Origin: Blautia sp. | GTDB lineage: Bacteria > Bacillota > Clostridia > Lachnospirales > Lachnospiraceae | Assembly (NCBI GenBank): GCA_017475035.1 | Contig: JAFVGK010000117.1 | Span: forward strand, 85,229 to 149,228 | Direction of reading: 5' to 3' | Length of the DNA stretch: 64,000 bases | Shown: in pieces, positions 1 to 64,000 of the stretch | How positions within the stretch are numbered: the first letter of the stretch is position 1 | Layout: each line of letters opens with the position of its first letter | Made by a program: the position numbers and the translations under genes | The notes under the pieces: model-generated | Told to the model about the DNA's origin: nothing | Databases searched by the model: none | The model's input: the letters and a program-made list of their open reading frames with translations, nothing else

Positions 1-2
1 CA

Positions 3-824
3 GGCCGCCGAAGCACCGCAAATATCGAAATCACCTCCAAGGAAGACGGCAGCGGCATTAATATCCGTATCCGTCCGGATACCAGAAACGAAAGCGTCCA
101 TATCCCGGTCGTGCTCAGCAAGAGCGGACTCAGGGAGACCGTATACAACGATTTCTTCATTGGGGAAAACAGTGATGTTGTGATCGTGGCCGGCTGCGGC
201 ATCAGCAACTGCGGAAACCAGGACAGCGAGCATGACGGCATCCATCGCTTCTACGTCGGGAAAAATGCCAGAATCCGCTATGTGGAAAAGCATTACGGCG
301 AAGGCGACGGCACCGGCAAACGTATTCTCAACCCCGGAACAGAGGTTTACATGGAAGAAGGCAGCAACATGGAAATGGAAATGGTCCAGATCCGCGGCGT
401 AGATTCCACGGAACGGATTACCACCGCAAAGCTGGATGCCGGTGCCCGTCTGGTTGTAAAGGAACGTCTGATGACTCATGGATCTCAATCCGCCGTCAGC
501 ATCTATAAGGTGGAATTGAATGGCGACGGTTCCAGTGCGGATGTCGTTTCCCGCTCCGTGGCAAGAGATAATTCCTACCAGAAATTCGATGCCTGCGTCA
601 CAGGAAACGCTGCCTGCCACGGTCATACCGAATGTGACTCCATCATTATGGACAGGGGACGGATCCTGGCGGTTCCTTCCCTGGAAGCAAATAACACGGA
701 AGCGGCGCTCATCCATGAAGCTGCTATCGGTAAAATCGCCGGGGAACAGCTGGTGAAGCTGATGACCCTGGGTCTGACCGAAGCCCAGGCAGAAGAGCAG
801 ATCATTAACGGATTCCTGAAATGA
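3..824 (+). CDS. SufB/SufD-family Fe-S cluster assembly protein (5' end outside window)
   Basis: The reading frame is already open at the left edge, so the true start lies upstream; a GTG at 111 is internal. The visible 273 residues are the C-terminal beta-helix and helical tail of the SufBD family. Family-typical stretches are HGHTECDSIIMD, AVPSLEANNTEAALIHEAAIGKI and the final GLTEAQAEEQIINGFLK. SufBD proteins form the scaffold of the SUF complex with the ATPase SufC and build Fe-S clusters in the cytosol. A sufC gene would be expected just upstream but is outside the window. The short form fits the compact SufBC systems of anaerobic Firmicutes. It ends in TGA followed by a hairpin repeat and a strong terminator, so it is the last gene of its operon. 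Whether it should be called SufB or SufD cannot be decided here. Confidence 0.88.
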   Translation, partial: GRRSTANIEITSKEDGSGINIRIRPDTRNESVHIPVVLSKSGLRETVYNDFFIGENSDVVIVAGCGISNCGNQDSEHDGIHRFYVGKNARIRYVEKHYGEGDGTGKRILNPGTEVYMEEGSNMEMEMVQIRGVDSTERITTAKLDAGARLVVKERLMTHGSQSAVSIYKVELNGDGSSADVVSRSVARDNSYQKFDACVTGNAACHGHTECDSIIMDRGRILAVPSLEANNTEAALIHEAAIGKIAGEQLVKLMTLGLTEAQAEEQIINGFLK

Positions 825-856
825 TCTTGGACGAAGCCGCCCTTCTGACCCCGACC

Positions 857-911
857 GGGCGCCGGTCACCGACAGGTGACAAATATCCAATCGGCGCCCC
901 TGCCATAAAAA
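857..911. repeat. R4 small hairpin repeat, copy 1
   Basis: An outer arm GGGCGCCG (857-864) pairs with CGGCGCCC (892-899). Inside it a TCACC/GGTGA pair closes on a GACA loop. It is followed by CTGCCATAAAAA and then a terminator. Related copies lie near 29258-29311 and 51710-51760. The core is shared but the outer stem is different in the third copy. Confidence 0.6.
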
Positions 912-912
912 A

Positions 913-941
913 GCGCACCGCTTTTAGCGGTGCGCCTTTTT
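913..941 (+). terminator. Rho-independent terminator after the Suf gene
   Basis: The stem GCGCACCGC (913-921) pairs perfectly with GCGGTGCGC (927-935) around a TTTTA loop and is followed by CTTTTTA. It stands 89 bases after the SufBD stop codon. Confidence 0.9.
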
Positions 942-984
942 ATGCCTTTTGTACCATCTGAGAGGACAATTTTTGACCTTCCCT

Positions 985-1034
985 CAGGATCTGTGCATAA
1001 ACAGCCCTTACATCCGGCGCGTCTGAATCCGCTC
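985..1034. repeat. R2 MITE-like repeat, partial copy
   Basis: About 50 bases match the left half of the full R2 element at 42494-42626, beginning with AGGATCTGTGCATAAACAG and running through CATCCGGCGCGTCTGAATCC. The right terminal arm is missing, so this is a truncated copy. The rest of the gap between 942 and 1121 shows no gene. Confidence 0.6.
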
Positions 1035-1119
1035 ATTTCTGCATGATCTTTTGCCGCCTGAATCATAGCAACCTTTTTGCGCCGGAATCATTTATACATG
1101 GATTTTCGCATCTGCACTT

Positions 1120-1127
1120 GTTATAAT
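1120..1127 (+). promoter_or_regulatory. Extended -10 promoter for the DUF5107 operon
   Basis: A perfect TATAAT at 1122-1127 is preceded by TG one base upstream (TGTTATAAT), an extended -10. No good -35 box is seen 17 bases upstream. It lies about 50 bases before the start codon of the next gene. Confidence 0.5.
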
Positions 1128-1175
1128 ACGTCTGAAAGGAATGTGAACCAGCATTGATGAACAGGAGGCTTATCC

Positions 1176-4100
1176 ATGGAGAACAGACTGAATCAGGCAA
1201 GGGTCTGGACGGAACCGGTCGTCATCCCCACCTACGGTATCGGCAAGCCGGATAAAAACCCGATGTTTCTGGAAAAGCGCGTCTACCAGGGCTCCAGCGG
1301 CAAGGTCTATCCGCTGCCGGTGGTAGACAAAATCCTCGACGAGAAACAGGACGTCACATACCAGGCTGTATGGCTTGAAAACGAATATATCAGGGTCATG
1401 GTGCTGCCCCAGCTTGGCGGACGTATCCAGCGTGCCTATGACAAGACCAACGGCTATGATTTTGTGTACTATAACGAAGTCATCAAGCCCGCCCTGGTCG
1501 GTCTGCTGGGGCCGTGGATCAGCGGCGGCATCGAGTTCAACTGGCCTCAGCACCATCGTCCGACCACCTATGCGCCGACCGACTGGCAGATCCTTGAAAA
1601 CGCTGACGGCAGTGCGGCGGTGGAGCTGTCGGAGGTGGATCAGATGTACGGTACCAAGGCCAAGATGCGCTTTACGCTCTATCCTGGCAAGGCATATATC
1701 GAGGTCAAGGCGCAGCTGTACAATCGTACCAGCCTGCCCCAGACCTTCCTCTGGTGGGCAAACCCTGCCGTGTCGGTCAATGACAACACCCAGTCGGTAT
1801 TCCCGCCGGATGTAACCGCCGTGTTTGACCATGGCAAGCGAGCCGTTTCCACGTTTCCCATCGCCACCGGTGAATATTACAAACATGATTACGGCGCGGG
1901 CATGGACATCTCCCGCTATAAGAATATCCCTGTTCCCACCAGCTACATGTGCGCCCATTCCGATTATAACTTTGTGGGCGGTTATGATTACGGTGCGGGC
2001 GCGGGCATACTGCATATTGCGGACCACCATATCAGTCCAGGCAAAAAGCAGTGGACCTGGGGCTGCGGCAATTTCGGCAAGGCCTGGGACCGCAACCTCA
2101 CCGATGAGAACGGCCCCTACATTGAACTGATGACCGGCATGTATTGTGACAATCAGCCGGACTTCGCCTGGCTGAAGCCCTTCGAGGAAAAAACCTTCAC
2201 ACAGTATTTCATGCCCTACAAGGCGGCAGGCTATGCCAAGAACGCCAGCACCGAGGTGGTTCTGAATCTTGAGAACGGCGTAGGCAAAGCCGTGATCACC
2301 GTCTACGCCACCGGTGTCTGCAAAGACGCCCGGGTCGTGCTGACAAATGAAGGCAGGATCGTCTACGACAGAGTGGCCACGATCAGCCCCACGGAGGTAC
2401 TGAAGGAAGAAGCAATTGTCGACGCTCCCGACACCGCGCTGGAGCTTACCGTCTATGCGGCCTCCGGCAGAAAGCTGTTGTCCTATCGTGCGGCGGAAAA
2501 GAAAATTGAGAAAATTCCCGATCCCGCCAGACCCGCAAAGGATCCCAAGGATATCATGACCGTGGAGGAACTGTACCTGACCGGACTTCATATCGAGCAA
2601 TACCGCCACGCCACCTATCTTCCCGATGACTACTACGAGGAGGCCCTTCGCCGCGATCCCGGCGACATCCGCACGAACAACGCTTATGGAATGCTGCTTC
2701 TGCGCCGCGGTCTGTTCGCGGCTGCTGAAGCAAAGTTCCGCTCTGCCATCGCCCGTATGACAGAACGCAATCCCAATCCCTATTCCGGCGAAGCCTATCT
2801 GAACCTGGGCCTTGCGCTGTTATATCAGGGGCAGGACGACGCGGCTTACGATGCCTTCTACAAGGCCGCATGGACTGCTGCCGAGCAGGAGACGGGCTTC
2901 TACTTTCTCGCAGCCATCGACTGCCGCAGACAGGAATACGCCCTGGCGCTGGAGCACATTGAACGCAGTCTCGTCCGAAACAGCCATAATCTGAAAGCCC
3001 GCGCACTGAAGGGCATGATTCTCAACAGCCTGGGACAACGCGCACAGGCAGAGACCTGGTATGCCGCGAACCTGGAACTGGACGCCTTCGACTATCTGTC
3101 CCGCATGGAGTCCGGCGACGTGGAAGGTGCTCTCAGACTGATGAACAGGCGCGTGTCAAGCTTCCTGGAAGCCGCCATCGACTATGCCGAAGCGGGCTAT
3201 TATTACAAAGCTCTCGACATACTGGATCGCTGCCCGAACCCCAATCCCATGGTTTACTATCACAAGGCGCTCTATGCCGCAAAAGCAAATGAATCCACGG
3301 CAAAGGCCGCGCTTGCGGCTGCCGGGGAAGCCAGCCCTCTGTACTGCTTCCCTAACAGGCTGGAGGACATTCCTGCTCTGGAATACGCCATCCAATGTAA
3401 TCCGGCCGACAGCAAAGCGCCTTACTATCTGGGCTGCCTGTTCTATGACCGCCGCCGCTTCGACGAGGCCATAGCATTGTGGGAAAAGAGTGCAGCTCTC
3501 AACCCTGATTATCCGACAGTATGGCGCAACCTGGCACTGGCTTACTTCAACAAGGAAAAGGCACCCGAAAAAGCCCGGGCCGCTTTAGAAAAAGCCTACG
3601 CGCTGGATGAATCAGACGCCAGGGTGCTGCTGGAGCTGGATCAGCTTTACCACAGGCTGAACGTTTCCCCGGAAGAACGCTTCGCTTTCCTGGACGCTCA
3701 CCGCGGCACAGCGTTCCGTCGGGATGACCTGTATCTGGAATACTGCGCTCTCCTGAACCATCGCGGCGAATATGAAAAAGCCCTTGAGCTTATCATGAAG
3801 CACCACTTCCATCCCTGGGAGGGCGGCGAAGGCAAGGTAACAACCCAGTATGCCGTGGCACTCAGGCAGCTGGCAAAACAGGCGCTTCAGTCCGGCGACG
3901 CTGCAAAAGCCAGACGATTATTGAACGCGGCGCTGGTATTCCCGCCCAATCTGGGCGAGGGCAAGCTCGAAGGAGCCAGGGACAACGACATTTACTACTA
4001 TCTGGGTATTGCCGAAGGAGCATTGGGCAACAAAGAAGCATGTATCGAGAATCTGACCCGCGCCGCCGCGGGCAGCGAGGAGCCCGCCAGCGCCATGTAT

Positions 4101-4451
4101 TACAATGATCAGCCCGCAGAGCTGATCCTCTACCAGGGACTGGCCAGCCGGGCTCTGGGCAACGAAAGCCATGCCCGTTCCCGGTTCTACAGGCTGATCT
4201 CCTACGGCGAGAAGCATTACTATGATCAGGTAAAGATCGACTACTTCGCGGTATCCCTGCCGAATCTGCAGCTGTTTGAATCCGATCTGACCGAAGCCAA
4301 CAGGGCTCATTGCGAATATCTCATTGCGTTGGGAAGCTATGGTCTGGGCGACATGTCCAAAGCAGCGAAGTGCTTTGATGCTGTACTGGCCATCGACAAC
4401 GAACATCAGGGTGCCTGGCTGCACAAGGCATTGATCGATACGAAGTTCTGA
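1176..4451 (+). CDS. DUF5107 domain protein with C-terminal TPR repeats
   Basis: This 1091-residue cytosolic protein has two halves. Residues 1 to about 350 match the DUF5107 type, a beta-sandwich thought to resemble aldose epimerases; typical stretches are LPQLGGRIQRAYDKTNGYDF and GGIEFNWPQHHRP. From about residue 430 to the end come tetratricopeptide repeats, for example NAYGMLLLRRGLFAAAEAKF and APYYLGCLFYDRRRFDEAIA. The ATG at 1176 follows AGGAGG with good spacing. DUF5107-TPR genes usually sit beside sugar or polyol catabolic genes, and here a zinc dehydrogenase follows in the same operon, so a role in handling a carbohydrate substrate is inferred. The reaction is unknown. No signal peptide or membrane segment is seen. 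Confidence 0.85.
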   Translation: MENRLNQARVWTEPVVIPTYGIGKPDKNPMFLEKRVYQGSSGKVYPLPVVDKILDEKQDVTYQAVWLENEYIRVMVLPQLGGRIQRAYDKTNGYDFVYYNEVIKPALVGLLGPWISGGIEFNWPQHHRPTTYAPTDWQILENADGSAAVELSEVDQMYGTKAKMRFTLYPGKAYIEVKAQLYNRTSLPQTFLWWANPAVSVNDNTQSVFPPDVTAVFDHGKRAVSTFPIATGEYYKHDYGAGMDISRYKNIPVPTSYMCAHSDYNFVGGYDYGAGAGILHIADHHISPGKKQWTWGCGNFGKAWDRNLTDENGPYIELMTGMYCDNQPDFAWLKPFEEKTFTQYFMPYKAAGYAKNASTEVVLNLENGVGKAVITVYATGVCKDARVVLTNEGRIVYDRVATISPTEVLKEEAIVDAPDTALELTVYAASGRKLLSYRAAEKKIEKIPDPARPAKDPKDIMTVEELYLTGLHIEQYRHATYLPDDYYEEALRRDPGDIRTNNAYGMLLLRRGLFAAAEAKFRSAIARMTERNPNPYSGEAYLNLGLALLYQGQDDAAYDAFYKAAWTAAEQETGFYFLAAIDCRRQEYALALEHIERSLVRNSHNLKARALKGMILNSLGQRAQAETWYAANLELDAFDYLSRMESGDVEGALRLMNRRVSSFLEAAIDYAEAGYYYKALDILDRCPNPNPMVYYHKALYAAKANESTAKAALAAAGEASPLYCFPNRLEDIPALEYAIQCNPADSKAPYYLGCLFYDRRRFDEAIALWEKSAALNPDYPTVWRNLALAYFNKEKAPEKARAALEKAYALDESDARVLLELDQLYHRLNVSPEERFAFLDAHRGTAFRRDDLYLEYCALLNHRGEYEKALELIMKHHFHPWEGGEGKVTTQYAVALRQLAKQALQSGDAAKARRLLNAALVFPPNLGEGKLEGARDNDIYYYLGIAEGALGNKEACIENLTRAAAGSEEPASAMYYNDQPAELILYQGLASRALGNESHARSRFYRLISYGEKHYYDQVKIDYFAVSLPNLQLFESDLTEANRAHCEYLIALGSYGLGDMSKAAKCFDAVLAIDNEHQGAWLHKALIDTKF

Positions 4452-4469
4452 GAAAGGGGGCGGTTTTGC

Positions 4470-5009
4470 TTGAAGCAGCTGATGATTTCACCTGTTGAAA
4501 TGACACGGGAAGTAATGATGGACCTGGAAGCAAGGGGACTGATTATTCGACTGTGTCCTAATCACGAACAGTTCGACGCTCCGAAAGGAGAAACAACCTG
4601 GCAGCTGATGTATGAACCGAAAGAGGATTACGGGCCTCACAGACTCATCAGCATCCGGGTCAACCGTGAGGCCTTCGCGGGCTTCGGCACCAATCCGGAC
4701 AACGAAGAGTTCTGGTGCATCGGGGATGCCGATACACAGCCCATGTATCTGGCCATTGCGCTGATCGATAAGGAAACGCTGAACGACAGGATACAATCGG
4801 ATACGCTCAGCGAGTCGGATTTTGTCATGCTACGCGTGCGGTACAATGATCCGGAGGTCAGCTTCTTCGTGATGCGCGCGGAAGTGCCCCACGGTGAGGC
4901 TATTGTAGATCATGGCAGACCACCTGCGGCGTTCTATGTGACGGAAAACCGTGACCTGCCGTTGGAACTGACGGATTTTGGCAATTATAATCTGACCGTT
5001 CGGGAATGA
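4470..5009 (+). CDS. Conserved-looking protein of unknown function in dehydrogenase operon
   Basis: The 179-residue product is not recognised. It is acidic, soluble, with no signal peptide, no membrane segment and no obvious catalytic motif. The start is TTG at 4470, placed about 9 bases after AGAAAGGGGG, and 18 bases after the stop of the DUF5107 gene, which argues for co-translation. It contains mixed strand-like segments (TTWQLMYEPKED, HRLISIRVNREAF, DFVMLRVRYNDPEVSFFVMRAEVP), suggesting a small beta-rich fold. Position between DUF5107-TPR and a zinc dehydrogenase suggests an accessory role in the same substrate pathway; that is inference only. Confidence 0.7.
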   Translation: MKQLMISPVEMTREVMMDLEARGLIIRLCPNHEQFDAPKGETTWQLMYEPKEDYGPHRLISIRVNREAFAGFGTNPDNEEFWCIGDADTQPMYLAIALIDKETLNDRIQSDTLSESDFVMLRVRYNDPEVSFFVMRAEVPHGEAIVDHGRPPAAFYVTENRDLPLELTDFGNYNLTVRE

Positions 5010-5039
5010 ACGTGTGCTATTTTGAAAGGAAGGAAGAAT

Positions 5040-6101
5040 ATGGGCAAATACCCAAAGATGATGGCGGGCATGATGCTCCCGGGCGGTGCGCGGGTGGAAA
5101 AGGTCGAGGTGCCGGTACCCACTCCCGGACCCGGGCAGGTGCTTTTGAAGATGAAGGCAGGCAGCCTTTGCGGCAGCGACCTGAAATATATTTACTATGA
5201 GCATACCGACAAGACCGGCGGCGCCCGCTACGACAATGTAATCTGCGGTCACGAACCCAGCGGACAGGTTGTGGAAGTCGGCGAAGGCGTATTGGATTTT
5301 CACGAGGGCGACCGGGTACTGGTGTACCACATCCAGGGCTGCGGCTACTGCGACGAATGCCGCAAAGGGTTCTTCATTAACTGCCAGAATCCCGAGCGTC
5401 GGGCTTACGGCTGGCAGAGGGACGGTGCGCTGGCGGAGTACATGTTGGCCGACGTATCCACCTGCATCCATCTGCCTGATTTCCTGACCTATGAGGACGG
5501 TGCCATGATCTCCTGCGGTTTTGGCACAGCCTGGCAGGGACTGCTCCGGGCACAGGTCACCGGAGCAGACCGTGTCCTGGTGATGGGCCTGGGACCGGTG
5601 GGGCAGGCAGTCGCAATGCTGGCAAAAGGGATGGGCGCGCAGGTGATCGGCGCGGACATTTCCGAGGACCGTATGAATATGGTCCGTGAAATCGGGTGCG
5701 ACGCTGTGTTTGCAGGGGATGACAGCTGTGTTTCGAACATCATGGATTACACCGGCGGTACAGGCGTCGAGGTTGCCGTGGACTGCTCCGGCAGCGCCGT
5801 GGGCCGGCATCGCTGTCTGGAGGCGGCCCGCATGTGGGGCAGGGTGGTGTACCTGGGCGAACAGGGAACCGTCACCTTTGAGCCCAGTCCCTTGCTGCTG
5901 CACAAAAACCTGACCCTGATGGGTTCCTGGGTCACCAGTGTCGCCAACATGGAGCGGCTCGTGGAATTCCTTGTGCGCAAACAGATTCATCCGAACCGGA
6001 TCGTAACCCATCGCTTTGCTCTGAAAGACGCCGCTGAAGCTTACCGCGTCTTTGCGACGGGCAAAACCGGCAAGGTCTGCATCAATATGGAAATGGAGTA
6101 G
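5040..6101 (+). CDS. Zinc-dependent medium-chain alcohol/polyol dehydrogenase
   Basis: The protein (353 residues from the ATG at 5040, behind AAGGAAGGAAG) belongs to the medium-chain dehydrogenase family. It has the catalytic zinc region (SLCGSDLK and CGHEPSGQVVEVGEGV), four structural-zinc cysteines in CGYCDECRKGFFINC, and the Rossmann motif GLGPVGQAVA in the NAD(P)-binding half. It oxidises a secondary alcohol of a sugar, polyol or amino-acid derivative to a ketone; the substrate cannot be read from sequence. It follows the unknown gene by 30 bases and closes the operon, with a terminator 50 bases after its stop. An in-frame TTG at 5022 is a less likely start because it lacks its own Shine-Dalgarno. 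Confidence 0.9.
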   Translation: MGKYPKMMAGMMLPGGARVEKVEVPVPTPGPGQVLLKMKAGSLCGSDLKYIYYEHTDKTGGARYDNVICGHEPSGQVVEVGEGVLDFHEGDRVLVYHIQGCGYCDECRKGFFINCQNPERRAYGWQRDGALAEYMLADVSTCIHLPDFLTYEDGAMISCGFGTAWQGLLRAQVTGADRVLVMGLGPVGQAVAMLAKGMGAQVIGADISEDRMNMVREIGCDAVFAGDDSCVSNIMDYTGGTGVEVAVDCSGSAVGRHRCLEAARMWGRVVYLGEQGTVTFEPSPLLLHKNLTLMGSWVTSVANMERLVEFLVRKQIHPNRIVTHRFALKDAAEAYRVFATGKTGKVCINMEME

Positions 6102-6151
6102 CCTTCGCTGTCCAGAAAATTGTACCGTATAATATGATACAGACAGCAAAG

Positions 6152-6194
6152 CGGTCATGCAAAATGAACGAATTCCATTTTGCATGACCGTTTT
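6152..6194 (+). terminator. Terminator of the dehydrogenase operon
   Basis: A perfect 15-base stem (CGGTCATGCAAAATG, 6152-6166, against 6176-6190) with a 9-base loop is followed by TTTTCC. It lies between convergent genes and may act on both strands. Confidence 0.85.
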
Positions 6195-6217
6195 CCGCCT
6201 GAATCATAAACAGTATA

Positions 6218-6550
6218 TCATTCTTTAATAAAAACTTTATCCTTTTCAGGGACGCCGTTCTCATCCGATCTGTACCGCTCCACACGCATATGCAGATCAT
6301 ACTTATCCCGCAGACGCGCGATCTCTCCCATCATGGGAGAGGCATGATGGGCGTCCAGGGCATCCTGGTCCTCCCAGCTGTCAATCAACAGGACCGTATC
6401 CGGATCATTCAGCGGAGAAAAATATTCATAACGCAGGTTTCCGGACTCGGAACGTATTTTTTCCGCGGTTCCGCTGTTCTCCATCTCTTCGGCAAACCTG
6501 CGGGCATTGCCTGCCGCGCCGCTGTAATACAGATTAACTGTTATAGCCAT
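6218..6550 (-). CDS. Antibiotic biosynthesis monooxygenase (ABM) domain protein
   Basis: This 110-residue protein has the ferredoxin-like ABM fold of YgiN-type quinol monooxygenases. Typical positions are NLRYEYFSPLNDPDTVLLIDSWEDQDALDAHH, with the conserved W-x-D and DAHH stretch, and a helix near the start. Members act as small cofactorless oxygenases or as heme- or quinone-handling proteins. The ATG at 6550 overlaps the end of the flavodoxin gene by about 10 bases and is preceded by AAAGGGTGGG, so the two are translationally coupled. A GTG at 6562 is an alternative start. Pairing with a flavodoxin suggests a quinone or oxidative-stress redox job. Confidence 0.82.
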   Translation of the reverse strand: MAITVNLYYSGAAGNARRFAEEMENSGTAEKIRSESGNLRYEYFSPLNDPDTVLLIDSWEDQDALDAHHASPMMGEIARLRDKYDLHMRVERYRSDENGVPEKDKVFIKE

Positions 6551-7017
6551 TCGTCTGCCCACCCTTTCAGTTCTTCAGAAGATGCGCTGCTCTTAAACCG
6601 CTTCCCGGCAGCCACCACAGCTCCTTTCGCAAGCTCCTGCATGTTCTTTCCGGAATCCCCGATCCCGCTCATACCGGACGTTGCGAAGGGAACCACCGTC
6701 TTCCCGCTGAAATCATATGCTTCCATGAACGTATCAATGATGGAGGGCTCACGGTACCACCAGACCGGAAAGCCCACAAACACGACATCATATTGCGCCA
6801 TATTGTCAATTCCGGAGCTGATCGCCGGACGGCATCCCCTGTCATTCATTTCAACAGAACTCCGGCTTTTACTGTTCTGCCAGTTCAGGTCCGCGTCTGT
6901 GTATGGTGTCTCAGGCTGAATCTCAAACAGATCTGCCCCGATCCCGTCAGCCAGTCTCTTTGCCAGCTTCGCGGTCACGCCGCCTGCGGAAAAATACGCA
7001 ACCAATGCTTTGCTCAT
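6541..7017 (-). CDS. Flavodoxin
   Basis: The 158-residue protein has the flavodoxin fold. Its N-terminus MSKALVAYFSAGGVTAKLA carries the phosphate loop that binds FMN (SAGGVT), and YDVVFVGFPVWWYREPSI is the conserved WWY-containing flavin loop; VVPFATSGMSGIGDSG is the third FMN-contact loop. It is close to the short flavodoxins of anaerobes that donate electrons or act as NAD(P)H-linked reductases. The ATG at 7017 follows GGAGGAAAAG. The ABM gene overlaps its 3' end. A sigma-A-like promoter lies about 60-90 bases upstream. Confidence 0.88.
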   Translation of the reverse strand: MSKALVAYFSAGGVTAKLAKRLADGIGADLFEIQPETPYTDADLNWQNSKSRSSVEMNDRGCRPAISSGIDNMAQYDVVFVGFPVWWYREPSIIDTFMEAYDFSGKTVVPFATSGMSGIGDSGKNMQELAKGAVVAAGKRFKSSASSEELKGWADEWL

Positions 7018-7078
7018 GTTCTTTTCCTCCGTATTCTATCGCTGATTCTACCTTTCCTTGTTCTGAATCATATTATAA

Positions 7079-7107
7079 ATCATATATCAATTTCAGCCCT
7101 TTTTCAA
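7079..7107 (-). promoter_or_regulatory. Promoter of flavodoxin-ABM operon
   Basis: On the minus strand TTGAAA (-35) and TATGAT (-10) are separated by 17 bases. A second TATAAT overlaps slightly downstream. This lies 62 bases before the flavodoxin start codon. Confidence 0.5.
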
Positions 7108-7197
7108 GACACAGAAAAAGCTTCAGCTGATTTCCTTTTGGTCTGCCATCCGGCGTTTATATGCTGCGAATAATCAATGACACAAGAAGTTATAAAG

Positions 7198-8736
7198 TTA
7201 ATCCCCAATTGTAATAACATCTGTGGCCACTTTTTCCTGAAATCTGATGTCATGTTCAACCAAAAGCATGGTCGGCTCATATTCCAGAATCAGTTTTTCG
7301 ATCTGCATCCGCGAGAACACATCGATAAAGTTCAGCGGTTCGTCCCAGATATACAGATGTGCAGGCGTGACCAGACTTGCCGCTATCAGGACTTTCTTCT
7401 TCTGACCTTCAGAAAATTCTTCCATGTTCTTCACGAACTGTTCCCGTCCGAAATCAAGCTGCCTGAGTACCGCCAGAAAAAGAGTTTCGTTAAGTCCCCT
7501 GGATTCACAGTATTTCCACAAAGAACCGGACAAGAATGATGTATCCTGATTGACATACGATACCGTTATACCGGATGCAACGTCAAGGACCCCGGATGCT
7601 GATAATCCGGAATGCGGCTCTTTCCCCGGGTAACTTGTCTTCTGTAAGATTGCTTTCAGAATACTCGATTTTCCACAACCGTTTCCACCGGAAAGAATAA
7701 CTCTTTCGCCGCGTTTCACCTGGAATCTAAGTCCTGAGAATAACTCCCTCTCAGATCCTTCGTATCTTAAAGACAGATCATTTACATCGATCAGCACGAC
7801 CTTGTGGAATCTGAGCGGTTCCATTTTCAAATCAGGCACGCTCTCGATATCCTGCAGCAATCCTTCTTTTTCTGCAATCTCACGGTCAATGCGCTGCTCG
7901 TAGGATTTGACACGTGCCTGCATCTTTTTGGTTTTCGCGCCAATAAAAGCTCTGGTTGCTATGCTTCTGTCATGCTCTCTTACAGGATCAAATCCTATTT
8001 TGGTTTTTTCATTCTTATCTGCCCATCTGCGGCTTCTATCCGCAGCTGCCTTCAATTTTCCGATTTCCTTAAGGTGTTTCTCGTTTTCTGCCTGCTGAAA
8101 TGCATCTTTCTTTTCCTTATTCTCCCACCAGGTTGTAAAGTTTCCGGCCTGTACCTCTATCGTAGATCTGTTTAAAACAAGTACGTGATCACAGACTTTA
8201 TCCAGCAGATCCCTGTCATGAGAAACAAGGATAAATCCTTTTTTTGAAACGAGATATTCTTTTACGACATCACGTGTCTTTGCGTCCAGATGGTTTGTAG
8301 GCTCATCGATCAAAAGGAACTCATTCTCCGCTGCAAACAGTACTGCCAGCATCACCCTTGTGCGTTCCCCGAAGCTCAGTGTTCCGAAAGGTCTGTAAAG
8401 ACATTCCGGATCCATCTTAAGATCATTTATCTGAATCAATACCTGCCATAGTTCAATCTGCGGTTTCCACCTCTCAATTAAATCCACGGCATTTTGTGTC
8501 AAATCCGCATCTGTTGCCTGGTACGGAAAATAGTCGAAACGGATACTGGTCCTGATGCTGCCCCGGTAATCATACCTTCCCATAAACAGATTCAGAAGGG
8601 TAGTCTTGCCTTTCCCGTTTCTGCCGATCAGTCCCAACTTCCACTCTGTATCAATACGGAATGTCACATCTTTAAGAACCTCATCCGCACTCCCATCATA
8701 AGAAAATGTCAGGTCGGTCACTTGTATCTGTGCCAT
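7198..8736 (-). CDS. ABC-F ribosomal protection protein, Lsa-like
   Basis: This soluble protein has 512 residues and two nucleotide-binding domains without membrane segments. The first has Walker A GRNGKGKT and signature LSFGERTR. The second has Walker A GGNGCGKS, a degenerate signature FSEGQKKK and the Walker B WDEPLN. The linker is charged and helical. The segment TEWKLGLIGRNGKGKTTLLNLF closely resembles Lsa-type proteins, which bind the ribosome and dislodge lincosamides, streptogramin A and pleuromutilins. The start is ATG 8736 behind GGAGGTGATTACC; a longer frame from 8784 would run through the attenuator and is rejected. A leader with an intrinsic terminator lies 30 bases upstream, the expected layout for antibiotic-induced expression. 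The exact drug spectrum is unknown. Confidence 0.88.
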   Translation of the reverse strand: MAQIQVTDLTFSYDGSADEVLKDVTFRIDTEWKLGLIGRNGKGKTTLLNLFMGRYDYRGSIRTSIRFDYFPYQATDADLTQNAVDLIERWKPQIELWQVLIQINDLKMDPECLYRPFGTLSFGERTRVMLAVLFAAENEFLLIDEPTNHLDAKTRDVVKEYLVSKKGFILVSHDRDLLDKVCDHVLVLNRSTIEVQAGNFTTWWENKEKKDAFQQAENEKHLKEIGKLKAAADRSRRWADKNEKTKIGFDPVREHDRSIATRAFIGAKTKKMQARVKSYEQRIDREIAEKEGLLQDIESVPDLKMEPLRFHKVVLIDVNDLSLRYEGSERELFSGLRFQVKRGERVILSGGNGCGKSSILKAILQKTSYPGKEPHSGLSASGVLDVASGITVSYVNQDTSFLSGSLWKYCESRGLNETLFLAVLRQLDFGREQFVKNMEEFSEGQKKKVLIAASLVTPAHLYIWDEPLNFIDVFSRMQIEKLILEYEPTMLLVEHDIRFQEKVATDVITIGD

Positions 8737-8765
8737 GGTAATCACCTCCGATATTTCTGATGGCA

Positions 8766-8798
8766 TAAAAAAAATCTGCTCCATACCGAAAGCAGATT
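8766..8798 (-). terminator. Attenuator terminator in the ABC-F leader
   Basis: On the minus strand AATCTGCT pairs with AGCAGATT around TTCGGTATGG, followed at once by eight T. It stands only 30 bases before the ABC-F start codon and covers no upstream gene, so it should act as a premature terminator. Confidence 0.8.
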
Positions 8799-9009
8799 AC
8801 ACGTACAAATGAAGACCCAACATATGCCGAAAAGCACACAGTATCATTTCATAATGGCCTCAAAATGAATACGATAATCTAATTCGGCATACACAAACAG
8901 ACCCTTTCAGGCCATAATACTTTCGTTCGCGTTCACCAAATCAAATTATCTGATCTCCATTCCTTCACCCACACACCCCGTGTGCCTTTCTTTATTCTTA
9001 TTATAGAAT
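8799..9009 (-). promoter_or_regulatory. Structured 5' leader of the ABC-F gene
   Basis: The leader contains two long-range pairs: TATGCCGA with TCGGCATA, and ATGGCCT with AGGCCAT. These could rearrange relative to the attenuator. A minimal open frame of four codons (MEIR, 8946-8960) lies near its 5' end behind GGGTGAAGGA; short uORFs of this kind often sense stalled ribosomes. The structures are read by eye and no folding was run. Confidence 0.5.
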
Positions 9010-9038
9010 ATCATAGCACAGTTACGATCAAACAGCAA
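9010..9038 (-). promoter_or_regulatory. Candidate promoter of the ABC-F leader
   Basis: On the minus strand TTGCTG and TATGAT are separated by exactly 17 bases. A TATAAT lies slightly further downstream. The -35 box is weak. Confidence 0.4.
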
Positions 9039-9074
9039 TAATAATTTATCAATATCCCGTTCCACCCGGGCAAA

Positions 9075-9125
9075 AAATAAAGGGCCGGATCCGTTCGGGA
9101 GCATATCGCTCCCGAACGGATCCGA
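9075..9125 (-). terminator. Strong terminator after the SH3-like leader peptide gene
   Basis: A perfect 16-base stem (9087-9102 against 9108-9123) with a 5-base loop is followed on the minus strand by a T-rich tail (CCCTTTATTTTTTG). It lies 23 bases past the stop of the gene at 9148. Confidence 0.85.
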
Positions 9126-9147
9126 CCCTGTTTCTATCTTTTTGTTT

Positions 9148-9441
9148 TTACCGGACGTTATTCGGATTTACATATCCGAAGACCCCGTTCTTATATGCGA
9201 AAAGCCAGCCGTCTTCAGAATAGCTTCCATGTACAAGAATAGTGTCTCCATTCTGCCAGCCTACATTCGGGATGATCAGACCATTAGGAGTCTTTCGCAG
9301 TGTCAGGCATGCAGTATCATCATAATGTATAACATTGCATACGGTTCTCTGGATAAAACAGCTCAGATCGTGAATCCTGTCATATCCGCCCTGACCTCCT
9401 GCTACATTCTTAAGATCTTTTTCATTCATTTTGTCCATCAT
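9148..9441 (-). CDS. Small protein with double-glycine leader and SH3-like domain
   Basis: The 97-residue product starts with MMDKMNEKDLKNVAGG, which has the form of a double-glycine export leader (LxxVxGG) as used for class II bacteriocins and Nif11-type peptides. Cleavage after GG would release about 80 residues. The released part resembles a bacterial SH3 domain: TLRKTPNG, then NGDTILVHG, then GWLFAYKNGVFGYVNPNNV. Such domains bind cell-wall peptides. The ATG at 9441 follows GGAGG with 8-base spacing and a strong terminator ends the unit, so it is monocistronic. No PCAT-type C39 transporter, immunity gene or modification enzyme is nearby. Function is unknown. Confidence 0.75.
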   Translation of the reverse strand: MMDKMNEKDLKNVAGGQGGYDRIHDLSCFIQRTVCNVIHYDDTACLTLRKTPNGLIIPNVGWQNGDTILVHGSYSEDGWLFAYKNGVFGYVNPNNVR

Positions 9442-9675
9442 TTTCTTTTCCTCCGAATTCTTTGTATGTTTTATTCTCTCTCAATTGCTCTCCGGGCGAA
9501 CGGTAAGTTTCTGCCCGTCTGGTTTTCTTTATTTCATAAAGATATACGGGGACGGGAGCAGATATCCACCGAAAAGTTTACAGGTACAAATGACCGGTAC
9601 AAATGGTGATTGATGACATTCCTGAAAAATAAACGCTTCGCGAAAAATAATTAACGTTTTTCGATAATTTACCTC

Positions 9676-9705
9676 TTGACAATCCGCCGGGTGCCTGTGT
9701 ATAAT
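9676..9705 (+). promoter_or_regulatory. Promoter of DUF2975-HTH operon
   Basis: A perfect TTGACA (9676-9681) and a perfect TATAAT (9700-9705) are separated by 18 bases, about 62 bases before the start codon. Confidence 0.8.
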
Positions 9706-9708
9706 AGA

Positions 9709-9727
9709 ATTATCGACAAACGATAAT
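9709..9727 (+). promoter_or_regulatory. Inverted-repeat operator just after the -10 box
   Basis: ATTATCG and CGATAAT form a perfect 7-base inverted repeat around ACAAA, covering the expected transcription start. A related TCGATAATT half-site lies just before the -35 box (9661-9669). The likely binder is the HTH protein encoded second in the operon; that is inference. Confidence 0.55.
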
Positions 9728-9766
9728 CTTTTATTATTTACCATTAACCGGACAAGGAGAAAAACC

Positions 9767-10372
9767 ATGAATAACGAGACAATGGTTAAGAACGCGAAAA
9801 TTTGTTATACTGTTGTAAATGTGCTTCAGAAGATCCTGTATGCTGCCATGCTTTTGTTTGCCGTGTCCCTGATTGCGGCTGTCTTTGGGCGGACGATCGG
9901 CATCTCCCCTGACAGCAGGGTAATCTCCCTCGGGAATATATCCCTTGTTCTGGGTGAGTCAGTTACGCTCGGAGAGATGTCCTTCCAGACCCGTCTCCTC
10001 GTGACAAGCCTTGCCGCCATGGCTATCGCAGCGATATATTGCTACGGACTGGCTATCCTGAAAAACATTCTTCGCCCGATGAAGGAGGGCCGCCCCTTCG
10101 ATCTGAGCGTATCGAACGGGATCCGAAGGTTAGGGGTTGTGGTTCTGATCGGAGGAATCATCCATGCTGCGGCGGAATGTATCGTACATTTTATCACCCG
10201 GGAAGACTATGTAAAACTGATGGATATCTTTCAGGAGGGAACCATAGAACAGATCCGGGTCAACCTTAACTTCAACCTGGCTTTTGTTTTTGCGGCACTT
10301 CTGCTGTTCCTGCTGGCCCATGTATTCCGCTATGGAGAAGAGCTGCAGCGCCAGTCAGACGAAACACTATAA
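9767..10372 (+). CDS. DUF2975 integral membrane protein
   Basis: The 201-residue protein has about four membrane segments, near residues 20-42, 78-100, 122-145 and 165-187. It matches the DUF2975 type by overall architecture, including LKNILRPMKEGRPFDLSVSNGIRRLG between the second and third segments. These proteins are almost always paired with a small Cro/C1 HTH protein, as in the YoaS-YozG pair of Bacillus, and the pair is present here 12 bases downstream. The molecular role is not known. The ATG at 9767 follows ACAAGGAG. Confidence 0.82.
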   Translation: MNNETMVKNAKICYTVVNVLQKILYAAMLLFAVSLIAAVFGRTIGISPDSRVISLGNISLVLGESVTLGEMSFQTRLLVTSLAAMAIAAIYCYGLAILKNILRPMKEGRPFDLSVSNGIRRLGVVVLIGGIIHAAAECIVHFITREDYVKLMDIFQEGTIEQIRVNLNFNLAFVFAALLLFLLAHVFRYGEELQRQSDETL

Positions 10373-10384
10373 GGAGCGTCAGAT

Positions 10385-10630
10385 ATGGGGAAGATTATTT
10401 TACGGGTGGACCGCGTCATGGCGGATCGGAAGATGAGCTTAAAGGAGCTGTCGGAAAAAGTGGGAGTTTCCAACGTGAACCTCTCCAAGATAAAAACAGG
10501 GAAAATCAGCGCCATCCGCTTTTCCACCCTGGAGGCAATCTGTGAGGTGCTGCACTGCCAGCCCGGGGACATCCTGGAGTATCTGCCGGATGAGACAACG
10601 GAGCCGGATGATATCAGGAAACCTGTTTAA
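10385..10630 (+). CDS. Cro/C1-type (YozG-like) HTH regulator
   Basis: This 81-residue DNA-binding protein consists almost entirely of one helix-turn-helix domain. The segment KMSLKELSEKVGVSNVNLSKIKTGK is the two-helix DNA reader and FSTLEAICEVLHCQPGDILEYLPDE is the classic C-terminal helix and tail of this group. It follows the DUF2975 gene after 12 bases with AAGGAGCG as ribosome binding site. It probably represses the shared promoter through the inverted repeat at 9709-9727. It ends before a bidirectional hairpin terminator. Confidence 0.85.
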   Translation: MGKIILRVDRVMADRKMSLKELSEKVGVSNVNLSKIKTGKISAIRFSTLEAICEVLHCQPGDILEYLPDETTEPDDIRKPV

Positions 10631-10662
10631 GAGTCAATCCGGATGTCTCCTTCTTCTAAAAG

Positions 10663-10705
10663 GGCGGTGCCGGGACTTTATTATCCCGGTACCGCCGCTC
10701 TTATA
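10663..10705. terminator. Bidirectional terminator between HTH gene and aldolase
   Basis: A 13-base stem (10663-10675 against 10684-10696) with one G-T pair and an 8-base loop lies between two convergent genes. The T-tail is modest on both sides. Confidence 0.65.
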
Positions 10706-10759
10706 TTTCAAAGCCAGGCTTCACCTTTCATGTCAACATTGAACAGGAAACAGCACCTG

Positions 10760-11626
10760 TCAGTCCATCAGCGCGAAGGTGCGCATAGCGCCTTTTACAT
10801 TCTCTTTCATGGCCTCCCGGGCAGCTGCCAGAACCTCAGAGAAGAAGCGCGGCTCGTTCTTTTGGAGCCCCTTGAGGTACTCCTCTGCCGCAGTGCCGCC
10901 GCTTTTATCCATGTAGGTGAAGTAATTGATCTTGCGCACGCCGGAGCGCACTGCGGTGTGGAAATCTTCCTTGCTTACGCCGGAGCCGCCGTGCATCACC
11001 ACCGGCAGATTCCCGGTCAAGCTGCGTACATTGCTCACCACGCTGAAATCCAGGCGGGGTTCTGTCAGATAAATGCCGTGCGTCGTACCAAAGGAGCAAG
11101 CCAGGGCATCCACGCCGGTATCCCGGACGAACTCCTTCGCCTGCAGCGCGTCGGTATATATCTTTGTTTCATCCTCAGCACCGCTGTGATCGCCGTTTCC
11201 GGATTCTCTGCGCCCCATCGACCCTAACTCCGCCTCCACGCCGGCACCTTTCATGGCCGCCATTTCCACGACCTTTTTGGTGTTTGCCACGTTTACTTCA
11301 TATGGAAGTGTGGATGCGTCATACATCACTCCGGTGAAGCCCAGATCCAGGGCTTGTTGCACGTATTCCAGCGTCTCACCGTGATCGAGATGTACGCACA
11401 CCGGCACGGCTGCCTTTCTGGCGGCTTCGATCATCATTGGTCCGATAACGGACAGAGGGATCCAGGATTCGTGGCACTGGGCGAACTGTATAATGACGGG
11501 CAGCTGCAGCTCCTCTGCCGCGCAGATGATAGCCTGAAGGCTCTCCAGATTCGGAGTATTAAATGCGCCGATGGCGATATTCTGTTCCTCTGCTTTCTTT
11601 AGTATCCACTGTAATGTAACAAGCAT
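10760..11626 (-). CDS. Class II fructose/tagatose-bisphosphate aldolase family protein
   Basis: The protein (288 residues from the ATG at 11626, behind GGGAGGAG) has the TIM-barrel class II aldolase signature. The zinc histidines sit in CVHLDHGE, SFGTTHGIYL and VMHGGSG, and AELG carries the conserved glutamate. The phosphate-binding GGSG loop is present. It cleaves a ketose phosphate to dihydroxyacetone phosphate and an aldehyde. In this operon it follows a PfkB kinase and a mannitol-dehydrogenase-family enzyme, which together would oxidise a polyol, phosphorylate the ketose and cleave it. Whether the substrate is a 1-phosphate or a bisphosphate is not resolved. A start at 11671 is rejected for lack of a binding site. 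Confidence 0.9.
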   Translation of the reverse strand: MLVTLQWILKKAEEQNIAIGAFNTPNLESLQAIICAAEELQLPVIIQFAQCHESWIPLSVIGPMMIEAARKAAVPVCVHLDHGETLEYVQQALDLGFTGVMYDASTLPYEVNVANTKKVVEMAAMKGAGVEAELGSMGRRESGNGDHSGAEDETKIYTDALQAKEFVRDTGVDALACSFGTTHGIYLTEPRLDFSVVSNVRSLTGNLPVVMHGGSGVSKEDFHTAVRSGVRKINYFTYMDKSGGTAAEEYLKGLQKNEPRFFSEVLAAAREAMKENVKGAMRTFALMD

Positions 11627-11663
11627 TTCCAGACATCTCCTCCCAAAACGAAGTTTTGCACTC

Positions 11664-11732
11664 TGACTCAATGGTCACGGAAGACTATTTTGCAGCCACG
11701 CCTGCCAAAAACGCAGCCGCGGGCAAAACATG
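11664..11732. repeat. R3 hairpin repeat, degenerate copy
   Basis: The segment GACTCAATGGTCACGGAAGA followed by CTATTTTGCAGC resembles the arms of the perfect hairpin at 41745-41797 and the copy at 58628-58666. Pairing here is imperfect. It lies between the kinase and aldolase genes. Confidence 0.35.
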
Positions 11733-11761
11733 TCTCCTTTCTCAACAGGGCAGAGGGCTGC

Positions 11762-12763
11762 TTATCTCAACGCCTGATAAAGACGCATGGTCTCCTCATA
11801 GCTGCGCATGCCCTCCGTCGCACCGGGCTGACTGAGGGAGCACGCCGCAGCAGCGGTGCCGAGTTCAATGGCTTCACTCAGCTTTTTGCCCTTCCATGCG
11901 GCATAAAGCACGCCGGAGCAGAAGGCATCGCCCGCCCCTACAGAACCCTTGATATATCCCTCCGGCAGCTTAAGACCGGGAATCTCGACATAATCGTCGC
12001 TTTCGTCCAGTCCAAAGCCGCCCTCGGGGCAATGGATCACTGCCCATGTGCTGACGCCAAGTGATTTCATTATTTTCAGCGCTTCGATCATGTTCTCCCG
12101 GATGAGTTTCCCCTCGCCGTCCACCAGCTGAACGCCGGTCGTAGCCTGGGCCTCCGCCTCATTAATGATACAATAGTCTGTGTAGCGAAGCGCGGGCATC
12201 ACGATGTGACGGAAACGCTCACCAGCCTCCGTCACCACATCGATGGAGGTACGGATGCCGTGTTGCCGGGCTGTGTGCAGCAGCCGCGCCATTTTCGTGC
12301 CGTATGCCTCATCAGGCGCGTCCAAAGCATCCAGCAGCAGGATATAACCGATGTGCAGAAGTGATACATCAAGCCTGTCCCAATCGATGTCCGCCTCGCA
12401 GAACGCCGCGTTCGCGCCGCGGCACTGATAGAAGGACCGCTGTTTGCTGACCTCGTCAGCCATCACCAGCGTATAGGAGGTGGTGCCTTCCCTTTTAATC
12501 TGACTGAGATCGATGTTCGGCCATACACGCATTCCTTCCAGCAGATAATCGCCCGCTTCGTCCGTACCCACACGGCCCAGAGCCGTAAGCTTCAGCGACG
12601 GATCCAGCGCTGCCATGTCGATGATATCATTGCACAGGCAGCCGCCCGTCGCCCGGGTCATATCGCTGACGATGGTCGTCAGCTCGCCCGGTCTGGGAAA
12701 GCCATTGATGGGATAAAGCATATCTACAATCATATTGCCCGCGACTGCTATACCCTTCTTCAT
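11762..12763 (-). CDS. PfkB-family carbohydrate kinase
   Basis: This 333-residue kinase carries the PfkB signatures: an N-terminal AVAGNMIVDMLYP strand-glycine motif, the GGCLCNDIIDMAALD substrate region, and the ATP-site motif SVGAGDAFCSG with the catalytic aspartate. It phosphorylates a sugar or sugar acid with ATP. It follows the mannitol-dehydrogenase-family gene by 20 bases and precedes the aldolase, so its likely substrate is the ketose or keto-acid made by the first enzyme. An ATG start at 12763 follows GAAAGGAAGG. Substrate assignment is inference. Confidence 0.9.
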   Translation of the reverse strand: MKKGIAVAGNMIVDMLYPINGFPRPGELTTIVSDMTRATGGCLCNDIIDMAALDPSLKLTALGRVGTDEAGDYLLEGMRVWPNIDLSQIKREGTTSYTLVMADEVSKQRSFYQCRGANAAFCEADIDWDRLDVSLLHIGYILLLDALDAPDEAYGTKMARLLHTARQHGIRTSIDVVTEAGERFRHIVMPALRYTDYCIINEAEAQATTGVQLVDGEGKLIRENMIEALKIMKSLGVSTWAVIHCPEGGFGLDESDDYVEIPGLKLPEGYIKGSVGAGDAFCSGVLYAAWKGKKLSEAIELGTAAAACSLSQPGATEGMRSYEETMRLYQALR

Positions 12764-12783
12764 TTCAAGCCTTCCTTTCAGTT

Positions 12784-14379
12784 TTATGCTTCCGGTTTTT
12801 CCGTCACATATTTATGCAGTGTCCGGCGGATAGCCCCTTTTCCCTGATAGAGCTCCTTCGCCATGGCTTCTACCTTCTCGCCCAGTCCGCAGGCATAGAT
12901 ATCGATGCCAAAGGTCTCGCTGTGTTTAAAGAGTTCCTTCAGGCAGGAGAAGTCCTGCTCGCCTTCTTTCACTTCCAGGCCTGCCACGATCGGCTGATAC
13001 AGAGGCAGCCTGTGGTCCGGGGAACAGGTAAATGGCGTAAGATCGTCCGTAAGTCCTCTTAAGTACCGGGCATAACCGGCAAAAAGAAGCGGTATATAGG
13101 TCAGTTTCGTCACGTCATGGCCGCGGCGGATGTGCTCCTTAAGCGTGCCGCCGAAACGGATCCCGATAGTGGTCGATGTATCGACAGCGATCCTCTGCGG
13201 CGTATCAGGAACATAAACATTTGCAAACCGGACATAAAGGCATTCATCCATGAACTTTTTCGGATCAAGGATACCCGGGCTTTCGCAGACCGGCAGACCT
13301 TCGTCATTGCCGATGTGCTCTAAATAGCTCAGCAGATCCGGATCAGCCATGATATCGGATACTAAATGAAAACCCATCATGCAGCCGTAAATCGATAAAG
13401 CCACATGCAGAGGATTCAGGCAGGTACCGACCTTCATACGCTCTGTTTTCTCTACGGTCTCTCTGTCGGTATAGATGACGCCGGCCTTTTCAAAAGGCGG
13501 CCGGCCGTTGGGATAACGGTCCTCCATGACCAGGTAGCCCACTTCTTCGGAATTCACATAAGGAGCAGTGAAGGAATGGCGGTCAGTCTCGATCCATTCA
13601 TTATCCTCAAAGCCTTCATCAGAAAGAATCTTTTGTACCCGGGGATCCGGCCGGGGCGTGATCTTATCAATCATGCTTAACGGGCAGGAAACTATTGTTT
13701 CATCCTCTGCGTAGGTCACAAAAGCTTCCGGTACCAGCCCCGCTTTGCACCAGCCCTCGGCATAAGCCCTGACAGCAGCCTTCACTTTATCCCCGTTATT
13801 TGACACATTGTCCTGTGACTGCAGCGCCAGGGGGAATGCGCCGGCTTTAAAACGTTCATACAAAAGCGCCGTGATCTTTCCCATGGTAAGCCGGGAATCA
13901 AATCCCCTGGCAATGTCTTCTTCAGGATATCCATAGCCGTTCTCTGTAATGGAGAAAGTCACCATCTGGAGACTCTTTGCCGTAAAGATCTCTGTAAGCC
14001 TTGCCCAGTCTTCCTCAAAGCTTTTGTCCGCCTTCAGGCTCTCCGTCATGCAGCCCACGATCTTCTTATCTACCTGACCGTCTGCGTGAAGCACTACGGA
14101 AAGGCTTAAGTTGTCATATGGCCGGTAAGCCTTGTCGATGATATCGTAATCAAAGGCTTCTGCCACAATAACGCCCTTGTCGAATTCACCGCGGTTTAAC
14201 AGCTGCTCCAGCAAGTCACACTGATAGGCGCGGAAAATATTGCCGGCTCCAAAATGCACCCAGGCAGGAGCCTCTTTTGTACGTTCTTTCAAGGCTTCCC
14301 GGTCATAGACCGGAACCTCGTATCCCTTGTCTTCCAGCACTTTTCTCTTCTCAGGATCATAAATATCGTATAAACGCAT
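12784..14379 (-). CDS. Mannitol dehydrogenase / fructuronate reductase family oxidoreductase
   Basis: The protein (531 residues from the ATG at 14379, behind AGGAGGT) belongs to the long-chain polyol dehydrogenase family. WVHFGAGNIFRAYQ is the NAD(P)-binding start of the Rossmann domain and MKVGTCLNPLHVALS contains the catalytic lysine and asparagine positions of the family. Members oxidise mannitol, arabinitol or altronate, or reduce fructuronate and tagaturonate. No mannonate or altronate dehydratase is nearby, so a polyol rather than a hexuronate route is favoured. It heads a three-gene operon with kinase and aldolase. A longer frame from 14400 lacks a binding site. Confidence 0.88.
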   Translation of the reverse strand: MRLYDIYDPEKRKVLEDKGYEVPVYDREALKERTKEAPAWVHFGAGNIFRAYQCDLLEQLLNRGEFDKGVIVAEAFDYDIIDKAYRPYDNLSLSVVLHADGQVDKKIVGCMTESLKADKSFEEDWARLTEIFTAKSLQMVTFSITENGYGYPEEDIARGFDSRLTMGKITALLYERFKAGAFPLALQSQDNVSNNGDKVKAAVRAYAEGWCKAGLVPEAFVTYAEDETIVSCPLSMIDKITPRPDPRVQKILSDEGFEDNEWIETDRHSFTAPYVNSEEVGYLVMEDRYPNGRPPFEKAGVIYTDRETVEKTERMKVGTCLNPLHVALSIYGCMMGFHLVSDIMADPDLLSYLEHIGNDEGLPVCESPGILDPKKFMDECLYVRFANVYVPDTPQRIAVDTSTTIGIRFGGTLKEHIRRGHDVTKLTYIPLLFAGYARYLRGLTDDLTPFTCSPDHRLPLYQPIVAGLEVKEGEQDFSCLKELFKHSETFGIDIYACGLGEKVEAMAKELYQGKGAIRRTLHKYVTEKPEA

Positions 14380-14543
14380 TCTGGGGTACCTCCTGTTCAT
14401 AATCTTTCACTTTACATGGTAACCTTTTCTATAAAAAAAGTCAATGTCCTTCTCTTTTTTTCAGACCGGAGCATCTCAAAAGGATAGCAGATTGACACAT
14501 CCGCTGTTTTTCCGGAAAACAGATTTGTACGGACATCAGAATC

Positions 14544-15071
14544 TTAATCATTGATTACCTGTACCTGGCAGGAACGCATTGTCTCCAATGCCGCCAGGTG
14601 TTTTTCCGGTGTGACCCCGGCACAGCATGAAGCGTCAACCGTAATCTTCACCTCCGGCATTGTCGCTTTCATAAGCAGCGCATTGGAAACTACACAGATA
14701 TCCGTGCAGAGCCCGATCAGCTCCAGTTCGATTTCTTCCTTCTCCGACATTTCCTTCAGATCCGCTGCCAGTGCAGTGCTGCCGAATGTGGGCTTCTCAT
14801 AGATCTTTGCCCCTGTCAGAAGCCCCGCGATATCCGGGCGGATCTGCCAGCCTTCCGAACCTTTGATACAATGTGGTACCGGCAGATATTTTCCTTCCTG
14901 TGTCTCCATGTAATTCTCTGTATGTGTATCCATAGTCGCGAACACATCTGCCGCAGGATAAGAAAGGATCTTCTCCTTTACCGCTTCCACAATAGCCGCT
15001 GCTTCTTTCGTGCCAAGCGCAGCGTCAATAAAATCATTCTGCATATCTATAACGATCAGTATCTTTCTCAT
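14544..15071 (-). CDS. Isochorismatase/nicotinamidase-family cysteine hydrolase
   Basis: The 175-residue enzyme has the complete catalytic triad of the family: Asp in VIDMQNDF, Lys in IYEKPTFGS and Cys in LCTDICVVSNAL. The metal-binding pattern MDTHTENY and PVPHCIKGSEGW is that of nicotinamidases, which convert nicotinamide to nicotinate for NAD recycling. The length is slightly short of Escherichia coli PncA (about 213). A nicotinamidase role is plausible but other amide substrates cannot be excluded. It lies 72 bases downstream of the GH3 start-side neighbour on the opposite end, and appears to be separately transcribed. Confidence 0.85.
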   Translation of the reverse strand: MRKILIVIDMQNDFIDAALGTKEAAAIVEAVKEKILSYPAADVFATMDTHTENYMETQEGKYLPVPHCIKGSEGWQIRPDIAGLLTGAKIYEKPTFGSTALAADLKEMSEKEEIELELIGLCTDICVVSNALLMKATMPEVKITVDASCCAGVTPEKHLAALETMRSCQVQVIND

Positions 15072-15143
15072 GCTTCTATCCTCATTTCCTGTAACCAGGC
15101 TATCGGGTTGAGAGTCGATTCCTTCGAATCAGGCAACGCTTAA

Positions 15144-17933
15144 TCACATGGTTCCTTTTCCCATAACAACATTGCACACGACGATAAGAGCTTGCTGCAG
15201 AAGATTATATCTGGTATTAATATTCTTCATCCGGATCCGTTTCTCATATCTCTCCTCGTCAAATCCTACATCGATTTTCACCTGCACTTCATCAAGAAGA
15301 CCGATGATGCCGGATATCACCTCTGTTCCCTTCTTAACCTTATCTCCCACCTCTAATCCAAGTTCCTCTTCCAGGTCCGCCACCCAGGAGAATTTACCTG
15401 TAAATTCCGACTTCAGGACTTCCCACACAGCATTGTCGACTTCCAGCGCGGCCTCGAGCAAATCAATCCTGCTTTCCAGTTCCAGCCGGAAAAATTCATC
15501 CTCATTTCCATCATCTTCGTTCTGTTCCACGCCATCGTTCTGCCCTGAGTTCCGGGATATACTCTCCTGTACCTTTTTCCAGGATGCCACCGCGTTTTCA
15601 TATCCGGACAAATCCGGAGCATCCCCGCCATCTTTGTCTGAACCGGTAAGGAAACTGTTCGTCTCCTCGATCAGTTCATCCAGTGAAAGGAGGAAATTCT
15701 CAGGCAAATCCTCCGACATGTCAGCATTTTCGGCCGGATATATTCCGGACATATATTTCATAATCGCAGAGAGCCGATAGTTTAACGCCTCCATCGTCCA
15801 AAATGACATTTCAGAATCCGCCAGCATCATTGCCTCATCATAAGCCTCATCGACCACCTCCTGCGGCACATCATATACCTCGGCTCTCTGGTTTTCCTCC
15901 TGCTCCGAAGACGGGAGCGTGCCGGCGTTGTAAGACAGGCCGTATCCCCGCTCATACAACAGCTCACTGCCAACGGTTATCGTTCCATCCTCATTCGTCT
16001 CAATGACAGGTATGTTCACCGGCAGCTTCCCAACCGGATCGTTGCCGCCAAATGCCGTCTCAATTGCCGCAAGTATATTCGCGTTGATTGATTTCATATT
16101 ATCCGAACCGCTCTCCCGCTCCGTCGGGTCGACGCCAAGACCGCTCCCCATATAGGCAAGCAGGATAGCGTCCGCATCCTGGTAACGGGCGGCGTCATAC
16201 GGCAGATTGTCACTGATCAGAATAAACGCGCCGTCTGCCGCATGCGTATCATCGATCGCCTTGCGGATCCCAAGGTATTGCAGAGAATCTTCCGCAAGCA
16301 TCTTCAGGTTGGAGGTTCTTGAAAAACCGATCACTACGTCCGCCTCTTTGATCTTCGAACTCAGCTCTTCCGTATAATGCGGCTCATTGTCAGGAGAAGA
16401 GGGGACATTATAATAGTCAACATAGGGCTGTGCAACCGCATCGAGAAGATCTTGTTCCTTAAGAATCCGCAGCGCATATTCAATGGTCACCTTGTCCTCT
16501 TCATCCCGGTTGAGGAAAACAATATTCTTTTTCTCCTTTGAAATCGGGAGTATGTCGTTCTCATTTTTCAATAATGTGACAGCTTCATCGGCGATTTTCT
16601 TCTCTGCATCATGGTGTTCCGCCGACCCCACAACCTGTCTGGCATATTCCACGGCTTCTTCCAGCTCATCCGTCTCGGGAACGGCATCGAGGATCCCGTA
16701 TTTTCCCTTCAGCTCCAGAATCCTCATCACGCTCTCGTCAATCCGCTCGGCAGGGATCGCCCCTTCCTCGACCTTTTTAACAAGACCCTCAATATACCCG
16801 TCATAGGAGTCGGCTGCTTCCTGACTATTCAGATCCAGCGGAAGCAGGAGTATATCCACTCCGGCATTGATCACTTTTTCAGCGATATTCACCCGATACT
16901 CCGTCGAATCCTGCTCTCCTTCAACCAACCCCGCCGTGCGTATGGCGTCCATCTCCAGGGCATCCGTGACTACCACTCCGTCAAAGCCCATGTCCCCACG
17001 AAGAATGTCCGTAATGATCCTTTTGGACATGGTCGCCGGATAGACACCCTTGGTTTCCCCATCCGGGAATGTCACCTCATCGTCGATCAGCGGATAGGTG
17101 ATATGAGCGGTCATGATCATCTCTGCCCCATTTTCAACAGCGAAAAGAAACGGTGCCAGCTCTGTATCCTTGAGCTGTTCATATGTCTTCTCGACAGTAG
17201 GCGTCCCGATATGGCTGTCTGTATCCGTATCCCCATGTCCCGGAAAATGCTTGAAGGTCGGTATGATATTATTCTCCTCAAGCCCTTCGGCATAAGCAAG
17301 GCCGAGTTTCGATACCACCTCCGGGTCATCCGAAAAAGACCGGGTTCCAATAACAGGATTTGAGGGATTATTATTCACATCGACGACAGGAGCATAATCA
17401 ACATTGAACCCGACCGCAGCAATTTCCTCCCCAAGCACCTGTCCGGTCATGTTTGCATTGTCTTCAGCATTTTCAGAAGCAGCTCCGATAGACATATTGC
17501 CTGTCATACGGGTTCCGAAAGACAAACGCAGCACCGCTCCGCCCTCTTCATCAACAGGCATAAAATATGGGATGTGCACAGATACATCCGTATTTTCCGC
17601 ATTGTTCAGCTGCAGATCCCGGATCAGGCGGACAGTCTGGCCAACCTCTTTAATATTCATGGCAAAAAGGATCACTCCGCCATACTGGTGCTTCCTGAGT
17701 GCCCGGGCAAGCTCAGGCGCTTCCGAGAGATCCGTCAGTTCAGCTCCATCCCAGCTTCGGACAGCCGGAATGATCATCTGGGAAATCTTCTCCTCCATAG
17801 TCATCTGAGCCAGAATCTCCTCCTCCCGCGAAACGCCTTCATATGCAGAAACCCGGGACATGCACATTGACATCTGTAAAGCAAGTATTGAAGCAATGAA
17901 CACAGCAAATATACAGGTTGACTTTCTCTTCAT
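15144..17933 (-). CDS. Secreted glycoside hydrolase family 3 (NagZ-like) enzyme
   Basis: This 929-residue protein starts with a signal peptide (about residues 1-30, ending near SAYEG). Residues 40-400 form the GH3 barrel; KHFPGHGDTDTDSH near residue 227 is the mark of beta-N-acetylhexosaminidases, where the His of the mobile loop acts as acid/base. VVTDALEM near residue 315 holds the nucleophile aspartate. Residues 440-660 resemble the C-terminal GH3 domain. The last 250 residues are acidic and helical, with no assigned family. It probably removes terminal N-acetylglucosamine from cell-wall or host glycans outside the membrane. The ATG at 17933 follows AAGGAGAAAAC. Confidence 0.9.
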   Translation of the reverse strand: MKRKSTCIFAVFIASILALQMSMCMSRVSAYEGVSREEEILAQMTMEEKISQMIIPAVRSWDGAELTDLSEAPELARALRKHQYGGVILFAMNIKEVGQTVRLIRDLQLNNAENTDVSVHIPYFMPVDEEGGAVLRLSFGTRMTGNMSIGAASENAEDNANMTGQVLGEEIAAVGFNVDYAPVVDVNNNPSNPVIGTRSFSDDPEVVSKLGLAYAEGLEENNIIPTFKHFPGHGDTDTDSHIGTPTVEKTYEQLKDTELAPFLFAVENGAEMIMTAHITYPLIDDEVTFPDGETKGVYPATMSKRIITDILRGDMGFDGVVVTDALEMDAIRTAGLVEGEQDSTEYRVNIAEKVINAGVDILLLPLDLNSQEAADSYDGYIEGLVKKVEEGAIPAERIDESVMRILELKGKYGILDAVPETDELEEAVEYARQVVGSAEHHDAEKKIADEAVTLLKNENDILPISKEKKNIVFLNRDEEDKVTIEYALRILKEQDLLDAVAQPYVDYYNVPSSPDNEPHYTEELSSKIKEADVVIGFSRTSNLKMLAEDSLQYLGIRKAIDDTHAADGAFILISDNLPYDAARYQDADAILLAYMGSGLGVDPTERESGSDNMKSINANILAAIETAFGGNDPVGKLPVNIPVIETNEDGTITVGSELLYERGYGLSYNAGTLPSSEQEENQRAEVYDVPQEVVDEAYDEAMMLADSEMSFWTMEALNYRLSAIMKYMSGIYPAENADMSEDLPENFLLSLDELIEETNSFLTGSDKDGGDAPDLSGYENAVASWKKVQESISRNSGQNDGVEQNEDDGNEDEFFRLELESRIDLLEAALEVDNAVWEVLKSEFTGKFSWVADLEEELGLEVGDKVKKGTEVISGIIGLLDEVQVKIDVGFDEERYEKRIRMKNINTRYNLLQQALIVVCNVVMGKGTM

Positions 17934-18128
17934 AGTTTTCTCCTTTTCTTAAGGCATATGAGTCACGAGGACAGCTTGAGCACCACTCTTCCGGGATATC
18001 TTCAGGTGTAAAAAACGCTTCCCGTTTTTAACGTAAGCAGTTTTGCGTTTTTGATAAAAACGCCAACATTAAACATTCTCCTTCTTCATATCATTTTCCG
18101 CTTCCGATTACAGGAAAAAGGATTGCTT

Positions 18129-19532
18129 TCAGAAACATTTTCGTTTAAGCTTATCCGGAAGATCGGCCGCGTCTTTCCCTGCATGTCCCAGCAAATCCAG
18201 AACCTTTGCTGTACAAAGATACGACCCGTAATCCTGCAGGACTTTTAAAACCCTCCGCAGATCTTCCGGGCCCGGAATGCCGGATCCGGCAAAACAGACA
18301 AAGGATCCTTCATCCAGAATCGCTGCGGCTCTTTCTGTAGCTTCCCCTGCGTTTTCTCTCAGATATGCAGTCAGGGCGGAATCGGTCACGTTCTGCTCAC
18401 CCGAAAAGGAGAAAACAGCGAAATCCATTCGTTCATCCCTGGCCTGAATAAAGGGAAACAGGCTGTTCCAGGCATCTTTCTGAAAAACCGGAGAATTCCA
18501 TATTTTCACAGCCCTTTCCACTCCGGTTTCAGAAAGGCTGTGCGGAAGAAGCACTGTACCCCTGGTCCTCCGGTCAGCCTGAAGAACCCGTACTACCGTT
18601 CCTGCCGTTTTTTTTGAACCGCAGGCGGAGAGAGGCGTTCCGAATTTCATATGCCTGTAAAAAGGCGGCAGGAGCGCATCAATCAGCCCCGGTACCGTCC
18701 CCTCCTGCACAATGACCCGGTCTGCCCCGCACAAGGCTCCGGATTGAAAAGTATTCCGGCCTGACGGCACACTGTTTTGCCCGGAGCTGCAGAGCGGGCT
18801 CCGCAGCACAGTGTCATCAGGATGATATGCCGGTGCCGGGCTGCATTCCGGGAGAAGAACAACTTCAAGAAAATCACCTTTTCCATCGAATGCTTTCGGA
18901 TGGATTCTGCTGGTTTCCTGCTTTAAGTTGATGGATGAAATATCCCGAGGGACAAAGTAAAGCATATTCCCTACATAGACGGGGCCTTTATGGCGGTCAA
19001 GCCAGGCGGAGTCCTCAAAACAGCCCCAGGGAGCTTCAATATCAGGATTCTCAAATATGATATCAGGGCATGTACTTTTCACAAAAGCTTTACTTCCCAG
19101 TCTTCTTGTGCCTGCAGGCACGACAGCCGGCTCAGAGCTCAGACCGCCCGCAAGCGACAGGTACAGTTCCTTCCCGGAATCCCTGTACAGCATTCTGCCA
19201 TCGCTTTTATAGATCTGATTGGCTTCATCTATACTCAGCTCGACAAGGTCGGGAAACAGGTCATTTTGTTCCGGATATTTCCCCAGATACCTCGGAAGAC
19301 AAAGCCTTTTCACTCCGGGGAACGAAACCGGACAGACTCCCTTCCCGGGAGCGAAGGAAGTTACCGGATCTCCGTCTATTTTCTCCGGTAATTCCAGTAC
19401 CTCTCCATACGACAGAATGCCCTTAATGATGTAATTTCTGGTTCCCGGGGAGGCGATCCGTAAGATATGTTCTTTACATTCAACAAGGAATTCCGCATCC
19501 TTATACCGTATGATCTCTGCACCGGATGACAT
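18129..19532 (-). CDS. BspA-type leucine-rich-repeat-like protein of unknown function
   Basis: The 467-residue product has no signal peptide. Its middle has spaced hydrophobic strands of the LRR_5/BspA type, for example VKRLCLPRYLGKYPEQNDLF, TSRIHPKAFDGKGDFLEVVLLPE and GADRVIVQEGTVPG. The C-terminal 90 residues are helical and end like other clostridial proteins that accompany MoxR-VWA pairs. It is divergent from the VWA gene at 19954, so it may belong to the same functional group even though it is transcribed the other way. The ATG at 19532 follows AGAAGGTG. The family assignment is moderate and the role is unknown. Confidence 0.65.
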   Translation of the reverse strand: MSSGAEIIRYKDAEFLVECKEHILRIASPGTRNYIIKGILSYGEVLELPEKIDGDPVTSFAPGKGVCPVSFPGVKRLCLPRYLGKYPEQNDLFPDLVELSIDEANQIYKSDGRMLYRDSGKELYLSLAGGLSSEPAVVPAGTRRLGSKAFVKSTCPDIIFENPDIEAPWGCFEDSAWLDRHKGPVYVGNMLYFVPRDISSINLKQETSRIHPKAFDGKGDFLEVVLLPECSPAPAYHPDDTVLRSPLCSSGQNSVPSGRNTFQSGALCGADRVIVQEGTVPGLIDALLPPFYRHMKFGTPLSACGSKKTAGTVVRVLQADRRTRGTVLLPHSLSETGVERAVKIWNSPVFQKDAWNSLFPFIQARDERMDFAVFSFSGEQNVTDSALTAYLRENAGEATERAAAILDEGSFVCFAGSGIPGPEDLRRVLKVLQDYGSYLCTAKVLDLLGHAGKDAADLPDKLKRKCF

Positions 19533-19640
19533 GGATTCAACGCACCTTCTTCCTGTATCACTCTAAAGATTGAGTCAGAAAATACCGTCCCGAATTACCT
19601 GTCTTTTTGTCTGGGAGCATAACTCAAAAATCAGTTATGG

Positions 19641-19734
19641 TATGCGCACGAATTTGCTGCGGAATCACGCCGCTTGCAGCGGCGTAAATTCGGCGCAGTA
19701 AACGAATCAAAACCCAAGCATTTTATTCGTTTAC
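19641..19734. repeat. R1 two-hairpin repeat, copy 1
   Basis: This 94-bp unit begins TATGCGCACGAATTT. A first hairpin nests CGAATTT/AAATTCG around CGCCGC/GCGGCG. A second has GTAAACGAAT pairing perfectly with ATTCGTTTAC. Near-identical copies are at 42693-42786 and 45342-45435. It occupies part of the 420-base gap between two divergent genes; the rest of the gap before 19834 shows only a degenerate R2-like stretch near 19745. Confidence 0.85.
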
Positions 19735-19833
19735 TATACAAGTAAGGATCTGTGTATAAGTATACTGTAACCTATCAGCCTCATGAAAGCAAGCATCTGT
19801 ATCAAAAAAACAGCCACTGTATCCCTCACCAGC

Positions 19834-19935
19834 TAAGCCTATAAGGCTGCAAAGGACTGTTGTGGAGCCGGTCTGTCCTGCAGCGGGGTTCGGAGCGGCA
19901 GTCAGAATATCTGAAATCCGGCTTTTATAAATAAA
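19834..19935 (+). other. Fused 5' and 3' flanks of a MoxR gene (deletion scar)
   Basis: Bases 19834-19864 resemble the 30 bases just before the MoxR start at 23114 (compare AAGGCTGCAAAGGACTGTTG with AAGGCTGTGAAGGATTGTTA). Bases 19866-19935 resemble the 70 bases just after the MoxR stop at 24382 (compare GAGCCGGTCTGTCCTGCAG with GAGCCGGACTGACCTGCAA). The two flanks abut with nothing between them, as if the MoxR coding sequence had been removed between its start and stop codons. Confidence 0.6.
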
Positions 19936-19953
19936 CTACCATAAGATGAACGA

Positions 19954-21354
19954 ATGAAAGAGACAGTAATGATGAACGAAAAGGAAAAGCTTGCCCTGGA
20001 CATTCTGGAGGCCTCAAGAGACAGACTGCTCCTGCAGCTTACATTCCTGGCTCCGGCGATCTTCAGGCTTCCTCTTGTGTCGGATCCCGAAGGAACACTG
20101 TTTACCGACGGTTCACAATTGAACTATGGAGTCATGCATGTACTGAAAACCTGTAAACTGCAGAAAGAACTGATGATTCACGATTACCTGCACACCGTGC
20201 TGCATTGTCTCTTCCGCCATCCTTTTATAGGAAAAGCTGTCGTCAGGGAATATTGGGATCTTTCATGCGACCTCGCTGTAGAAAATGCGCTTCAGGAGCT
20301 GGACATATCCTGCGTGGAATCTTTCCGGACGCTTCAGCTCAGAGAAGTACTTGAAAAGATCCGTGGAAAAGTCAGTTTGATGAGCGCGGAACATATTTAT
20401 CAATATATGAAAAATGATGCGGAAGCTTCGGAGAATCTTTTACGGTATTCTGCTCTGCTGAAGGCTGATGACCACAGCTGCTGGTATGTACTTTCCGAAA
20501 AAACCGGAGGCAGAAACAAATCTTCCGGCAAAACCGATGACAAAGACAAGGCTTCCGGGAAGGAAAACCTGCCGGATTCCCGTGAAAACATAAAAGAGCA
20601 GATCTTTGCATTGGCGGGATCCGGCAAAGCCCGCAAACAATGGCTGGATATCTCTTCCTTCGTACAGAGCGATATGGAAACGTTCTCCAAAAGCAGGGGC
20701 AAGGGATATGGAAAGCTTTTAAAAGTCCTTGCATTCACAAACAGAGAACGGTGCGACTATGCGGCCTTCCTGAAACGATTCAGCGTTTACGGCGAAGTCA
20801 ACCGGTTAAGCCACAATGAGTTTGACTATATTTATTACACGTTCGGACTGAATCGGTACGGCAATATGCCTCTCGTCGAGCCGTTGGAATATTCTGAATC
20901 CAAGAGGATCCGGGAATTTGTGATTGCAATCGATACCTCGGCCTCGGTGGACGGAAAACTGATCAGGAAATTTATAAAGAAAACCTGGGAATTGCTGAAA
21001 TCCGAAGAAAGCTATTTCAGGAAAGTAAATATCCACATCATCCAATGTGACAAGGAAATCCAAGAGGACCACAAAATCACAGGATTGAAGGAGCTGGATG
21101 ATTTTCTTGCTTCTTTCCAGGCAAGAGGCTTTGGAGGGACGGATTTTCGTCCCGTTTTCGATTACGTGGACAGGCTCATAGAAGAAAAAGAATTTCAGAG
21201 ACTGAAAGGACTGATATATTTTACGGATGGTGACGGGATCTTCCCTCCCAGGAAACCTGCCTATGATACGGCCTTTGTATTCCTTGATAACGGTTATGCC
21301 GGAAGGGACATCCCGATATGGGCTGCATGTATCAGATGGGACGAGTATACCTGA
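19954..21354 (+). CDS. DUF2201 / VWA-like metallopeptidase-domain protein
   Basis: The 466-residue protein has two parts. The N-terminal third is DUF2201-like, with the zinc-site pattern HDYLHTVLHCLFRHP (HxxxHxxxH-like) typical of the putative metallopeptidase domain. The C-terminal part is a von Willebrand A-like domain: VIAIDTSASVDGK is the MIDAS motif, followed by GGTDFRPVFDYV and IYFTDGDG. A charged lysine-rich linker lies at about residues 185-215. Such proteins partner with MoxR AAA ATPases as substrate-engaging adaptors. The partner lies downstream, beyond an NSS transporter. The start may be the ATG at 19954 or the ATG pair at 19969-19972; the binding site is weak for both. Confidence 0.82.
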   Translation: MKETVMMNEKEKLALDILEASRDRLLLQLTFLAPAIFRLPLVSDPEGTLFTDGSQLNYGVMHVLKTCKLQKELMIHDYLHTVLHCLFRHPFIGKAVVREYWDLSCDLAVENALQELDISCVESFRTLQLREVLEKIRGKVSLMSAEHIYQYMKNDAEASENLLRYSALLKADDHSCWYVLSEKTGGRNKSSGKTDDKDKASGKENLPDSRENIKEQIFALAGSGKARKQWLDISSFVQSDMETFSKSRGKGYGKLLKVLAFTNRERCDYAAFLKRFSVYGEVNRLSHNEFDYIYYTFGLNRYGNMPLVEPLEYSESKRIREFVIAIDTSASVDGKLIRKFIKKTWELLKSEESYFRKVNIHIIQCDKEIQEDHKITGLKELDDFLASFQARGFGGTDFRPVFDYVDRLIEEKEFQRLKGLIYFTDGDGIFPPRKPAYDTAFVFLDNGYAGRDIPIWAACIRWDEYT

Positions 21355-21378
21355 AAACTTTTAAGAATACACGTGTGT

Positions 21379-21530
21379 CCATCATCTTCCCGGAAACCGG
21401 TCCGTGATGGCGATGCAGGTCTTTCCGATCAGTTGTTCAGACTCACAGAACCCGTGAATACCGCGTAATATCACGCGTTTCCCGGCTAATCCACCCGAAG
21501 GAATGTCATCCGGTATGAAACTAAGTCTTG
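21379..21530 (-). pseudogene. Decayed fragment of a tRNA-binding (EMAP/MetG C-terminal) domain
   Basis: On the minus strand one frame reads GKRVILRGIHGFCESEQLIG then KTCIAIT. It aligns with the C-terminal domain of lysS in this window ([20 protein letters not shown] then KTCIAIT). DNA similarity continues on both sides, with a frame shift near 21390 and drift further on. There is no start, no upstream synthetase and no binding site, so this is a gene relic lying in the gap before the NSS transporter. Confidence 0.75.
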
Positions 21531-21616
21531 CAAGCAGTTCTGAATCTTTTTATAATGAATCCGTCAAATAATACGAGGCTATAACGCCCTTTTAGAATTA
21601 AATGGAGTGGATTCTT

Positions 21617-23017
21617 ATGGAAAAGAAACGTCCCCAATGGGGAAGCAAAATTGGATTCATACTCGCGGCAGCGGGTTCAGCAGTCGGTCTCGGCAACATC
21701 TGGAAGTTTCCGGGCAGGGCCTTTGAAGGTGGCGGAGGCAGTTTCCTGCTGATCTATCTGCTGATTGTACTGTTCCTCGGCGCACCGCTGATGCTGACGG
21801 AGCTTTCCGTAGGACGGGCAAGCCAGACAAATATTGTCGGAACGTTTCGCAGACTCGGACACAGGCGTTTTTCCTGGGTCGGTCTGATCGGCATAGGCGG
21901 TGCTTTTGTCATTACCTGCTATTATTGCCACGTCGGCGGCTGGGTATTGCGCTATGTCCTCGGTTATGCGACGGAAGCACCGAAAATCTACGCGGATTCC
22001 ATCGACTATTTCTACAACATGCTTGGCTATCACGGTGAAGGCGCGACAATCTTTCCGTGGGTGGCCATACTCTTCGCGGCAATTTTCATGACGCTCAATG
22101 CCGTGATTATCATTCGCGGTGTGGAAAGCGGAATTGAAAAGTTCAACAAGATTGGTATGCCGGCGTTGTTCCTCCTTCTGTTGATTCTGCTGGTTCGCGC
22201 CGTGACCCTGGACGGCTCCCAGGCCGGTCTTCACTATATGGTATCGCTGGACTGGAGCAAGGTTTCATTCGACACCTTCCTTGCTGCGCTGGGACAGGCT
22301 TTTTACTCTTTGTCCATTGGTGTGTCCATCATGATCACCTACGGATCGTATCTCCCAAGAACGGAGAATATTGCCAGAAATACCGCGGTGGTTTGCGCTA
22401 TGGATACGTTGGTTGCGATCCTGGCGGGCTTTATCATTGTTCCCGCAGTATTCGCCACCCTCGGCGAGCAGCAGATCGGCAAAGGCGGCGGCTTTGCTTT
22501 TGTTTCGCTGGCTAAAGTATTCGAACAGATGCCGGGAGGCACCTTTTTCGGTGTGGTCTTTTATCTTTTGCTCCTCTTTGCGGCGCTGTCCTCCTGCATG
22601 TCCCTTGTGGAGAGTATCGTGGCTTTTCTGACAGAACATTTTTCCTGGCAGCGGAAGGGTACGACGATTTCTGTCTGCGCTGTGATGTTCTGCATTGGCT
22701 GTCTGTATACCTGCTCTCAGGCGGCCTATCCAATCAAGGGCGTCTGGTTTGACGCCGCCAATGGCATAACCTTCCCGGCATTTTGCGACTTCATGGAGTT
22801 TTTGACCGACAGAATCATGATCCCTGTATGTGCTCTGGGCTGCTGTATCTTTGTAGGGTGGGTCTGGAAACCTGAAAAAGCCATTGCTGAGATTGAGCAG
22901 AATGGCATCCGCTTCGGCCTTGCGAGGACTTATTCCATCCTTGTAAAATACGTTGCCCCGCTCGCTATCCTGACCATACTGGTCATGAGCTTTGCCACAG
23001 GATCAACCCTTAGTTGA
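21617..23017 (+). CDS. NSS-family sodium-dependent amino-acid transporter
   Basis: This 466-residue membrane protein belongs to the neurotransmitter:sodium symporter family. The hallmark GSAVGLGNIWKFPGRAFEGGGGSF lies in the first membrane segment, with about 11-12 segments in total, as in bacterial LeuT/TnaT-type carriers. It imports an amino acid with sodium; the substrate is not known. The ATG at 21617 follows GGAG; an upstream ATG at 21602 has no binding site. It stands between a VWA gene and a MoxR gene that would normally be adjacent, so it seems to be an intruder in that cluster. Confidence 0.92.
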   Translation: MEKKRPQWGSKIGFILAAAGSAVGLGNIWKFPGRAFEGGGGSFLLIYLLIVLFLGAPLMLTELSVGRASQTNIVGTFRRLGHRRFSWVGLIGIGGAFVITCYYCHVGGWVLRYVLGYATEAPKIYADSIDYFYNMLGYHGEGATIFPWVAILFAAIFMTLNAVIIIRGVESGIEKFNKIGMPALFLLLLILLVRAVTLDGSQAGLHYMVSLDWSKVSFDTFLAALGQAFYSLSIGVSIMITYGSYLPRTENIARNTAVVCAMDTLVAILAGFIIVPAVFATLGEQQIGKGGGFAFVSLAKVFEQMPGGTFFGVVFYLLLLFAALSSCMSLVESIVAFLTEHFSWQRKGTTISVCAVMFCIGCLYTCSQAAYPIKGVWFDAANGITFPAFCDFMEFLTDRIMIPVCALGCCIFVGWVWKPEKAIAEIEQNGIRFGLARTYSILVKYVAPLAILTILVMSFATGSTLS

Positions 23018-23113
23018 AAGAAAATGTTGAAGCCCAGTCGCTTTCTTGCACTCGGTGAGCAGGTTAGCGGCTGGACTTTCTTTGTAAAGCCTTAAAGGCT
23101 GTGAAGGATTGTT

Positions 23114-24382
23114 ATGAATATTAAAGAAGCAAAGAAACAGATTAAAAATACCCTGATTGCCTACCTTTCCAGAGATGAAAACGGCAGCTATGAAATACCG
23201 GCAGAGCATCGGCGCCCGGTTTTCCTGCTGGGAGCGCCTGGTATAGGGAAGAGCGCAATCATGCGCCAGATTTCCGAAGAACTGAGGATCGGGCTGGTCT
23301 CATACTCGATGACACATCATACCCGCCAGTCAGCTATAGGCCTGCCTTTTATTGAGGACAGAATTTATAACGGCAAAGAGTACAAGGTCACCGAATATAC
23401 GATGTCGGAGATTATTTCGTCTGTTTATGAAGAAATGGAACGTTCCGGATGCACGGAGGGGATCCTTTTTCTGGATGAAGTCAACTGTGTTTCCGAGACG
23501 CTTTCCCCTTCCATGCTGCAGTTTTTGCAGTATAAGACCTTTGGACGTCATCAGATACCTGAAGGCTGGTTAATCGTAACTGCAGGCAATCCGCCTGAAT
23601 ACAATGATTCTGTCCGGGACTTTGACATTGCTACCATGGACCGTTTGAAAATGATCGATGTGGAACCGGATTTTGAGATATGGAAAGAATACGCGTATGA
23701 AAGGAGTATCCATCCTTCCATCATCACCTACCTTGAAACAAAGCAGGATCATTTCTATAAAGTTGAAAGCACGCCAAAAGGAAAAAGTTTTGTAACTGCC
23801 AGAGGCTGGGAGGATCTGTCCAAAATAATCCGGGTCTATGAAAAAGAAGGTGTGGAAGTGGACCACTACCTGATGGAACAGTATCTGCACAATGAGAATA
23901 TTTCCAGGGAATTTGCGGCTTATTACAGGCTTTACTGCAAATACAGATCCGATTACCGGATCCCCGACATACTGGCAGGAAACGCTTCCGATGAAATCAA
24001 GGCCAGAGCCAGGAAAAGCAGCTTTGATGAGCGCTTTGCGCTTTTAGGTCTCTGCATTGATATGCTTACTGAGGATGCAAAGAAAGTCAGGTCCATGGAA
24101 GAGAGCCTGGAAAAGGCGGGAAAAGCAGCGAGCGGAGAAGATCCGGAAGCAGCGGCGGCACACCTTTCGGACAGAATAGATATGCTGTTTTCTTTTTGTG
24201 AAGAGGTATTCCCGGACGGCCAGGAGCTTCTGATCCTGGTAACAGAACTCACAGTCAACAAATACATTGCCGAATTTATCGGAACTTATGGCTGCAAAAA
24301 ATACTACGAACATAACCGGGACCTTCTTTTTTACGAACGCGATCAGGAAATTGAAAAAAGGCTTTCTCTTCTGGATATATGA
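23114..24382 (+). CDS. MoxR-type AAA ATPase
   Basis: The 422-residue AAA+ ATPase has Walker A GAPGIGKSAI, Walker B GILFLDEVNCV, sensor-1 region LIVTAGNPPEYN and an arginine-containing DRLKMIDV segment typical of MoxR chaperones. The C-terminal half is helical, with ERFALLGLCIDML and a charged stretch. It is expected to form a hexamer that works with the VWA/DUF2201 protein at 19954 to remodel a client complex. The ATG follows TGAAGGATTGTT. Its 5' and 3' flanks are repeated, joined together, in front of the VWA gene. Confidence 0.88.
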   Translation: MNIKEAKKQIKNTLIAYLSRDENGSYEIPAEHRRPVFLLGAPGIGKSAIMRQISEELRIGLVSYSMTHHTRQSAIGLPFIEDRIYNGKEYKVTEYTMSEIISSVYEEMERSGCTEGILFLDEVNCVSETLSPSMLQFLQYKTFGRHQIPEGWLIVTAGNPPEYNDSVRDFDIATMDRLKMIDVEPDFEIWKEYAYERSIHPSIITYLETKQDHFYKVESTPKGKSFVTARGWEDLSKIIRVYEKEGVEVDHYLMEQYLHNENISREFAAYYRLYCKYRSDYRIPDILAGNASDEIKARARKSSFDERFALLGLCIDMLTEDAKKVRSMEESLEKAGKAASGEDPEAAAAHLSDRIDMLFSFCEEVFPDGQELLILVTELTVNKYIAEFIGTYGCKKYYEHNRDLLFYERDQEIEKRLSLLDI

Positions 24383-24493
24383 GCCGGACTGACCTGCAAT
24401 GTGATTCGGCGCGACAGTCAAAATGTCTGAAAACCTGTTTTTATAGAAAGAAGAACATATGGAAGAAACACCTGTTTTGCGATTTTTGCTGCA
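24383..24493 (+). other. 3' flank of MoxR with possible VWA-start relic
   Basis: These bases resemble 19866-19960, the region leading into the VWA gene. They end in a short frame starting ATGGAAGAAACACCTG, which parallels the VWA start ATGAAAGAGACAGTA but stops after about a dozen codons. This suggests that a VWA gene once followed MoxR here. Confidence 0.45.
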
Positions 24494-24522
24494 GTAAGGC
24501 TGAGTTGTTATTTTTAACACAA

Positions 24523-24570
24523 AAGAAGGATCCTGGGCTTTGATAAACCCTCGATCCTTCTTTGTTTTTC
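24523..24570 (+). terminator. Terminator after the MoxR gene
   Basis: AAGAAGGATC (24523-24532) pairs with GATCCTTCTT (24553-24562), followed by TGTTTTTC. It lies between convergent genes and could also serve the minus strand. Confidence 0.8.
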
Positions 24571-24644
24571 AGGCTATGCTTTTCAGAGTTTTCTTTCTTC
24601 TCTTGTGGAGTCTTTCAGTCAGCCTGAAGAACTGAAAGAGTGAA

Positions 24645-26720
24645 TCACCAGATCGCGACACGGTCTTCGGGAGCAAGATACATATTGTCTCCTTCCGTGA
24701 TGCCGTAGAAATTAAGGAAGTCGTCATATTGCTGCAGAGTTGCGTTAACGCGCAGATAGTTCATGGGGTGCATATCCATCAGGCGTATCATGGCTGCCTC
24801 GATGGTATCTAAACAGGCATAGCGATCGGCGTAGGCGCGGAAGAATGCGTCATAATCGAAATTCTCTTTTTCGGCAGCGATGAGAAGAATACACTTTAAA
24901 GCCGCCATATCCGCACTGGCTTCCCCTTTCATATTTTCACCGTCAAAGTCCTGCCCCTCCCACGGATGCATCGCATTATAGTAGGCGACCAGCTTTTCGT
25001 TCTTTTTGAGGAAAGCAGCACGGTCTTCCTCTGTCCACCAGTTGTTTATATTCCCGTCCTTGTCGTACTTTGAACCTTCTATGTCGAACGCATGTGAGAT
25101 CTCATGTGCGATGCCGGCTCCCACTTTCGCATATAGTTCTTCGTCTGACATGCCCGGATCATAGTTATTGCCCCGTGCAAATGCAGCATAGATAAAGATC
25201 CCGTTGACAGAAGGATCATAGCCGCAGTTGGGTGTAAAAGGAAAGCCGCTCCAGACTGTCCGGTCATAAGGACCGGCAGCCTTCGAGACAGCCATTTTAT
25301 GCTCATGCTTATTGATCGCGCGGAATGCTTCCCATAAACTGCCGCCCTCTTCTTTTGAGGCAAAGTCCACATCCTCGAAACTATAAGGCTCCCAGCTGTC
25401 CGGATACAAAACGTTTTTGGACAGATGATCCAGCTTTGCATAGGCGCCGGCGCGGGTCTCTTCGGAAATAAAATCTGCCTTGTCGATGATGCCATAATAG
25501 GCATGAATGATCTCGTCAACAAGCTTCGAAATGCGCTCTTTATCCCGGGGATCCGTATAGTTTTCCACATAAAGCCGTGCGACAGGCCAGCCAAGGAAAA
25601 TGTTCACATCGTCATAGGCTTTGGTCTCAGAATAGGATGCCTTGTCTAATGCAGGAGCGTCATCATCATGATCAATAGCCGCTAAGCACTCCTCCAGCAG
25701 CACATAACTCTCCCAATCCAGGACATATGCCGTATCCAGGATTCCGTGCAAAATAATAAAGTCACGCATAAGAGGCAGGTTTTCTTCTGTATAAAGCTCG
25801 TTCAGCCTCTCAAAGAATGACGGATCCTGAATAAAATATTTTTCCATCTCGGGATATCCGTCAGCCTTCTCCAAAGCCTCCAGAAGGGGTACATTCGGAG
25901 AGATCGCCATCAATTCATTGCGGGTGCGGATATGATCGATATCATTAGTGAACTCCGAACTGCTGCTGTCCCCTTCAGCTGGATCTACAGAATTCATCAT
26001 CGTCTCCCACGCAAAACAGTTATCAAACTTCTGCCTTGCCTCTTCCTCACTGTATCCTAACTTTGCCAGCATTTTCTGAAAGAAAGAGGCAAATACCTCT
26101 TTCTGGTATTTCCCTTCAGCAGTCATCTCCCGATATTCTGCGTGATCTTTGATGAAAAAGACACTGTTTCGTAAAGAGAGTATACTGTTGCCCGGATTTT
26201 CCGGATCCTGCCTGTCTTCCGATCTCCAAAAACAGAAGAGACGATCTTCCCCCGGTGTATGGACCAGATACTCTGTCAGATCATCCAGACTTTTAATTTC
26301 TTCCACGACGTCAGCCATTTCCTTTAAAGGAGCGACGCCGATGGCATCCCGGGTGGCCCAGTCAGTAAGAAGGTAATAGTAGTCATAAGCGAGTCTGGCA
26401 TCATGATTTTCCGGAACTTTTCCATGGAACATAGCCATTGTGTCAGCGTCAGCCTGCTCCGATAGGTCAACAGTGTCTCCGGCTGTCAGATACCCTTCCG
26501 GGATCTTAAGGCTGAGGATCCTGTCTTTGTTAGCCCAGAGAGCAAAGTTATCCTTCGGGTCTGCAGGCGTATCAGCGGTTACATTGCCTATCAGATCGAT
26601 ATCCACCCATGGAGTACCTGTAGTATAATCGATCTCCTCAGAAGAGTTCTCTGCAGCAGCGCAGCAAATCATAGACAGACAAAGAATAACGGTTACTAAA
26701 ATACAAACTGCTTTTTTCAT
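24645..26720 (-). CDS. Secreted M13-family (neprilysin/PepO-like) metallopeptidase
   Basis: The 691-residue protein has an N-terminal signal peptide (about residues 1-23, ending CCAAAE). The zinc motif HEISHAFD near residue 537 and the third-ligand motif GEASADMAAL further on are intact. The conserved INNWWTEED and NYLRVNATLQQYDDF stretches match the M13 family. It would cleave short peptides outside the membrane. The family is usually 630-700 residues, so it is full length. The ATG at 26720 follows GAAAGGGAAAC. It lies 87 bases after the secreted S41 peptidase gene, probably one operon. Confidence 0.9.
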   Translation of the reverse strand: MKKAVCILVTVILCLSMICCAAAENSSEEIDYTTGTPWVDIDLIGNVTADTPADPKDNFALWANKDRILSLKIPEGYLTAGDTVDLSEQADADTMAMFHGKVPENHDARLAYDYYYLLTDWATRDAIGVAPLKEMADVVEEIKSLDDLTEYLVHTPGEDRLFCFWRSEDRQDPENPGNSILSLRNSVFFIKDHAEYREMTAEGKYQKEVFASFFQKMLAKLGYSEEEARQKFDNCFAWETMMNSVDPAEGDSSSSEFTNDIDHIRTRNELMAISPNVPLLEALEKADGYPEMEKYFIQDPSFFERLNELYTEENLPLMRDFIILHGILDTAYVLDWESYVLLEECLAAIDHDDDAPALDKASYSETKAYDDVNIFLGWPVARLYVENYTDPRDKERISKLVDEIIHAYYGIIDKADFISEETRAGAYAKLDHLSKNVLYPDSWEPYSFEDVDFASKEEGGSLWEAFRAINKHEHKMAVSKAAGPYDRTVWSGFPFTPNCGYDPSVNGIFIYAAFARGNNYDPGMSDEELYAKVGAGIAHEISHAFDIEGSKYDKDGNINNWWTEEDRAAFLKKNEKLVAYYNAMHPWEGQDFDGENMKGEASADMAALKCILLIAAEKENFDYDAFFRAYADRYACLDTIEAAMIRLMDMHPMNYLRVNATLQQYDDFLNFYGITEGDNMYLAPEDRVAIW

Positions 26721-26807
26721 TTGTTTCCCTTTCTTTTTTTATCGGCTTCTGACAGAAGCTGATCCAGCGTATCCATGCAGGCCTGCATGTCCATTTTCCC
26801 GACCGGA

Positions 26808-28802
26808 TCATTTCAGTTCCCGAAGGTATTCGGCCAATGCAGGACGATCATAGTAGGACTCGGGCTTGTCCAGGAAGAAGTGGGGGACTATACCGGAGTC
26901 AGTATTGTAGAAGGAGCCATTCTGAATAATGGATATCTGCATGGAACCGGATATCCGGAAAACGGCTCCTGCGGCGGTAGTGCAGGGCAGTACGACACAG
27001 GATCCTCCGCCTGTGGTCTGTCCGACCAATGTAACCTTGCCGGAGCTCTTGCAGGCCGCGGGCACAAGATTGCCGCAGGAAAAAGAGCAGTTGCTGGTCA
27101 GGCAATAGAGCTTATAGCCGGTCCCAACAGTATCATCTTCGTTAAACTCTCCGTCCAGGTTCACATCTGCCAGATACATTGCATTCGTTTCTGCGCCGGT
27201 AAAGACATCTCTCAGGGCAATATCCGCTTCTCCCAAAAACCACGAGATCACAAAGATGGCTGAAGAAAAAGCACCTCCGTAGTTATTGGACAGGTCCAGC
27301 ACAATGTTCTTCACAGGGCTGTCTTCCCGTTTGATCTGTTTATGCGCATATATGATCAGGTCGATCGTATCCTGCGGCTGATCACGGTCGATCCCAGGCT
27401 CATAATAGTTTTCACGATTTCTGTCAAAAATGTCAAATGTAATAAAAGCTGTGTCGCCTACCTCCTCGTAACCAGGTACCTGGTTACCGTAGACTTCTTT
27501 GCGTGCATATTTGAATATATCATCCAGTTCGGCATATTTCCTTCTGCTGGGGCCCTCATACACGGCCTCGACCTGTGCTTCGATACCCGGATCCCTCTTA
27601 CAGAGATAAGACCCTCGGATGAAACCGCTGTGCAGGTCGTCAAAATAAAGTGATGTGAGTTTGATCAGGGAAAGGCTTGCACGCATGGGATCGGTACTGA
27701 CAAGATCGGATACCAGATACGTATTAATGTTCAGGAAGGTTTCGAAATCTTCAATACCGTGTTCCGGCTTCAGCCCATATTTACAATCCAGGAGCAGCCG
27801 CAGTTCATTATAGTTGAATAAGGCAAATTCTTTACTCATGTAGTGCTTGGGTGCGGAATCCATCGCATTGATCAGATCACAGTCAGCGCCGGAACCCAGC
27901 ACTTTTTCGCCATCAAACACGTAAAGTACATATGTATGGTTTTCCAGCAGATCGTTCATGGTCTGAAACGGAATATAGCACTCATCGTCTGAAGCAATGA
28001 TGTCGATCTCATAATCGCTGAGGTTCAGCATGACAGCATCTCCGGCGCGGTTTAAATATTCACCATATTTTATGGCAAACATCCGGGGCTCGTCTTCATT
28101 CTCTTCATTCCCCGCATCTGTTACATCCTCTTCAGCTTCTTCATCTCCCGCATCTGTTACATCCTCTTCATTCTCTTCATTTCCCGCATCTGTTACATCC
28201 TCTTCATTCCCTGTATCTGTAATCTCATCTGTCTCTGTTTCCTCTTCAATAGTGTCTGCGGCCTGTTCCTGTATCTCAGGATCCGTTTCCGGGTAACCAT
28301 GAAGTTTTTTCAGCAATGTGATAACGTCCACCATTTCTTCTTCAGGAATATCCATTGCAGATACCAATGCCTTGGTACCTGCAGCCTGGATAAATGAGTT
28401 GAAGTTATCGAATATCATGATGTCCTGGGCCGGATCGATGAGAAGCGCGCTTTGATTATCAGGGCGGGTGACCTGGAAAGTGATGCCATTACCGTCTCTT
28501 CTTTTTTCAATCTCATAGGTGATATCGCCCTTTTCAAGATCCTTAAACAATCCGCTGAGGAACTGCATGTACTCCGAAAGAGCAACGTAAGGGATATCCC
28601 CTCCATCAACAAAATACAAGGTCATCTCGTCTTCTGAGATATCTTCTTCAGCCTCAATCTGTCGCAGGTAGGGATATGTCTTTCCCTCCACAGTATGGGA
28701 AGCGGTATTGTTCCCGGCAGATTCCGCCAGAACAGTTACGGGCAGAGACATAAGCAGTAAAAGCAGCAGTGCAAGGTGCAATTTCGAAATTTTTTTCATC
28801 AT
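26808..28802 (-). CDS. Secreted S41-family peptidase with acidic repeat insert
   Basis: This 664-residue protein has a clear signal peptide (residues 1-26, ending VLAES). Residues about 190-240 are an acidic tandem repeat built from EEDVTDAGNEEN-like units. The C-terminal third is an S41 (tail-specific/C-terminal-processing) protease core: IVLDLSNNYGG, the likely catalytic serine region TSNCSFSCGNLVPA and GQTTGGGS. A stretch DVNLDGEFNEDD looks like a calcium-binding loop. It should act outside the cell. The ATG pair at 28802 follows GGGAGG. It is upstream of the M13 peptidase in the same direction. Confidence 0.85.
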   Translation of the reverse strand: MMKKISKLHLALLLLLLMSLPVTVLAESAGNNTASHTVEGKTYPYLRQIEAEEDISEDEMTLYFVDGGDIPYVALSEYMQFLSGLFKDLEKGDITYEIEKRRDGNGITFQVTRPDNQSALLIDPAQDIMIFDNFNSFIQAAGTKALVSAMDIPEEEMVDVITLLKKLHGYPETDPEIQEQAADTIEEETETDEITDTGNEEDVTDAGNEENEEDVTDAGDEEAEEDVTDAGNEENEDEPRMFAIKYGEYLNRAGDAVMLNLSDYEIDIIASDDECYIPFQTMNDLLENHTYVLYVFDGEKVLGSGADCDLINAMDSAPKHYMSKEFALFNYNELRLLLDCKYGLKPEHGIEDFETFLNINTYLVSDLVSTDPMRASLSLIKLTSLYFDDLHSGFIRGSYLCKRDPGIEAQVEAVYEGPSRRKYAELDDIFKYARKEVYGNQVPGYEEVGDTAFITFDIFDRNRENYYEPGIDRDQPQDTIDLIIYAHKQIKREDSPVKNIVLDLSNNYGGAFSSAIFVISWFLGEADIALRDVFTGAETNAMYLADVNLDGEFNEDDTVGTGYKLYCLTSNCSFSCGNLVPAACKSSGKVTLVGQTTGGGSCVVLPCTTAAGAVFRISGSMQISIIQNGSFYNTDSGIVPHFFLDKPESYYDRPALAEYLRELK
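28094..28220. repeat. In-frame minisatellite within the S41 peptidase gene
   Basis: The unit CCCGCATCTGTTACATCCTC recurs three times at 36-base spacing with small variations. It encodes the acidic EEDVTDAG repeats. All steps are multiples of three, so the frame is kept. Confidence 0.85.
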
Positions 28803-28980
28803 GTAGATCCTCCCTGATCTGTGTTGAATAAATTATACCCGGTAACGGATACCTTTGACGAGTTCCTCAACGTATAACAAGTGAACGCCCCTCCTTTCCA
28901 ATCTAAAAATGGCAGTTCATTGCGTTCACGATTATTACAGTTCTCGATTCTTGACTTAGGATCTGTACGTAAATAACCTT

Positions 28981-29250
28981 GGTGGGTAAAATACTGATGT
29001 TAAAATTTACAATGGAAAAGCCATTGGTATTCCTGTATAGTGGTTGTCGACCAAAACAATTCACGATAAGAAGGAATACCAATGGTTTCGTCCTTTAGTA
29101 TACTAAATCTGTTCTGAATATCAACCACAATTCTATTTATGTCACTGAATGTGAAGAAAAAAAGTTGCAGTCCGCCGCTATAGTCTGGAATATAAGCAAA
29201 CACAGATTTTTGTTCATGTAAGACCATATAAGTGTCTGCAGAACATCTGT
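28981..29250 (+). mobile_element. Left truncated ISL3-type element (5' end with decayed transposase start)
   Basis: The sequence is an inverted partner of 32654-32955. It starts GGTGGGTAAA, and from 29082 reads ATGGTTTCGTCCTTTAGTAT, the start of an ISL3-like transposase that breaks after about ten codons. The relic continues in another frame with INHNSIYVTECEEK. Only the first part of the element remains. It was apparently inserted just after an R2 end (AGGATCTGTACGTAAATAAC, from about 28969). Confidence 0.7.
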
Positions 29251-29257
29251 CCCCGGC

Positions 29258-29311
29258 AGCGCGCCGGTCACCTTCAGGTGACAAAATTCCTTTCGGCGCC
29301 CTGCCATAAAA
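29258..29311. repeat. R4 small hairpin repeat, copy 2
   Basis: GCGCCG (29261-29266) pairs with CGGCGC (29294-29299), with the inner GTCACC/GGTGAC pair and the same CTGCCATAAAAA end as copy 1. Confidence 0.55.
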
Positions 29312-29452
29312 ATAAATAGATCAATTCTCGCGTCTAAATCACTGTATGCTTCGTTGTCGTCGGTCGTCGATGGCCGTATCGACTTCCTCCTCCGCCTCGC
29401 CTGCAGTGATTTATCCCGTGAGACTTGTTCCATTTATTTTTGCGGCTATCCT
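29302..29452. repeat. MITE-like palindromic element, left copy
   Basis: This is an inverted, near-identical copy of 31176-31339. Terminal arms (TGCCATAAAAATAAATAG and the complement of GATAGCCGCAAAAATAAATG) are inverted repeats of each other, and TAAATCACTG pairs with CAGTGATTTA inside. No coding function is seen. Confidence 0.7.
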
Positions 29453-29504
29453 TAGCGTTGCAGCACAAATTTGAAAAATGTATGTAATTTTATTGTAAAT
29501 AAAT
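29448..29504. mobile_element. Terminal segment of an IS element
   Basis: About 56 bases beginning CTTAGCGTTGCAGCACAAAT recur almost unchanged at 59384-59440. It directly precedes the transposase fragment at 29499. Confidence 0.55.
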
Positions 29505-29846
29505 TGCAATAAAAAAGAGATATCTCTTAGTGGAAAATCTGCTATTCTTGTTATTGGAATCATTCTTCGAACTGATTTACGGAAAAAACATTGCCGGGTT
29601 GTGAAAGAGAACCTTCCTGGTCTGAGAAAAAATAACAGATACATTATTTTTGTCGGTGATGGTTCAAAAGGTTCTAAAGAAGGCAAGTATATGCCCGGAG
29701 TGAAAAAATACAAACAGGAATCCGAAACGCAGAGCAAACCGGAAATGATTTTTGGTCATCTATGGGGACGCATAGGTTTACTGATCATTATAAATGGTCA
29801 GATTTCCTGTACACCAATGACCAATAAGATTCATGATGGTTTGTAA
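29499..29846 (+). pseudogene. Transposase fragment (DDE-superfamily)
   Basis: The open frame contains IIFVGDGSKGSKEGKYMPGV followed by KKYKQESETQSKP and IFGHLWGRIGLL, the conserved core of a clostridial DDE transposase with the catalytic aspartate region. It stops after NKIHDGL. Only about 115 residues remain of an expected 400 or more. The N-terminal part has no start codon of its own and the C-terminal catalytic part is gone, so it is inactive. Confidence 0.75.
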
Positions 29847-30009
29847 GGCATGGACAAGAATGACCTGCAGCGAATGGCAGCCTACGAAAAGTGGATACCC
29901 AGGCAGCGGTGGATCTGAAAGAGGCATTCTGAAAGGGATGCGAAATGTGACCGTATTCGTTGGAACTGACGAGATTTTTTATCCTGACATTACGATGAGA
30001 AAGGAATTT

Positions 30010-31173
30010 ATGGAACAGAGCAGGAAGGGCAGCTATGTCTGCTATGTCGTACTTTTTTTCTTTTTTTATTATTGTATGGGCGCATTCGGCTCGGTTCTTT
30101 CGGTCTACCTGACCGGAATAGGCATCGGCATTGCAGATCTGTCATTGATTGTCTCTGCCTCCAGCCTGTTCGGATTTGTCGTGATCCCGGCCGTAGGCTT
30201 CTTTTGTGATTTTACCGGAAAACCACGGCAGATCGCAGCAGTTCTGATGATCGGGATCGGTATTTTTTCTGTCTTGTTTTCCTTCAGCCAGCAGGTGCGA
30301 ATTCTCTTACTCCTCAATGGTCTGGCAATGTCGTGTATAAACGCAGTCATGCCTGTTCTGGAACGTATAGCCGGCGCTGCGAGATACCGTTACGGGGTGC
30401 TGCGGATTTGGGGAACGATCGGATATGCGGCAGGTGCGCAGGCCGCAGGGCTGTTTTTGCAATACGCCATACCTAAGCTGCTGTTTATTTCTGTTCTGGT
30501 TGCCGGGTGTCTGGCAGCTGTCGGAATTGTCGGAGCAGACGATCCGCTGACACAAAAAGAACAAAGGAACTATACGGCCGGTTCCGGGTCCATCCTGTCG
30601 CTTCTTAAAATCCGGCAGTATCTGTTATTTCTGATACTCGCATTCCTTTTCTGGGGATGCTCCGGAGTGAATATGACTTATATTCCAATCCTGCTCACAG
30701 ATCTGGGCATAAAGACAGGCGGCGTAGGAACGGTCCTGCTATTCAGCACATTAATTGAGATTCCGATCATTTTGTGCTCAAACACTTTCATGGACCGGTA
30801 TTCCAGCAGAATCCTGATGTGGGCAGCCTGTTCTTTGTCTCTTGCAGAGTTTGTCACATACGGATTCTCCCGTTCTGCGCCTCTGGTAGTAGCCATTGTT
30901 GTAACAATGAAAGCACTTGCCACGACATTGTTTATGATGATCACGCTGAAAGTGGTATGGTGCCTGGTGCCTGCAGACCTTACTACTACCGGCCTGGCGG
31001 TGGTAACCACCTGCAACAGCATAGGAATGATCATTCTGCAGAATCTCGGAGGGATCCTGGTAGAAAAAACATCGATTCCCGTTTTTTACCGTATCATGGC
31101 CTGCATTATCGTGGGCATCATGCTGCTGACTTTCTTGTTGCGGGCAGATAATAAAGAGTCGATCTTTGGCTGA
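30010..31173 (+). CDS. Major facilitator superfamily transporter
   Basis: The 387-residue membrane protein has 11-12 predicted segments and resembles the MFS_1-like (LacY/NupG-type) sugar or nucleoside carriers. The loop PAVGFFCDFTGKPRQ after segment 2 corresponds to the MFS motif A. The start is placed at ATG 30010 because AAGGAA stands just ahead; a longer frame from 29833 runs through transposase-derived sequence. It lies between inverted MITE-like copies and inside the ISL3-bounded island, upstream of a nucleosidase. A nucleoside or purine substrate is a guess from that neighbour. Confidence 0.85.
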   Translation: MEQSRKGSYVCYVVLFFFFYYCMGAFGSVLSVYLTGIGIGIADLSLIVSASSLFGFVVIPAVGFFCDFTGKPRQIAAVLMIGIGIFSVLFSFSQQVRILLLLNGLAMSCINAVMPVLERIAGAARYRYGVLRIWGTIGYAAGAQAAGLFLQYAIPKLLFISVLVAGCLAAVGIVGADDPLTQKEQRNYTAGSGSILSLLKIRQYLLFLILAFLFWGCSGVNMTYIPILLTDLGIKTGGVGTVLLFSTLIEIPIILCSNTFMDRYSSRILMWAACSLSLAEFVTYGFSRSAPLVVAIVVTMKALATTLFMMITLKVVWCLVPADLTTTGLAVVTTCNSIGMIILQNLGGILVEKTSIPVFYRIMACIIVGIMLLTFLLRADNKESIFG

Positions 31174-31175
31174 GG

Positions 31176-31339
31176 TTTAAGATAGCCGCGAAAATAAATG
31201 GAACAAGTCTCACAGGATAAATCACTGTAGGCGAGGCGGAGGAGGAAGTCGATGCGGGCATCGACGACCGACGACAACGAAGCATACAGTGATTTAGGCG
31301 CGAGAATTGATCCATTTATTTACGTGGCAATCCTTAGTT
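31176..31339. repeat. MITE-like palindromic element, right copy
   Basis: It is an inverted copy of 29302-29452. The ends TAAGATAGCCGC and GTGGCAATCCTTAG are imperfect inverted repeats, TAAATCACTGTA pairs with TACAGTGATTTA inside, and AAATAAATGGA pairs with TCCATTTATT. It fills most of the gap after the MFS gene; 31340-31517 shows no gene. Confidence 0.7.
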
Positions 31340-31517
31340 CCTCTGCAAAGATACCGATTCCTGCAAAGCTGACACCAAACGTGGATAATATGAGTCCTGC
31401 CCTGGAAGCAGTCAGTGAAACGACAAATCTTACCTTATGGAAAACAGATTGCAAAAAGATCTTCGCAGCTTTATAATAATATCAGAATCAGTAGTCGTGC
31501 ATTTGGGGGAGTATATC

Positions 31518-31691
31518 ATGAAAGAAAAAGGCAGGATATGTTTTCTCATGCTGGTGCTTGCGCTGATCTTCGCAATGGTTCCGATGACAGCCATAAATGC
31601 AGAGGCCGCATCTAAAAAAACGACTGTTAATGTATTTTCCTCTATCAAAGTCAAGAATGGCTCTGAAAGCTGCACGACAAAGATCAGTTAA
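31518..31691 (+). pseudogene. Truncated secreted-protein start (signal peptide only)
   Basis: A 57-codon frame starts at ATG 31518 behind GGGGGAG. Residues 1-32 are a signal peptide with a lysine-rich start and cleavage near AEAASKK. Only about 25 residues follow before TAA, ending GSESCTTKIS. The sequence after the stop still looks coding-like in composition, so it is probably the surviving 5' end of a larger cell-surface gene rather than a mature peptide. A genuine small secreted peptide cannot be excluded. Confidence 0.5.
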
Positions 31692-31770
31692 AAAAACGGA
31701 TTTAAATCATTACTTGCAAACGGATCAGTGTATACAGTAATACCAAAAAAACAATAAGGAGGTATCAAAA

Positions 31771-32544
31771 TTGAAGCGAACAATAGTGTTTCTAATCCTG
31801 TTAAGTATTCTTCTTCCCGCAGCAATTCTTCATGCGGAAGATGCAGAATCACGAATCGGTATCATTGGGGCGATGGAAGAGGAAGTGGCATTACTCAAGG
31901 AAAACATGGACATTGATGAGGTGATTACAGTAACAGGAATGGATTTCTATCTGGGCAGTATATCCGGAAAACCGGCAGTCGTTGTTCAATGTGGTGTTGG
32001 AAAAGTAAATGCCGGTATCTGTACGCAGACACTGATAAACGAATTTGACGTATCTAAAGTGATAAACACAGGCGTGGCAGGATCATTGGATAATGCTATT
32101 GATATTGAAGACATTGTAGTGTCTACTGATTGCGTTCAGTATGATTATGATGTAAGCCCTCTCGGCTATGAAAAAGGAGAGATTCTGTATACCGGACTGT
32201 ATGCTTTCCCGGCAGATGATAAACTTCAGGATCTGGCACTGAAAGCTATTGAAGAAGCGGTACCTGATGTATCGTCATTTTCCGGGCGGATATGTACCGG
32301 AGATCAATTCATATATCTTACTGAGCAGAAAGACGCTATTGTTGAGTCATTCGGCGGATATTGCTGTGATATGGAATCAGGAGCTATAGCCCAGGTATGC
32401 TATCTTAATGAAATTCCTTATGTGATCCTTCGGTCAATTTCTGATAAACCTGATGGATCGGAAGAGATGGAGTATAATCTGTTTAAGGATCAGGCAGCTG
32501 AGAGGAATGAAAAGGTAGTTCTTAAGATGCTTGAAGAGATGTAA
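31771..32544 (+). CDS. Exported 5'-methylthioadenosine/S-adenosylhomocysteine nucleosidase
   Basis: The 257-residue protein matches MtnN/Pfs nucleosidases, which split adenine from methylthioadenosine and S-adenosylhomocysteine. It has GIIGAMEEEVALL with the catalytic glutamate, INTGVAGSL, CDMESGAIAQVC for ribose contact and RSISDKPDG with the catalytic aspartate. Unlike the cytosolic family it begins with a signal peptide (residues 1-22, ILLPAAILHAED), so it should act outside the membrane. The start is TTG at 31771 behind AAGGAGGTATC. It is inside an ISL3-bounded island with an MFS transporter. The active site looks intact. Confidence 0.88.
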   Translation: MKRTIVFLILLSILLPAAILHAEDAESRIGIIGAMEEEVALLKENMDIDEVITVTGMDFYLGSISGKPAVVVQCGVGKVNAGICTQTLINEFDVSKVINTGVAGSLDNAIDIEDIVVSTDCVQYDYDVSPLGYEKGEILYTGLYAFPADDKLQDLALKAIEEAVPDVSSFSGRICTGDQFIYLTEQKDAIVESFGGYCCDMESGAIAQVCYLNEIPYVILRSISDKPDGSEEMEYNLFKDQAAERNEKVVLKMLEEM

Positions 32545-32653
32545 ATGGTTTTGCGGTCCTCGGATGAAGAAACACAGCGTATCCGGCAGATAATCCAGCC
32601 CTTGATTAAATGGGCTGATATTTTGGACTCTTATGCAATAACAAGCGGGGCCT

Positions 32654-32955
32654 CGAATTTTTCAGCAGACACTGCATATAGGGCAGAGGTCCTGCATCCG
32701 CTTATATGGCCTTACATGAACAAAAACCTGTGTTTGATTATATTCCTCACCGTAGCGGTGGACTACGACATTTCTTTCTTCACATTCAGTGACATGAATA
32801 CAATTGTGGTTGATATTCAGAACAGATTTTAGTATACTAAAGGGCGAAGCCATTGGTATTCCTCCTTATCGTGAATTGTATTGGTCGACAACCACTATAC
32901 AGGAGTACCAATGGCTTTTCAATTGTAAATTTTTAATAGCAGTTTTTACCCACCC
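32654..32955 (-). mobile_element. Right truncated ISL3-type element with transposase N-terminus
   Basis: The minus-strand frame 32662-32853 starts MASPFSILKSVLNINHNCIH and reaches KRMQDLCPICSVC, the N-terminal zinc-finger region of ISL3-type transposases, then is cut off. The outer end CCACCCATG at about 32950 mirrors the left copy. Together the two inverted ends bound a 4-kb island. Confidence 0.75.
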
Positions 32956-33009
32956 ATGAAGCAGAAGACCGCTTCTTTCCCATATATTAAGGACTCCGGA
33001 TCTCCCAAT

Positions 33010-33477
33010 CTATAATCTACATACCATGATGTATTCTTCTTCATTCTCATCAACGGTTTGAAATCCGACTGCTTTATACATCCGCACCGCATAATTTGCT
33101 TTCTGTACAGCAAGAGAAGCCTTTTTATATCCCTGATCCTTCAGCAGATCCAGCATCCTCCGCATCAGCTCTGTGCCGATTCCCTTCCCCCGGTACTCTT
33201 TATACAGCGAGATGGCAAAGGATGGTGTCGCATCATCCACGTGACCATAATCATTCATGATCCGGGTCCAGACCGCTCCAGCCACCCTGCCGTTATCATC
33301 CGCCACAATACAATAATCCGCCTGTCCGCTCCCGAAATCCTCATAGTATAGAGACAGTTCCGGCTGTCCGATAATGGATCTGTCCGGCGGCGTTGCACCT
33401 TCCGGAATAAATATTGCCTCGTACAGAAAATCTTTCAGGTGCCCGTATTCGTCTGGCCGCATTTCCCGGTAAATCAT
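33010..33477 (-). CDS. GNAT-family N-acetyltransferase
   Basis: The 155-residue protein has the GNAT fold. YKEYRGKGIGTELMRRML is the acetyl-CoA pyrophosphate-binding motif A (RGKGIG), and YKKASLAVQKANYAVRMYKAVGFQTV is the motif B region. The substrate is unknown. Its ATG overlaps the stop codon of the Imm32-like gene by an ATGA, so it is translated with it. It is last in a three-gene operon. Confidence 0.88.
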   Translation of the reverse strand: MIYREMRPDEYGHLKDFLYEAIFIPEGATPPDRSIIGQPELSLYYEDFGSGQADYCIVADDNGRVAGAVWTRIMNDYGHVDDATPSFAISLYKEYRGKGIGTELMRRMLDLLKDQGYKKASLAVQKANYAVRMYKAVGFQTVDENEEEYIMVCRL

Positions 33478-33680
33478 ATCTTCTCGATAATCAGCTCGTC
33501 CGAGCCGTCCTCAAAGGAATTATACTCGTCATAATGAATGTGACTGCCCGGTTCTTCTCCGGCCAGCGTTACGAGCTGCTCCGCCAGTGACAAAAGGCCG
33601 TTCCGATTGGCCGATATGACTGCGGTACTGCCATCAATACGGAACCGGATTTCAAAATCATCTTTCCACGTTATTTGCAT
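33474..33680 (-). CDS. Imm32-like immunity family protein
   Basis: The 68-residue protein resembles the Imm32 family of predicted immunity proteins for polymorphic toxins, especially in NRNGLLSLAEQLVTLAGEE and HIHYDEYNSFEDGSDELIIE. It is cytosolic and acidic. It overlaps the upstream HEAT-like gene by 23 bases and the downstream GNAT gene by 4, showing tight co-translation. No toxin gene is visible beside it, so it may be an orphan immunity gene. Recognition is from memory of the family pattern. Confidence 0.6.
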   Translation of the reverse strand: MQITWKDDFEIRFRIDGSTAVISANRNGLLSLAEQLVTLAGEEPGSHIHYDEYNSFEDGSDELIIEKI

Positions 33681-34023
33681 AGACCGTCTGCCTTTCTGCC
33701 GCCTTGATTGCTCCCAGACAGTAAATTCTTACGATACGGTTTTCATCAGTTTCCGATATTTGCTGCAGTTCTTCCACATAAGGCCCGACGAACTCCGGCC
33801 TGCGTTTGCCGAAAACCCGGAAAATCTCCAGCGCTTCCATTCTGACCTTATCATCGTGATCATACAGGAGCTTCTCAAACACCGGTAAGTGATCCTTGCG
33901 GAAATGAAATAGACAGTCATTTCCCTTGCCTGTTCGCAAAACAGTGGTCAGGAACATATCCACGGTTCTGCCTGTTCGCACTTTTTGTTCCAACATGCTG
34001 CGGAAGCGGCTGCCGTCTGTCAA
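33658..34023 (-). CDS. HEAT-repeat-like protein, possibly N-terminally truncated
   Basis: The 121-residue product has paired helices of HEAT type: HLPVFEKLLYDHDDKVRMEALEIFRVFGKR and VEELQQISETDENRIVRIYCLGAIKAAE. The nearest start is TTG at 34023, with only a weak GGGAACGG before it. The frame stays open upstream for another 14 codons (NPGAVIIYRER) without a good start, so the gene may have lost its 5' end. It overlaps the Imm32-like gene by 23 bases. HEAT-like proteins of this size often accompany toxin-immunity loci. The downstream and upstream gap (34024-34269) shows no gene. Confidence 0.55.
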   Translation of the reverse strand: MTDGSRFRSMLEQKVRTGRTVDMFLTTVLRTGKGNDCLFHFRKDHLPVFEKLLYDHDDKVRMEALEIFRVFGKRRPEFVGPYVEELQQISETDENRIVRIYCLGAIKAAERQTVYANNVER

Positions 34024-34269
34024 CCGTTCCCGGTAAATGATTACAGCCCCAGGATTTTTTAGGTCTCAGGGCTGCCGTCATATATTATTCTTTTGTTTTA
34101 TCGCTCCTACACCCTTGTTTTCGCAGTTTCCCGGCTGTCAAGCCTGCGGGAAAATCCGCTCTGCATCGCTTTCTGCACCTAATGGTGTAAGTGTGTAAGT
34201 TTCCGGCCATTTCCGACAATGAAGTACGTCATGTTTTTCCACTGCCGGAGACCCTCGCAAAACCCGTTT

Positions 34270-36243
34270 TTAGTACAGCTTCGCGCCGGCAGGAATCGCG
34301 GGATCGACCATCAGAAGATGGAGTCTTTCCTCTTCGCCTTCCTTGTGGAGAGCACTGATCAGCATGCCGCAGGAATCGATGCCCATCATCTTCCTGGGAG
34401 GCAGGTTCGTGATGGCGATGCAGGTCTTTCCGATCAGCTGTTCGGGCTCGTAAAACTCGTGAATACCGCTTAAAATCACGCGTTTCTCGGCTGTTCCGTC
34501 ATCCAGGACGAACTTCAGAAGCTTCCTGGACTTCGGTACGGCTTCACATTCCAGAACCTTCACGGCACGGAAATCGGATTTGCTGAAGGTCTCAAAATCG
34601 ACCTGATCCTCGAACAACGGCTCAATGTTCAGGTGCTCGTAATCCGGAACCTTCGCGTCGAAAAGCGGCATTTTCGGATCGTTCACCTTCACTGCCGGCG
34701 CTGCCTCGGGAGCTTCTTCAGAAGCCTCAGCGCTTACACCATTTGCCTCATTGCCTGTCTTTAACGACTTCATCGTCGGGAAAAGCAGCACATCACGTAT
34801 CGCCTGGCTGTCCGTCAGCAGCATGCACATCCTGTCAATGCCATATCCGATACCGCCCGTGGGAGGCATACCGATTTCCAGTGCGTTCAGGAAATCTTCA
34901 TCCGTGGTATTGGCTTCCTCATCGCCCTGGGCAAGCTGCTCTTCCTGGGCTTTGAAACGCTCTCTCTGATCAATCGGGTCATTCAGCTCAGAGTAAGCGT
35001 TCGCCATTTCCCAGCCGTTCATAAAGAACTCAAAACGCTCCACATATTCCGGATCATCCGGCTTTTTCTTTGTCAACGGGGAAATCTCAATCGGATGGTC
35101 CATGACAAAGGTCGGCTGGACCAGATGCTCTTCTACAAACTGTTCAAAGAACAGGTTCAGGATATCTCCCTTCTTATGTCTGGCTTCAAATTCAACGCCG
35201 TGTGCCCTGGCAGCCTCACGAGCCTCCTCGATGGTATGGATTTCATGAAAATCAACGCCGGAGTACTGCTTAACCGCATCCACCATCGTAATCCGCTCGA
35301 ACGGTTTTCCGAGATCCATCTCCACGCCATTATATGTGATCGTGGTCGTCCCAAGTACCTCCCGCGCAACATAGCGGTACAGGTTTTCTGTCAGATCCAT
35401 CATCCCGTGATAATCCGTATAAGCCTGGTACAGCTCCATCAGGGTGAACTCCGGGTTATGTCGTGTATCGAGACCTTCATTTCTGAAGACACGTCCGATT
35501 TCATAGACGCGCTCCAGACCTCCTACGATCAGCCTCTTGAGGTAAAGCTCCAGGGAAATGCGGAGCTTCAGATCCTCATCCAGAGCATTGAAATGCGTCT
35601 CAAAAGGTCTTGCCGCCGCTCCTCCGGCGTTTGACACCAGCATAGGGGTCTCCACTTCCATGAAGCCCTGGCTGTCCAGATATCTGCGGATCGCGCTGAT
35701 AATCCTGGAACGCTTGATAAAGGTATCCTTTGCCTCCGGATTCATAATCAGGTCCAAGTATCTCTGGCGATACCGCAGATCCCGGTTCGTCATCCCGTGA
35801 TACTTTTCCGGGAGGATCTGCAGACTCTTGGACAATAAGGTCAGCTCTGCCGCGTGAACAGACATTTCTCCGGTCTTGGTCTTAAAAACCTCGCCCTTGA
35901 TCCCGATGATGTCACCGATATCCAGCTTCTTAAACTCCTTGTATGATTCCTCTCCGACAGAGTCACGAGCCACATAACACTGTATCGTTCCTTCCAGATC
36001 CTGTACATGGCAGAAGGATGCTTTTCCCATCACGCGCTTGGACATCATACGTCCTGCGAGCGTTACGGTGCTCCCCTCCAGCTCCTGGAAGTGATCCTTG
36101 ATTTCCTGGCTATGATGCGATACATCATATTTAACAATACGGAACGGATCCTTGCCCTCTTGCTGCAAAGCAGCCAGCTTTTCCCGTCTGACCGCCCGAA
36201 GATGGCCGATATCCTCCTCCATTACTACCTTTTCTTCTGCCAA
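34270..36243 (-). CDS. lysS: Lysyl-tRNA synthetase (class II) with C-terminal tRNA-binding domain
   Basis: The 657-residue enzyme charges tRNA-Lys. Residues about 60-150 are the OB-fold anticodon domain, and the class II core follows with motif 2 ([20 protein letters not shown]) and motif 3 ([17 protein letters not shown]). After a linker rich in Ala and Glu (about residues 505-530) comes an EMAP/MetG-type tRNA-binding domain ([19 protein letters not shown]). Usual LysRS is about 500 residues, so this is the fused form. The start is TTG at 36243 behind AGGAGGGG. It follows greA by 82 bases, an arrangement common in clostridia. Confidence 0.95.
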
Positions 36244-36325
36244 CGTGCAGCCCCTCCTCTTACAATAATAATTGTAACCGACATACCGTCGGGATGACGA
36301 TTTTGTTTCCTATAAATACCCTGTA

Positions 36326-36808
36326 TCAGAATGAATGATCAATCTTCAGAATCTGGTATTCCACCATGCCCATCGGCGCCTCAACAGTAATGATATCTCC
36401 TATGCGGGCGCCGAGCAGGGCCTGTCCCAGAGGTGATTCATTGGAAATCTTGCCGCCCAGGCTGTCCGCCTCGCTGGATCCTACGATCTGGAATTCCAGA
36501 TTCTCATCAAACTCCAGATCATGGACGCTGACCGTACAGCCTACGTTAATCCGGTCCAGGTCAATCTCATCCTCATCCACAACTTCGGCATTTTTTAAGA
36601 TCTTCTCAATCTCCTCAATCCGCGCCTCAATATCCCTCTGCTCATCCTTTGCCGCATCATATTCGGCATTTTCGGAAAGGTCACCCTGTTCTCTGGCTTC
36701 CTTTATTTTCTGCGCGATTTCTCTACGCTTGACCGTTTTCAGATCATCCAGCTCTTCTTCAAGTTTTCTTAAGCCTGCGTATGTCAGGAGATTTTTTTTC
36801 TCTTCCAT
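36326..36808 (-). CDS. greA: Transcription elongation factor GreA
   Basis: The 160-residue protein has the N-terminal antiparallel coiled coil with the acidic tip ENAEYDAAKDEQRDIEARI and the C-terminal FKBP-like domain ending LLGARIGDIITVEAPMGMVEYQILKI. It rescues backtracked RNA polymerase by stimulating transcript cleavage in the secondary channel. The ATG follows GAGGTGATGAAAG. Length is that of the family. It is upstream of lysS in the same direction. Confidence 0.96.
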   Translation of the reverse strand: MEEKKNLLTYAGLRKLEEELDDLKTVKRREIAQKIKEAREQGDLSENAEYDAAKDEQRDIEARIEEIEKILKNAEVVDEDEIDLDRINVGCTVSVHDLEFDENLEFQIVGSSEADSLGGKISNESPLGQALLGARIGDIITVEAPMGMVEYQILKIDHSF

Positions 36809-36943
36809 CTTTCATCACCTCGTCGCGCCGGGTATATCCCGAACGCACAATCCTTGTTCCTGATACAATTCTTATCAATACCCGGCGTGAACGCCTTTCT
36901 TTTTCAGAATCGCTCTTGATTTTAACAATCCTATACTGGTTTG

Positions 36944-39337
36944 TCAAATCGTTTTTATGTCCAGCAAGCCTTTCTCAAACAGCAGCCAGAGTTGAAATCT
37001 TATTTCCTTGTTTTTCTGCAGCTTCCGTCTGGCAGAATCCGTATTTCCGTTTCCCTCCGGAAAACAGATTTTCACCTCGCCCTTTTCCTCATCCAGCGCC
37101 GTTACAATGCCGTCTCCGAAGGTTTTATGGGTAACCATAATTCCCTCCCCGAGCTGACGGGTAAATGCCGCATAACGCCGGGCGATGCTTTCGGTGCTTT
37201 CCTGTTCTTTTGGGGGAGCCGGCTGTTTCAGATATACGCTTTCCTGTCTTGACACCGGTCCGGATGCCGCATTGATGAAGAGATCCCATTTATGCCCATA
37301 TGGTCCGGACTCCTTTCTGTCTGCGTTTTCACCTCCGTTGGATTGCAAAGCCTGCGGTTTTCCGATCAATTCCCTCACAAATGAGCTTTTCTTCGTTAAT
37401 GAAAACACCGTAAGGCGTTCCTTTGCCCTGGTGACTGCTACATAGAACAGCCGCCGCTGTTCCTCATAAGCCTCCTGCTCTTCTGTTGACGCATGTTCCC
37501 AATAATTCGGTATCACGTCCGGAAAAATCCCATCTATAACATCGATCAGATACACACTGTCATATTCCAGCCCCTTACTGGAATGGATCGTAGAAAGGAT
37601 GAGCTTCGCCTGCCTGTCAGAACCTGACAGCAGTTCTTCCTCCAGCTGCCCGATTCTTTCAAGCAGGCTCCGGGCAGAGGCTTCCTTGTAAGAAAGCATT
37701 TGCAGAATGTACAGCTTATTGTCACTCAGGCCGCATCGGCGCAGATAATCCCCGTATTCCATTTCATCACGGATCCTCTCCAACGCCTGTACCGCGCTGT
37801 CCGTAAGCAATTCCTTCAAAGATGCCTTCCGTTCACGAACTGCCCTTGCCAGGGACGAACCAGGCTCCGTATACAAAAGCACCGCGTCCAGGATAGAGAT
37901 CCCCCGGCTCTGAGCTTCGCGGCATGCCAGCTGTGCTTTTTGCTTATTCAGATACAGATTCAATTTATAATAAATCTGAAGAAAGCTTTCCTCATCACTT
38001 TGATCTAAAGCAAACCGGATAATGTTCCTGATGTCTGTCACAATCCTGCTGGTAAAGAAGGTCAGCTCCGTCCTTCTGTACCTGAAAGGGATTCCCGCTC
38101 TTTTCAGAAGGTCAATCAAAACTACCGCGCTGTCATTATCCCGGTATAAGATCGCTGTTTCCTGCTGACAATCCGCTGCCGCCTTGCATAAATAGGTAAA
38201 TTGCTTATATCGGCCGGACAATGCAATCTCACGGATCTCTGAGCCGGCGCTTCGCGCTGCACGCATCCGCTTTTTATGGCGGTACCGGTTTTTCTGGATA
38301 AAACGATCCGCTGCTTCCACGATCTGCAGCCGGGATCGGAAATTCACTTCCATCAGAAGTACCGACGCCCCTTTATGGTCGTTTTCAAAATCCAGAAGCG
38401 CTTTTGGATAAGCTGCCCGAAATCCATAGATACTCTGATCTTCATCCCCCACCATAAACAGATTTCCCGTATCCCCGGTAATCAAGGAAATGATTTTATG
38501 CTGGATTTTGGAGGTATCCTGTGCTTCATCAACGCAGATATAGGGATACTGCCTTCTTAGAGCCGAAAGCATTTCTTTGCTGGAATGCAGAATAGAGCAG
38601 GTGTAGGTCATCTGATCATCATAATCCATCAGCTTCTCTTGTCGGAGGCTCGAGCAATATTGTGCGTAAATCTCCGCCAGCGGCAGATCCTGGCTCTCAC
38701 CGCCGTTTCTCTGACCACGTTGATGTCTTCCGCTGCTGCTTCCGGTATTACCTGATTCCTTTCCCTGACGCCGGCTATTCTGTGATTTTCCGCCTTCCCA
38801 TCCTTCCTCCCGGTCTGTGTCCTGCTTTCCTGCTAAGGCTTCGATCTCCTTCGCCGTCAGCATCATGTTCTTAATGAAAGTTATTTTTGAGGCAAGCTCT
38901 CTGATTTCACTCTCTGTCGGATACTCTCCCGTCAGATCCTGGCAGATCTGCGCAAGCCGTTTTCTCTGGATTTTTTCATCGGAAATCAGGGAAAACGGAG
39001 TCTTTCCGATCTTTCGGCCATAAGCAAGTATAACCTTCGCACAGACGCCATTGATCGTGCGAAATTCCGGGGACGGAATCTCCGCCCAGGAGAAAAATCT
39101 GACAAAACGTTCCTTCATCTCCTGCGCAGCTGCGACCGTGTAGGTCAATACCAGGATCCGGTCAGCCGCAATGTCTCTGCATAGAATCATATAACCCAGC
39201 CTCGCCACCAGCACTGTGGTTTTGCCGCTGCCCGGAACAGCGAGAAGAAGAAGGAACTGGTCCGCCGCGCACACAGCTTCTTTCTGCTGGTCATTCAGTT
39301 TTACGGGGAATTTCTCGAAAAATTCCTGTCCGGTCAT
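36944..39337 (-). CDS. UvrD/Rep-family superfamily 1 helicase
   Basis: The 797-residue ATPase has the SF1A motifs: Q-motif LNDQQKEAV, Walker A AVPGSGKTT, motif II CVDEAQDTS, motif III GDEDQSIYGFR, motif IV VNFRS, motif V LSTIHSSKGLEYDSVYLIDV and motif VI LFYVAVTRAKERL. A variable insert with charged and Gly/Ser residues sits around residue 180. It unwinds DNA in repair or recombination and is close to PcrA/UvrD but longer and more divergent in its inserts. The ATG at 39337 overlaps the stop of the preceding secreted-protein gene as ATGA, so translation is coupled despite unrelated roles. Confidence 0.9.
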   Translation of the reverse strand: MTGQEFFEKFPVKLNDQQKEAVCAADQFLLLLAVPGSGKTTVLVARLGYMILCRDIAADRILVLTYTVAAAQEMKERFVRFFSWAEIPSPEFRTINGVCAKVILAYGRKIGKTPFSLISDEKIQRKRLAQICQDLTGEYPTESEIRELASKITFIKNMMLTAKEIEALAGKQDTDREEGWEGGKSQNSRRQGKESGNTGSSSGRHQRGQRNGGESQDLPLAEIYAQYCSSLRQEKLMDYDDQMTYTCSILHSSKEMLSALRRQYPYICVDEAQDTSKIQHKIISLITGDTGNLFMVGDEDQSIYGFRAAYPKALLDFENDHKGASVLLMEVNFRSRLQIVEAADRFIQKNRYRHKKRMRAARSAGSEIREIALSGRYKQFTYLCKAAADCQQETAILYRDNDSAVVLIDLLKRAGIPFRYRRTELTFFTSRIVTDIRNIIRFALDQSDEESFLQIYYKLNLYLNKQKAQLACREAQSRGISILDAVLLYTEPGSSLARAVRERKASLKELLTDSAVQALERIRDEMEYGDYLRRCGLSDNKLYILQMLSYKEASARSLLERIGQLEEELLSGSDRQAKLILSTIHSSKGLEYDSVYLIDVIDGIFPDVIPNYWEHASTEEQEAYEEQRRLFYVAVTRAKERLTVFSLTKKSSFVRELIGKPQALQSNGGENADRKESGPYGHKWDLFINAASGPVSRQESVYLKQPAPPKEQESTESIARRYAAFTRQLGEGIMVTHKTFGDGIVTALDEEKGEVKICFPEGNGNTDSARRKLQKNKEIRFQLWLLFEKGLLDIKTI

Positions 39338-40629
39338 GAAACGGTTGCCTCTTTCACTGTGCTCCACTCACTGTACCAGTTTGTGGAGCCTACTTTTTTA
39401 TAGGATCGAAGCTTGAGGTAATATTTCTTTCCGGATGTCAGGCCGGTAACAAGACTTTCGGTCTCATTGGCGTCCTTCACCGTGATTTTTTTCACCCCGG
39501 AGCCAAAGCTCTTGTTCGTACAGACCCAAAGCTGATATCCCTCCGCCTGGGTATCCTTATTCCAGGCAGGTTTTAATTCTCCCGGAGCCGGCTTGCCCAC
39601 AGATCGAATGGAGGTTTTCTTCAGCGTAATCTTAAAGGTCGCCTCCCCGGTAAGTCCTTTGTATTCTCCTTTCCCCTTCACGGTAACGGTGGCTTTGCCG
39701 ACATTCTTATTGTCCTTGTATGTGACTGTGTAATTTGCCTTTGTCACGGTTTTGCCTCCGGCAGTTACCTTCGGGGCGGGTGTATGTGCCTTTCCGTCAT
39801 ATACATAGGAAGTTTTGGTAAGCTTCACCGTCAGCTTCTTCGCCTTCGATGCGGCGGATTGCGTGGAACTCCCGCTGCCCTGGGTTCTGACAATATGAAA
39901 AGAGGTCTGCCTCGTGCCTGTATAGCTTCCTTTTCCGGTAATCGTGACGCGAGCCGTCCCAACGGAAATGTTGTTGGAATAGCTTACCGTGAAATCCGTA
40001 TTTTTCTTTAATCGTGTCCCGTTATAAGTCACCGTCACGGTAGGTTTGATTTCATTTCCGGTATACTTCTGGTCCGCAATCGCCTTTATTTCACAATCCT
40101 TAAGGGACCTGCTTGTGATCCCAAGCAGATTCAGGATATCCAGAAGTCCCATAGAGCCTTCTTCTGTACCGGCCGCTGCGCTGCTGCTTCCGGAACTGCT
40201 CCCGCTGCCTAAAGAACCTAAGCCTGCTTCCAGCGCAGCCGACAATAAAGATGATAAATCCAGGCCTCTCTGCGCTGTTTCTTCGTCACCGATATCTTCC
40301 AGGCCTGACAGATCAAGCACCTGATGCACTCCTTCCTCGCTTAATTCCTCTGGTTCTTCTTCTTTCACCAGCTGCCGTACTCTTTCCACATCCACATCCT
40401 GTAAACCGATCGCGTCAAGGAACTGACGCAATTCCTCATCGTCCAATTCTCCCAGCAGGGATAAATCAAAATCCTGCGTATCTGTGTCCCCCGAATCCGC
40501 AGTCTGCTCCTCCTTCCTCGTCTCTTCTGCCTCCACGTAAGATGTCCGCAGAGCAAAGACACTCAGAAAACATATGCTCAGGAATAACGCTGCGCATCTC
40601 ACCTTCATCTGCTTTGATATCTTTTTCAT
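39334..40629 (-). CDS. Secreted protein with two MBG-like domains and a fibronectin III domain
   Basis: The product has a signal peptide (about residues 1-34, ending SYVEAEE). An acidic helical part (to about residue 125) and a Gly/Ser-rich linker follow. Two repeats of bacterial Ig-like MBG type come next: IADQKYTGNEIKPTVTVTYNG with ITGKGSYTGT, and YVYDGKAHTPAPKVTAGG with VKGKGEYKGL. The last 95 residues resemble an Fn3 domain (AEGYQLWVCTNKSF, KKYYLKLRSYK). No LPxTG or S-layer anchor is seen. It is probably a surface or carbohydrate-associated protein. The ATG at 40629 follows GGGGATAGG. Confidence 0.8.
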   Translation of the reverse strand: MKKISKQMKVRCAALFLSICFLSVFALRTSYVEAEETRKEEQTADSGDTDTQDFDLSLLGELDDEELRQFLDAIGLQDVDVERVRQLVKEEEPEELSEEGVHQVLDLSGLEDIGDEETAQRGLDLSSLLSAALEAGLGSLGSGSSSGSSSAAAGTEEGSMGLLDILNLLGITSRSLKDCEIKAIADQKYTGNEIKPTVTVTYNGTRLKKNTDFTVSYSNNISVGTARVTITGKGSYTGTRQTSFHIVRTQGSGSSTQSAASKAKKLTVKLTKTSYVYDGKAHTPAPKVTAGGKTVTKANYTVTYKDNKNVGKATVTVKGKGEYKGLTGEATFKITLKKTSIRSVGKPAPGELKPAWNKDTQAEGYQLWVCTNKSFGSGVKKITVKDANETESLVTGLTSGKKYYLKLRSYKKVGSTNWYSEWSTVKEATVS

Positions 40630-40817
40630 CACCTATCCCCGCCTTTCCTTACAGAGAAAATCCAGGAGTCCAAACCAAAGCCGCAGATCGGTCTGTATCA
40701 TCCCGATATGCGCAGTGCGCTCAGGATCCGTGCCCAAAGCGCCGGGCGCGCACTGCCCTTAAGAAAAAATCTCCGATTCTGTACCAATCCGTTCACGACA
40801 GCTTTACTGATGCAGCC

Positions 40818-41447
40818 TCAGCAGTCTTCTCTTTGCCTGATAAGCCTCTCCAGTTCTTTAATCAGCTGTTGCTCGTCTGTCACAACGATACCGCCCATGC
40901 CAAGGGCAAGAGCAGCCTCCACATTATCACTCCTGTCATCAAAAAAAATGCTCTCCCTGGCAGACAGACCATATTTTTCCAGCAGTTTTCGATAAATCTG
41001 CTCATCCGGTTTTATCACATGGACCTGATAGGAAATCACGCCTCCGTCCAGATAATCATGAAAGGCGGCTCCGCCCGTGTGCGTGCCAAGCATCTGCCGG
41101 GAATAATTGGAAAGCAGATAAACAGCATATCCTGCCTGCTTCAGCCTGCCTACTTTTTCCCATACACGAGGCCGTGGTACGCTCATCAACTCCGTATGCG
41201 AAAAGAACCAACGGATATCCGCTTCGTAATCCGGGTAATTTTTCACATATCGCTCAATGACCTCTTCATAGGGAATCACCGCAAGGTCGAACTCCTTCCA
41301 GAGAGGATCCGAAAAGATCATGTTTCCAAATGATAAAGCCGCTTCTTCGCTCATCCCATGATCTTTCATCAGCATATCTTCCCAACGGAAACCGATCAGA
41401 ACATTTCCGACGTCAAAAATGATATTTTTATAGGCCCTGTCTCCCAT
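40818..41447 (-). CDS. HAD-superfamily hydrolase (YihX-like)
   Basis: The 209-residue phosphatase has HAD motif I FDVGNVLIGF (D-x-G-N-V form as in YihX), motif II LLSNYS, the lysine in HVIKPDEQIYRKLL and motif IV FFDDRSDNVEAAL. The cap region is helical. YihX-type enzymes release phosphate from glucose-1-phosphate and similar small molecules; the substrate here is unproven. The ATG at 41447 follows GCGAGGAAAT. A start at 41459 (GTG) lacks spacing for the binding site. It lies upstream of the secreted Ig-like gene, same strand, with a 190-base gap. Confidence 0.85.
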   Translation of the reverse strand: MGDRAYKNIIFDVGNVLIGFRWEDMLMKDHGMSEEAALSFGNMIFSDPLWKEFDLAVIPYEEVIERYVKNYPDYEADIRWFFSHTELMSVPRPRVWEKVGRLKQAGYAVYLLSNYSRQMLGTHTGGAAFHDYLDGGVISYQVHVIKPDEQIYRKLLEKYGLSARESIFFDDRSDNVEAALALGMGGIVVTDEQQLIKELERLIRQREDC

Positions 41448-41744
41448 ATTTCCTCGCACCTGCCCTTTCTTTCATGATCCTCGCTGTTTTTCTTTGATTA
41501 TAAAATATCCGGGCAAAGTTGGCAAGGGGAGAGCAGACCTGTGATATTGGTTCAGGACTTCTTATAACAACTCAGCGCTCACCTTCATGGCTATCACCAG
41601 CTCCCGGACAATGAACCGGGCTGTATCATGACCGACTGATTCTGTTACCGGCATCAAGCCAAAAACGGTATCCGTAAACAATGATCAAACACGCAAAGCT
41701 TTGTTTTAGGAGAAAATTCCGTACGTTGATTCAATCTCTTCGGA

Positions 41745-41797
41745 AGACTGTATTTGCAGCTTCGGCAATTGGGCTGCCGAAGCTGCAAATACAGTCT
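41745..41797. repeat. R3 perfect hairpin repeat
   Basis: A perfect 23-base stem (41745-41767 against 41775-41797) with the loop ATTGGGC has no T-tail on either strand. Its centre CTTCGGCAATTGGGCTGCC is shared with the copy at 58628-58666. The rest of the gap 41448-41744 shows nothing recognisable. Confidence 0.75.
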
Positions 41798-41816
41798 CGT
41801 ATCTTGTAAAAAAACC

Positions 41817-41845
41817 TTGACAGATCTTATTTGATTTGATAAAAT
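41817..41845 (+). promoter_or_regulatory. Promoter of glutathione peroxidase gene
   Basis: Perfect TTGACA (41817-41822) and TAAAAT (41840-41845) are separated by 17 bases, about 43 bases before the start codon. Confidence 0.75.
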
Positions 41846-41865
41846 TAAATTTAGTTAAATCAAAT
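41829..41865 (+). promoter_or_regulatory. Inverted repeat overlapping the peroxidase promoter
   Basis: ATTTGATTT (41829-41837) and AAATCAAAT (41857-41865) are perfect inverted repeats that bracket the -10 box. They could be bound by the OhrR-type regulator encoded downstream. Confidence 0.45.
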
Positions 41866-41887
41866 CGATTCTTTAAGGAGGTTTCAA

Positions 41888-42430
41888 ATGAGCATTTATG
41901 ATTATTCCGTAATGGCACCGAATGGCGAAGAAGTTTCTTTACAGAAATTTGAAGGTAAAGTCTTACTGATCGTAAACACCGCGACAGGCTGTGGTTTCAC
42001 GCCTCAATATAAAGAACTGGAAGAAATGTACGATAAGTACGCAGATCAGGGCTTTGACATCCTCGACATCCCCTGCAATCAGTTTGCCAACCAGGCTCCC
42101 GGCTCCGATGAGGAAATTCATGAATTCTGCACCCTGCATTACAATACTCGCTTCCCGCAGATGAAAAAGTCCGATGTCAACGGAGAAAACGCTTTGCCGC
42201 TTTACGGCTTTCTGAAAAGCCAGAAAGGCTTTGAGGGCTTCGGTAAAGGAGCCAAGGCCTTGATGATGTCAGGCGTGGCGAAAAAAATGGACAAAAATTA
42301 CAAAAACAACCCTGATATCAAATGGAACTTTACCAAATTCCTCGTTGACCGCCAGGGAAATGTCGTAGCCCGTTTTGAGCCGACCTTTGATATGGCCGAA
42401 GTCGACAAAGCTGTCGCAGCCCTGCTGTAA
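41888..42430 (+). CDS. Glutathione peroxidase family thiol peroxidase
   Basis: The 180-residue protein has the GPx fold. The peroxidatic cysteine lies in NTATGCGFTPQY, where animal enzymes have selenocysteine. The conserved FPCNQF-like motif appears as IPCNQFANQAPG, and WNFTKFLVDRQGNVVARFEP holds the conserved WNF tryptophan. Bacterial members usually use thioredoxin rather than glutathione and reduce lipid or organic peroxides. The ATG follows AAGGAGGTTTCAA. A strong promoter with an inverted repeat precedes it and an OhrR-type gene lies downstream, consistent with peroxide induction. Confidence 0.93.
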   Translation: MSIYDYSVMAPNGEEVSLQKFEGKVLLIVNTATGCGFTPQYKELEEMYDKYADQGFDILDIPCNQFANQAPGSDEEIHEFCTLHYNTRFPQMKKSDVNGENALPLYGFLKSQKGFEGFGKGAKALMMSGVAKKMDKNYKNNPDIKWNFTKFLVDRQGNVVARFEPTFDMAEVDKAVAALL

Positions 42431-42493
42431 CTTCTCTTTTCACCCAAGCCACGAAGAGATTTCAGGCTGACACAGTTGCCTTTTCTCTGCTTT

Positions 42494-42626
42494 AGGATCT
42501 GTACATAAATAACCTTTACATCCGGCACGTCTAAATCCGCTCAGACTGCGTTGTTGCCAGACGCCGCAGCCTTGCCTGGGCGAATTTATCCTGCACCATC
42601 TGCATAGGTTATTTTGCACAGCTCCT
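42494..42626. repeat. R2 MITE-like element, complete copy
   Basis: This 133-bp element has imperfect terminal inverted repeats: AGGATCTGTACATAAATAAC at the left and the complement of AGGAGCTGTGCAAAATAACC at the right. The interior is GC-rich with short hairpins. Partial or collapsed copies are at 985-1034, about 28969-28990 and 52668-52700. Confidence 0.7.
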
Positions 42627-42692
42627 AAATCCGCAAAGAGATTCCAGGTTGACGCAGATGTTTCTGCCATCAGCCTTTTCTCTGCTTTATAG

Positions 42693-42786
42693 TATGCGCA
42701 CGAATTTACAGCGGAATCATGCCGCTTGCAGCGGCGTAAATTCGGCGCAGTAAACGAATCAAAATGCAAGCATTTTGTTTGTTTCC
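42693..42786. repeat. R1 two-hairpin repeat, copy 2
   Basis: It matches copy 1 closely through the first hairpin. The second hairpin is partly decayed (the right arm reads TTTGTTTGTTTCC). It ends just before the binding site of the OhrR-type gene. Confidence 0.85.
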
Positions 42787-42810
42787 TATATCTTTATTGA
42801 GGAATATTCC

Positions 42811-43266
42811 ATGACATCCGATCCGTCCTATTCAACTTCCGCAGCCCCCGATCCCCTGTCTTTAGACAGCCAGCTATGCTTCCCTCTGTACGCTGCCGCA
42901 AGGAAGGTCGTTGCTTTATATACACCCTATTTTAAGCCCTTAGGGCTAACCTATACACAATATATCGCTTTGATGGCGCTTTGGCAGGAGCACACCATCA
43001 GTGTAAAAGATCTCGGACAAAAGCTCTGCCTGGACAGTGGCACCCTCACCCCACTGTTGAAAAAAATGGAAGCTGCAGGCTATGTCACCAGAAAACGCAG
43101 TCAGGAGGATGAACGCCTTGTCATGATAACCATTACCGGACAAGGCATGTCCCTGAAAGAGAGAGTTGCAGATATCCCAGCCAAAATCGGAAGCTGCATC
43201 CCCCTCGAAACCGACGAAGCGATACAGCTTTATACTTTATTATATAAACTGCTGGCAAACATATGA
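42811..43266 (+). CDS. ohrR: OhrR-type MarR-family peroxide-sensing regulator
   Basis: The 151-residue winged-helix regulator carries the OhrR sensor cysteine in SQLCFPLYAAARKVV near its N-terminus, followed by YTQYIALMALWQEH and the DNA-reading part TLTPLLKKMEAAGYVTRKRSQEDERLV. OhrR repressors release DNA when this cysteine is oxidised by organic peroxides. The ATG at 42811 follows GAGGAATATTCC; an in-frame GTG-like extension from 42775 runs into the R1 repeat and is rejected. The likely target is the glutathione peroxidase gene upstream, whose promoter has an inverted repeat. Confidence 0.82.
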   Translation: MTSDPSYSTSAAPDPLSLDSQLCFPLYAAARKVVALYTPYFKPLGLTYTQYIALMALWQEHTISVKDLGQKLCLDSGTLTPLLKKMEAAGYVTRKRSQEDERLVMITITGQGMSLKERVADIPAKIGSCIPLETDEAIQLYTLLYKLLANI

Positions 43267-43362
43267 ATCAGGCAGAATATAACATTCTCCCGCCCCTTGT
43301 CCACTCCTGTCTCCCGTCACCGACAGGCGGCATTTCCTTTACTGCTCAAAAATAAAAAACCA

Positions 43363-43403
43363 GCCGGGACATCTCACAAAAAAGATGCCCCGGCACTTTT
43401 TTC
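43363..43403 (+). terminator. Terminator after the OhrR-type gene
   Basis: GCCGGG and CCCGGC close a stem that includes ATCT/AGAT, with the tail CTTTTTTC. It sits about 100 bases after the stop codon. Confidence 0.75.
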
Positions 43404-43444
43404 TTCACTATTACCTTCACTCTCATATCCCCATACACTAACCA

Positions 43445-43680
43445 GCTCGGCTCATTACCCTCAAACAAGCGCACGGATCGATGTCACAATGAGCGACGCA
43501 TTCGGAAAATAATTGACGAGACTGAAACCGATGGGAGATTTAAGGTCTGAGGTGGCTCCGGTGCCTTTTCCGGAGACATTTCAGGCCTTTAGTCTCCCAC
43601 GGGAGATGGCTCGGCTGTTATTTTTCGGCTGAGCTAATGTGACATCGATCCGGGAGCCTGTGCAAGCCTTCTAGCCGAGC
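43445..43680 (+). ncRNA. Candidate structured RNA/element, tandem copy 1 (236 bp)
   Basis: The outer pair GCTCGGCT (43445-43452) and AGCCGAGC (43673-43680) closes the unit. Next GGATCGATGTCACA pairs with TGTGACATCGATCC. Inside are a helix of about 18 bp from GGGAGA (43533) to TCTCCC (43598) with CTCCGG/CCGGAG at its tip, and a 9-bp hairpin GCTCGGCTG/CGGCTGAGC. Strand is assigned only because the next operon runs to the right. It could be a structured RNA or a palindromic DNA repeat. Confidence 0.55.
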
Positions 43681-43728
43681 GTCAGGATATTGTTAAAATA
43701 TTCTACCCCACACCGCCTACACGAACCA

Positions 43729-43964
43729 GCTCGGCTCACTACTTTGAAACAGGCGCACGGATCGATGTCACAATGAGCGACGCATTCGGAAAATAATTGA
43801 CGAGACTGAAACCGATGGGAGACTTAAGGTCTGAGGTGGCTCCGGTGCCTTTTCCGGAGACATTTCAGACCTTTAGTCTCCCACGGGAGATGGCTCGGCT
43901 GTTATTTTTCGGCTGAGCTAATGTGACATCGATCCGGGAGCCTGCGCAAGCCTTCAAGCCGAGC
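43729..43964 (+). ncRNA. Candidate structured RNA/element, tandem copy 2 (236 bp)
   Basis: It has exactly the length of copy 1 and starts 284 bases later. By eye it differs at nine positions. Two lie inside the long inner helix and switch G-T pairs of copy 1 to G-C (43823) and A-T (43869), so pairing is preserved. A third (43945) does the same in the GCGCA/TGCGC pair. It ends 32 bases before the SPFH promoter. Confidence 0.55.
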
Positions 43965-43996
43965 GTCAAATATCTAACACAAAAGCAGAAAAAGCC

Positions 43997-44025
43997 TTGA
44001 CAAAATAATATCATTATGATATCAT
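43997..44025 (+). promoter_or_regulatory. Promoter with palindromic operator for SPFH-RHH operon
   Basis: TTGACA (43997-44002) and TATCAT (44020-44025) are 17 bases apart. The spacer contains a perfect inverted repeat, ATATCAT-T-ATGATAT (44008-44022), running into the -10 box. The small RHH protein of this operon is a natural candidate binder. Confidence 0.65.
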
Positions 44026-44087
44026 TCAGATACTCAAATAAATCTTTTTCTTTTCTGACATCCCAGATAGAAACGGAGGAAAACCCA

Positions 44088-45092
44088 ATGAAAGACGGCA
44101 TTATCGTAAATGAAAAGATTCTAAGCAACAAGAAAAACGGCATGCCCATGCTGCTGCTGTTTATCGGCCTCTACCTAGCAGCCACTGCCCTGTGCGTATT
44201 ATCCTCAATTTTCCTGATCATACCGATCATGGTAATATCAATCATTTACCTTTCCCTCGGCTGGATCCCCTTACTCGGCCTGAAGGTCTTAGGTCCGCAG
44301 GAAGCCCTCGTCCTGACCCTGTTCGGCGATTACATCGGCACCTTAAAAGAAGCAGGCTTCTATTATGTCCATCCCTTCTGCGTCAGTGTAAATCCCGCAG
44401 CCAAAACCTACCTTAATCAAAGCGGTGATGTGGATGCCAGCCGCAAAGAGCGGGCAGACAGCTCCACCCAGACCTACGGCAAAAAGATTTCCCTCAAGGT
44501 CATGACCCTCAACAATAACCGCCAGAAGATCAATGACTGTCTGGGAAATCCTGTCGAGATCGGCATTGCGGTCATGTGGCGTGTTACTGACACGGCAAAA
44601 GCCGTATTCCATGTAGATAATTATAAAGAATACTTATCCCTGCAGTGTGACAGTGCATTGCGCAACATTGTCAGGATTTATCCCTATGATATTGCACCGA
44701 ATGTCGACACCACCGGCGACGGCATTGCGGACGAGGGAAGCCTGAGAGGATCCAGCGATGTCGTCGCGGAGCGGATTCGCAACGAGATCCAAAGCAAAGT
44801 CGCCGAAGCCGGCCTGGAGATTCTCGAAGCCAGGATCACCTATCTTGCCTACGCTCCGGAGATCGCCGCAGTGATGCTGCAGCGCCAGCAGGCTTCCGCG
44901 ATTATCGATGCAAGAAAGATGATCGTAGACGGCGCAGTCGGCATGGTAGAGATGGCACTGGACCGGTTAAATCAAAACCACGTGGTAGAATTGGATGACG
45001 AGCGGAAAGCTGCCATGGTTTCGAACCTCCTCGTCGTGCTCTGCGGCAACCGTGACGCTCAGCCCATCGTGAATTCAGGAAGTATCTACTGA
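44088..45092 (+). CDS. SPFH (band 7) domain membrane protein
   Basis: The 334-residue protein has two closely spaced N-terminal membrane segments (about residues 20-62), followed by an SPFH/prohibitin domain: [28 protein letters not shown], a [22 protein letters not shown]-like strand region, and the long helix [27 protein letters not shown]. It should form oligomers at the membrane. The ATG at 44088 follows GGAGGAAAACCC; an upstream frame from 44016 covers the promoter and is rejected. The RHH gene overlaps its stop codon, and both are driven by a palindrome-containing promoter. Confidence 0.9.
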
Positions 45093-45292
45093 TGGCCGAA
45101 CCAAAGAAAAAACAGGTTCCGCTCCGCTTATCAGAAACCTTGTATAACCAGATCGCTGCCTGGGCAGAGGATGATTTCCGCTCCGTCAACGGACAGATTG
45201 AATATTTATTGACAGAATGTGTCCGCCAGAGAAAGAAAAACGGTTCTCCCCGCCCGGAGCAGCTCGATATCCCGCCCTCACTGGATGTTTAA
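45092..45292 (+). CDS. Arc-type ribbon-helix-helix protein
   Basis: This 66-residue protein starts [20 protein letters not shown], where VPLRLSE is the DNA-reading strand of Arc/CopG proteins, followed by two helices (LYNQIAAWAEDDF and SVNGQIEYLLTECVRQRKK). The tail is basic then proline-rich. Its ATG overlaps the SPFH stop as TGATG, so both are co-translated. It probably binds as a dimer of dimers to the palindrome in the operon promoter and represses it; that is inference. Pairs of SPFH and RHH genes recur in clostridia. Confidence 0.85.
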   Translation: MAEPKKKQVPLRLSETLYNQIAAWAEDDFRSVNGQIEYLLTECVRQRKKNGSPRPEQLDIPPSLDV

Positions 45293-45341
45293 ACATTTCT
45301 TCAGCCTGCCGGCTGGACGAACCGCCGCTTTTATGTTATAG

Positions 45342-45435
45342 TATGCGCACGGATTTACTGCGGAATCATGCCGCTTGCAGCGGCGTAAATTCGGCGCAGT
45401 AAACGAATCAAAACGCAGGCATTTTATTCGTTTAC
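45342..45435. repeat. R1 two-hairpin repeat, copy 3
   Basis: It matches copy 1 almost base for base, with both hairpins intact (GTAAACGAAT and ATTCGTTTAC). It begins TATGCGCACGGATTT. Confidence 0.85.
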
Positions 45436-45502
45436 ATATCATAAAAGAAAGAGTGAAAGACATTCAGAGCTTGCCGGGCAAAAATCACTGATTTATTAAG
45501 AA

Positions 45503-45555
45503 GGGCTGTGAAAAAAGAGATTGCGAAATCCCATTCTTTCACAGCCCTCTTTTTC
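45503..45555 (+). terminator. Terminator-like hairpin before the GNAT-phosphatase gene
   Basis: AGGGCTGTGAAA (45503-45514) pairs with TTTCACAGCCCT (45538-45549), followed by CTTTTT. It probably ends the SPFH-RHH transcript. The rest of the gap (45556-45626) holds only a short R2-like stretch and a binding site. Confidence 0.75.
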
Positions 45556-45626
45556 TGTGTGCGCACGAATTCAGGATCTGTGCAGAATAAAGAAGAATAA
45601 CCGGAAACAAACAGGGGGATGACAAA

Positions 45627-47216
45627 ATGAGGATCAGGCACGCCGTTGAAGCAGATTTACCGAGACTGATGGAGATTTACGCCTATGCCAGGGATTTTAT
45701 GGCTGCGCACGGGAACCCGGCCCAGTGGGGACCAACGCATTGGCCTCCGCAGGAGCTGATCCGACAGGATATTGAATGCGGAAAGAGCTATGTATGCGAA
45801 GAGAACGGCAGGATCGCCGGAGTATTCTACTATGATTTCGGAAAGGATATCGAGCCTGCATATAACGTCATAGAAGATGGTTCCTGGAAGGACGACTCCC
45901 CCTACGGCGTGATTCACCGGATTGCCGGAGACGGTTCCGTCAAAGGCGTCGGCGCCTTCTGCATAAATTGGGCGCTCACCCGGTGCGGTCATCTGCGGAT
46001 TGATACCCATCCCGACAACAAGGTCATGCAAAGCCTGCTCGCAAAGCTGGGCTTTGAGCGAAGGGGCATTATTCATGTTCCCGAGGACGAATACCCGCGG
46101 TTTGCCTATGAGAAATCCGTGATCCGGTACCCGGACTATGACCGCTGTCTGGTAAATCTTGCCTGTTCCGTTGCAAAGGAGTTTCATGTCACTCCTCCAA
46201 ATGCATCCCTTCCGGAATGTGACAGACTGTTTCACGGTCAGAAAAATGTAGTCCTTTTGGTTCTGGATGGAATGGGAACCGCTGTCATGGAAGGAAACCT
46301 TGACAAAGACGGTTTTCTGCGGTCACATCAGATTTCCTCCATCAGCTCGGTTTTTCCTTCTACGACGGTGGCAGCCACGACATCCCTCAGAAGCGGTCTG
46401 TATCCGATCCAGCACAGTTGGCTGGGCTGGGACTGCTATTTTCATCAGCTGGACAGAAATGTGAGCGTTTTCCCAAATACATTCAGTGAAACGGACATAC
46501 CTGCCGCCCCATTTTCCATAGCGGAATCCTATATCCCGTATCAGTCCGTCGTCCAGGCCATCCGGCTGGCCGGAGGGGACGCCAGGGAGCTGGCGGATTA
46601 TAAAATGCCGAACCCCAAAGATTTTGACGCCTTTTTTGATACTCTGTCCCAATGGTGCGGGGAACCAGGCCGGAAATATATCTACGCCTATCTCGAGGAA
46701 CCCGATCATACGATGCATGCGCATGGCTGCTATGGCCATACCGCAAGGCGCACTCTGCGCATGCTTGAGAGAAAGATCCGTACGCTCTCTGAAACCCTGA
46801 CCGATACGCTGTTGCTGATCACGGCAGACCATGGCCATATTGACCTGACGGAAAAAACCGCCATACAGGAAGACCCGGTCATGTCAGTTTGTCTTCTGCG
46901 CGCCCCCTCCCTGGAGCCCAGAGCCATAAACTTCTTCATTAAAAAAGGAAGAGAGCAGGAATTTGAACAGCATTTTCGCAGTACCTGCAAAGAAGCGTTC
47001 CGGCTTTTTTCCAGAGAAGAATTCCTCTCCCGGGAGCTGTTCGGCAAAGGCACGCCTCATCCGCAGGCGCTTACCATGCTGGGAGACTATATCGCAGCGG
47101 GAACGGGTCGAAGCGCGATCTTTAATACGCCGGAAGAGAAGAAACGATTTACCGGACATCACACCGGCCTTACACAGGAGGAAATGACAGTCCCGCTGAT
47201 CGCGGCGGATTTGTGA
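45627..47216 (+). CDS. Fusion: GNAT acetyltransferase + alkaline-phosphatase-superfamily hydrolase
   Basis: This 529-residue protein joins two enzymes. Residues 1-165 are a GNAT-like domain (MRIRHAVEADLPRLMEIY, and IDTHPDNKVMQSLLAKLGFERRG as the C-terminal motif). From about residue 170 comes an alkaline-phosphatase-superfamily domain: metal aspartate in VLLVLDGMGTAV, nucleophile threonine in SVFPSTTVAATTSL, metal ligands in ITADHGHIDL and the last histidine in FTGHHTGLT. Such hydrolases cleave phosphodiesters, pyrophosphates or phosphonates. The ABC importer just downstream may supply or clear related compounds. The ATG at 45627 follows ACAGGGGGATG. No signal peptide: it acts in the cytosol. 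Confidence 0.85.
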   Translation: MRIRHAVEADLPRLMEIYAYARDFMAAHGNPAQWGPTHWPPQELIRQDIECGKSYVCEENGRIAGVFYYDFGKDIEPAYNVIEDGSWKDDSPYGVIHRIAGDGSVKGVGAFCINWALTRCGHLRIDTHPDNKVMQSLLAKLGFERRGIIHVPEDEYPRFAYEKSVIRYPDYDRCLVNLACSVAKEFHVTPPNASLPECDRLFHGQKNVVLLVLDGMGTAVMEGNLDKDGFLRSHQISSISSVFPSTTVAATTSLRSGLYPIQHSWLGWDCYFHQLDRNVSVFPNTFSETDIPAAPFSIAESYIPYQSVVQAIRLAGGDARELADYKMPNPKDFDAFFDTLSQWCGEPGRKYIYAYLEEPDHTMHAHGCYGHTARRTLRMLERKIRTLSETLTDTLLLITADHGHIDLTEKTAIQEDPVMSVCLLRAPSLEPRAINFFIKKGREQEFEQHFRSTCKEAFRLFSREEFLSRELFGKGTPHPQALTMLGDYIAAGTGRSAIFNTPEEKKRFTGHHTGLTQEEMTVPLIAADL

Positions 47217-47235
47217 CGGCAGCATAAAAAAAATA

Positions 47236-47264
47236 TTGTTGTATTAGTCAAAATGTGGTATAGT
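47236..47264 (+). promoter_or_regulatory. Promoter of the ABC importer operon
   Basis: TTGTTG (47236-47241) and TATAGT (47259-47264) are separated by 17 bases. A 140-base leader follows before the start codon. Confidence 0.55.
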
Positions 47265-47406
47265 AAAAACACCGACAATCACTTGTTATAGGCATTTTTC
47301 CCTATGATGCAGATCACCGTTCTTTTTACCTGCTTCATTTCTCAACAGGCAGATGAAATATTCTGTACGCTATGGACAAGATGCCGCATTTAAAGGAGGT
47401 CATTTT

Positions 47407-48504
47407 ATGAAGAAGAAACTGGCTCTGCTTTTCGCCGGCTTATTAGCCGCCGCAACGATGATGTCCGCGCTTCCCGTCATGGCAGAGGAAGCCGCCGGTG
47501 ACATGGACGCTCTTATTGCCGCCGCTCAGGAAGAAGGCGCCCTGACCGTCTATGGCTCCTGCGAGGAAGAATATCTCTCCGCTGCCTGCCAGAAGTTTGA
47601 AAAGACCTATGGCATCAAAGTAAGCTATCAGCGTCTGTCCACCTCCGAAGTCTACACCAAGATTTCCGAGGAGTCCGGCAACCCGTCCGGCGACGTCTGG
47701 TTCGGCGGCACCACCGATCCCTATAACGAAGCAACGTCTGACGGCCTGCTTGAGCCTTACGAAGCGATCAACGCCGTAAACCTCATCTCTGATGACTACA
47801 AGGATCCCGATAATAACTGGTACGGCATTTACAAAGGCATCCTTGGCTTTATGGTAAATTCCGAGGAGCTCGACCGTCTCGGCCTCGAAGCGCCCAAGAC
47901 CTGGGATGATCTGACCAAAGAAGAGTATAAAGGGCTGATCATGCTTTCCAACCCGAATACCGCCGGTACAGCCAAGCTCATCATCAATACCATGGTACAG
48001 ATGAAGGGACACGACGGAGCCATGGAGTATTTCAAGGCTCTTGACAAGAACGTCTCCCAGTATACCAAGTCCGGCTCCGGCCCGTCCAAGATGGTCGGCC
48101 CCGGCGAGTGCGTGATCGGTGTCGGTTTCCTGCATGACGGCATCTATCAGATTCTTCAGGGCTATGACAATATCCAGCTGGTTCTTCCGGAAGACGGCAC
48201 CTCCTTCGAGGTTGGCGCTACCGCGATCTTCAAAGGCTGCGCTCATCCGAATGCTGCCAAACTCTGGATCGAATATGCCCTGTCTCCGGACTGCGTAGAC
48301 ATTGCCAAGGACAATGGCTCTTATCAGTTCCTGGTACTGTCCAACGCCACCCAGCCGCAGGAGGCTACGGACTTCGGCCTTGACATGAACAATACCATCG
48401 ACTATGACTTCGAAGACGCAAAGGCTAATACTTCTCAGTATATCGAAGACTTCTTCGCGGCAGTCGGCGGTGAAGATGATGCAAGCCGTTTCATGACGGA
48501 ATAA
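47407..48504 (+). CDS. ABC transporter periplasmic-type binding protein (iron/phosphonate class)
   Basis: The 365-residue protein has a signal peptide (about residues 1-26, ending PVMAEE) and a family 1/6 extracellular binding fold: GALTVYGSCEEEYLSAACQKFEKTYGI at the start and SGDVWFGGTTDPYNEATSDGLLEPYE next. It resembles Fe(III)/2-aminoethylphosphonate-type binding proteins. The tyrosine pair that marks ferric binding proteins is not evident, so the ligand is open. No lipobox cysteine is seen, which is unusual for a Gram-positive binding protein. The ATG at 47407 follows AAAGGAGG. A terminator separates it from the permease, typical of high expression of the first gene. Confidence 0.85.
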   Translation: MKKKLALLFAGLLAAATMMSALPVMAEEAAGDMDALIAAAQEEGALTVYGSCEEEYLSAACQKFEKTYGIKVSYQRLSTSEVYTKISEESGNPSGDVWFGGTTDPYNEATSDGLLEPYEAINAVNLISDDYKDPDNNWYGIYKGILGFMVNSEELDRLGLEAPKTWDDLTKEEYKGLIMLSNPNTAGTAKLIINTMVQMKGHDGAMEYFKALDKNVSQYTKSGSGPSKMVGPGECVIGVGFLHDGIYQILQGYDNIQLVLPEDGTSFEVGATAIFKGCAHPNAAKLWIEYALSPDCVDIAKDNGSYQFLVLSNATQPQEATDFGLDMNNTIDYDFEDAKANTSQYIEDFFAAVGGEDDASRFMTE

Positions 48505-48541
48505 TTGCACCGGAAGGGTGCCGTTTCGGCACCTGAGTGCT

Positions 48542-48577
48542 GACAAAAGGGGAGATGAAATCATCTCCCCTTTTGTC
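48542..48577 (+). terminator. Intra-operon terminator between binding protein and permease
   Basis: A perfect 17-base stem (48542-48558 against 48561-48577) has a 2-base loop and TTTTGTC on its descending arm. Partial read-through would give more binding protein than permease. A second AT-rich hairpin lies near 48613-48645. Confidence 0.8.
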
Positions 48578-48754
48578 TTCATTTCGAGAAGATGATGATT
48601 CCGGCGACAGTAGGTCATGAAAAAATGAGCCTGCTTATTTTTTCATGAAGCAGCTCCTCTGAGAAATGATCCGCAGAATCAGGCTTTTTCGATGCAATCA
48701 AATGATTCAGGCAACAAAAGGATTTCATTTAATCACTGAATATGGAGGAACATC

Positions 48755-50464
48755 ATGGCTAAAGGTCAAAATGCCCGTCTGGAGAGACGGAAGTTTTTTT
48801 CCGATCCGATCTTGGTCACCATGATCATTGTTCTGATCGTTTTTCTGGCTCTGTTTATCCTGTATCCTCTGCTGATGCTTCTGATTGACAGCATCTATAC
48901 CGAGGGAAAAGTTACATTAGACGTTTTTCGCCGCGTATTAAGCCTGGAGCGTTTTCGGAAAGCTTTTTCCAATACGCTTGTCCTCGGTTTTATTGTCGGC
49001 ATCGCCTCTACGGTGATCGGTCTTCTTTTTGCCTATGTCGAGGTCTATGTCAAGGTACGCACCAAAGTACTGGAAAAGCTTTTTGCGGTGGTTTCCATGC
49101 TGCCGGTTGTCTCCCCGCCTTTCGTGCTGTCCTTGTCCATGATCATGCTTTTTGGCCGAAGCGGCCTGATCACAAGGACCTTGCTGCATATCTATGATTC
49201 CAATGTATACGGACTGAAGGGCATTTCCATCGTACAGACACTGACCTTCTTCCCTGTCTGCTACCTCATGCTCAAGGGTCTTCTGAAAAATATCGATCCG
49301 TCCCTGGAGGAAGCGACCCGTGACATGGGTGCTTCCCGCTGGAAGGTTTTCACCAGCGTCACTCTTCCTTTGCTTCTTCCCGGTCTTGGAAACGCCTTCC
49401 TTGTCACCTTTATCGAGTCGGTGGCGGACTTCGCCAACCCCATGATGATCGGTGGTTCCTATGATACATTGGCTACCACCATCTACCTGCAGGTGACAGG
49501 AGCCTTTGACTCCACCGGCGCTGCCGCGATGAGCGTGGTCTTGCTTTCCCTGACCGTCGTCCTCTTCCTGATCCAGAAATACTATCTGGAACGTAAAACC
49601 GCAGCCACGCTTACGGGAAAAGCCTCCCGTGCCAGGATGCTGATCGAGGACAAGAGCGTAACCGTGCCCCTTACCATCTTCTGCGGCATCGTCGCAGCCT
49701 TTGTCATCCTGATGTACATCATGGTTCCCTTTGGAGCTCTCTTCACCCTCTGGGGCAGAAACTACGCCCTCAGTCTCAAGTGGTTCCAGTACATGTTCAA
49801 GACCAGCGGTCTGAAGGCATTCAAGGATTCCATTGTCCTTTCACTGATTGCCGCTCCGCTGACGGCTCTTTTGTCCATGATCATTGCGTACCTTGTCGTT
49901 AAAAGAAAATTTAAGGCAAAAGGCTTTATCGAATTCGTTTCCATGCTTGCCATGGCCGTACCTGGTACCGTCTTAGGTATCGGATATATCCGCGGCTATG
50001 CCAACGGTCTCTTCCGCAGCGGCGCGATGCAGGGATTGTACGGCACGGGACTGATCCTGATCATCGTGTTTATTGTCCGAAGCCTGCCTACCGGTACCCG
50101 CAGCGGTATCTCCGCATTGCGGCAGATCGACAAGTCGATCGAGGAATCCGCTTACGACATGGGGGCAAATTCCGCCAAGGTCTTTACCAGCGTAACGCTG
50201 CCCCTGATCAAGGATTCCTTCTTCAGCGGCCTGGTCACCTCCTTTGTCCGAAGCATCACGGCAATCTCCGCCGTCATCCTTCTGGTCACGCCGCAGTATC
50301 TGCTGATCACCACACAGATCAACGAGCAGGCTGAGAAGGGTAACTATGGCGTCGCCTGTGCCTACGCCACGGTCCTGATTGTGATTACCTATGGCATGGT
50401 TCTGATTATGAACGGATTAATCCGCATCTTTGGCACAAGCAGAAAAATCAAAGATGATGACTGA
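48755..50464 (+). CDS. ABC transporter permease with two fused transmembrane domains
   Basis: The 569-residue membrane protein is a duplication of the binding-protein-dependent permease domain, as in AfuB/FbpB and phosphonate systems. There are about 12 membrane segments. Each half has an EAA loop for ATPase contact: LEEATRDMGASRWKVFTSVTLP and IEESAYDMGANSAKVFTSVTLP. It forms the translocation channel of the importer. The ATG at 48755 follows TATGGAGGAACATC. It is 250 bases after the binding-protein gene and 62 before the ATPase gene. Confidence 0.92.
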   Translation: MAKGQNARLERRKFFSDPILVTMIIVLIVFLALFILYPLLMLLIDSIYTEGKVTLDVFRRVLSLERFRKAFSNTLVLGFIVGIASTVIGLLFAYVEVYVKVRTKVLEKLFAVVSMLPVVSPPFVLSLSMIMLFGRSGLITRTLLHIYDSNVYGLKGISIVQTLTFFPVCYLMLKGLLKNIDPSLEEATRDMGASRWKVFTSVTLPLLLPGLGNAFLVTFIESVADFANPMMIGGSYDTLATTIYLQVTGAFDSTGAAAMSVVLLSLTVVLFLIQKYYLERKTAATLTGKASRARMLIEDKSVTVPLTIFCGIVAAFVILMYIMVPFGALFTLWGRNYALSLKWFQYMFKTSGLKAFKDSIVLSLIAAPLTALLSMIIAYLVVKRKFKAKGFIEFVSMLAMAVPGTVLGIGYIRGYANGLFRSGAMQGLYGTGLILIIVFIVRSLPTGTRSGISALRQIDKSIEESAYDMGANSAKVFTSVTLPLIKDSFFSGLVTSFVRSITAISAVILLVTPQYLLITTQINEQAEKGNYGVACAYATVLIVITYGMVLIMNGLIRIFGTSRKIKDDD

Positions 50465-50526
50465 TGACAATTATCATCCGAGGACATTGAGTTGACGTAC
50501 GAAACTGCGTTATGGAGGAGAAGATC

Positions 50527-51609
50527 ATGGCAAAAGAAAAAAAAGGTGTTCGTCTGGAGCACATTTCCAAAATATACCAGGACCCCAAGACCAAAAAAGA
50601 GTTTTACGCCGTAAAGGATACTTCACTTGATATTGAACCCGGTACCTTCGTGACCCTCTTAGGGCCTTCCGGCTGCGGCAAGACAACGACGCTCCGCATG
50701 ATCGCCGGCTTTGAAAGTCCGGATGAGGGTGAGATCTATCTGGGAGGACAGCCAATCAATGCTCTCACGCCAAATAAGCGTGATACGGCAATGGTTTTCC
50801 AGAGTTACGCCCTGCTGCCGCACTACAACGTTTTTGACAATGTAGCCTACGGGCTGAAAATCCGCAAGCTTCCAAAGAAAGAAATCAAAGAAAAGGTCAC
50901 AAACATTCTTCGTCTGGTGGAACTGGAGGGAATGGAATCCCGCATGACGAACCAGCTCTCCGGCGGACAGCAGCAAAGAGTAGCCCTTGCCAGAGCGCTG
51001 GTGCTCGAGCCCGGCGTCCTGCTTTTCGATGAGCCGCTCTCTAACCTGGATGCAAAACTCCGTGTCACCATGCGTACCGAGATCCGCAAGATTCAGCAGA
51101 AGGTCGGCATTACCGCCATCTATGTCACCCACGACCAGTCTGAGGCCATGAGCATCTCGGATAAAATCATCATCATGAGCAAAGGCAAGGTGGAACAGAT
51201 CGGAACGCCCCAGGATGTGTATTACCGTCCGAAGTCCCGTTTTGTCGCGGATTTCATCGGAGAAGCAAATTTCCTGGATACGAAGGTTGATGAAGCCGGT
51301 GAAGGCAAAGCCGTCATCACGGTCAGCGGGCAGACCATGGAAGTGAATAATTACGTAGACGCAAAGAAGGGAGACGAAGTCTGCCTCGTGCTCCGTCCGG
51401 AAGCAATCACCCTCTCCGATGAAGGCCAGCTGCCCTGCGAAGTCATTCTGTCCACATTTATGGGTTCCTACCAGTACTATCATGTCAAGGTCGGGGATGT
51501 TACCGTACAGATCACGGATTACAATCCGGTAAACAAAAAAATCTACCAGGTAGGATCCCAGGCAAGCCTTGCCTTTGATCCCAACGGGGTATATATTCTT
51601 CCCAGATGA
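50527..51609 (+). CDS. ABC transporter ATP-binding protein
   Basis: The 360-residue ATPase has Walker A GPSGCGKTT, Q-loop VFQSYALLPH, signature LSGGQQQR, Walker B LLFDEPLSNLD and the H-loop VTHDQSEA. Residues about 270-355 form a TOBE/OB regulatory domain (LVLRPEAITL, DYNPVNKKIYQVG) as in MalK/FbpC-type importers. It powers the binding protein and permease just upstream. The ATG at 50527 follows GGAGGAGAAGATC; an upstream ATG at 50512 has no binding site. Confidence 0.93.
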   Translation: MAKEKKGVRLEHISKIYQDPKTKKEFYAVKDTSLDIEPGTFVTLLGPSGCGKTTTLRMIAGFESPDEGEIYLGGQPINALTPNKRDTAMVFQSYALLPHYNVFDNVAYGLKIRKLPKKEIKEKVTNILRLVELEGMESRMTNQLSGGQQQRVALARALVLEPGVLLFDEPLSNLDAKLRVTMRTEIRKIQQKVGITAIYVTHDQSEAMSISDKIIIMSKGKVEQIGTPQDVYYRPKSRFVADFIGEANFLDTKVDEAGEGKAVITVSGQTMEVNNYVDAKKGDEVCLVLRPEAITLSDEGQLPCEVILSTFMGSYQYYHVKVGDVTVQITDYNPVNKKIYQVGSQASLAFDPNGVYILPR

Positions 51610-51709
51610 GGGAGCAGACTTTTTTGTTCCGTCATGCCGGGCTGAAAGAGCCAGGCAAATCTGTCTGAGACAACAGGGCAGAGGGAGGCGAAGCCTCTGC
51701 TCTGCCCTC

Positions 51710-51760
51710 CCCCGAGCCGCCCCTCACCGACAGGTGACATCTTCCTTTGGATGGCTCGGG
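51710..51760. repeat. R4 small hairpin repeat, copy 3
   Basis: CCCGAGCC (51710-51717) pairs with GGCTCGGG (51753-51760) around the shared core CTCACCGACAGGTGACAT and TTCCTTT. The outer stem is different from copies 1 and 2 but still fully paired. Confidence 0.6.
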
Positions 51761-51781
51761 GATATGAGAGAGGAGCGGTCT

Positions 51782-52654
51782 ATGATACAGGATATACACC
51801 CCTTCAAACTGCACAACGAATACCGCCCGGGTACGATGCCTTCCCCGGACAGCATTGCCTTGCATTTTTCGGGAGGAAAGCTGCTGTGTAATATCACGGA
51901 TCAGACACTCTCCTTTCCTCGTTTCAAAGAACTGGCCAAGCCGCCCCATCAGGCTGTCTACATCTTTTCCCTCGATGACTGTCTGGATCACCAGGACTTT
52001 TTTCTCATCCTGGACAGAAAAAGTCTGACAGAAGGCATCTCTTCGGACGCTCCCTTAAATACGTATCTGTATCGCACCTTAAAGGAGCTCCGCGAACAGT
52101 CTATGGGGCCTCGCCAGCTTGTTTTCGCGGCTTTTACCGCCAGCCATCTTTTCCATTGGTATGACACAAACCGTTTCTGCGGAAGCTGCGGAACCGCGAC
52201 CACACATGCATACGATGAACGGGCTGTAGATTGTCCCGCCTGTAAAAGACGTTTTTATCCCAGGATCCAGCCCGCCGTTATCGTCGGAGTGACAAACAAA
52301 GACCGGCTCCTCATTACCCGCTATGCCAACCGCCCCCTGGCTATGCCTGCCCTTGTCGCCGGTTTCACCGAGATCGGAGAAACACTGGAAGAAACGGTTG
52401 CCAGGGAAGTAATGGAAGAAGCCGGACTGAAAGTGAAAAATATCCGTTATTATAAATCTCAGCCCTGGGGCATCGCGGATGATATTCTGGCGGGATTTTA
52501 CTGTGACGTGGACGGCGATGATACGATCCATATGGATGCCAGCGAACTGAAGGAAGCCGTATGGGTGCCTCGGGAAGAGATCACGGGCCAGCCGGACGAT
52601 TTCAGCCTGACCAATGAGATGATGATGCGCTTCCGCGCGGGTAAAAAATGCTAG
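51782..52654 (+). CDS. nudC: NAD(+) diphosphatase / RNA-decapping Nudix hydrolase
   Basis: The 290-residue protein has the NudC layout: an N-terminal domain, a four-cysteine zinc ribbon (CGSCGTATTHAYDERAVDCPAC), and a Nudix box GFTEIGETLEETVAREVMEEAG. The NudC-specific SQPW motif follows as YKSQPWGIADDIL. It splits NAD(H) to NMN(H) and AMP and can remove NAD caps from RNA. The ATG at 51782 follows GAGAGGAG; the in-frame extension upstream crosses the R4 repeat. It is probably a separate unit from the ABC importer. Confidence 0.93.
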   Translation: MIQDIHPFKLHNEYRPGTMPSPDSIALHFSGGKLLCNITDQTLSFPRFKELAKPPHQAVYIFSLDDCLDHQDFFLILDRKSLTEGISSDAPLNTYLYRTLKELREQSMGPRQLVFAAFTASHLFHWYDTNRFCGSCGTATTHAYDERAVDCPACKRRFYPRIQPAVIVGVTNKDRLLITRYANRPLAMPALVAGFTEIGETLEETVAREVMEEAGLKVKNIRYYKSQPWGIADDILAGFYCDVDGDDTIHMDASELKEAVWVPREEITGQPDDFSLTNEMMMRFRAGKKC

Positions 52655-52667
52655 TCCGCATTCCATA

Positions 52668-52700
52668 AGGAGCTGTGCAAAAATAACCTGTACAGATCCT
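52668..52700. repeat. Collapsed R2 element (terminal arms nearly joined)
   Basis: AGGAGCTGTGCAAAAATAAC is followed directly by TGTACAGATCCT, the complement of the other R2 end (AGGATCTGTACA). The interior of the element is missing, leaving the two terminal repeats back to back. Confidence 0.5.
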
Positions 52701-52754
52701 GCTTTCTGATGCAATTAAAACGATTCCTGCTTAACCCGATAAGGAGATCCTTTC

Positions 52755-54794
52755 ATGAAATTTACAGATGGTTTTTGGCTGGTCAGAAAAAATATTCAGG
52801 CTGACTATGTAAGGGATATCTATTTACTTGAAGAAAGCCCGGACGCCATACGTTTTTACGCACCCTACAAAAAAATCGAAGGCAGGGGGGACACTCTGAA
52901 TGTGGGAATGATGACCTGCACAGTCACCGCCCCGCTGGACGACGTATTGTGCATCCGCATGCAGAATCATATCGGCAATTACATGACCGCTCCCGCTTTC
53001 CCGATCAACGGCGAGTCACGAAAACCTGTATTAAAAGGAAGCTCCGATTCCGGATGGGAGCTTTCGTCAGGCAGGCTTTCTCTGAGTTTCGCCAAAGGCA
53101 GTCCGGAGCTTCATTTCCTTGCCGACGGAAAGGAAATTACCTGCACGAAGCCTAAAACCACCGGTATGATGCATCGCAATGACGGAAAGGATTTTCTGGT
53201 CACCGGTTTGAATCTCGGCGTCGGAGAGTTGGTTTACGGTCTCGGGGAACGTTTTACCGCCATGGTCAAAAACAGCCAGACCGTTGATATCTGGAACGAA
53301 GACGGCGGCACCGCCAGCGAGATTTCCTATAAAAATATCCCGTTCTATTACACCAACGGGGGATACGGCGTGTTCGTCAGTCATCCCGGTAAAGTCAGCT
53401 TTGAGGTTGCCAGCGAAAAGGTGGAGACCGTTCAGTTCTCTGTAGAGGATGAGGAATTGTCTTATTATCTGATCTATGGACCGACGCCAAAGGAAATCAT
53501 AGAAAAATATACCGCGCTTACAGGGCGCCCGGCCCTTCCTCCCAGATGGACCTTCGGGCTCTGGCTTTCCACCTCCTTCACCACCGATTATGATGAAGAA
53601 ACGGTCAATCACTTCATCGACGGTATGGCAGAGCGCAGGATTCCGTTAAGCGTCTTCCACTTTGACTGCTTTTGGATGCAGGGTTTTGAATGGTGCAATT
53701 TTGCCTGGGACAAGGAGATGTTTCCCGATCCCGAAGGCATGCTCCGCCGCCTGCATGAACGCGGCTTAAAGATCTGTGTATGGATCAACCCTTATATTGC
53801 GCAGAAATCCCCCCTGTTTACCGAAGGCATGGAAAAAGGTTATCTCGTAAAGAAGCCCAACGGCCGGGTCTGGCAGTGGGATCTGTGGCAGGCCGGCATG
53901 GGGCTTGTCGATTTTACGAATCCTGATGCGGCAACCTGGTATCAGGAAAAGCTTCATCGCCTGCTTGATATGGGAGTGGATTGCTTCAAGACGGACTTTG
54001 GTGAGCGCATTCCCACCGATGTAGTCTGGTTCGACGGCTCTGATCCGGAAAAGATGCACAATTACTATACTTACCTTTATAATTCCTGTGTCTTTTCATT
54101 GCTGGAAAATGTAAAGGGCAAAGGAGAAGCCGTTCTGTTTGCCCGCAGCGCCACAGCCGGAGGCCAGCAGTTCCCCGTTCATTGGGGCGGCGACTCCACC
54201 AGCCAGTATGTTTCCATGGCGGAAACCCTGCGCGGAGGGCTTTCCCTGATGGACAGCGGTTTTGCGTTCTGGAGCCACGATATCGGAGGCTTCGAGGACG
54301 ACGGCTCACCGGATCTGTACAAGCGCTGGGTCGCTTTCGGCCTCCTTTCCTCCCACAGCCGTCTGCACGGTTCCGGTTCTTACCGTGTCCCGTGGAACTA
54401 CGATGAGGAGGCCAGCGATGTACTCCGGTTCTTTACCAGGCTGAAGGAACAGCTTATGCCCTACCTGTATGACCTCGCCGAAGAAGCCCACGAAAAGGGG
54501 CTTCCCGTACTCCGCCCGATGCATATGGTTTTCCCGGATGACTTAGGCTGCAGCTATCTGGACCAGCAATACATGCTCGGCGACCGCCTGGTCGTTGCCC
54601 CGGTCTTTTCTCCGGACGGTGTGCAGCGCTTCTACCTTCCCAAAGGAACCTGGGTACACCTTCTCGACCGCAGCATTGCGGAGGGAAACCGTTACCACGA
54701 AGGCAGATATGACTACTTCAGTCTGCCTGTCTATGTGAGGGAGGGAGATCCTCTTCTGGATATGGTAAAGCCGGAGGAATTGCGAAACGCGTGA
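52755..54794 (+). CDS. Glycoside hydrolase family 31 enzyme, alpha-xylosidase (YicI)-like
   Basis: The 679-residue enzyme has the GH31 barrel with the nucleophile aspartate in KTDFGERI near residue 412 and the acid/base aspartate in HWGGDSTSQY near residue 477. CVWINPYIAQKSPLF and FHFDCFWMQGFEWCNF are typical of YicI-type alpha-xylosidases, which release xylose from xyloglucan oligosaccharides. It is shorter than YicI (about 770) in its peripheral domains. No signal peptide, so it is intracellular. The ATG at 52755 follows AAGGAGATCC. Substrate is inferred from family resemblance. Confidence 0.9.
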   Translation: MKFTDGFWLVRKNIQADYVRDIYLLEESPDAIRFYAPYKKIEGRGDTLNVGMMTCTVTAPLDDVLCIRMQNHIGNYMTAPAFPINGESRKPVLKGSSDSGWELSSGRLSLSFAKGSPELHFLADGKEITCTKPKTTGMMHRNDGKDFLVTGLNLGVGELVYGLGERFTAMVKNSQTVDIWNEDGGTASEISYKNIPFYYTNGGYGVFVSHPGKVSFEVASEKVETVQFSVEDEELSYYLIYGPTPKEIIEKYTALTGRPALPPRWTFGLWLSTSFTTDYDEETVNHFIDGMAERRIPLSVFHFDCFWMQGFEWCNFAWDKEMFPDPEGMLRRLHERGLKICVWINPYIAQKSPLFTEGMEKGYLVKKPNGRVWQWDLWQAGMGLVDFTNPDAATWYQEKLHRLLDMGVDCFKTDFGERIPTDVVWFDGSDPEKMHNYYTYLYNSCVFSLLENVKGKGEAVLFARSATAGGQQFPVHWGGDSTSQYVSMAETLRGGLSLMDSGFAFWSHDIGGFEDDGSPDLYKRWVAFGLLSSHSRLHGSGSYRVPWNYDEEASDVLRFFTRLKEQLMPYLYDLAEEAHEKGLPVLRPMHMVFPDDLGCSYLDQQYMLGDRLVVAPVFSPDGVQRFYLPKGTWVHLLDRSIAEGNRYHEGRYDYFSLPVYVREGDPLLDMVKPEELRNA

Positions 54795-54821
54795 AACGAG
54801 CAGAAGGCAGGAAGGATACAG

Positions 54822-55268
54822 ATGTTGTCATTTGATGAGTTTGCAGACGTCGTGGATGATGAAATGAATCTTCTCCCCGACTATGCCTTTGATGAACTCA
54901 ACGGTGGTGTTGTCGTTGATGAGCGTCCGCTTCTGCATCCGGCAAGAGTCAGCGATGACCTGTACATCCTTGGCACCTACACCTCCGACCCGGTTCTGGG
55001 TAAGCAGGTCCGAATCTATTACGGTTCCTTTACCGCCACCATGAGTACACAGTCGGATGAAGCCGTCAGACGTCAGATCCGCGAAACCCTGCGGCATGAA
55101 TTTCAGCATCATCTCGAAACGAGAGCAGGGATGTTCGGAAAAGATTCCCTGGTGGAGGAAGACCGCCGGCGTCTGTCGAATTACTTCCGGCAGCACCTCG
55201 GCGCCTGGAATGCCAGGACCACCTCCATCAGGTATGGCGACGAAAAAAAGAAACCATCCGGTGAGTAA
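54822..55268 (+). CDS. Minimal zincin-type metallopeptidase family protein
   Basis: The 148-residue protein has the motif LRHEFQHHLETRAG, an HExxH zinc site, within a small acidic protein of the minimal gluzincin (PF06262-like) type. Such proteins are one-domain zincins in the cytosol with unknown substrates. The start at ATG 54822 follows AGGAAGGATAC and lies 27 bases after the GH31 stop, so the two are probably co-transcribed. A terminator shared with glgA follows. Confidence 0.8.
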   Translation: MLSFDEFADVVDDEMNLLPDYAFDELNGGVVVDERPLLHPARVSDDLYILGTYTSDPVLGKQVRIYYGSFTATMSTQSDEAVRRQIRETLRHEFQHHLETRAGMFGKDSLVEEDRRRLSNYFRQHLGAWNARTTSIRYGDEKKKPSGE

Positions 55269-55336
55269 CCGGCAAAGGCAGTTACCGGCTCCTGCCCGCT
55301 GCAGGGCAAATTTCACATTACGCCGTCTCTGCCATA

Positions 55337-55388
55337 AAAAAAGCCGTGCCCCACTGCATATAAGCTTGCAGTGGAGCACGGCTTTTTG
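55337..55388. terminator. Bidirectional terminator between zincin gene and glgA
   Basis: AAAAGCCGTGC with CCACTGCA pairs with TGCAGTGG and GCACGGCTTTT, flanked by A and T runs on opposite sides. It separates two convergent genes. Confidence 0.85.
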
Positions 55389-55484
55389 TATTCCTCCCCA
55401 AAAGGTGATGATGCTATTCTTCAGGCTTCATGTATTCTTTTTGTTCCGGACAAATGCCTTGCCGAAACTGATTCGATTTATGAA

Positions 55485-57395
55485 TTATCTCGTCAGTTCC
55501 AGATACAGTTCACGATACTGTTTCGCGGAATTCTCCCAGGAAACATCCTTCGCCATATCTCTCTGGACCATCTCATCCCAGCACCAGCGATTCGTAAAGT
55601 ACAAGGTCTTGGCTCTGTTGATCGCATCCAGAAGCAATCCTGATTCATAGCGGTCAAAGGTGAAGCCGTTGCCTTCGTTTGTAAACTGGTTATAAGGCTG
55701 TACGGTATCCTTCAGTCCGCCGGTCTCACGGACGATCGGGATCGATCCGTAATGCATGGCGATCAGCTGGGTCAGGCCGCAGGGTTCAAACTGGGACGGA
55801 ACCAGGAAAGCGTCCGTACCTGCATAAATCTGATGTGCCCTTCCCTCATCATACATAATGTTGGAGCATACAATACCCTTATAGGCATTCTCATAATAAC
55901 GGAAGGAATCTTCAAACTCATAATCGCCCGTTCCCAAAACCACAATCTGTGTATTGCCGTCGATCAGAGCCGGAAGAATCGTATTCACAAGATCCAGGCC
56001 TTTCTGATTGGTCAGACGGGAGATCAGGCCGATCACGAATTTGCCTTCGTCTTTCTCCAGACCCATGGCTTCCTGCAATGCCAGCTTATTCGCTTTTTTC
56101 TTTTCCAGCACGTTGCTGACATCAAACGGTTCCGCCAGCAGGGAATCCTCTGCCGGATCCCACATGCCATAGTCGATGCCGTTGATGATGCCGCGCAGCT
56201 TTCCGGAATGATACCGCAGATGGGCATCCAGGTTCTCTCCATAGAAAGGCGTCTGAATCTCTCCGGCGTATGTGCCGCTGACGGTCGTAATCATGTTCGC
56301 ATAGGTCAGACCGCCCTTAAACATATTGGCGTCTTCGTAGCCCTGCTTGAGGGCATCTTTATTAAACACATAATCCGGCAGTCCGGACCAGTATTGGATC
56401 GTCGGAATATTATAAACGCCCTGGAACCGGAGGTTATGGATCGTGATCATGACCTTTGAACGGCTAAGCGGCGTGCTGTCAAACATGGTTCGCAGATAAA
56501 CCGGTACAAGGCCGGTCTGCCAGTCATGGCAATGGATCACATCCGGAATCCAGTCCATGTAATTTAATGCCGCAAGAGCCGCCTTGGAGAAATAACAATA
56601 TTTAGGAATATCGTCAATCAGGTTCGTATATGGATTTCCGGAACTGAAGAACTCTTCATTATCAATGAAATCATAGACTACACCGTCCCACACATATTCC
56701 ATAATGCCTACATAGAAGGATCTTCCGTCGCTGCACAGGTTCATCTCAAAAGCGCCGCGGTAGACCATCTTTTCCTGATATTTCTGGGGAATGCATTTAT
56801 ACCTTGGGACAATAACCTTCACATCGCAGTTCTGTGCCACCAAAGCTCTCGGCAGCGCATACATAACGTCCCCGAGTCCGCCGGTCTTTACGAAGGGGTA
56901 GCACTCGGACCCGATAAAAGCGACGCTTCTTCTTGGGGTAGGAAGCTCTGGTTCCACTGCCGCCGCTTCCACAGTTGTCTCATCCGCAACTGTCTCTTTC
57001 TCGTCCATTTCCTTTACCTCTTCTGATTTCTTTGCCTTCTTTGCCTTTGTTCCGGTTGTCTTTGAAGCTTTCTTCTCTGGTTTTTTCTCTTCGGCAGCAG
57101 ATTCTTCTTTCGCCGTTTCCGCTGCCGCTTCTTTTACGATTCCCGCTTCCGCAGCTGCTTCCTCAACGGGTTCTGCAGTTTTCTTCGATTTAGTGGAAGT
57201 TTTTCCGGTTTTCTTTTCAGGAGTTTTCTTCGCAGCAGCTTTCTTTTCCTCTGCTGCTTCAGTCACTTCCGCTTCGACTGTTAAAGCAGATTCCACCACC
57301 TCGACAGGCACAGCCTTTTTGGCTTTGCTTTTGGAACCTGCCTTTTTTGCGGGTTTTGCTGTTTCTGTTTTTGCTGCAGCTTTCTTTGCCGGCAT
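55485..57395 (-). CDS. glgA: Glycogen synthase with lysine/alanine-rich N-terminal extension
   Basis: The protein (636 residues from ATG 57395 behind GGAGGAGGGTC) has a GT5 glycogen synthase core from about residue 157 onward: ECYPFVKTGGLGDVMYALP is the ADP-glucose-binding KTGGL motif, and QFEPCGLTQLIAMHYG the C-terminal donor site. The first ~155 residues are a low-complexity tail of Lys, Ala, Glu, Thr and Pro resembling histone-H1-like or linker sequences (AKKAAAKTETAKPAKKAGSK). Usual GlgA is about 480 residues. No other glycogen genes are nearby. It extends alpha-1,4-glucan using ADP-glucose. Confidence 0.92.
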   Translation of the reverse strand: MPAKKAAAKTETAKPAKKAGSKSKAKKAVPVEVVESALTVEAEVTEAAEEKKAAAKKTPEKKTGKTSTKSKKTAEPVEEAAAEAGIVKEAAAETAKEESAAEEKKPEKKASKTTGTKAKKAKKSEEVKEMDEKETVADETTVEAAAVEPELPTPRRSVAFIGSECYPFVKTGGLGDVMYALPRALVAQNCDVKVIVPRYKCIPQKYQEKMVYRGAFEMNLCSDGRSFYVGIMEYVWDGVVYDFIDNEEFFSSGNPYTNLIDDIPKYCYFSKAALAALNYMDWIPDVIHCHDWQTGLVPVYLRTMFDSTPLSRSKVMITIHNLRFQGVYNIPTIQYWSGLPDYVFNKDALKQGYEDANMFKGGLTYANMITTVSGTYAGEIQTPFYGENLDAHLRYHSGKLRGIINGIDYGMWDPAEDSLLAEPFDVSNVLEKKKANKLALQEAMGLEKDEGKFVIGLISRLTNQKGLDLVNTILPALIDGNTQIVVLGTGDYEFEDSFRYYENAYKGIVCSNIMYDEGRAHQIYAGTDAFLVPSQFEPCGLTQLIAMHYGSIPIVRETGGLKDTVQPYNQFTNEGNGFTFDRYESGLLLDAINRAKTLYFTNRWCWDEMVQRDMAKDVSWENSAKQYRELYLELTR

Positions 57396-57649
57396 AATGA
57401 CCCTCCTCCATTTCACTCACGTAAGACCAGCCGAATCCTTATGATCCTCATGTTTTCAATAACATGCGCGGCCTTCTGTCGCCTGTATCAAAAATTCAGG
57501 AACCACACAATTTTCCATGAGTCTATCATAACACATTCTTTCCTGTATTTCTATCCCTAAGTTTCAGTTCCGCAGAGGAGTTCAAGAACTTATGACATCT
57601 TTTCCTGCCGGGCAGGATGCGATTCCTGTTTCATAATAAGGAATCGTTT

Positions 57650-58567
57650 TCAGTTATCACCGGCAGCATCCACCAGAGCGTGATACCAATCATTCATGAT
57701 CGCGCTTGCTTTTTTGGAGTCATCGTCAAAGGTTATTTTGTACATCTGTTCATTCTCTTCCTCATTCCATGTCCTCCGGATATAATTCTCCTTTTCCGGC
57801 ATCAGGAAAAAATCATATCTTTCGTCTTCATCCGGGAAGTTCAGGACAACATACTCTCCGTCCGGTGCTTCTTCATCATCCACATAATCAACAGATGTGC
57901 CTTTGATCAGCTGCTCGACGAACGGAACCGCATCTACCCCGTTCGGCTGCATCGGACCATATTCCGTCGTACTGATCGTATAGTTTGCTCCATCCATATA
58001 TGCAGAGCGGGCAAGGAAGATGCTAACATCACTGTTGGAATACATTTCCTTCTCGAGTCCTTCGTTTTCTTCCACAAAGGCTTCCGGAACCGTAGATGCC
58101 CATTCATTGAGCATGCTCCACTGGGCCAGGTCTTCATCGATATGATCATATTGTTCTCTCACAAACCGCACATCGGAGGGATGATAACAGATATAGTGAT
58201 TTTCCTCTCCGTCTGTGGCTATCACACGATCATTCAGCATGTCAGAGCAAAGCATTTCATGCATTGTGTCCTCATCCACAACACCGATGGAAAACAGCCA
58301 GCCTGCTCCGTCGGCTTCCTGCCCTGATGCTTTCGCGGCTTCAATCGACGCCTTTTCGCTGAATGCAAAAAGGATACCCTTCTCATCATCTTCCGGAACC
58401 TCAATCTGCATAAGGTTCGCATACTCTTCCGGTACCGAAAGTCTGAATCCCTGATTTTCATATATTACGCTTTCTGGCTCCTGTTCCTGTGCTGCCGCCG
58501 GAAGGCACACTGCAGCCGCCGTGACAGCCATCAATACCGCCGTCACCAGAATATTGTTTTTCTTCAT
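57650..58567 (-). CDS. Exported protein of unknown function
   Basis: The product, 305 residues from ATG 58567, has a clear signal peptide (MKKNNILVTAVLMAVTAAAV, cleavage near AAAQE). The mature part is acidic with a beta-rich start (ESVIYENQGFRLSVPEEY) and ends in a helix (DSKKASAIMNDWYHALVDAA). No known domain is recognised; the pattern resembles small exported proteins of gut clostridia with an anion-rich surface. The binding site GGAG lies 14 bases from the ATG, longer than usual, so the exact start is uncertain. An R3 hairpin repeat lies just upstream. Confidence 0.7.
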   Translation of the reverse strand: MKKNNILVTAVLMAVTAAAVCLPAAAQEQEPESVIYENQGFRLSVPEEYANLMQIEVPEDDEKGILFAFSEKASIEAAKASGQEADGAGWLFSIGVVDEDTMHEMLCSDMLNDRVIATDGEENHYICYHPSDVRFVREQYDHIDEDLAQWSMLNEWASTVPEAFVEENEGLEKEMYSNSDVSIFLARSAYMDGANYTISTTEYGPMQPNGVDAVPFVEQLIKGTSVDYVDDEEAPDGEYVVLNFPDEDERYDFFLMPEKENYIRRTWNEEENEQMYKITFDDDSKKASAIMNDWYHALVDAAGDN

Positions 58568-58627
58568 ATCTATATAGTCGTCTCCTTTCAAAATTATGTA
58601 CATTGACTCAATGTCTCCGGATAACGG

Positions 58628-58666
58628 TTTTATTGCTTCGGCAGTTGGGCTGCCCAAGCAACAAAA
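58628..58666. repeat. R3 hairpin repeat, copy near 58.6 kb
   Basis: TTTTATTGCTTCGGCA (58628-58643) pairs imperfectly with TGCCCAAGCAACAAAA (58651-58666). The flank TTGACTCAATGTCTCCGGA matches the other R3 copies. Confidence 0.6.
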
Positions 58667-58776
58667 TCAGTTTCCTTTCATGGTTCTGGTATAAAATGAT
58701 TCCTGCTAATCTTTTATACGATTGTTCATTGTTTATTCCATAAAGTATTTCCAGCTATTTACCGTTTTACCGTTTT

Positions 58777-58931
58777 TCAGACAAATCGGTCCCCGGCAGC
58801 ATCAACATCTATTACCAGCTTTGTCCCATAGGGAAGGGTCTTCATGATATCGTTCATGGTGATATCGCCTCTTTTTATATCCTCCCTTATGCCGCTCCCG
58901 TTTACAAAAGCTATGTCTGCCTCTTCAAATC
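58777..58931 (-). pseudogene. Fragment of a 5'-nucleotidase (UshA-type) C-terminal domain
   Basis: The minus-strand frame reads EADIAFVNGSGIREDIKRGD then ITMNDIMKTLPYGTKLV and ends at a TGA. This matches the conserved C-terminal substrate-binding domain of secreted 5'-nucleotidases. An in-frame stop lies just upstream, and no other part of the gene exists nearby. The rest of the gap 58667-58776 shows nothing recognisable. Confidence 0.75.
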
Positions 58932-58936
58932 AAAGG

Positions 58937-59326
58937 TTATATTTCAATGATTTCGATTTCCACTCCATTCGGATCGAGTATCAGAATATTGCGAAATTCC
59001 AGTTTTTCCACATAAGCCGGCTCCTGCAGAACCGTCACTCCGTATTTCCTGCAGTTCTCCATCACTTCATCCAAAGAATCGGTTTCCAGGCAAAAGTGAC
59101 GATACATCCCGACATGAGTCGGTTTGAAAGGAACAGGAATATCAGGATCGTCATATTGGATCAGTTCCAGTTTTACATTCTGAGGCAGCTGATAATAGGT
59201 CAGTCTGTGATCGCCCATGTCCACAAACCCACATGACTGCAATCCCAGGACATTCTCATAAAACTCTTTTGATTTTTCAAGATCAACGACATTGATGGTA
59301 AAATGGTTAAGTCCTGTCATTTTCAT
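58937..59326 (-). CDS. VOC (glyoxalase/bleomycin-resistance fold) protein
   Basis: The protein has 129 residues from ATG 59326, behind AAGGAGAAG. It shows the paired beta-alpha-beta-beta-beta units of the vicinal oxygen chelate fold: LNHFTINVVDLEKSKEFYENVLGL at the start, with the first metal histidine, then GMYRHFCLETDSLDEVMENC and the last metal glutamate region DPNGVEIEIIEI. Members include lactoylglutathione lyase and fosfomycin- or bleomycin-resistance proteins; the substrate here is unknown. It is flanked by a nucleotidase relic and an IS end. Confidence 0.85.
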   Translation of the reverse strand: MKMTGLNHFTINVVDLEKSKEFYENVLGLQSCGFVDMGDHRLTYYQLPQNVKLELIQYDDPDIPVPFKPTHVGMYRHFCLETDSLDEVMENCRKYGVTVLQEPAYVEKLEFRNILILDPNGVEIEIIEI

Positions 59327-59383
59327 TATCTTCTTCTCCTTGCTTTGCTCATTCATAATATATACTTGACAGCCTAAAGTTCT

Positions 59384-59440
59384 TAGCGTTGTAACACAAA
59401 TTTGAAAAATATATGCAATTTTATTGTAAATAAATATTCT
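59384..59440. mobile_element. Terminal segment of an IS element, second copy
   Basis: Bases TTCTTAGCGTTGTAACACAA through TAAATAAAT match 29448-29504 with few changes. It lies just outside the SIR2-like gene, on the side opposite the transposase fragment at 60442. Confidence 0.55.
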
Positions 59441-59498
59441 CCGGCCCTCTTTTTTATAGTAAACTATTATTATCTATGAAGCCACTATAGTGAAAACA

Positions 59499-60371
59499 CT
59501 ATATCTCTTGTACTGCTCGCCAGTAAGCTTTTTCATATTGGTGGTTCTCAATACACAGAAATCTTTCATCAACCCCCATTGCTCTAAACATTGTCGACTT
59601 TGCAGGATCCTGTTTTTCACCAATCATATATGCATGAAGTTTTCCATTTAGGGCATATTCCCGGTTCTTTCGCTCTATTGCCCACCAGATATCAAACTCA
59701 GATAAGTCAAAGCCAAAACCGATTGCATAAACCTCGCCCAACAAGAAATAGTCCAGCCAACCTTTGCATATTAGCGGAATTCCAGATATCTGGTGTTCTT
59801 CATATTCATTTTTTCTTTGCTTGTTCATCTCGATCAGATGATAAACCGCATCCGCATAACTGTAATAACTCAAAATCATCGAGTGTTTTCGCGCCTGCTC
59901 ACCGTGTATATGAAATACTGGTATCTCTCTCCCCTTAATATCCTTTACAAGATTACATTTATAGGTATTATAGCGAACATGAGAACTACCATACAAAGTC
60001 TTGTGACATTTCTTACGTCTATTCTCCGTCCATTTTCCGCCCAAAAGAGCGGTTTCGATTTCATATGTATAATTTGGTGTAATGATTGCATCGAAATCCA
60101 TGAAAACAAGCTGCTTCAAAATCTCGTGAGGATTTTGAGATTGGATATTGGAGGCAATCAGCCTTTGTACTTCTTCAACATCTGTTCCCCGAATAGCCTC
60201 CGGCTGCATTGCATATGGAATACCTGTAACATCAGGCATTCTATCGTCCCCAGGACTTAGTTTACTAAGCAGTTCTGTCCACCCCATACCATTATTAAGC
60301 AATAAAACTCCATTTCCTAACAGGAGCACTGTAGGTGGTTTATTCATATCTATCAGTAACTGCGTATCCAT
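59499..60371 (-). CDS. SIR2-like domain protein, candidate defence NADase
   Basis: The protein (290 residues from ATG 60371, behind AAAAGGAAA) matches the SIR2_2-like family found in antiphage systems. VLLLGNGVLLLNNGMGW is the glycine-rich NAD-binding loop, FDAIITPNYTYEIE the conserved TxNY segment near residue 100, FHIHGEQ the catalytic histidine near residue 153, and YAIGFGFDLSEFDIWW the distal conserved strand. In systems such as Thoeris and DSR, related domains deplete NAD upon infection. No partner gene is visible. A longer GTG start at 60440 lacks a binding site. It is AT-rich and sits between IS remnants, indicating transfer. Confidence 0.78.
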   Translation of the reverse strand: MDTQLLIDMNKPPTVLLLGNGVLLLNNGMGWTELLSKLSPGDDRMPDVTGIPYAMQPEAIRGTDVEEVQRLIASNIQSQNPHEILKQLVFMDFDAIITPNYTYEIETALLGGKWTENRRKKCHKTLYGSSHVRYNTYKCNLVKDIKGREIPVFHIHGEQARKHSMILSYYSYADAVYHLIEMNKQRKNEYEEHQISGIPLICKGWLDYFLLGEVYAIGFGFDLSEFDIWWAIERKNREYALNGKLHAYMIGEKQDPAKSTMFRAMGVDERFLCIENHQYEKAYWRAVQEI

Positions 60372-60441
60372 TTTTATTTTTTCCTTTTCGATCGTTATTA
60401 GTTCATGAGGTATTTTTACAAATAGAGCAGTCTTAAACACG

Positions 60442-60760
60442 ATGATTGACCATTATTTTTTAGATACACCCGCAATCATAATAATGGCAGACAGGGGCTA
60501 TGACAGTTACAATCTCTTTGCACATCTTTTTCGTTCTGGCCAGAAATTCGTTATTCGTCTTAAAGATAATGATAGAAATGAGATCATTACTACATATAAA
60601 TTTCCTTATAATGAAAAAGGGGAATTCGACTGCTATATTGAAACAGTATTAGCATGAAAACAAACGAATGAAATCAAAAACAATTGGCGGACTTACACTT
60701 ATGTTCCATTTGTTGTCAGATTTTTCGGATAATAAATGGAGAATGCAAAAATTTCTTTGA
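60442..60760 (+). pseudogene. IS4-type transposase fragment
   Basis: The frame starts MIDHYFLDTPAIIIMADRGY and continues DSYNLFAHLFRSGQKFVIRLKD, the DDE core with the second catalytic aspartate (MADRGYDSYN). It stops at 60657; a shifted frame continues with TNEIKNNWRTYTYVPFVVRF to about 60740. Both the N-terminal part and the end are missing. It begins directly beside the SIR2-like gene. Confidence 0.75.
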
Positions 60761-60864
60761 ACCCCCTTACATAATACTGCATTCTATGTTATAAATGCAA
60801 TATACAATATGCGATATATCGTCAAGGCAGTTGCTATTCTTGATTCTATTTAGGAGGGCTTGAT

Positions 60865-62088
60865 ATGGGCAGCGGCAGCATCAATGCGATACATTTTTCC
60901 AGAAAAACAGGGCAGAATCTTTTTCCTGTTGATCGATTTGGACCCGAAAAAGCGAAACAAGCACGGGCATTTCATGAAAGTTTCCCCGAATACAAAGAAA
61001 CCCCTTTGGCCGAACTGAATGCTCTGGCAAAGGAGCTAGGGGTTGCTTCCATCCATGTGAAAGACGAAAGTTATCGTTTCGGGCTGAATGCATTTAAAGT
61101 TCTCGGTGGAAGTTACACGATTGGAAACTATATTGCGAAGAGACTCGGTGTAAGCATTACAGAGCTTCCGTATGAAAAACTGGTCAGCCAGGAAATAAAA
61201 GAAAAAATCGGTCAGATCACCTTCGTTACGGCTACAGACGGCAACCATGGCCGCGGGATCGCTTGGGCAGCCAACCGCCTGGGGCAGAAAAGTGTAGTTT
61301 ATATGCCGAAGGGAAGTACAGAAGAACGTCTTCACAATATTCAGGTATTGGGGGCGGATGCCTCTATTACAGAGCTCAATTATGACGATGCTGTCCGCCT
61401 TGCAAAGGAGGAGCAGGATAAAAACGGATGGGTACTGGTACAGGACACTGCATGGGAAGGATATGAAGAAATACCCGGATGGATCATGGAAGGGTATACG
61501 ACCATGGCGGCAGAAGCAACAGAACAGTTGAAGGGCGAAAAACCAACTCATATCTTTTTACAAGCAGGTGTGGGAGCCATGTCCGGTGCAGTGTGCGGCT
61601 ACTTTGCCAGTCTATATGGTGATGAGGAAAGACCGATCATTGCAATTGTGGAGCCTGATCAGGCAGACTGCATTTTCCGGACTGCACAGGCAAATGATGG
61701 AAAATTGCACTTTGTGACCGGCGATATGACTTCAATCATGGCAGGTCTCTGCTGTGGTGAGCCCTGCACGATCGGGTGGAATGTTCTTAGAGACCATGCA
61801 GATCATTTCATCTCCATGCCTGATTATGTTGCTGCAGAAGGTATGAGAATTCTTGGGAATCCTCTCCCTGGAGATACGAAAGTAATCTCCGGCGAAAGCG
61901 GGGCTGCGACACTTGGTTTTGTTGCGGAAGTTCTTCGTAATCCCAACCTTAAAGAGCTTAAGGAAACCCTTGCTTTAAATCAGGATTCCCGCATTCTCTG
62001 CTTCTCAACAGAAGGCGATACGGATCGAGAGAACTACCGCAAAATCGTCTGGGATGGACTCTATCCAAGCTGGGAACATCCCTCTTGA
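60865..62088 (+). CDS. dpaL: Diaminopropionate ammonia-lyase
   Basis: The 407-residue PLP enzyme matches DpaL/YgeX. The lysine that binds PLP lies in RFGLNAFKVLGGSYTIGNY near residue 77, and VTATDGNHGRGIAWAANRLG and FLQAGVGAMSGAVCGYF contact the cofactor phosphate. It converts 2,3-diaminopropionate to pyruvate and two ammonia. The length is that of the family (about 400). The ATG follows TAGGAGGGCTTGAT. It stands alone with its own upstream region, and an IS remnant lies just before it. Confidence 0.93.
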   Translation: MGSGSINAIHFSRKTGQNLFPVDRFGPEKAKQARAFHESFPEYKETPLAELNALAKELGVASIHVKDESYRFGLNAFKVLGGSYTIGNYIAKRLGVSITELPYEKLVSQEIKEKIGQITFVTATDGNHGRGIAWAANRLGQKSVVYMPKGSTEERLHNIQVLGADASITELNYDDAVRLAKEEQDKNGWVLVQDTAWEGYEEIPGWIMEGYTTMAAEATEQLKGEKPTHIFLQAGVGAMSGAVCGYFASLYGDEERPIIAIVEPDQADCIFRTAQANDGKLHFVTGDMTSIMAGLCCGEPCTIGWNVLRDHADHFISMPDYVAAEGMRILGNPLPGDTKVISGESGAATLGFVAEVLRNPNLKELKETLALNQDSRILCFSTEGDTDRENYRKIVWDGLYPSWEHPS

Positions 62089-62252
62089 TCCTGATGGTCG
62101 GTGTTTGTTTTTACTTTTCATTGCGGACAAGGTTTTTCCAGCTCACCGGAATATCTCGTGATTCCGTTTGTGTTCTGGTATCTCTACACCGTATCTGAAC
62201 CATTGTTATCAATTTCGTCTTCATAAACATTGAGTGCAATTCTTCATCAATG

Positions 62253-63671
62253 TTAAAACAACTGTTCACCCGTTATTACATTCTGAAACACAGAGGCATA
62301 TTTCCCGTTTAAAAGCCCATTTGCAGAAACAAGTGTCATATGTATCGCTTTCTTTGGCTGAGTCTCTTTCTGAAATGTACTCAATCTGGTCATAAGCTTT
62401 CCATATTCAGATTTGTCTACTTCAAAGGCGCCGTCTGTATATTTCATCTCGCATAGATTAATAACACCATCTTTACGATCAATTAAAAGATTGATCTGTG
62501 ATCCCGGATCCGATGTCTCACTCCTCCATGCATATTCCATAGTTTCTACACCGGCAATTCCAAGTGCTGCTTTGATTTCAGGAATATGATTTACACAACA
62601 GATCTCAAAGGCATTCCCTCTCCAGGCATTGTAGGAGGGAGAATGTATATACTCCATCCAGGAACTTTGTTTGTGTGATCCCAGAAACCTCAGACTGAAT
62701 AATACAAACAGATCAACGAGCTGGAAATAGGCTCCATTAGACGGTTTTGTATAATTCGTGTACTTTCTGATAAATCCGCATTGTTCAAGTTCCTGCAGAT
62801 TTTCAGTCAGAACAGATCCCCCACCGATTGCTTTAACTTTCGATAATTCCTGTCTCGTTTTACCGTTCTTCGATTCGAAAAGAGCTTTCATGATCGCCAT
62901 ATGCTTTTCCGGCTTCTTAAACAGAGAATAGAACAATTCGTCATATTCATCTTTTAAATCGCCATATGGCTTAAACATAAGTTCATCTATATTTTGCGCA
63001 AGGGAAAGACGGGAATCCATTAAATTCAGATAATAAGGAATACCGCCAAAAACCATATAGCACTCAATCATCTGCTCTCTTGTCATAACAATATCATTGT
63101 TTTCCAGGAGCTCCCTGCACTCCTTCAAAGTAAACGGAAGAAGCCTGATACGCCTGGTGACACGATTATGAAAGCCTTTACGTTCCTTCAGCATATGCTT
63201 AATGATCCATGATGTGGCTGAACCGCAGACGATCAGCAAAAGATCCTCCTGCGAAGATGCCCAGCTATTCCAAAAATACTCAAGAGCACTTTTAAAATCA
63301 GATCTGGCTGTATCCATCCATGGAAGTTCATCCAGAAAGACAACCCGTCTGTTACTTAACGGGTCCCTGTAAATATTTTTTGTCTCAAGGAGTACCCGAA
63401 GACGAGCAAATGCTTCAAACCAGTCCTCTGGGACCTTTTTCTCCATACAGCCATATATCAGCAAACTGGCATGGAACGCTTTTAATTGACCTTTCGTTTT
63501 CTCGTCAGAAAGACCTGTTGCATAAAAAGAGAACTGTCCGTTGAAATATTCTTTGATAAGATACGTTTTTCCCACGCGGCGTCTTCCATAAACCACAACA
63601 AATTCCGGTCGTTTTGATGAAAGGCAATTTGAAAGAACATCTTTTTCCCGATTTCTTCCTATGATCTTCAC
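62253..63671 (-). CDS. ATPase of the archaeal-type AAA/DUF234 family
   Basis: The 473-residue protein begins KIIGRNREKDVLSNCL, with Walker A VVYGRRRVGKTYLI and Walker B VVFLDELPWMD, and arginine-rich sensor segments (NRVTRRIRLLPFTL). The C-terminal third is DUF234 with a nuclease-like strand pair (SQINLLIDRKDGVINLCEMKY). Members are of unclear function and are often transferred. The start is placed at GTG 63671 behind GGTGAT because the KIIGR start is typical; an ATG at 63716 lacks a binding site. Confidence 0.82.
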   Translation of the reverse strand: MKIIGRNREKDVLSNCLSSKRPEFVVVYGRRRVGKTYLIKEYFNGQFSFYATGLSDEKTKGQLKAFHASLLIYGCMEKKVPEDWFEAFARLRVLLETKNIYRDPLSNRRVVFLDELPWMDTARSDFKSALEYFWNSWASSQEDLLLIVCGSATSWIIKHMLKERKGFHNRVTRRIRLLPFTLKECRELLENNDIVMTREQMIECYMVFGGIPYYLNLMDSRLSLAQNIDELMFKPYGDLKDEYDELFYSLFKKPEKHMAIMKALFESKNGKTRQELSKVKAIGGGSVLTENLQELEQCGFIRKYTNYTKPSNGAYFQLVDLFVLFSLRFLGSHKQSSWMEYIHSPSYNAWRGNAFEICCVNHIPEIKAALGIAGVETMEYAWRSETSDPGSQINLLIDRKDGVINLCEMKYTDGAFEVDKSEYGKLMTRLSTFQKETQPKKAIHMTLVSANGLLNGKYASVFQNVITGEQLF

Positions 63672-63776
63672 ATTTATCACCAACCTGTAAATCGCCAAAT
63701 TTATAACAGAAAACATAGTTTTGGCGGTTTATAGTCTTAAAACAGATTATTTCTCGCCATTCGTTAACAGAGTACC

Positions 63777-64000
63777 ATGATCCACCACTATTGCCAACAA
63801 TTTCTCAGACTCCGAAGAGAATTGGCTCTTCCGCATCAATTAGTTTTTGCTGGAATATTCCGGTCTTCTGCTTCATGGGTGGGTGAAGTACTCGGAATAT
63901 GTATGGGTTTACATGGAGAGGGCGATGTGATAGCCTGTCATGCGGCCAGCCAAGCCGTTTACCGGCGTGGGCTGGACGTATGGCTGGCACATCACATCAG
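63777..64000 (+). CDS. Uncertain open frame running off the right edge
   Basis: A frame of 74 codons starts at ATG 63777 and is still open at the end of the window. The translation includes GLHGEGDVIACHAASQAVYR and is not recognised. No good binding site precedes the ATG, and an opposite-strand frame is also open here, so it may not be a gene. Bases 63865-63887 match the outer flank of the right ISL3 end at 32950-32972. Confidence 0.2.
   Translation, partial: MIHHYCQQFLRLRRELALPHQLVFAGIFRSSASWVGEVLGICMGLHGEGDVIACHAASQAVYRRGLDVWLAHHI

Follow-up and report, generated by a model that had tools for sequence, protein, structure and literature searches.

A dispersed non-coding hairpin family in Blautia whose fold is kept by compensatory change and which may spread by copying from its 3′ end

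Dispersed palindromes are common in bacteria, and for most of them, to our knowledge, the mode of movement is not established. SINEs are non-coding, structured and dispersed, and their truncated copies keep the 3′ end and lose the 5′ end, which is the general pattern of target-primed reverse transcription. Among bacterial repeats, the bcr repeats of the B. cereus group are described as clade-restricted, intergenic sequences of 100-400 bp, present in tens of copies per genome, with a common predicted fold, features of mobile elements and no known enzyme (PMC6542083, PMC2267715); their mobility has been linked to TTTAT repeats (PMC6542083). ERIC, Correia/NEMIS, RUP and YPAL are described as small and non-coding, with long predicted stem-loop transcripts and some size variants; of the repeats in that list, the majority duplicate their target and many have TA ends (PMC2229807). 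CGTC-tagged REPs are described as hairpins with an unpaired CGTC at one end and no dedicated transposase; they measure 20-40 bp with 8-9 bp stems, carry a CCA-like tail and lie mostly head-to-head, with few head-to-tail (PMC3733652).

Here we describe a hairpin element of Blautia sp., present as two copies in a stretch of 64,000 nucleotides (the window; contig JAFVGK010000117.1, positions 85,229 to 149,228). The family to which they belong is clade-restricted, multicopy, intergenic and structured. In this it resembles, by description, bcr1 and the other bcr repeats; the host group differs, as the sequence probably does, and the TTTAT repeats of the bcr account are absent from the flank tables of the Blautia element. 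One-sided truncation and compensation across species are reported here for the Blautia element. ERIC and its companions are similar in size, lack of coding content, predicted stem-loop and size variants, but the Blautia element ends in CAG and CGTC and no target duplication was detected. The unpaired CGTC recalls the CGTC-tagged REPs; the Blautia element, however, is about 240 bp or more, outside the 20-40 bp palindrome and 8-9 bp stem of those repeats, and has head-to-tail arrays and a different tail. The SINE trait of 5′ truncation with a kept 3′ end was found in the window's own genome (G000), with one contrary copy in a second genome (G087). Unlike SINEs, the element has a bacterial host, no target duplication, no 3′-sharing partner that we could find, and a putative transcript. 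We class it as a new family, set apart from bcr repeats, MITE-like repeats and CGTC-REPs by their descriptions, and the open-access literature searched yielded no description of such a repeat in Blautia. By analogy, it appears to behave as bcr1 and ERIC do, both of them structured repeats confined to a clade.

Both window copies lie on the + strand. Copy 1 (43443..43684), delimited by its ends, genome search and folding, runs from CAG through a long hairpin to CGTCA; copy 2 (43727..43968), delimited by its ends and genome search, follows head to tail. The spacer between them (43685..43726, + strand) combines the weakly conserved, RGTTATC-like 3′ flank of copy 1 with the 5′ flank of copy 2. We re-found the tandem 236-bp units of a sequence-only reading, 284 bp apart, at 43445-43680 and 43729-43964, and verified its nine differences between the copies, all of which fall inside the hairpin. 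Copy 1 (43445-43681) folded at -122.7 kcal/mol (z = -10.75), a value equalled by none of 200 shuffles. The opposite strand also folded well (z = -7.82), and good folding on both strands is expected for any long palindrome. When the three differences said to keep pairing were checked in the MFE fold of each copy, two did so, 43539/43823 turning U-G into C-G and 43585/43869 turning G-U into A-U, while the third did not: U at 43661 pairs with A in copy 1 and C at 43945 is unpaired in copy 2. The window holds no Rfam family at gathering score; the elements were unmatched at gathering scores, a further Rfam run gave two tRNAs only, and the low-threshold list contained microRNA models only (best E 0.026). 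A terminator-like hairpin flanked on each side by a T run (43363..43394, no strand assigned) does sit just upstream of copy 1, between it and a MarR gene. Elsewhere in the window, the profile weakly matched positions 41548-41608 on the - strand with its 3′ end of the element (E 0.005), and a third copy may have decayed there.

A search of G000 (200 contigs totalling 5.08 Mb; completeness 93.6%, contamination 5.0%) with the element gave at least 93 matching pieces, so the window pair is not a locus-specific tandem. In this search 40 of the 58 first candidates were scored, and all counts are therefore lower bounds; the places were retrieved and searched with a profile. At least 65 units, in 45 clusters, reach the same 3′ end, and the suggestion of a large palindromic repeat family is thus borne out, in dispersed form. 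Full-length units number 26; another 19 retain the 5′ end but carry an internal deletion, and 20 are without the 5′ end, making 39 of the 65 broken. The full copies have a mean identity of 88% and measure about 232-237 bp between stem ends. The 3′ border is sharp, ending in AAGCCGAGCGTCA; beyond it, the 60 anchored ends used out of 67 show a weak RGTTATC consensus. In the unpaired CGTC at this end, C, G and T are each kept in 58-60 of 60 and the last C in 56 of 60; read by eye, the CGTC end is present in other subfamilies too. Copies lie between genes in all four orientations, with cluster counts of 15 (>E>), 11 (>E<), 9 (<E>) and 7 (<E<), three clusters being undetermined on the 5′ side and genes having been predicted with a simple ORF rule. 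Promoter-like sites around the 45 clusters pointed into the element from upstream in only 3 and away from it in 17; downstream, 21 pointed away and 7 pointed in, and inside copies there were 7 on the top strand and 1 on the bottom strand.

The sequence-only reading had proposed selection on structure, and covariation both within G000 and across species strongly agrees with this. Within G000, 16 of 76 consensus pairs were double-changed, against a shuffle mean of 3.1 that none of 500 shuffles raised to the observed value, and slid versions of the structure gave 1 to 4. Across species, 13 of 34 core pairs were double-changed (shuffle mean 7.1, reached by none of 500; slid versions again 1 to 4), and 99% of core-pair cells were paired in an alignment of 18 units, namely 12 of the 26 full G000 copies, five from G087 and one from G062. 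These figures count sequences and pairs, not events, and many of the double changes split G087 from the rest and may each be a single event; on a tree of the 26 copies we counted 17 double Watson-Crick changes. The CAG...CGTC ends and the inner motifs CGAGAC / GGCTCG and CTT / TTAG were kept while the helices were rewritten, and by eye the same is true of a second G087 subfamily; the G062 copy has the core, its outer ends being unrecognisable. The fold of the element is thus selected and not a chance palindrome. Scatter in the manner of mobile palindromes, which the earlier reading had counted against an RNA structure, is indeed what we observed, yet the covariation is significant. Correction between the two arms of a DNA palindrome is another conceivable source of compensatory changes, but it would be expected to erase conserved mismatches. 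A weak strand test gave only a hint of which strand folds: majority Watson-Crick pairs changed to G-U 23 times versus 12 times to A-C (p = 0.09), and the whole consensus structure, which favours G-U by construction, gave 28 versus 14 (p = 0.04).

Loss of the ends in G000 was one-sided, with no unit keeping the 5′ end only and 20 of 65 lacking it. By exact motifs, all 24 5′ ends lay close to a 3′ end that partnered them (two at 2-3 mismatches), whereas at least 10 of 41 3′ ends had no 5′ end (p = 0.01). Of the 20 truncation points, 18 fall at or past the apex (p = 0.0002 versus a uniform spread); by eye, two of the truncated units (L038 and L055) may retain a short stub of the 5′ end. Arrays were ordered in the same sense. 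Of the 18 arrays of at least two units, 16 open with a damaged unit, truncated in 10 arrays and internally deleted in 6, while the 20 later units comprise 15 full, 5 internally deleted and no truncated ones; the window pair belongs to the remaining two, which start with a full unit. Among the G087 places retrieved, at least one copy keeps the 5′ arm but lacks the 3′ arm; it is located beside a short REP-like hairpin and accompanied in that genome by two 5′-truncated copies, so the 5′-truncation rule is not absolute.

One-sided truncation, ordered arrays and compensation across species together point to a folded strand that is copied starting at one end. We infer that the hairpin family is mobile, and we put forward, with confidence evenly divided for and against, that it is a non-coding dispersed family whose fold is kept by compensatory change and which spreads by copying of the folded strand from its CGTC-bearing 3′ end, probably by an enzyme supplied in trans. 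Such an enzyme would start at the 3′ end and melt the 3′ arm first; once past the apex it would run freely through the 5′ arm, so failures, and therefore breaks, are predicted in the 3′ arm. Repeated rounds of copying would give head-to-tail arrays. The template could be RNA, through reverse transcription as in SINEs, or single-stranded DNA, through an HUH-type enzyme; the break-point argument was made post hoc and fits both alike. A single family that combines cross-species compensation, one-sided truncation and ordered arrays makes the mode of movement testable, and an RNA intermediate, if real, would extend SINE-like parasitism to bacteria. That more specific proposal, a bacterial SINE in the form of a non-coding hairpin RNA which would exploit a reverse transcriptase in trans as a parasite and return to the chromosome from its 3′ end, would account for the 5′-truncated copies and for head-to-tail arrays with an incomplete first unit, but we hold it to be unlikely.

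A MITE-like DNA palindrome, mobilised by a transposase that works on both of its ends and later broken by slippage deletions at a long palindrome, would explain the paired ends, the small size, the absence of a gene inside and the scatter between genes. The apex is lost in the internal deletions, which is what slippage at a palindrome would produce, and by eye some of these deletions join short direct repeats such as GCTCGGCT. We nevertheless regard this account as doubtful, though a credible contender. No target duplication was seen in the 26 clusters whose first 5′ end is intact, the longest shared flank word averaging 5.8 versus 5.95 for mismatched flanks. Loss of ends ran 20 to 0 in one direction in G000, no larger element with both ends around a gene or transposase was found in this incomplete genome, and a plain palindrome has no need of internal mismatches and motifs conserved across species. 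The element thus departs from the definition of a two-ended MITE on both target duplication and end retention.

The same compensatory evolution and conserved inner motifs would suit a multi-copy structured non-coding RNA with a host function, spread by duplication, and the element may be an undescribed structured RNA with a putative transcript. The host-function account is nonetheless improbable in our judgement, given the patchy presence in 3 of 64 genomes of the genus, the 39 broken copies of 65, the placement in all four orientations to neighbouring genes and the inward-pointing promoter-like sites at only 3 of 45 clusters. Last, the sequence-only reading had offered a tandem regulatory leader for an operon made up of an SPFH / Band 7 gene (44088..45092, + strand) and a small ribbon-helix-helix-like gene (45092-45292), which is downstream of the element as a MarR-family regulator gene (42811..43266, + strand) is upstream, both outside it. 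Only the fold and the position upstream of the operon speak for this. Between 43250 and 44110 the + strand showed a single promoter-like site (43997..44025, TTGACA-17-TATCAT), which lies 3′ of both copies and outside the element. By eye a like site recurs directly upstream of SPFH in five relatives, one of them cut at a contig edge just upstream, and the genomes of these five gave no blastn match to the element. The other 44 clusters are scattered elsewhere in the genome, away from the SPFH operon. Promoter position and recurrence in relatives led us to reject an SPFH leader or riboswitch, an idea that now deserves next to no credence, and the SPFH neighbourhood is incidental. For readers of genomes this is a caution that a striking tandem structure beside an operon may not belong to it.

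Candidate enzymes were sought in the carriers. G000 encodes, unlinked to the element, a group II intron whose reverse transcriptase is uninterrupted and a second intron protein; at L066 (C163) a further group II intron, its reverse-transcriptase gene broken by a stop, directly follows a terminator-like hairpin. Two other reverse transcriptases, at L068 and L069 (C169 and C177) and possibly in prophages, have the look of DGR enzymes, a label that presumes their neighbours to be DGR variable proteins, which they resemble. When the element was compared by blastn with the five reverse-transcriptase loci of G000, matches were at chance level (best E 0.27). G000 also has a fragment of a Y1 transposase where a contig ends; by eye, this fragment and its hairpin look unrelated to the element. 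In G087 (assembly 79% complete) we found a Y1 fragment and no reverse transcriptase, and in G062 (87% complete) reverse transcriptases and no Y1, so that these incomplete assemblies revealed no enzyme family common to all three carriers. Nor did a common neighbour gene emerge as mobiliser, the widest family among 185 flanking ORFs spanning four loci. Targeting of terminators, as by group IIC introns, suggested itself by eye and was rejected: terminator-like sites occurred near the 5′ side in 11 of 45 clusters and near the 3′ side in 16 of 45 versus 59 of 505 random windows, so there is no strand-specific terminator target. Tandem repeats in the flanks were no commoner than in controls by these counts: none in 42 flanks at the 5′ side, 1 in 42 at the 3′ side and 9 in 419 controls.

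The element was absent from most relatives searched. No match was obtained by blastn in 60 other genomes, 36 of them of the genus (at most 12 candidates scored per genome). A covariance model built from the 26 full G000 copies (R1) found 3 of 294 genomes positive under stricter filters, with the best 9 candidates considered per listed genome, and a wider model (R2) found the same three among 64 genomes of the genus (best 42 candidates per genome); because filters were strict and only the best candidates were scored, weak relatives may be missed. The carriers are G000, G062, with one copy at one place, and G087, with two subfamilies. G087 corresponds to Blautia sp. isolate RGIG5651, a MAG from sheep duodenum, and in 84,980 species genomes a motif pattern covering all subfamilies hit this MAG only, on 10 contigs. 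An exact 26-base pattern of the G000 form had no hit in the same collection, which may omit G000. Phages, plasmids and viral contigs contained no match to the G000 element or to the family motif pattern, and nothing was found for one G087 copy in plasmids or for a different one in phages.

Several other repeats were observed along the way. Short TGAGTCAAGGAACCTGTCCCCCTGACTCA hairpins, which look like REP-type repeats, stand beside elements, many of them in G087 (L129, L130, L131, L133, L136-L138), with like hairpins near L022 and L037 of G000 and in L072. In this last locus, from G002, a 232-aa frame for a Y1-type transposase (E 3.5e-12) lies just upstream of SPFH, beside the short hairpin. 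In the window, positions 42494-42629 have relatives in loci L033, L034 (via L061), L040, L041 and L061, and 41721-41797 has one in L032, so G000 holds several dispersed repeat families. A dispersed repeat of about 105 bp (42687-42792 and 45336-45440, 92% identical) flanks the MarR-SPFH stretch on both sides, and like stretches occur in seven more loci (L031, L035, L042, L051, L052, L061 and L062).
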